Shown here: positions 1-20,709 of the stretch, in pieces
How the letters are laid out: the number at the start of each line of letters is the position of its first letter
Position numbering within the stretch: the stretch's first letter is position 1
Origin: a virus
Direction: 5' to 3' (one strand)
IMG/VR virus record: IMGVR_UViG_3300030108_001474
Coordinates: 1 to 20,709 of that record
DNA: 20,709 nt
Translations under genes and position numbers: made by a program
Notes under the pieces: generated by a model
What the model was told of the DNA's origin: nothing
The model's database searches: none
What the model saw: only the letters and a program-made list of their open reading frames with translations

Positions 1-126
1 CCAAAGACTACCAGTGAAATGAGTAGTAAAGAAAAGGCTAGATTTAAAAGAGAAAAGACAGGTCCAAGAAAAATTAGTTATCAACATAGAAGAAATAAAA
101 ACAGAAAAAAGTTAAGACTTGCATAA
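1..126 (+). CDS. Small basic protein, 5' end cut by the window
   Basis: Frame 1 is open from the first base to the TAA at 124-126 and encodes about 41 very basic residues rich in Lys and Arg, ending RRNKNRKKLRLA. An in-frame ATG at position 19 could be the true start, giving a 35-residue peptide, but it has no clear ribosome binding site, and the gene may begin outside the window. The composition suggests a nucleic-acid-binding or virion-associated small protein, but I do not recognise the family. It lies on the same strand as the next basic gene, 37 bases upstream of it, so the two are probably co-transcribed. In T7 the scaffold gene lies directly before the capsid gene; this peptide is too short and basic to be that protein. 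Confidence 0.5.
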   Translation, partial: PKTTSEMSSKEKARFKREKTGPRKISYQHRRNKNRKKLRLA

Positions 127-163
127 GAGTGTTATATTTTAATTAACTGCTTATCTTTCCTTT

Positions 164-427
164 ATGTCTAAGGGAGTATCTCTTACCAAAAAAGACAAAG
201 ATCCCACTGGGGGTCTTACTGCTTCTGGTCGTAGGAAATACAACCGAGCAACAGGTGGAAACTTGCAAGCTCCTGTTACTAAAAAGACAGGTCTTTCTCC
301 TAGACAAAAAGCAAGAAGAAAATCTTTTTGTGCAAGGATGTCTAAGGTAAAAGGACCTTTAAAGAAAGATGGTAAGTTGACTCGTAAAGCCCTTGCACTA
401 CGCAAGTGGAATTGCGGATCAGTATAA
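164..427 (+). CDS. DUF6321-type small basic phage protein
   Basis: This encodes 87 residues, strongly basic. The N-terminal half (residues 2-35) has the pattern SKGVSLTKKDKDPTGGLT followed by a GRRKYNRATGGNL segment, which I recognise as the DUF6321 signature found in many marine phages. The second half contains RQKARRKSFCARM and ends LALRKWNCGSV. The function of this family is unknown; the high charge suggests DNA or capsid-interior contact, which is inference. The ATG at 164 has no good Shine-Dalgarno sequence (the upstream bases are pyrimidine-rich), but the family match begins immediately after it, so the start is likely correct. It sits 120 bases upstream of the capsid gene, in the region where T7 carries its scaffold. 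Confidence 0.8.
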   Translation: MSKGVSLTKKDKDPTGGLTASGRRKYNRATGGNLQAPVTKKTGLSPRQKARRKSFCARMSKVKGPLKKDGKLTRKALALRKWNCGSV

Positions 428-462
428 ACTTAACAAAACGAAAATCTTAATATCAAAAGTGC

Positions 463-489
463 CTGATGCGTCAGATACCACTGGAGAGA
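463..489 (+). promoter_or_regulatory. Possible phage promoter/leader of the capsid gene
   Basis: The 120-base gap before the capsid gene contains a small palindrome, CTGA-TGCG-TCAG (463-474), running into GATACCACTGGAGAGA (474-489). The CACT followed by a purine-rich GGAGAGA resembles the layout of T7-type RNA polymerase promoters (CACTATAGGGAGA in T7), and T7 has a strong promoter at exactly this place before gene 10. The match is partial and the promoter of this phage's polymerase is unknown, so this is a candidate only. Confidence 0.25.
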
Positions 490-533
490 ACAGACAGTAG
501 TGAAGTTAGTTTCTCAAATTATTTAATCAATCC

Positions 534-540
534 AAAGGAG
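534..540 (+). promoter_or_regulatory. Strong ribosome binding site of the capsid gene
   Basis: AAAGGAG lies seven bases before the ATG at 548. It is among the clearest Shine-Dalgarno sequences in the window; most other genes here have weak or no SD. This fits the capsid protein being the most abundant product. Confidence 0.8.
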
Positions 541-547
541 TTAATCT

Positions 548-1534
548 ATGGCTAACGCCACAGTTTCACGCCTGGGTTTGGTGAACAATACAGGAACAGA
601 CTTTGACGCTCTGTTTCTGAAAGTGTTTTCAGGAGAAGTTCTTACAGCATTTGCTCGTAACAACATCTTTAACGAAGCACTACATTCTGTTCGTACCATA
701 ACTTCAGGTAAATCAGCACAGTTCCCAGTAACAGGAACAGCAACTGCTGCATATCACACACCAGGCACACCATTAGTAGGTGCTAACCAGATCTTGGCAA
801 ATGAGAAGATTATTTCTATTGATGATCTACTTATTTCACAAGCATTTGTAAGCAATTTAGATGAGCTTAAGAATCATTACGATGTAAGAGCTACATACGC
901 TGATGAGTTAGGTAAGGCTCTTGCTAAGACCTATGACCAGAACGTAGCGAAGGTAATTGCTAATGCTTCAAGAGCTTCAACAACTCTTACAGGTGGCAGT
1001 GGTGGTATTGTTTCTACTCTTGCTTCTGGTAATACAACTTCAGCAAACGTATCAGGTGATGAGATAGCTGGTGCTATCTATGACATCGCACAGGCATTTG
1101 ACGAAAGAGACATCCCTCCAACAGATCGTTTCTGTGTACTACCACCTGCTGAGTACTACAAGTTAGCTGAGTCTGCTACAAGAACAGTAGATGTTGACTT
1201 CAACCCAGGTGGCAATGGTTCATTTGCTTCAGGTCGTGTACAACAGATTGCTGGTATTCCAGTGATGATGAGTAACAACGTACCTCAATCAAACGTAGGA
1301 TCTAACCCAAGTGGAGCTAACAACACCTATTCAGGTGACGATAGTAAAACTATTGGTCTTGTCTTCCATAAATCAGCAGTTGGTACTGTAAAGCTTATGG
1401 ATATGACTACTGAAATATCTGGTTCTGACTATGGGATCATGTATCAAGGTACATTGATGGTTGCTAAGTATGCTCTTGGTCATGGAATCCTAAGACCTGA
1501 GTGTGCAGCTACAATCAAGTTATCTGCTTCTTAA
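548..1534 (+). CDS. Major capsid protein (T7 gp10-like)
   Basis: This forms the icosahedral shell of the virion. The 328-residue product has the features of cyanophage/T7-type capsid proteins: N-terminal FLKVFSGEVLTAFARNNIF (about residues 23-41), SGKSAQFPVTGTATAAYHTP (53-72), and the ISIDDLLIS and HYDVRATYADELG segments (about 89-121). A central Ala/Ser/Thr/Gly-rich loop (about 138-165) is followed by the conserved DERDIPPTDRFCVLPPAEYY block (about 184-203) and RVQQIAGIPVMMSNNVP. T7 gp10A is of similar length (about 345 residues). A strong SD precedes the ATG and a hairpin terminator follows 8 bases after the stop. I see no evidence for the T7 10B -1 frameshift extension at the 3' end. Confidence 0.95.
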   Translation: MANATVSRLGLVNNTGTDFDALFLKVFSGEVLTAFARNNIFNEALHSVRTITSGKSAQFPVTGTATAAYHTPGTPLVGANQILANEKIISIDDLLISQAFVSNLDELKNHYDVRATYADELGKALAKTYDQNVAKVIANASRASTTLTGGSGGIVSTLASGNTTSANVSGDEIAGAIYDIAQAFDERDIPPTDRFCVLPPAEYYKLAESATRTVDVDFNPGGNGSFASGRVQQIAGIPVMMSNNVPQSNVGSNPSGANNTYSGDDSKTIGLVFHKSAVGTVKLMDMTTEISGSDYGIMYQGTLMVAKYALGHGILRPECAATIKLSAS

Positions 1535-1542
1535 CTTACATA

Positions 1543-1574
1543 AAAGGGTACTCAGCAATGGGTACTCTTTCTTT
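1543..1574 (+). terminator. Rho-independent-type terminator after the capsid gene
   Basis: The octamer GGGTACTC occurs twice, at 1546-1553 and 1560-1567, around a six-base loop AGCAAT. In RNA the two copies pair over all eight positions by using two G-U pairs, and AAA/TTT flanks (1543-1545 with 1568-1570) extend the stem to 11 pairs. The tail TTTCTTT follows. The opposite strand would have A-C mismatches instead of G-U, so the structure works only for plus-strand transcripts. Position matches the T7 terminator after gene 10. Confidence 0.7.
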
Positions 1575-1591
1575 ACACCTTGGAGAACATC

Positions 1592-1666
1592 ATGTATCAC
1601 GGATCTAAAAAAAAGAAAAAGAAAAAGATGGGTGGTAGGGAATCACTTAAAATAAAAAAGTATTAA
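1592..1666 (+). CDS. Lysine-rich 24-residue mini-protein
   Basis: ATG at 1592 is preceded by GGAG (1582-1585) at six-base spacing, a good ribosome binding site. The ORF encodes MYHGSK, then a run of lysines, then MGGRESLKIKKY, and stops three bases before the gp11-like gene. Its good SD, its placement between a terminator and the next gene, and the small lysine-rich proteins known from marine podoviruses support real translation. The next gene lacks its own SD, so the mini-ORF may also help load ribosomes by coupling. The lysine run contains repeated A AAA AAG motifs, but a -1 slip there meets a stop within eight codons. I assign no function. Confidence 0.55.
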   Translation: MYHGSKKKKKKKMGGRESLKIKKY

Positions 1667-1669
1667 ACC

Positions 1670-2278
1670 ATGACTGTAGCTGCAACCACTGAACTGGAAA
1701 GTATTAACATTATGTTGGCTGCTATAGGAGAAGCTCCTATTAACAGTCTTACAGGCACACTTCCTGTTGATGCTCGTCTAGCACAACAAACTCTTACAGA
1801 GATCAATAAAAAAGTTCAAATGGAAGGTTGGTCTTTTAATACTGAAATAGATGTAACTCTTACAAGAGATGGATCTAAACATGTTGCCTTGTCAAATGAT
1901 GTATTAAGAGTTGATCCTAATATTCATCAGCACCCTACGATTGATGCAATACAACGTGGTCTTAAGCTATACGACAGATTAAATAATAAATATGAGTTTG
2001 ATGAGGATCTTATCTGCACTGTTGTTTACTTCAGAACCTTTGATGAAATACCAGAACCTGCTAGATATTACATAACAATAAAAGCTGCTCGTGTTTTTGT
2101 TGATAGATTAGTTAGTGATGATGGATTAAGAAGCTATACAGAACAAGACGAAATAAGAGCTAGAGCTATACTAATGGAAACAGATTTAGCAAATGGTGAT
2201 CATAACCTTCTTAGAGGAGATCCATCATTAACAAGTGTCTTTGATACTTATTCACCTGCAAACGCATTAATTAGGTAA
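1670..2278 (+). CDS. Tail tubular protein A (T7 gp11-like)
   Basis: This is the gatekeeper protein that joins the portal to the nozzle in podovirus tails. The 202-residue product has the diagnostic N-terminal segment INIMLAAIGEAPINSL (residues 12-27), the motif KVQMEGWSFNTE (about 49-60), and a C-terminal helical part with RYYITIKAARVFVDR followed by an acidic helix. Length is close to T7 gp11 (196 residues). The ATG follows the lysine-rich mini-ORF by three bases and has no obvious SD, so coupling is likely. The downstream nozzle gene begins two bases after the stop. Confidence 0.93.
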   Translation: MTVAATTELESINIMLAAIGEAPINSLTGTLPVDARLAQQTLTEINKKVQMEGWSFNTEIDVTLTRDGSKHVALSNDVLRVDPNIHQHPTIDAIQRGLKLYDRLNNKYEFDEDLICTVVYFRTFDEIPEPARYYITIKAARVFVDRLVSDDGLRSYTEQDEIRARAILMETDLANGDHNLLRGDPSLTSVFDTYSPANALIR

Positions 2279-2280
2279 CT

Positions 2281-4743
2281 ATGGCAGTTGTATCTAGAGC
2301 AATACCAACCTTACTTAGAGGTGTCTCACAGGCTGCTGACAATACTAAACAAGCTGATCATGCTGACATACAGGATAATGCTGATAGCAACCCTGTTACA
2401 GGTCTTACAAAACGTTCTGGCTTGCAATATATTACTAATTTAGGTTCTTCTGCATTAGGTAATGTTCATATACAAACTATCAATAGAGATCTAAATGAAA
2501 GGTATGTAGCAATATTTAGCAATGGTAATGTAAGAGTTTTTGAATTAGATGGTACAGAAAAAACAGTAAACAAACCTGACGGAACAACGTACTTAAACAC
2601 TTCTGATCCTAGAAGTGTAATTAAAACAGTTACTATTGCTGACTTTACTTTTGTTGTTAATACAAGTGTAACAGCAGCTATGGATAGCACTTTAAGTGAA
2701 GCTGCTTCAAATATTACTCAAGCTGTTGTATTCATTAATCAAGTTTCAGATAAGACTACATACTCAATAACTGTAGATGGAGTTACCGTTACTGATGACA
2801 CTTCATCAGACTCTACACTAAGCACTACACAAGTTGCTAGTGATTTAGTATCAGGACTTAACTCAGGTCTTACTGGTTTTACTATTGCCCGAAATGGTCC
2901 TGTTATTCATATTAAAAAAACAGATGGCAGTAACTTTTCTATTGATGGTAATGACACTCAGGGTAATACCCAAATGACGATAGTAAAAGATACTATCCAA
3001 AGGTTTACAGATCTTCCAACAGTGTCACCTAATGGTTATATCGTAGAAGTAAAGGGAGATGAGACTACAGATTTTGATAATTATTACGTTAAGTTTGTGA
3101 CTAATAACGGTAATGCTTTTGAAGAAGGACAGTGGGAAGAATGTGTACAACCAGGGATAGAGTTTAAATTTAATTACGACACAATGCCACATGTCTTAGT
3201 AAGACAAGCAGATGGTAACTTTAGATTTGCAAGAGTAGATGGGGATACATATACCATTAGTGGTACTAACTATACATTACCTAAATGGGGAGAGAGAACT
3301 GTTGGTGATTTAGATTCTGCACCTAGTCCTTCTTTTATTGGCAGTAAAATTAATAACGTCTTCTTTTTTAGAAACAGACTTGGTTTTTTGGCTGATGATA
3401 ATGTTGTTCTATCAAGAGCAGCAGAGTTTTTTAACTTTTTTCCAGAAACTGTTTTATCTGTTATAGATAGTGAACCTATAGATGTAGCAGCTTCACATAC
3501 TAAAGTAGCTATTCTTAGAAGTGCTGTAACAGTAGAACAAGAACTAATACTTTTTTCTGATCAAACACAATTTGTTCTTACTTCATCAACAGATAACTTA
3601 ACACCTAGAACAGCAAACGTAGCAGTCCTAACTGAATTTGAATCAGATGATGATGCACAACCTGTAGGTGCTGGTAGCAGTATTTATTATTTATCTAAAA
3701 GAGGATCTTTTGCTAACGTAAGAGAATATGTTTATCAAAGAGATCTTGTTATAAGAGAATCTAGTAATATTACTGTTCATGTACCAAAACTAATACCAAG
3801 TAACTTATTTAAGTTTGCAGTTTCTACAAGTGCAGATGTCTTGGTTTGTCTTGGTACAGATGAACCAAATAAGTTATACATTAATAGATGGTTGTATGGT
3901 CAACAGTATCAGAAGATATTAAACAGTTGGTCTACTTTTACCATAAATGAAAACAGATCTATTAAAAATGTTGACTTTGTTGGTAGTGATTTATTTTTAG
4001 TTATAGAAGAAGCTAACGGTACAACACTAGAAAAAATACCTTTTGAAAATAATTTTACTGAACCAAATGCAACTTTTGAATATCGTTTAGATCATAAAGT
4101 TACTGAAGCTACTACAGGTGTATCTGTTGTTTATAACTCTTCAACTAATATTTCTACGTTTACTGTGCCTTATAGATTAAGAGCCAATATGAATATTGTA
4201 GGTAGGTATTTAGGTAGTGGAGAGACAAGTACTTTTGTAAATGAGCAAGGCACAACTATAACTTTAAAACCAGGACAAGTTATATCAACAACTAATACTA
4301 CTAATGGTTCAACATCTACAATTACAGCTACAGGTGATTTTAGAAATAGTAAATTTATTATTGGTGAACCTTACGAAATGCACTATAGATTTAGTCAACA
4401 AAGACTTACCGAAGGTCAAGGTGGCAGAAATTCTGGTGAAATAATTAGTGGTCGTCTACAACTACATCATTTTTATATCAAGTTTGAAGACACAGGTTTT
4501 TTCAAAGTAGAAGTCACACCAGATCATAGAGATACTTCTATTCATAAATTTAGTGGTGTATTGTTAGGTTCAACAAGTAGCACTATTGGATCAGTAAATT
4601 TAGAGTCAGGATCATTTAAAGTTCCTGTGATGAGCAGAGCAGATAGAGTTAATATTGATGTAAAGAACAATACATTCCTTCCTACAACATTGGCTAGTGC
4701 AGAATATGAAGCTATCTTCCATATGAGGAGTAGAAGAATTTAA
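2281..4743 (+). CDS. Tail tubular protein B / nozzle (T7 gp12-like)
   Basis: Six copies form the conical tail nozzle below the gp11 ring. The 820-residue product starts with the family signature AIPTLLRGVSQAADNTKQ (about residues 7-24) and GLTKRSGLQYITNL. It contains the conserved FRNRLGFLADDNVVLSRA block around residue 363, typical of gp12 proteins, followed by VAASHTKVAILRSAVTVEQE. The rest is beta-rich, with many Thr/Ser residues. T7 gp12 is about 794 residues. The start has only a weak AGGT element overlapping the previous stop. Its own TAA overlaps the next ATG by one base (TAATG), so the following gene is translationally coupled. Confidence 0.94.
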   Translation: MAVVSRAIPTLLRGVSQAADNTKQADHADIQDNADSNPVTGLTKRSGLQYITNLGSSALGNVHIQTINRDLNERYVAIFSNGNVRVFELDGTEKTVNKPDGTTYLNTSDPRSVIKTVTIADFTFVVNTSVTAAMDSTLSEAASNITQAVVFINQVSDKTTYSITVDGVTVTDDTSSDSTLSTTQVASDLVSGLNSGLTGFTIARNGPVIHIKKTDGSNFSIDGNDTQGNTQMTIVKDTIQRFTDLPTVSPNGYIVEVKGDETTDFDNYYVKFVTNNGNAFEEGQWEECVQPGIEFKFNYDTMPHVLVRQADGNFRFARVDGDTYTISGTNYTLPKWGERTVGDLDSAPSPSFIGSKINNVFFFRNRLGFLADDNVVLSRAAEFFNFFPETVLSVIDSEPIDVAASHTKVAILRSAVTVEQELILFSDQTQFVLTSSTDNLTPRTANVAVLTEFESDDDAQPVGAGSSIYYLSKRGSFANVREYVYQRDLVIRESSNITVHVPKLIPSNLFKFAVSTSADVLVCLGTDEPNKLYINRWLYGQQYQKILNSWSTFTINENRSIKNVDFVGSDLFLVIEEANGTTLEKIPFENNFTEPNATFEYRLDHKVTEATTGVSVVYNSSTNISTFTVPYRLRANMNIVGRYLGSGETSTFVNEQGTTITLKPGQVISTTNTTNGSTSTITATGDFRNSKFIIGEPYEMHYRFSQQRLTEGQGGRNSGEIISGRLQLHHFYIKFEDTGFFKVEVTPDHRDTSIHKFSGVLLGSTSSTIGSVNLESGSFKVPVMSRADRVNIDVKNNTFLPTTLASAEYEAIFHMRSRRI

Positions 4744-5195
4744 TGGGGTATTTAAGAAAAGCAAATCTAGAAGATCTCAAACATGTTGCAAAAAACATGA
4801 GGGAGATGGATAAACTTGAAGCGTTTTATCAATCAGGACAAGAACCAAAACAAGCTCTTCAATTATCTTATATATGCAGCAGTATAAACATGGCAATAGC
4901 TGATGATAATGATGCTCCTATAGGTCTTTGTGGAGTGGTACAAGGTGGTGTTATATGGATGGTTGCTACTGATGAGTTGTTTAGTAATAAAAAATATAAA
5001 ATACAACTAATAAGAAAAGGTCGAGAATGGGTCGATAGCCTATTGAAATCTTACAAAATCCTATATAATTTTGTATATGCAGAGAATGATTCTGCTATCA
5101 AGTGGTTAAAGTCTCTTGGGTTTACTTTTATCCAATATCACGAACACTACGGTATGCAGGGTAAACCATTCTACGAATTTTTGAGGATCGCCTAA
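4743..5195 (+). CDS. GNAT-like protein in the T7 gp13 position
   Basis: The 150-residue product has an acetyltransferase-like layout: an N-terminal helix pair, a central strand segment GLCGVVQGGVIWMVATDELF (about 59-78), a helix KIQLIRKGREWVDSLLKS, a strand NFVYAENDSAI, then WLKSLGFTFI (about 118-127). The last part matches the N-x-x-A-x-x-x-x-x-x-LGF ending of the GNAT fold. The acetyl-CoA pyrophosphate loop (Q/R-x-x-G-x-G/A) is not clearly present, so catalysis is doubtful. Its position between gp12 and gp14 equivalents and its size (T7 gp13 is 138 residues) make it the gp13 equivalent, needed for virion morphogenesis. The start codon overlaps the previous stop. Confidence 0.75.
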   Translation: MGYLRKANLEDLKHVAKNMREMDKLEAFYQSGQEPKQALQLSYICSSINMAIADDNDAPIGLCGVVQGGVIWMVATDELFSNKKYKIQLIRKGREWVDSLLKSYKILYNFVYAENDSAIKWLKSLGFTFIQYHEHYGMQGKPFYEFLRIA

Positions 5196-5756
5196 ATGTG
5201 TGTTGCAGTTCTAGGATTAGGTGCAAAAGCAGGTGGACTGTTTCTTGGATCTTTGGGTCTTAGTTTAGCTACTGGTTTAGCACAAAGATCAGCAGCACAA
5301 GCAGCAGCAGACCAAACATATCAATCTTCGTTAATAGCAAACAGATCAGCAGAACAGGCTTTTGCTGCACAACAGGAAGCATTAGCAGCACAGTTAAAAG
5401 AAACTAGAGCATCACAAGCACAAGAAAAATTAGCGAAAACAATTCAAAGCTTACAAGCAAAAGGTTCAATTAGAGCTTCAGAAAGAGCAGGTTTAACTGT
5501 TGATTTATTATTAGCAGATCAAGAAAGACAAGCAGCTAATGCTAGAGAATCTATCAATCAAGCACTTGAATCTATAGGTAGACAATATACAAGAAATGTT
5601 GAAGGTCTTGTTGCTCAAAGAGATAATAGACGTAATCAATTACAAAGTAATATAAACCAAGCTTACAATCAAATTCCTTCACTTGGATCAGTTTTACTTA
5701 ATGTAGCTTCTACAGGGTTATCTAACTACGGTACTTTTGCAGCAATTCCCACATGA
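5196..5756 (+). CDS. Internal virion protein (T7 gp14-like)
   Basis: The 186-residue product begins with a hydrophobic Gly/Ala/Leu segment (about residues 4-28), then a long Ala/Gln-rich helix with heptad character (about 30-150), and ends SVLLNVASTGLSNYGTFAAIPT. The same plan is seen in T7 gp14 (196 residues), the internal core protein that is ejected first and forms a channel in the outer membrane. The ATG directly follows the stop of the gp13-like gene, with GAGG about nine bases upstream. The end overlaps the gp15-like gene by four bases (ATGA), indicating coupled translation of the ejected core proteins in order. Confidence 0.85.
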   Translation: MCVAVLGLGAKAGGLFLGSLGLSLATGLAQRSAAQAAADQTYQSSLIANRSAEQAFAAQQEALAAQLKETRASQAQEKLAKTIQSLQAKGSIRASERAGLTVDLLLADQERQAANARESINQALESIGRQYTRNVEGLVAQRDNRRNQLQSNINQAYNQIPSLGSVLLNVASTGLSNYGTFAAIPT

Positions 5757-8410
5757 CTTCTAGTTTCCAAAGCACAGCATTTCAATCGGCAGCAAGACTT
5801 GTTGATACTTTTGTAGCAGAACCTTCTGTTCTTCCAAAAACAGATGCGGAAGAATTAGCTTCAGTACTAGCAACAGTAAATCCAAACATACAAAAATTCA
5901 TACAAAATAGACTTGATATTGTAAAAGAAGAAGAATTTAATAAAGGTCTTGAAATAGCTATAAATGAAGCAAAATCTGATTTGAAAGGATCAATATCAGA
6001 TGTAAGAAAAAAAGAAGGAGATGAAGCTGCAAGACAGCTAATAGGTGGTAGTATATTTTCACAGGCAGGTTATGAAAAACAAAAGGCACTTTTAGCAGGT
6101 GATAGTGCTAGTCGAAAAATAAAAAGTTTGTATGAAACTTATTCTGTAAAAAAAATAAAAAATGGAACAGAAATTTCTATACCAATAAGTCATTTTGATG
6201 TTGGATCGCCAGAATATAAAATTTTTCTAGAAGAAGCAGCAAGCTATGACAACCAAAAGTTAGAAGGTATAAGAAGTAATTATTTATCTCAATATTTCTT
6301 ACCAAAACAAGCAGCGGCAATAGAAGATGTTACTGCAACTCATGTTAAAAATCATAATGAATTTAATTTTCAAAGAACAAAAAAACAAGCTTTACCAACA
6401 ATATTTTCTAATTTTGAAACTTATATTGATGGTGATAAGGAAACAGCAATAACTAATGTAAATGAGTATATAGAAGACAATGTAATACTTGGTTTAGCTA
6501 GTGATAAGAAAACTAAATTTTTTGATTCGTTGCTTGATATTGGCGAGAGTTCAATTACTAGATTATATAATGTGACAGGTAAGGTATCTGATATTAATAG
6601 TGCTATAGAAATGTTAGGTGAGATTAATTATGGGCCAAATGGAACATCAAAATTTAAGAATCATCCCAAATTTGAAACAACATTTTTAGACCTTAAAGAT
6701 AAATTAGCTGATCAAAAAGATAAAGATAATAAAAGAGAACTAGAAAAAATTAAAGCTGTTGAAGATCAAACAATAGAAAAAATTCTTGAAAAATATCCAG
6801 ACGATGTAGAACGTGCTAATGCTTTGTTAGATTTCTTTCCATTTAGGAAAAAGAAAATTTTAGAAACAATAGAAATATTTGAAACAGATAGAAGTTCCAA
6901 GTATCAAGATCTACAATTAGATGTAGGATCAGGCTTATACGCTAATAGACCTGATGAAGCTTTAGAAGAATTAAAAGAAATTTGGGATAGTCATGGTGGT
7001 ACTGCAACACCAGAAGATAAAAGTAATTATGATAAAACATTTTCTGTAATTCAAAATTTTAAAAAAGCTGCACCTATTAATTACAACACACGAATTAGTA
7101 AAGCAGTTAACCAAGCTAATTCATTATTAGGTGGCAAATATGATGAGTATGGTTATACTTTTGAGGACAATACTAAAGGTATGCAAGCAATAGAATTAGA
7201 AAATGAATTTACCAGAAATGTTATAGATCAGATACAAAATACTACAGGCTTATCAAACGATGAGAAAGAAAATAAATTTAGAATTTTAAAAGATGCTTAT
7301 ATTGCAGAAGCACAAAGAATTGGATCTGGCAAAACACAAGAAGAAGTTGAAAAGGAACAAGAAATTCAAGCTTTATCAGATGATTCTGGGTTATCTATAG
7401 ACCAAATAAAACAAATACTAAGTGAAGAAGGCATGGAAACAGTAATCGGACCTGATAATACACCAGAAACCAATGCAGAAGAAATAAATACAGGTAATGA
7501 ACCTGGTGGATCTGGTAAAAGTTTTTTTGAAATTATTGGGAGAAAAGATGATTTACCTCAAATAGAATCAAGAGTTATACAAGAACTAACAAGTATGGGA
7601 GGTGTAACAAAAGAAAACAGAGATAAGTTGATTAAAGAAGTAATAGAAGAAAAAGAAAAAATGAATGTAACTAATATTGCAGGTAAATCACAAGCAGATT
7701 CTATAATTAAATTTTTACGGACAGGTGAATATGGTTTTGGCTTTGGTGGCCCTAAAACATATGAACCCTTAAAATCATTAGTAGATACAAGTAATTTAGA
7801 AGCTAGTGGTTTTAGCGATGACGATACACCTACTACTGTTACTGTTGAGCAAGGTGATACTTTAAGTGAGTTAGCAGATCAGTTTGGCTCGTCAGTCGAA
7901 GCAATTATGAAAGCTAATAATTTAACAAATCCAGACATGATAAGAATAGGGCAAGAGCTAGTTATGCCAATAGTTGAAAGGATTAACATGAAAGAAGTGA
8001 AAGATAATCAAATAAAAGCATTAAATGTAATTTTAAAAGATACAGACAAGACAAAAATAATACCTCAACCTAAAATAAAAGAAATGTTATTAGCTGTAGG
8101 TTTTGAACCAAACATTGCAAAAATCATGGCTGCTGTGGCGATGGCAGAATCAGCAGGTGATCCAATGATTGATACAGTCAAATCTGGCTCAGATCCACAA
8201 AAAAAACGTGAATTTTCTATAGGTCTGTTACAACTAAATATGAAAGATGATAGAGACAGATTATTAAATCTATTTGATATTGAGTCTGAACAAGAATTAT
8301 ACGATCCTATAATTAATGTAATTGCAGCTAAACGACTATACGATGAGCAAGGACTTGAAGCTTGGGGTGCTTATACAGACAACAAATATAAGCAGTTTTT
8401 AACTGATTAA
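5753..8410 (+). CDS. Internal virion protein (gp15 position) with LysM and lytic transglycosylase domains
   Basis: The 885-residue product is largely helical and charged, as expected of the gp15-like core protein that spans the periplasm during DNA ejection; T7 gp15 is 747 residues. Its C terminus carries two recognisable domains. A LysM domain (about 693-740) includes VEQGDTLSELADQF and GQELVMPI and should bind peptidoglycan. A lytic-transglycosylase-like domain (about 775-885) includes AAVAMAESAG with candidate catalytic Glu799, SIGLLQLNM (the GLMQ-type motif) and a final NVIAAKRLYDEQG...WGAYT segment, all in the order of the SLT fold. In T7 the transglycosylase is at the N terminus of gp16 instead. 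The ATG overlaps the gp14-like stop by four bases. Confidence 0.85.
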   Translation: MTSSFQSTAFQSAARLVDTFVAEPSVLPKTDAEELASVLATVNPNIQKFIQNRLDIVKEEEFNKGLEIAINEAKSDLKGSISDVRKKEGDEAARQLIGGSIFSQAGYEKQKALLAGDSASRKIKSLYETYSVKKIKNGTEISIPISHFDVGSPEYKIFLEEAASYDNQKLEGIRSNYLSQYFLPKQAAAIEDVTATHVKNHNEFNFQRTKKQALPTIFSNFETYIDGDKETAITNVNEYIEDNVILGLASDKKTKFFDSLLDIGESSITRLYNVTGKVSDINSAIEMLGEINYGPNGTSKFKNHPKFETTFLDLKDKLADQKDKDNKRELEKIKAVEDQTIEKILEKYPDDVERANALLDFFPFRKKKILETIEIFETDRSSKYQDLQLDVGSGLYANRPDEALEELKEIWDSHGGTATPEDKSNYDKTFSVIQNFKKAAPINYNTRISKAVNQANSLLGGKYDEYGYTFEDNTKGMQAIELENEFTRNVIDQIQNTTGLSNDEKENKFRILKDAYIAEAQRIGSGKTQEEVEKEQEIQALSDDSGLSIDQIKQILSEEGMETVIGPDNTPETNAEEINTGNEPGGSGKSFFEIIGRKDDLPQIESRVIQELTSMGGVTKENRDKLIKEVIEEKEKMNVTNIAGKSQADSIIKFLRTGEYGFGFGGPKTYEPLKSLVDTSNLEASGFSDDDTPTTVTVEQGDTLSELADQFGSSVEAIMKANNLTNPDMIRIGQELVMPIVERINMKEVKDNQIKALNVILKDTDKTKIIPQPKIKEMLLAVGFEPNIAKIMAAVAMAESAGDPMIDTVKSGSDPQKKREFSIGLLQLNMKDDRDRLLNLFDIESEQELYDPIINVIAAKRLYDEQGLEAWGAYTDNKYKQFLTD

Positions 8411-8412
8411 CA

Positions 8413-11400
8413 ATGACAGACTCTAACTTACAAAACACAGTACCTGAAGGTGCTTTTGGCATTGGATCTAAAAAGACTGATGATTTTACAAAAAACGAAA
8501 AACTAAGAAATACAGGTATAAAAGACGTACCAAAAATGATTTTGGATAGTCTTAAAAATCAAACAGGGGCAACTGTTCTTCCACAGCAAATTACTGAAAA
8601 AGCTATTGAAAAAGCTACTATTGATGGTGAAGATGTTGAAACAGCAGCTAAAATTGGAATTGGTGCTGCAACTGGTGTACCTGCTTTTGTAAACGGTATA
8701 GCTGACACAGGTAAAGGAATATATGATTACACAAGGGGTAAACCTTATACAGAAACAAATATATTTGATATAAGTTCTATAGAAGAACAATATGCAGGTG
8801 ATACTGCTTATGAATTACCAAAAGTATTTGTACAGTTTTTAATTCCTTTTGGAGCTATTGGAAAAGGGTCAAAAGCTATTGGCATTACCAGTAATCTAGT
8901 AAAAGCCAAAAAAGCAAAAGTTGCATTTAATGTTTTACAAAATCCAATACAAGCAGGGGTAGCAGAAACTTTAGCTTTTAAACCAACTGAAAATAATTTT
9001 TATAATTTATTTGATCCTTTAGTAGCAAAGTTTCCTAATTTATCTAATCCCATATATGAATATTTAAGAGCAGATGAACAAACTGAAGATTTTAATTTTG
9101 CTGATAGAAAATTAAGACAATTTTTAGGTGCAACTTTAAATCCTGTTGATGTTGCTTTGACAGGTAAAGAATTAACCACTGGGATAAAAACTTTAAAAAC
9201 ATCAGATAAAATTATTTCTAATCTTAAAAGTCAATTAGATGCAGTTAAAGCAGATAAAGAATTAAAAGATACTATAGTAAATCAATTAGATAGAAGAGAT
9301 GGTTTTGAACTGCAAAAAACTCTTCCAAGTAATGCTGACGATCTTGACGTAACTACAATAAAAAAAGTAAATAATATTAAGGGTAATAAATTTGATAATG
9401 CTTTTGACAAATTTGACAATGAACTTGAAGATAGAATTAGAGATAATTTAGGTCTAAGAAAAAAAGTAAAACCTTTTAAAACAAACCTTGAAGCAGGTCG
9501 TGGATTAAAAGGCAGTCAAGGTGCTGATGAATTAAAAAAGAGATTACAACTAGAAATTAATTTTAAAAGAGCTAATCCAGAAGAGGTAAAAAGTGTTCAA
9601 GAATTTATAGATATTATTGGTGATGATATGTTTGATGACGTATCATTATCTTTATCTAATAAAATAGGTGCAGCAGGTCAATTTGATTTTGCTAGTAGCC
9701 TTATAACAATAAGAAGAAAAGTTGTTGAAGGTTTTGAACAAGGCACAGGCGGTGGTCTTGATCATGTGGCAGTGCATGAACTATGGCATAGCCTTTCTCG
9801 TTATTTACCTAAAGAAGATTTAATAAGATACAAAAAAGAATTTACTAATGCACAAACTAAATATTTAAAACAATTTGATAAAGAAAGATCAAAATTTATT
9901 AGAACAACATCAAAAGAAGAATTAGCTAATCTTATTTTTCAAAGGTCTGATGACCCCTTTGCTAGAAAACCAAATATTACTGATAAAAACTTTTTAAGAA
10001 AAGCTAATGCCTATTTTGAACGAAGTAAGTTTACTAATGAAAATTATAGATTTAAAAATATTGATGAGTTTTTTGCAGAAAATTTAGCTGATGAATTTTT
10101 TAATGCTATAGAAACAGGTGGCCGTCTTGATCTTGCACCTACTGGTACTTTTAAAAGAATTTCACAAGAAGTATCAATCTTTTTACAAGATTTATATCAA
10201 AACTTAAAAGCAAGATTAGGCGGTAGTAATACAAAAAAAATCTTTGGTGATTTTGTAAAAAGAAAAAATGTAAAAAAATACAGACGTTTTGCTTTAGATG
10301 AAACAAGTGTAGATAGAGTTGTCGAAGCACCGAAAAGAAGAAAATTTAATAACCGACCAGGTGGTGATCCAGAAATTACACCGAATCAAATTAATCCAGA
10401 GCAAGTTGCTAATTCACAAAGAAATGCTGAATTTACTTTTAGTAGAGCAAGAGTTATCAAAGAAGAAGGAACTTATTCTGCTGTTAAAAGCAGACAAGAC
10501 ACTGTAGCAGGTGCAATCAAACTATTAGCTGATACACCAAAATTAAGAGAATATGCAAAAGCTTATGCTGCCATGTATAACGAAGTTCCTACTGATGAAT
10601 TGACATATGCTTTGGCTGAAAAGATTACATATGCAACACAACAAATAGCAGAAACAAATCAAAAATTAATTAATTCTATACAGGTTATTAAAGATCCAAA
10701 AGTGATTGAACAAGATGTTTTTGAAATTTTGGATAATCTTTTAGAACTTGATGATTGGTTACGTCTTGGTATTCCATTAAGAACAGAACCTGCTAGAGCT
10801 TTAAGTGCAATGCAAATTCCTACAACAGGATTGTCACCAGAACAGTTAGCAAATTTATCACCTGCTGAAAGGTTCAAAATGACTAGGTTAAATCAAACAG
10901 ATATAGTAATGTCTTCTGATGATTTACAACTAAGAGGTGAACAATTAAGAGAGTTGTTATTACGAAATTTAGAAGAAGGTAAAGCTACAGGAAATTTTTC
11001 AAAATTAAATAAACTTACAAACGTAATAAAAAGAACTGAAGGTAAAGTTGAAAAGCTGGAAAATTTATATAAAACAGGTTTAGTGCATCGAATTTTAGAC
11101 AAAGTTGACCCTGCTGTAAGACTTTTTAATGAGATAAGAATAAATGCAATGTTATCTGGACCTGGTACACAAGAAATAAACCTTATATCAGGAGTATTAG
11201 AAACATTTCAAAGTTCTTTTGAATTGGCTTTAGGTGCTACTAATAAAGCTGAATTTGATGCTGCAATGGCACATCTCACTGGTTTAGTAAGCGATTTTAA
11301 TTTTTCAGCTAAAGCATGGAAACAATCTTGGAATTTAGAAGATAATTTTGTAAATCCAGGTTCTTTAAAAACAGATTATAGCGATAGATTTGCTGTTTCA

Positions 11401-13221
11401 ATGGAAGGAGATTCAACAACAGCGAAATGGGTAAACAGAGCAGGTAAAGGTATAAGAATACCAAGTAGATTAATGACAGCTAATGATGCTCTTATACAAA
11501 GCAGAAACATTATAGGTGCTGCTCATTATGAAGCTTTTATGGAAGCTAGTAAAAGAGGATTAAAAGGTCAATCTAGAACAGATTTTATTAAAGAAAATGT
11601 TGATGCAGTAATAGAAACTTTTTCAACTGGCAGTACAAAAGGTCTTACTAAAACTCAAGGAAATATTTTAAAATATGCAAAAGAATTTGGTAGAAGATCA
11701 ACTTATACAGAAGACATTAGAACTGATGGTTTAATGATTGGTAAGACTGCAAAAGTTTTAAATAGTTTTGCAAATCAAGTGCCTATAGCAAGAACATATA
11801 TGTCTTTTGTTAGAACACCAAATAATATTTTTAAAAGGCAAGCAAGAAGAACTCCACTTTTAAACAATCTTATGGGAGAACTTGCTAATGATCTAAATAG
11901 TCTTGACCCAATAGTTAGGCAACAAGCTAGAGGACAATTAAGATTTAGTAAAGGAGCAGGTCTTATATTTTTAGGATTAGCATATAACAAACTAAATGAA
12001 GATGCAGACGTTCATTTAACAGGTGGTGGTCCTAATTTATTTACACCAGATGGCAGAGTTGAATTTAAAAAGAAATGGGATAACAAGTGGAGGCCATATA
12101 GCATTGGATATGCAAAAAAAGATGCAGATGGTAATTACATATATGGTGAAGATGGTAAAAAAATGTTTGATTATTATTCTTATCAAAGATTAGATCCATT
12201 ATCAGGTTGGATTGGTTTGATGACTGATTTCTCAAGAATTACAGGTTATTTAACACAAGGAGAAACAGATGAATTTATTACAAAATATTTATATGCTTTT
12301 AGTCGCAATATCTTTGACCGTTCTTACTTATCAGACTTGAGAGATTTTGCAATATTTTCAAGTGATCCCACAAGAGGTCGTAGTCACTTTGCTGATATAT
12401 TAACTGGTATTGTTCCTAATTTAGTAGTTCAAGGAAATAGATTGCCAGGAGATATTGCTGACATGATGGGTGTATCTAAAGAAGAATCAGAAATACTTGA
12501 TGTAAGACCAGATACTGAAGTTAGAGCAGGGGATGAATTGTTTGGAATAAAAGCCAGAGATAATCAATTAATAAAAGAACTAAGAGAAATGTTAAATAAG
12601 TTTTCTGAAAGAGTGCCAGGCTATAGCATGAATTTACCTCCTTCACGACAGCATATAACTGATGATTTTAAAACATTTCCAGAAAAGGTTGGTCCAGATT
12701 TGGTAAGTTGGATTGGCAAAAGTGAAACTAAAAATTATAAAATACTAACAGTTTTAGGAGATTTAGGGAAAACATTACCAGAGCCTTCTGATGTTATTGT
12801 TGGTAGTTCAAAAGGTTCAAAAATTGAACCAATACCTTTAAATACAAATGAATATGAAGAAGTTCAAAAAATAATAAACAATCAAAAATTAATTGATGGG
12901 TTAACATTAAAACAAGCTTTAGATAAATATATGGAAACAGATTATTTTAAAAGAAATTATGACATAGTAAAAAGAGTTGGTCGCAAAGATGCAGATATAG
13001 CTATTAGCAGAATTATGAATGGCAAACCAGGAGATAAAGGTGTTTTAGGATTAGGTCTTAGAGGTATAAATAGTTTTTATATAGAAAAAGGTCAAGATCT
13101 TTGGATTCGACAACAAGAAGAAAGTTTATTGAAGAAACAAGTTGAAATATTAAAAGAAACAAAGGATAATTATAGAAAAGAGTATGATAAGACTTTATCT
13201 GAGTCTGATCTTACATTCTAA
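8413..13221 (+). CDS. Large internal virion protein (gp16 position) with HExxH motif
   Basis: At 1602 residues this is the largest protein here and occupies the T7 gp16 position (gp16 is about 1318 residues), the core protein that enters the cell envelope with the DNA. No transglycosylase motif is seen at its N terminus; that domain is in the preceding gene. Residues 75-160 are Gly/Ala-rich and partly hydrophobic. Around 455 lies DHVAVHELWHSLSRY, an HExxH zincin motif (His455, Glu456, His459), followed about 95 residues later by IDEFFAENLADEF (Glu552, Glu556), a plausible third ligand region. A segment near 905-945, INAMLSGPGTQEINLISG, resembles conserved parts of other cyanophage gp16 and polyvalent phage proteins. 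Protease activity is inferred from motif only. Confidence 0.85.
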   Translation: MTDSNLQNTVPEGAFGIGSKKTDDFTKNEKLRNTGIKDVPKMILDSLKNQTGATVLPQQITEKAIEKATIDGEDVETAAKIGIGAATGVPAFVNGIADTGKGIYDYTRGKPYTETNIFDISSIEEQYAGDTAYELPKVFVQFLIPFGAIGKGSKAIGITSNLVKAKKAKVAFNVLQNPIQAGVAETLAFKPTENNFYNLFDPLVAKFPNLSNPIYEYLRADEQTEDFNFADRKLRQFLGATLNPVDVALTGKELTTGIKTLKTSDKIISNLKSQLDAVKADKELKDTIVNQLDRRDGFELQKTLPSNADDLDVTTIKKVNNIKGNKFDNAFDKFDNELEDRIRDNLGLRKKVKPFKTNLEAGRGLKGSQGADELKKRLQLEINFKRANPEEVKSVQEFIDIIGDDMFDDVSLSLSNKIGAAGQFDFASSLITIRRKVVEGFEQGTGGGLDHVAVHELWHSLSRYLPKEDLIRYKKEFTNAQTKYLKQFDKERSKFIRTTSKEELANLIFQRSDDPFARKPNITDKNFLRKANAYFERSKFTNENYRFKNIDEFFAENLADEFFNAIETGGRLDLAPTGTFKRISQEVSIFLQDLYQNLKARLGGSNTKKIFGDFVKRKNVKKYRRFALDETSVDRVVEAPKRRKFNNRPGGDPEITPNQINPEQVANSQRNAEFTFSRARVIKEEGTYSAVKSRQDTVAGAIKLLADTPKLREYAKAYAAMYNEVPTDELTYALAEKITYATQQIAETNQKLINSIQVIKDPKVIEQDVFEILDNLLELDDWLRLGIPLRTEPARALSAMQIPTTGLSPEQLANLSPAERFKMTRLNQTDIVMSSDDLQLRGEQLRELLLRNLEEGKATGNFSKLNKLTNVIKRTEGKVEKLENLYKTGLVHRILDKVDPAVRLFNEIRINAMLSGPGTQEINLISGVLETFQSSFELALGATNKAEFDAAMAHLTGLVSDFNFSAKAWKQSWNLEDNFVNPGSLKTDYSDRFAVSMEGDSTTAKWVNRAGKGIRIPSRLMTANDALIQSRNIIGAAHYEAFMEASKRGLKGQSRTDFIKENVDAVIETFSTGSTKGLTKTQGNILKYAKEFGRRSTYTEDIRTDGLMIGKTAKVLNSFANQVPIARTYMSFVRTPNNIFKRQARRTPLLNNLMGELANDLNSLDPIVRQQARGQLRFSKGAGLIFLGLAYNKLNEDADVHLTGGGPNLFTPDGRVEFKKKWDNKWRPYSIGYAKKDADGNYIYGEDGKKMFDYYSYQRLDPLSGWIGLMTDFSRITGYLTQGETDEFITKYLYAFSRNIFDRSYLSDLRDFAIFSSDPTRGRSHFADILTGIVPNLVVQGNRLPGDIADMMGVSKEESEILDVRPDTEVRAGDELFGIKARDNQLIKELREMLNKFSERVPGYSMNLPPSRQHITDDFKTFPEKVGPDLVSWIGKSETKNYKILTVLGDLGKTLPEPSDVIVGSSKGSKIEPIPLNTNEYEEVQKIINNQKLIDGLTLKQALDKYMETDYFKRNYDIVKRVGRKDADIAISRIMNGKPGDKGVLGLGLRGINSFYIEKGQDLWIRQQEESLLKKQVEILKETKDNYRKEYDKTLSESDLTF

Positions 13222-13227
13222 CTAATC

Positions 13228-16200
13228 ATGGCTACTAACACTGTTGCATCTTTTACAGAACATACTGGTAATGGTACTGCTGGACCATTCAATGTCTCCT
13301 TCTCATACTTAGCTGAATCAGAAGTTGATGTCACTGTCGGGGGTTCTTTAAAAACATTAACCACCCACTACACATTTACCAGTGCTACACAGATAACATT
13401 TACCAGTGGTAATGAACCTGGTAATGGTGTTGCTATTAAGTTTCAAAGAGATACTAATGTCGGTTCTAAGAAAGTAGATTTTGTTGACGGTAGTGTTCTT
13501 ACAGAAATAGATCTTGATAATAATGCAAATCAACTTTTGTTCAGTATGCAAGAGATTGTTGATAGTGGTGCAGGTTCTAGTGTTCAATCAGTTACAGGTA
13601 CAACTCCTATAGTTTCCTCTGGCGGAACTACACCTGCCATAAGCATTTCAGCAGCTACAACCAGTGCAGCAGGTTCTATGTCTGCTAGTGATAAATCTAA
13701 ATTAGATGGTATAGAAGCATCAGCTAATAACTATTCAATATCTTCTGATTTATTAGATGAAGATAATATGGCTAGTAATTCTGCAACCAAAGCAGCTAGT
13801 CAACAGTCAATTAAAGCTTATGTAGATTCTACTAATACAAGTGAAAATATTTCTTTCACTCAAACTGGTACAGGTGCTGTAGCTAGAACTGTAGATGCCA
13901 AATTAAAAGATAGCATTAATGTATTGGATTTCATTCCTGTTGGTACAACAACAGCTAGTACCGATTGCGCAAGCTATTTCCAAGCTGCAATTAATACTGG
14001 GAAAGTTGTCTATGTTCCAAAAGGTAGTTACAGAATAGATAGTACTCTTCTATTAGATGGCAGTTTTGAAGCACTGATAGGTGATGAGTCTATGCCAGAG
14101 CTTCTGAAATGGACAGAAGGACCAGCTATACAAATTAGTGAGCCTGGTGGCAGTGTTTTAAATGAATATTCTAGAATTGAAAACTTCTATATTCAAAGAA
14201 AGATAGGTGGTTCATTTACTTGTCCTAATTACAACGCAACACTATCTGAATCTTTAGCTGGTGTGGTTGTTAGTGGTCATGGAGCAAGTGTTGCTAGTGC
14301 TGTTCAATCAACAAGAATAAGTAATTTAAGAGTTGGTAACTTTGCTGTTGGTTTTTACTTTGCTGATTGCGTTAGTGTAACTGTTCATAAATGTTTTACA
14401 CAGAATTTAGGAACTTATACAAATGCTACTCAAACTGCTAACGGAACAACAATTACATCTAGTATGTTTGGCGTTGGTTTTTACTTTGACGCAACAAGAT
14501 TTGGTTCTGGTTCTATATCACCTTTAGCTAGTATAGAAATCGTAGAAACAGATGATAACAGAACAGGTGATCCTACCACTATTAAAAGTGTTAGTTATTT
14601 AGCTATTGGACAAGATATAAGAGATATATTTTTTCAGAGAGCAGAATCAACTTCTGCTGATTTTGGTTGGTATATAGATGGTCAAACCAACGATGATTTA
14701 AATTGGGATATTCATATTATCAGACCAATAATTGATGGGTTTAAAACTAACGGTATATTTGCTACAAACATAGATGGTGCTGGTGCTTTAAGTATTACAG
14801 GTGGATATTTTGTAGGGGCTGCTGATGCCTCTGCTTGCATTTATGTCACTAACAGTAATGGTGTTGCAGTAACAGGTGGATCACAACTGTTAGGTTTATC
14901 TAATAACAGTAGTAGCAATACAGATGACGGTGTTAGATTGGATAATTGTAGTAGCTGTCTTGTTGTAGGTAATAGATTTGCTAATTTACAATATGGAGTT
15001 TCTTTAAATGGCACAAGTTATACAACCGTACAAGGAAATGTAATTAGTGCAGCTTCTACAGAATCTGAAACAGCACCTACATTACATGAAGCAATAAGAT
15101 TATTTGGTAATTCTACGTTTAATACTGTTGGAAATAATACTATTAGAGGTAAAGACAGTACTCATAAATATTCAAAAGGAATTAATCTTGCATCGGGATC
15201 TGATAACTGCAAACTAATAGGAAATATAATTGATACAACAACAGTTACTACTCAAATTGATGATAATGCTAGTGGTACTGAATTTGCAGGTAGTACAAAC
15301 TTAAGTGCTACTGCTAACGGTACTTCTTTAACTGTTGAATCTAGTTCTGGTAATAATGTAAGTCTTCCAGCAGCTACTACATCTGCTTGGGGTGTAATGA
15401 GTGATGATCAGGCTACTAAATTAGATGGTATTGAAGCTAGTGCTGATGTAACTGATGCAACCAACGTAAATGCAGCAGGGGCTGTAATGAACAGTGACCT
15501 TGATGGTAAAGGTGAACTACTTGTTGGAGATGGAACAGGAGATCCTACAGCCCTTGCTGCTGGTACTAATGGTTATGTTCTTAAAGCTAATAGCAGTACA
15601 GCTACAGGTCTTGAATGGTCTGCTGCTGGAAGTGGTGGCGATGTAAACCAAAATGCCTTCTCTACTATTGCAGTATCAGGTCAGTCAAATGTGGCTGCTG
15701 ATAGTGCTACAGATACTTTAAATATTGCTGCTGGCAGTAATGTCACGATTACAACTGATGCTGGTAGTGATACTGTTACTATTGCTTCTACAGATACAAA
15801 CACTACTTATAGCGTTGGAGATGGTGGTCTTACACAAAATAACTTTACTGATGCGTTAAAAAATAAACTTGATGGTATAGCTGCAAGTGCAAATGTAGGT
15901 CTTACTGATATTGTTGGTGACACTACACCACAACTAGGTGGTAACTTAGATGTTCAAAGTAGTGAAATAACTACAAGTACATCTAACGGTAATATCAAAC
16001 TTAATCCTAACGGTACTGGTGTTGTTGAAGTCAAAGGTGATGGCAGTAGTGCTGATGGAACATTACAGCTTAACTGCTCACAAAACAGTCATGGTATAAA
16101 ACTAAAATCCCCACCTCATAGTGCAGGTGCTAGTTATACTCTTACATTTCCTAACACCGATGGTAACGCTAATCAAGTTTTAAAAACTGATGGATCAGGT

Positions 16201-17697
16201 GGTCTTGATTGGGTAGATCAAGCAAGTGGTGGTGCTACAGATAAAATTAGTGAAGGTAATACAGAAGCAGAAACAGTTGATACTGGTTCTGATGGACACT
16301 TTAAAGTAACTACAGAAGGTACTGAAAGATTAAGGGTTATAGCTGATGGTAAGGTTGGTATTGGTACTACTTCACCTTCAACAGTCTTAGAAGTAAACGG
16401 TAGTTTTAAAGCTGGTGGTCTTGCATATCCAACATCCGACGGCTCTGCTAACCAAGTGTTAAAAACAGATGGCAGTGGAACTTTAAGCTTTGTAGATCAA
16501 TCAGGTGGTGGCGGAGGAGGAATAACTTCAGACTCTCAAAGTAATACTGTTGGAGGAACAGGGGCTGGAGAAGATTTAGATTTATCTAACTCTAATACTA
16601 TAAATAATACTCTATTTGGTAAAAATGCTGGTGCTAATATTGATACTAACCAGAACTGTTCTGCATTTGGTAGTGGTGCTTTAGATGCACTTGTTCACAC
16701 GGCTGGAAGTCAAACTCACTCGTGGCAAGCTAGTGATAATACTGCTGTAGGTGCTGAAGCAATGAGTAGTGCAACTATAGCTCGACAATCTACGGGGATA
16801 GGAGCAAGTGCTTTATTTCAATTAACGACAGGAACAAATAACACGGCAGTAGGATATAAAGCTGGCAATTATCTTACAACACATAGTTTTAACGTTTTTA
16901 TAGGTGATAACGCTGGTGAGTATACTAGAGTAAGTGAATCAGTTTATATTGGTGCTGATTCTGGGAAATCTAATAATGTGTCAGGCTCGAATAATATTGT
17001 TATAGGTAAATCAGCAGAAGAAAGCAGTACTACTACGAGTAACGAAATAACTTTAGGTAATAGTTCTATAACCAAGTTTAGAATACCTGGAATTGATTTT
17101 GTTCTTAAAGATAATGGTGGAACCCCTACAAACGGTCATGTATTAACAGTCGATGCTAACGGAGAAGCTGGTTTTGCAGCCGCAAGCGGTGGTGGTGCTA
17201 TGACTTTTATAAGTACTACCGAGTTATCAAGTGCAGCAAGTTCTGTAATATTCACAGGGTTAGACAATACTTACCCTGTCTATAAGTTGTTTTATAATTT
17301 TGAAAGATCAGGAACCACTGGACAATACCTAATGTGGAGAGGTGCTATCAGTGGATCGGCAGTAAGTAGTATATATTCATATCATAATATCAAAACTGAT
17401 TCTAGTGGTTCGAACTATGGTAATGCTTACACAGGATGTTTGTTTCTTGATAATGAAGGATTACTTGCAAGTGGAGAATTAACTTTTTATAATATAGGTG
17501 AAAGTGGCAAGCCCATTTATGCACACGCACACAGTTTAGAGGGTGATAGATCCTCTGGTGAATATATGCGTAATTCAGTTCATACAGGAATGGGAGAATC
17601 ACAAACTGGCACTTGGAATGGTATTCAAATTAGTGGTATCTTTGATCAATTGCCTTCTGGTGCAAAATTTTCATTGTATGGAATTAAAGATTCTTAG
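13228..17697 (+). CDS. Tail fibre/tailspike with T7 gp17-type anchor
   Basis: This is the host-recognition protein, 1489 residues against 553 in T7 gp17. Residues 1-115 match the T7 fibre N-terminal anchor (FNVSFSYLAESEVDVTV, TEIDLDNNANQLLFSMQEIVD) that attaches to the tail. Residues about 230-670 begin with a pectate-lyase-like entry (NVLDFIPVG, AAINTGKVVYVPKGSYRID) and continue as a right-handed beta-helix. Three KLDGIxASA collar repeats lie near 158, 731 and 880. Two NQVLKTDGSG repeats lie near 983 and 1076, followed by a Gly6 linker. Residues about 1125-1285 form a YadA-head-like run (NTAVGYKAG, NVFIGDNAG, NIVIGKSAEE). Residues about 1325-1489 are a probable globular tip. No S74 chaperone is evident. 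The mosaic suggests domain exchange. Confidence 0.9.
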   Translation: MATNTVASFTEHTGNGTAGPFNVSFSYLAESEVDVTVGGSLKTLTTHYTFTSATQITFTSGNEPGNGVAIKFQRDTNVGSKKVDFVDGSVLTEIDLDNNANQLLFSMQEIVDSGAGSSVQSVTGTTPIVSSGGTTPAISISAATTSAAGSMSASDKSKLDGIEASANNYSISSDLLDEDNMASNSATKAASQQSIKAYVDSTNTSENISFTQTGTGAVARTVDAKLKDSINVLDFIPVGTTTASTDCASYFQAAINTGKVVYVPKGSYRIDSTLLLDGSFEALIGDESMPELLKWTEGPAIQISEPGGSVLNEYSRIENFYIQRKIGGSFTCPNYNATLSESLAGVVVSGHGASVASAVQSTRISNLRVGNFAVGFYFADCVSVTVHKCFTQNLGTYTNATQTANGTTITSSMFGVGFYFDATRFGSGSISPLASIEIVETDDNRTGDPTTIKSVSYLAIGQDIRDIFFQRAESTSADFGWYIDGQTNDDLNWDIHIIRPIIDGFKTNGIFATNIDGAGALSITGGYFVGAADASACIYVTNSNGVAVTGGSQLLGLSNNSSSNTDDGVRLDNCSSCLVVGNRFANLQYGVSLNGTSYTTVQGNVISAASTESETAPTLHEAIRLFGNSTFNTVGNNTIRGKDSTHKYSKGINLASGSDNCKLIGNIIDTTTVTTQIDDNASGTEFAGSTNLSATANGTSLTVESSSGNNVSLPAATTSAWGVMSDDQATKLDGIEASADVTDATNVNAAGAVMNSDLDGKGELLVGDGTGDPTALAAGTNGYVLKANSSTATGLEWSAAGSGGDVNQNAFSTIAVSGQSNVAADSATDTLNIAAGSNVTITTDAGSDTVTIASTDTNTTYSVGDGGLTQNNFTDALKNKLDGIAASANVGLTDIVGDTTPQLGGNLDVQSSEITTSTSNGNIKLNPNGTGVVEVKGDGSSADGTLQLNCSQNSHGIKLKSPPHSAGASYTLTFPNTDGNANQVLKTDGSGGLDWVDQASGGATDKISEGNTEAETVDTGSDGHFKVTTEGTERLRVIADGKVGIGTTSPSTVLEVNGSFKAGGLAYPTSDGSANQVLKTDGSGTLSFVDQSGGGGGGITSDSQSNTVGGTGAGEDLDLSNSNTINNTLFGKNAGANIDTNQNCSAFGSGALDALVHTAGSQTHSWQASDNTAVGAEAMSSATIARQSTGIGASALFQLTTGTNNTAVGYKAGNYLTTHSFNVFIGDNAGEYTRVSESVYIGADSGKSNNVSGSNNIVIGKSAEESSTTTSNEITLGNSSITKFRIPGIDFVLKDNGGTPTNGHVLTVDANGEAGFAAASGGGAMTFISTTELSSAASSVIFTGLDNTYPVYKLFYNFERSGTTGQYLMWRGAISGSAVSSIYSYHNIKTDSSGSNYGNAYTGCLFLDNEGLLASGELTFYNIGESGKPIYAHAHSLEGDRSSGEYMRNSVHTGMGESQTGTWNGIQISGIFDQLPSGAKFSLYGIKDS

Positions 17698-17706
17698 GAA
17701 AATTTT

Positions 17707-17958
17707 ATGTTGAAAATTGTAAACGGCACTGAAATTGCTCTTAGTGAAGAGGAAATTTCCACTATTAACGCTGAAGAAGCAGCATTACAAAAAGATTTAA
17801 TTCGTAATCAGCGTAATACATTGTTAAATGAGTCAGATGTTTACGCATTGGCTGACAGAATTACAGACGAATGGAGAACATACAGACAAGCACTGAGAGA
17901 TGTTCCAGCACAAGCTGGTTTTCCAGACAACATAACTTGGCCTACAAAACCTACTTAA
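17707..17958 (+). CDS. Tail fibre assembly/chaperone-like small protein
   Basis: The 83-residue protein has an acidic first third and a C-terminal motif: RNQRNTLLNESDVYALADRI, then WRTYRQALRDVP and GFPDNITWPTKP. This motif (R-x-x-LL-x-x-SD, W-x-x-YRQALRD-P, FP-x-x-WP) is the hallmark of the C-terminal domain in phage tail assembly chaperones and fibre-assembly proteins. Its position right after the fibre gene, nine bases downstream with AGGAA at six-base spacing, supports a role in fibre folding or attachment. Whether it acts as a chaperone or becomes part of the virion cannot be told. The following gene starts directly after its stop. Confidence 0.75.
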   Translation: MLKIVNGTEIALSEEEISTINAEEAALQKDLIRNQRNTLLNESDVYALADRITDEWRTYRQALRDVPAQAGFPDNITWPTKPT

Positions 17959-18207
17959 ATGACTGAACGTACCACTGATGAAATTGCAACTATCTTTACT
18001 AATGCCGGAGATAGCGTAACTGTAATTAACACCCTTGCTGCCTTATCTTCTTTAACAGATGAGCAAAAAGAAGAAATAGAAAGAAATGTCAAACACCTTG
18101 AAATTATCAAGGCTTATAAAAAAGAAGACGGTACTACATCTATTTGGACAACTGAAGACTTTACAGCACAAGATGCTGCGGTTACACTAGGTAAATCTAA
18201 GATTTAA
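17959..18207 (+). CDS. Conserved-looking hypothetical protein
   Basis: The 82-residue product starts directly after the stop of the previous gene, with no SD of its own, so it is probably coupled. It has two likely helices (TTDEIATIFTNAGDSVTVIN and DEQKEEIERNVKHLEIIKAY) and a C-terminal part KKEDGTTSIWTTEDFTAQDA that could form a short beta hairpin and helix. There are no cysteines, membrane segments or catalytic motifs. Similar small proteins follow fibre genes in marine phages, which suggests a fibre or virion accessory role, but I cannot name the family. Confidence 0.65.
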   Translation: MTERTTDEIATIFTNAGDSVTVINTLAALSSLTDEQKEEIERNVKHLEIIKAYKKEDGTTSIWTTEDFTAQDAAVTLGKSKI

Positions 18208-18210
18208 TTT

Positions 18211-18378
18211 ATGCCACGCAAAACAACAGAAGAACTTAAACAGGAACTTTTAACGTTACAGAAAAACTTTGACGAAGCAGTACAAGTGCAAAAAAATTGT
18301 CAAACAAGGGCTGTACAAATCAATGCAATATTAGCTGACAGGGCAGAAGAAGAAGTAAAGCCAACGAAAAAAAAGTAG
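18211..18378 (+). CDS. Small helical protein, zero-frame product of a possible frameshift gene
   Basis: ATG at 18211 opens a 55-codon frame encoding MPRKTTEELKQELLTLQ, then a helical stretch NFDEAVQVQKNCQTRAVQIN and AILADRAEEEVKPTKKK, stopping at TAG 18376-18378. It looks like a short coiled-coil protein of a type I associate with marine phages. It begins three bases after the previous stop. Its last codons are AAA AAA AAG TAG, forming the heptamer A AAA AAG (18369-18375) in the same frame register as the E. coli dnaX frameshift site. The -1 frame past this point encodes a zinc ribbon, so this may be the short form of a two-product gene. Confidence 0.7.
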   Translation: MPRKTTEELKQELLTLQKNFDEAVQVQKNCQTRAVQINAILADRAEEEVKPTKKK

Positions 18379-18506
18379 ATAATAATGGTTATTTAACCAA
18401 ACAATGCCCAGTATGCGGAACTGTTTTCAACACAATGGAACAAAGACGCATCTATTGCCGTAATGCTTGTAAAACAAGATCATGTAGATCTCGTAAAGCT
18501 GCTTAA
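18339..18506 (+). CDS. Zinc-ribbon reading frame without its own start; likely -1 frameshift extension
   Basis: This frame is open from the TGA at 18336-18338 to the TAA at 18504-18506. It has no ATG, GTG or TTG before the first cysteine pair; the first ATG (18432) would remove it. It encodes GYLTKQCPVCGTVF, then IYCRNACKTRSCRSRKAA: C-x2-C-x13-C-x3-C, a good four-cysteine zinc site with a basic tail, as in many small phage and bacterial zinc ribbons. It is exactly -1 to the upstream gene. Slipping on A AAA AAG (18369-18375) would continue with GTA at 18375 and give a 98-residue fusion of helical N terminus and zinc ribbon. A one-base sequencing or mutational indel in the A8 run is the alternative. 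Confidence 0.6.
   Translation, partial: QGRRRSKANEKKVDNNGYLTKQCPVCGTVFNTMEQRRIYCRNACKTRSCRSRKAA
18386..18399 (+). promoter_or_regulatory. Small stem-loop downstream of the slippery site
   Basis: TGGTT (18386-18390) pairs perfectly with AACCA (18395-18399) around the loop ATTT. It starts ten bases after the end of the A AAA AAG heptamer, about where a frameshift-stimulating hairpin would lie. At five pairs it is weak, so its role is uncertain. Confidence 0.3.
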
Positions 18507-18528
18507 TTTTCTATGAACCATACCAGAC

Positions 18529-18557
18529 ATGACATAAACTGGTGCTATACCTATAAT
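18529..18557 (+). promoter_or_regulatory. Near-consensus sigma70-type promoter before the membrane-protein pair
   Basis: ATGACA (18529-18534, five of six matches to TTGACA) is followed after exactly 17 bases by a perfect TATAAT (18552-18557). It lies in the 79-base gap between the zinc-ribbon stop and the ATG at 18586. The -35 hexamer sits in the loop of an inverted repeat, ACCAG (18522-18526) with CTGGT (18539-18543), which could be an operator or a hairpin in read-through RNA. Transcription would start near 18564. This predicts host-polymerase expression of the two following genes apart from the late operon. Confidence 0.55.
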
Positions 18558-18585
18558 TAGCAGTAACATAAAAATTTTTAAATAT

Positions 18586-18801
18586 ATGCTAAATCGCATC
18601 TGTCAGATTTTAAGTATCATCTCATTTGTTATGGTAGCTTCCATGACTGCCACAGGCGTAATAGGTTACAGGTATGTAACTTCAGAACAATTTAAATCTA
18701 AAGTAATGAATGAAATTCTTAGTAATGTTCAAGGAATGATGCCAAAGGTTTTAGATAAAGGTCTACCGAAGGTTACTGGCCCATCAATACCAAAACTTTA
18801 A
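18586..18801 (+). CDS. Small single-span membrane protein
   Basis: The 71-residue protein has a short N-terminal tail MLNRI, one hydrophobic segment (about residues 7-29, ILSIISFVMVASMTATGVIG) and a soluble remainder YRYVTSEQFKSKVMNEIL, ending in a Pro/Lys-rich VLDKGLPKVTGPSIPKL. It resembles proteins I know from cyanophages, always paired with a longer gene like the next one. In T7 the holin gene 17.5, also a short one-span protein, occupies the place after the fibre, so a lysis role is possible; a signal-anchor envelope protein is equally possible. No SD is visible at the ATG. Its TAA overlaps the next ATG by one base, so the pair is translated together. Confidence 0.7.
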   Translation: MLNRICQILSIISFVMVASMTATGVIGYRYVTSEQFKSKVMNEILSNVQGMMPKVLDKGLPKVTGPSIPKL

Positions 18802-19415
18802 TGCCTACGATTAAAGTACCTGAGATAAAAATACCGAAGATAGATATACCAGAAACACCCTTTGTATCAGAACACGTTTTAACAGGTAATATTCCAGGTT
18901 GTAATCTATATCACAGAGACTTAGAGATAACAAAAAATCCTAGTATTTTATACAACGACAGAAAAGCGTATATAACTTGTCCAGAAGGGGAGATGCCTTC
19001 GTTTAATCCAATAGATTACGATCCAAGTAAACTCATAAAAACAGTAACTCCTGCGCAATCTCCGCAGCAACCAGAATATAGACCTGTTATTTCAAAGAAA
19101 AAAGAAGAGAAAGAAACAATAGAAATACCACCCTGCCCTGGTAAAAAAGATTTAAGAGTAGGAAGTTTTGTTAATGAAAAGCGTTTGGAGCGTGTTTCTG
19201 GTTATAAAAGAGGAGAAGATGGAATTGAATGTATCACTCTTTATGAAGACGTACCCTTCAAAGATCAGTACATACCAAATCCTCCACAGCTTGTTAGCAC
19301 TGCTGTTATTGCTAGCGTTGCTGCCACTACTCCATTACTGCTTAATGTCGTAAAACCTTTGGTAAAAAATCTAATTAAGAAGTTGACAAAGAAGAAAGAA
19401 AAAAAGGTAGAATAA
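18801..19415 (+). CDS. Cyanophage-type conserved protein with C-terminal hydrophobic segment
   Basis: The 204-residue protein begins with an alternating Lys/Ile/Pro stretch, IKVPEIKIPKIDIPETPF (about residues 4-21), which continues the Pro/Lys style of the end of the previous gene. The central part has four cysteines in the contexts IPGCNLYHRD, YITCPEGEMP, IPPCPGKKDL and GIECITLYED, which may pair as disulfides. A hydrophobic stretch near the end (QLVSTAVIASVAATTPLLLN) precedes a lysine-rich tail VKNLIKKLTKKKEKKVE, the form of a C-terminal membrane anchor or amphipathic helix. I recognise this as a cyanophage-associated conserved protein of unknown function. It overlaps the preceding membrane-protein gene by one base, and a partner interaction is inferred from that. 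Confidence 0.75.
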   Translation: MPTIKVPEIKIPKIDIPETPFVSEHVLTGNIPGCNLYHRDLEITKNPSILYNDRKAYITCPEGEMPSFNPIDYDPSKLIKTVTPAQSPQQPEYRPVISKKKEEKETIEIPPCPGKKDLRVGSFVNEKRLERVSGYKRGEDGIECITLYEDVPFKDQYIPNPPQLVSTAVIASVAATTPLLLNVVKPLVKNLIKKLTKKKEKKVE

Positions 19416-19420
19416 TAGAA

Positions 19421-19492
19421 CCCTATTCGCCACGGCAATGGATAGGGCGTCTAGGTGGGCAAGTTTTCCGTGCTTGCCTACTGCTTTAATTT
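19421..19492 (+). terminator. Double-hairpin terminator at the convergent junction
   Basis: Two hairpins follow the plus-strand stop. CCCTAT (19421-19426) pairs with ATAGGG (19442-19447), with a short inner CCA/TGG stem. GTGGGCAAG (19455-19463) pairs with CTTGCCTAC (19473-19481) over nine positions including one G-U, with a nine-base loop TTTTCCGTG, and is followed by TGCTTTAATTT. On the minus strand the G-U becomes A-C and no T run follows, so the second hairpin mainly serves plus-strand transcripts. The stop of the minus-strand gene lies within this hairpin. Confidence 0.55.
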
Positions 19493-20251
19493 ATGAGTAT
19501 GTGGAATAACTTGATTTGGAACGGTTGTCAGCACAACATTTCTACAGCTAACAGCATCTTCTCCTACATATTTAACACCAAGTTTCAGTTGTTCGGCACA
19601 TATTTTAAGACGGTTGAGATTGACCTCTAATTTCTTGGCATCAAGCATAAACTCCTGATACTTTCTGTAGGTTTGTGCAGCTTCTAAACATTCTTTATTA
19701 AAGTTTTTGCCTAAAGGTATTTGAAAACTAGCAGTAATTCCATAGTTTAAGTTATATACTGTTTGATCTAATCGTTCCTGTTCTGCAACATATAAAATGT
19801 CCCCAGGATTAAGCAACTGGCCTGTATCACTGTCTTTTGCAGTGTCATAAATATTGGTTCGAGAGATTGTACTTCTTGGAAGGGAAAAATTTTCTCCTTT
19901 AGTGACAAAGGGAGTGATAGCCAAAGTAGGAAGTTGGCATTGTATTCCATTTGAAAATCTATGAGTTGGGAAGTTGCCATTTATTGTTTGATACCCATTA
20001 TTAATCACCGTACCAGAGGAACTGGCCGAAGGCGATGAGATTGTATTAGAGGAATATACAGGACTTGTAAACAGTAAGCCTATTGGGAAAAGATACTTAA
20101 GGAAGTTGTTTGGGTTTCTATAGTTTGAGTTCGATTTATTACGGAAACTGCATCTAATCCAGGTGCAAGGAAATTTTCGACCAGACTGAAATCTGAGCCT
20201 TCGTTTACTATTGTCCACTGAGGCTTGCTTGTTAATTCTGGTGTCACCCAT
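19478..20251 (-). CDS. Secreted cyanophage-type protein, start unresolved
   Basis: The convincing part starts near 20107 with a signal-peptide-like NNFLKYLFPIGLLFTSPVYS, followed by a Ser/Thr-rich stretch SSNTISSPSASSSGTVINNG. Then come GIQCQLPTLAITPFVTKG and, after a variable middle, a helical region with three cysteines (KECLEAAQTY, LKICAEQLKLGVKY, VSCRNVVLTT). This layout matches secreted or virion-associated proteins of cyanophages; function unknown. The frame is open to an ATG at 20251, giving 257 residues, but the first roughly 50 lie in the body of the overlapping upstream gene and look like shadow sequence. No ATG, GTG or TTG lies near the signal peptide; ATT at 20158 is one non-standard option. 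The stop lies in the convergent terminator hairpin. Confidence 0.65.
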   Translation of the reverse strand: MGDTRINKQASVDNSKRRLRFQSGRKFPCTWIRCSFRNKSNSNYRNPNNFLKYLFPIGLLFTSPVYSSNTISSPSASSSGTVINNGYQTINGNFPTHRFSNGIQCQLPTLAITPFVTKGENFSLPRSTISRTNIYDTAKDSDTGQLLNPGDILYVAEQERLDQTVYNLNYGITASFQIPLGKNFNKECLEAAQTYRKYQEFMLDAKKLEVNLNRLKICAEQLKLGVKYVGEDAVSCRNVVLTTVPNQVIPHTHKLKQ

Positions 20252-20445
20252 TGAAAATTAACTGCTCCATTGCCTGTATTCTGACTTGTCGTATATGTCG
20301 CATCAGGTGAGATATATGAGTCTGTTTTAATATTATGGCCTTGTACTGTATAACTGAAACCTGTTCTATAGTTTTCAGTAACAATCGTTTCTTGAATCAA
20401 GGCCAAGAGTAATAGTGGACTGAAGAGTTGCAGTTGTACCAGCAC
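20080..20445 (-). CDS. Secreted protein beginning inside the upstream gene
   Basis: The 121-codon frame starts with GTG at 20445 and opens with MLVQLQLFSPLLLLALIQ, a credible short signal peptide, followed by a beta-rich mature part ETIVTENYRTGFSYTVQGHN, PELTSKPQWTIVNEGSDF, LVENFLAPGLDAVSVINRT and the ending TTSLSIFSQ. The protein-like character of this part is strong, and it resembles cyanophage proteins of unknown function. The GTG lies 71 bases before the end of the preceding gene, in another frame, so the whole signal peptide is coded in overlapping DNA. No good SD is seen; nearby TTG codons within the leader are alternative starts. Its 3' end overlaps the next gene. Confidence 0.65.
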   Translation of the reverse strand: MLVQLQLFSPLLLLALIQETIVTENYRTGFSYTVQGHNIKTDSYISPDATYTTSQNTGNGAVNFQWVTPELTSKPQWTIVNEGSDFSLVENFLAPGLDAVSVINRTQTIETQTTSLSIFSQ

Positions 20446-20709
20446 CCATATCAGATAGGTTTACTGTCAATGCTTGCCCACTATCTAATGTAATAGCTAC
20501 AGATCCTACGTCACCACCTGATATGACTGTATTTTTACCAAGTAAAGGCAGCGATGGTACGACTCCGTTTGTCACTGTGGCAGATAGTAAACTTGGGATA
20601 GCATCCGCTTCAATGTAAGTTTCACTTGCAGAAAAGGCATCTCCTGTATTTACAACATTAAAGCTAGTGTCATAGTCAACAGTAGGAACACCGTTAGTAA
20701 TACCAGCAT
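20375..20709 (-). CDS. Beta-rich cyanophage-type protein, 5' end outside the window
   Basis: On the minus strand the frame is open from the window edge to the TGA at 20375-20377, giving about 110 residues. It reads AGITNGVPTVDYDTSFNVV, then ASETYIEADAIPSLLSAT, NGVVPSLPLLGKNTVISGGD and VGSVAITLDSGQALTVNLSD, ending GAGTTATLQSTITLGLDSRNDCY. Shorter versions could begin at the GTG at 20575, but coding character continues upstream of it to the edge, so the gene is truncated rather than short. The repeated Gly/Thr/Val strands suggest a beta-structured virion or surface protein; I recall similar C termini in cyanophages, but cannot assign a role. Its last 71 bases overlap the start of the next secreted-protein gene. 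Confidence 0.65.
   Translation of the reverse strand, partial: AGITNGVPTVDYDTSFNVVNTGDAFSASETYIEADAIPSLLSATVTNGVVPSLPLLGKNTVISGGDVGSVAITLDSGQALTVNLSDMGAGTTATLQSTITLGLDSRNDCY

Follow-up and report, generated by a model that had tools for sequence, protein, structure and literature searches.

Programmed −1 ribosomal frameshifting as in dnaX and IS911 very probably joins a short helical protein to a zinc-finger tail at the end of the tail-fibre region of an uncultivated marine virus. The window, i.e., the whole stretch of DNA that was analysed, comprises positions 1 to 20,709 of IMG/VR virus record IMGVR_UViG_3300030108_001474 (20,709 nucleotides). The assignment is made on comparative grounds; slippage has not been measured and no expression data are available. 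According to the proposed mechanism, the majority of ribosomes would halt at a zero-frame TAG, giving a helical product of only 55 amino acids that is probably a coiled coil, and a minority would slip by −1 on A AAA AAG, adding a zinc-finger tail of 43 amino acids and giving a protein of 98 amino acids. The signal, its register and the selection on the tail are established by comparison of relatives, and slippage itself is inferred from them.

Slip site and reading frames

The zero-frame gene (MPRKTTEELKQELLTLQKNFDEAVQVQKNCQTRAVQINAILADRAEEEVKPTKKK) ends in AAA AAA AAG TAG, with a run of eight A at 18367-18374 and a G at 18375. Read from the GTA at 18375, the −1 frame (VDNNGYLTKQCPVCGTVFNTMEQRRIYCRNACKTRSCRSRKAA) continues to a TAA stop at 18504-18506 and contains the cysteine pattern C-x2-C-x13-C-x3-C. 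It has no ATG, GTG or TTG from the preceding stop through the first cysteine. The features of the locus and of the cassette around it are as follows:

17707..17958, + strand: upstream cassette gene, Phage_tail_APC protein of 83 amino acids (PF16778, E=9.5e-21)
17959..18207, + strand: upstream cassette gene of 82 amino acids, with a clear relative at the same place in siphovirus contig G001 (translations compared by eye)
18211..18378, + strand: zero-frame open reading frame, predicted short product of 55 amino acids (phrog_20003, E=2.5e-16; AlphaFold, single 47-residue helix)
18369..18375, + strand: putative slippery heptamer A AAA AAG, in the zero-frame register and inside the run of eight A (zero-frame A AAA AAG/A in 131/133 relatives)
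18376..18378, + strand: zero-frame TAG stop abutting the heptamer (immediate stop also in 63/131 relatives)
18375..18506, + strand: −1 frame extension, predicted zinc-finger tail of 43 amino acids plus TAA, without a start codon of its own (pN/pS of 0.18 in relatives; AlphaFold)
18386..18399, + strand: small stem-loop, unsupported as a stimulator (z = 0.22 against shuffles; not conserved in the subgroup)
18586..18801, + strand: downstream cassette gene, phrog_568 (E=4.4e-12), with one hydrophobic segment by eye
18801..19415, + strand: downstream cassette gene, phrog_570 (E=1.3e-31)

A preliminary description of this DNA had located the gene, the A run and the finger, and all its coordinates proved correct when checked on the sequence. 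The heptamer does lie in the dnaX register within eight A, as it had claimed, and no start codon of the finger's own precedes the first cysteine pair. It had also drawn a stem-loop behind the slip site; the hairpin can be drawn, but it is no more stable than shuffled sequences and is not kept in relatives of the subgroup. Its central proposal, that a helical protein acquires a zinc finger by programmed −1 frameshifting, gains comparative support, because the register is invariant, the −1 frame is under purifying selection, relatives have an SD-like stimulator and the slip site is tied to the finger.

Frame relation, stimulators and alternative readings

Scanning viral contigs with the fused sequence as query yielded 13 loci, and scans with finger and coil alignments many more; with duplicates removed, there were 133 distinct finger loci in marine viral contigs. 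In 131 of these, a slip heptamer in the zero frame precedes a finger encoded in the −1 frame. The heptamer is A AAA AAG in 128 loci and A AAA AAA in the other 3, always in the slippery register, and the zero-frame stop follows immediately (63/131) or 12 nt later (48/131). At 80% identity, the N-termini of the 93 sequences taken first fall into 23 clusters and their tails into 27, so the conservation is not that of a set of near copies. The loci are related to one another, and their counts should not be read as independent events.

The finger core of the relatives has a pN/pS of 0.18 in the −1 frame, against 2.08 and 1.28 in the other frames, and substitutions at codon positions 1, 2 and 3 number 6410, 5692 and 18551. 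The pairs compared for pN/pS are not independent, although the direction is clear. Synonymous-biased change past the TAG, proposed beforehand as a check, is thus found, and by this measure the finger is under purifying selection.

A slippery site stimulated by an SD element is established for dnaX and IS911 (PMC5009743, PMC4066793). In the family described here, anti-SD pairing peaks at −19 to −7 before the heptamer, with −4.35 kcal/mol compared to −1.86 kcal/mol upon synonymous-codon shuffling (z about −11). SD-like elements were scored against the SD elements and spacings that a published study lists as stimulatory by experiment (PMC4066793); of 66 non-redundant loci, 34 contain one where 17.9 ± 3.2 are expected, and the rate elsewhere in the same genes is 10%. 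Many loci of the type II coil (see below) have a hairpin, GGGAUACUY...RGUGUCC, starting 5 nt past the heptamer, of about −12 to −17.6 kcal/mol; the downstream hairpin of one locus (L011) reaches a z of −2.55 against shuffles. Covariation in the type II hairpin does not exceed that of shuffles, making it at most a putative stimulator, and downstream sequences on average fold only modestly better than synonymous controls (z about −0.7 to −1.0). At least eight A, a tandem heptamer or a hairpin are present in 20/25 of the loci without an SD-like element, versus 18/61 (p = 3e-5), with thresholds that were chosen post hoc, after viewing. In most relatives, slippage would then be aided by an SD-like element around 10-14 nt upstream, by a strong downstream hairpin at a distance of 5 nt, by a more extended run of A or by a tandem slip site. 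No SD-like element was found in the window by the same published criterion, nor in its nearest relatives (L001-L004), and window and relatives alike have only a weak hairpin. Slippage in the window would be aided at most by the eight A and the immediate stop codon. Since the SD-like element is absent and the hairpin weak, the efficiency of frameshifting in this group may be low.

A fusion would also result if RNA polymerase added an A within the run and the transcript were then translated normally. The window has eight A, some relatives have nine or ten, and bacterial polymerase slips efficiently at runs of nine A or T (PMC5009743); slippage by the polymerase may contribute in this group of eight to ten A, including the window. 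Among the 131 loci, however, runs of six (38 loci) and seven (83) make up 121, and runs of eight, nine and ten A occur in only 4, 5 and 1. The run also ends in G and the codon register A AAA AAG is fixed, neither of which a polymerase needs, and an SD-like signal is meaningful only for ribosomes. Given the short runs, the fixed register and the selected SD-like signal, ribosomal frameshifting is the better explanation, and transcriptional slippage is left with a slim chance. Relatives were also inspected for a number of A that would fix the frame, named in advance as a possible refutation, and none was found; in the closest relative, L001, the run of nine A is due to a G-to-A substitution, which leaves the length and the frame unchanged.

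Reinitiation or internal initiation could alternatively produce the finger as an independent protein rather than as part of a fusion. In two relatives (L218 and L222) the finger is indeed a separate gene that starts with an ATG of its own and occupies the same position of the cassette, without a coil gene; they show the finger to be a protein module in its own right. These are 2 of 133, and a separate ATG gene, foreseen as a second possible refutation, does not explain the other 131. In 5 of the 131 loci an in-frame ATG, GTG or TTG is present somewhere between the preceding stop and the first cysteine, but in 126 there is none. Moreover, the SD-like element precedes the heptamer, with no −1-frame start at initiation spacing after it, and independent translation would leave the invariant A AAA AAG register without a reason; we find this reading scarcely credible. 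Finally, a sequencing or assembly error, or a recent frame-breaking homopolymer indel in what is truly one continuous frame, would be conceivable at a single locus, as homopolymers are error-prone and one extra A would fuse the frames, but it is refuted for the family and keeps practically no probability: 131 distinct loci from many metagenomes have the same frame relation with varied run lengths and flanks, none of them in frame, and N-terminal homologues without the finger also lack the heptamer.

The presence of the same slip signal in 131 of 133 distinct sequences marks the site as one of genuine recoding rather than a sequencing error. No in-frame fusion of coil and finger was found among the 133 distinct relatives, although a single-base indel in the run would create one, which argues, as far as sequences can tell, that the short product is itself under selection. 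From the same absence we infer that both products of the programmed frameshift are needed.

Coil, finger and cassette

AlphaFold predicts the coil of the window as one continuous helix spanning residues 6-52 (mean pLDDT 89.8), making it likely, by inference from the model, that the protein is an oligomeric coiled coil. Residues 1-47 match positions 1-47 of the 60 in the phrog_20003 profile (E=2.5e-16). The tail is predicted with less confidence as a beta-hairpin and a helix (mean pLDDT 77.8). By sequence it best matches zinc modules of phages, some of which belong to HNH-endonuclease families, and it is weakly similar to HNH-associated, YacG and C2H2-type zinc modules; one relative (L137) weakly matches phrog_1271 (8.6e-6). 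A fold search with the finger gave no Foldseek E below 1, with weak zinc-finger matches among solved structures; the comparison with the YacG structure gave a TM of 0.56 and a Foldseek E of 3.9. The 98-residue fusion has no match to an HNH nuclease domain, only its zinc module weakly matching HNH families, and an assignment as HNH endonuclease was rejected. So was one as YacG gyrase inhibitor, for which scores are below the curated one and nowhere near significant (best E 0.013-0.032 for single finger domains). The product lengths of 55 and 98 residues in the preliminary description stand as predictions, but its terms "zinc ribbon" and "nucleic-acid-binding" remain unproven: zinc binding is inferred from the cysteine pattern only, and a nucleic-acid target from this pattern and the basic C-terminus.

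The same slip arrangement is found behind helical N-termini without detectable mutual similarity. Between two sorts of coil, called type I and type II, no relationship was detected (hhalign probability 0.2%). The 31 type I and 48 type II coil loci that bear a finger all have it in the −1 frame, and 11 type I and 16 type II homologues with complete downstream sequence, plus truncated ones, have neither finger nor terminal slip site. In two of the finger-less homologues, an A6-type heptamer is present at another, internal position. A coil resembling type I, ending in VETAG* and lacking finger and slip site, is found in the cultured siphovirus MED4-184; in MED4-184/P-HS2 the coil is present and the finger absent. 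Loci L009 and L085 have an almost identical finger tail, placed behind a type I and a type II coil, respectively, which suggests, at the level of sequence, exchange close to the slip site. Several type I coils without finger (L120, L107, L115 and similar) end in KESQFETCTPKLEKxLESTSI, which is similar to the end of the finger tail of L009 (RLEKNKKSTSIQL); such loci may have arisen from finger-bearing ones by joint loss of finger core and slip site.

The major capsid protein of the window (548-1534) shares 92% identity with its counterpart in Prochlorococcus phage P-SCSP2, which belongs to the MPP-C cyanopodoviruses, a group lacking DNA polymerase (PMC9860041). This similarity places the window, which represents a T7-like podovirus, beside the MPP-C cyanopodoviruses as a new relative. 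A capsid gene of this type is present in 8 of 40 finger-bearing records examined, five full-length at 90-98% identity and three cut by contig ends, with type I coils wherever the coil was read; the other 32 records had no capsid match. Contigs G001, G002 and G006 have terminase, portal and capsid genes related to those of siphovirus MED4-184 (terminase 61-75%, capsid 66-85%), and G001 repeats the gene order of the window: tail-fibre-like genes, the 82-residue gene, coil and finger, phrog_568 and phrog_570. The motif of the downstream phrog_568 gene was present in 85 of 105 loci tested. From the MPP-C capsids and the MED4-184-like contigs it follows that podoviruses and siphoviruses both carry the cassette. 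MPP-C-like podoviruses share it with MED4-184-like siphoviruses, the helical N-terminal halves being different, which suggests exchange between morphotypes.

The carriers are uncultivated ocean viruses related to Prochlorococcus phages, with hosts inferred from cultured relatives only. A coil-finger fusion was not found in cultured phages (tblastn, three queries), a motif scan of P-SCSP2, the closest isolate by capsid, revealed no comparable zinc-finger gene, and genome_contigs contained no cellular relatives of finger or coil.

Several further observations were made on these genomes. Loci L300-L307 lie in siphovirus-like, MED4-184-related contigs of 37-41 kb (G001, G002, G003 and G006), which have the same cassette at the end of the tail-fibre genes as the podoviruses. 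In the window, 5753-8410 encodes an internal virion protein of 885 amino acids with matches of LysM/transglycosylase type (phrog_4602, E=1.8e-13), and 4743-5195, between tail tube B and gp14, a protein of 150 amino acids that by eye resembles a GNAT acetyltransferase. Long open reading frames on the minus strand (19478-20707) end the otherwise plus-strand late region.

Relation to known systems and significance

Known phage −1 frameshifts are mostly those of tail chaperones and capsid proteins. The signal described here is of the kind seen in E. coli dnaX and IS911, with an A AAA AAG heptamer, an upstream SD-like element in most loci and a downstream hairpin in the type II subgroup; it differs in the gene product, in the lack of SD and significant hairpin in the window and in the many loci with SD only. 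Like lambda gpG/gpGT, it would yield, from the late or tail region of a phage, a small protein together with a less abundant form extended in the −1 frame. However, the coil-finger gene follows the tail-fibre genes, is also found in podoviruses without a tape measure and has a zinc finger, not a T domain, as extension. An identity with the gpG/gpGT tail assembly chaperone was rejected, because the window gene follows the tail fibre in a T7-like podovirus and is not just upstream of a tape measure; in G001 it follows genes resembling those of tail fibres and is separated from the tape-measure match by more than 10 kb. Gene 10A/10B of T7, also a T7-like podovirus, makes a minor longer form by a −1 shift, but there it is the major capsid protein that is shifted, and the coil-finger gene is another gene. 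The zero-frame coil of the window and of type I loci resembles phrog_20003 (MED4-184 CPAG_00005-like, of unknown function), whereas the cultured relative MED4-184 has a similar coil with neither zinc finger nor slip site. The finger shares the CPxCG...YCSxxC pattern, with weak matches, with HNH-associated zinc modules (phrog_1271, phrog_15471) and YacG, but belongs to a small protein without HNH nuclease domain, and the YacG matches are very weak.

We found no paper on a zinc-ribbon frameshift or on frameshifting in cyanopodoviruses in the open-access literature, in agreement with the preliminary description; the arrangement is not confined to the cyanopodoviruses considered there, as siphoviruses have it too. 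The type of signal is known, and the gene family, the zinc-finger extension and the spread over two lineages are apparently undescribed in the open literature searched.

The likeliest design would be an oligomer built of short subunits, among them a few that carry the zinc finger, expressed from the tail-fibre or late region and possibly used as an assembly factor or as an adaptor binding DNA or protein. This role of a mixed coiled-coil oligomer with minority finger subunits is a guess by analogy with lambda gpG/gpGT, and we put it forward tentatively. It is possible, if rather doubtful, that a late-operon cassette is exchanged between unrelated marine cyanophage lineages, in which coiled-coil modules are joined to interchangeable finger tails only via the slip site, such that a fixed minority of the oligomer bears a finger aimed at DNA or at a host protein such as gyrase.

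A programmed frameshift at these loci would mean that a further family of recoded genes is widespread in ocean viruses, with a finger that gene callers would miss because it has no start codon of its own. The loci would also offer a set of natural slip sites where one stimulator apparently stands in for another, be it an SD element, a hairpin, the length of the A run or a tandem site. With them, the reason why a phage should need a fixed ratio of coil to coil-plus-finger could be put to the test.
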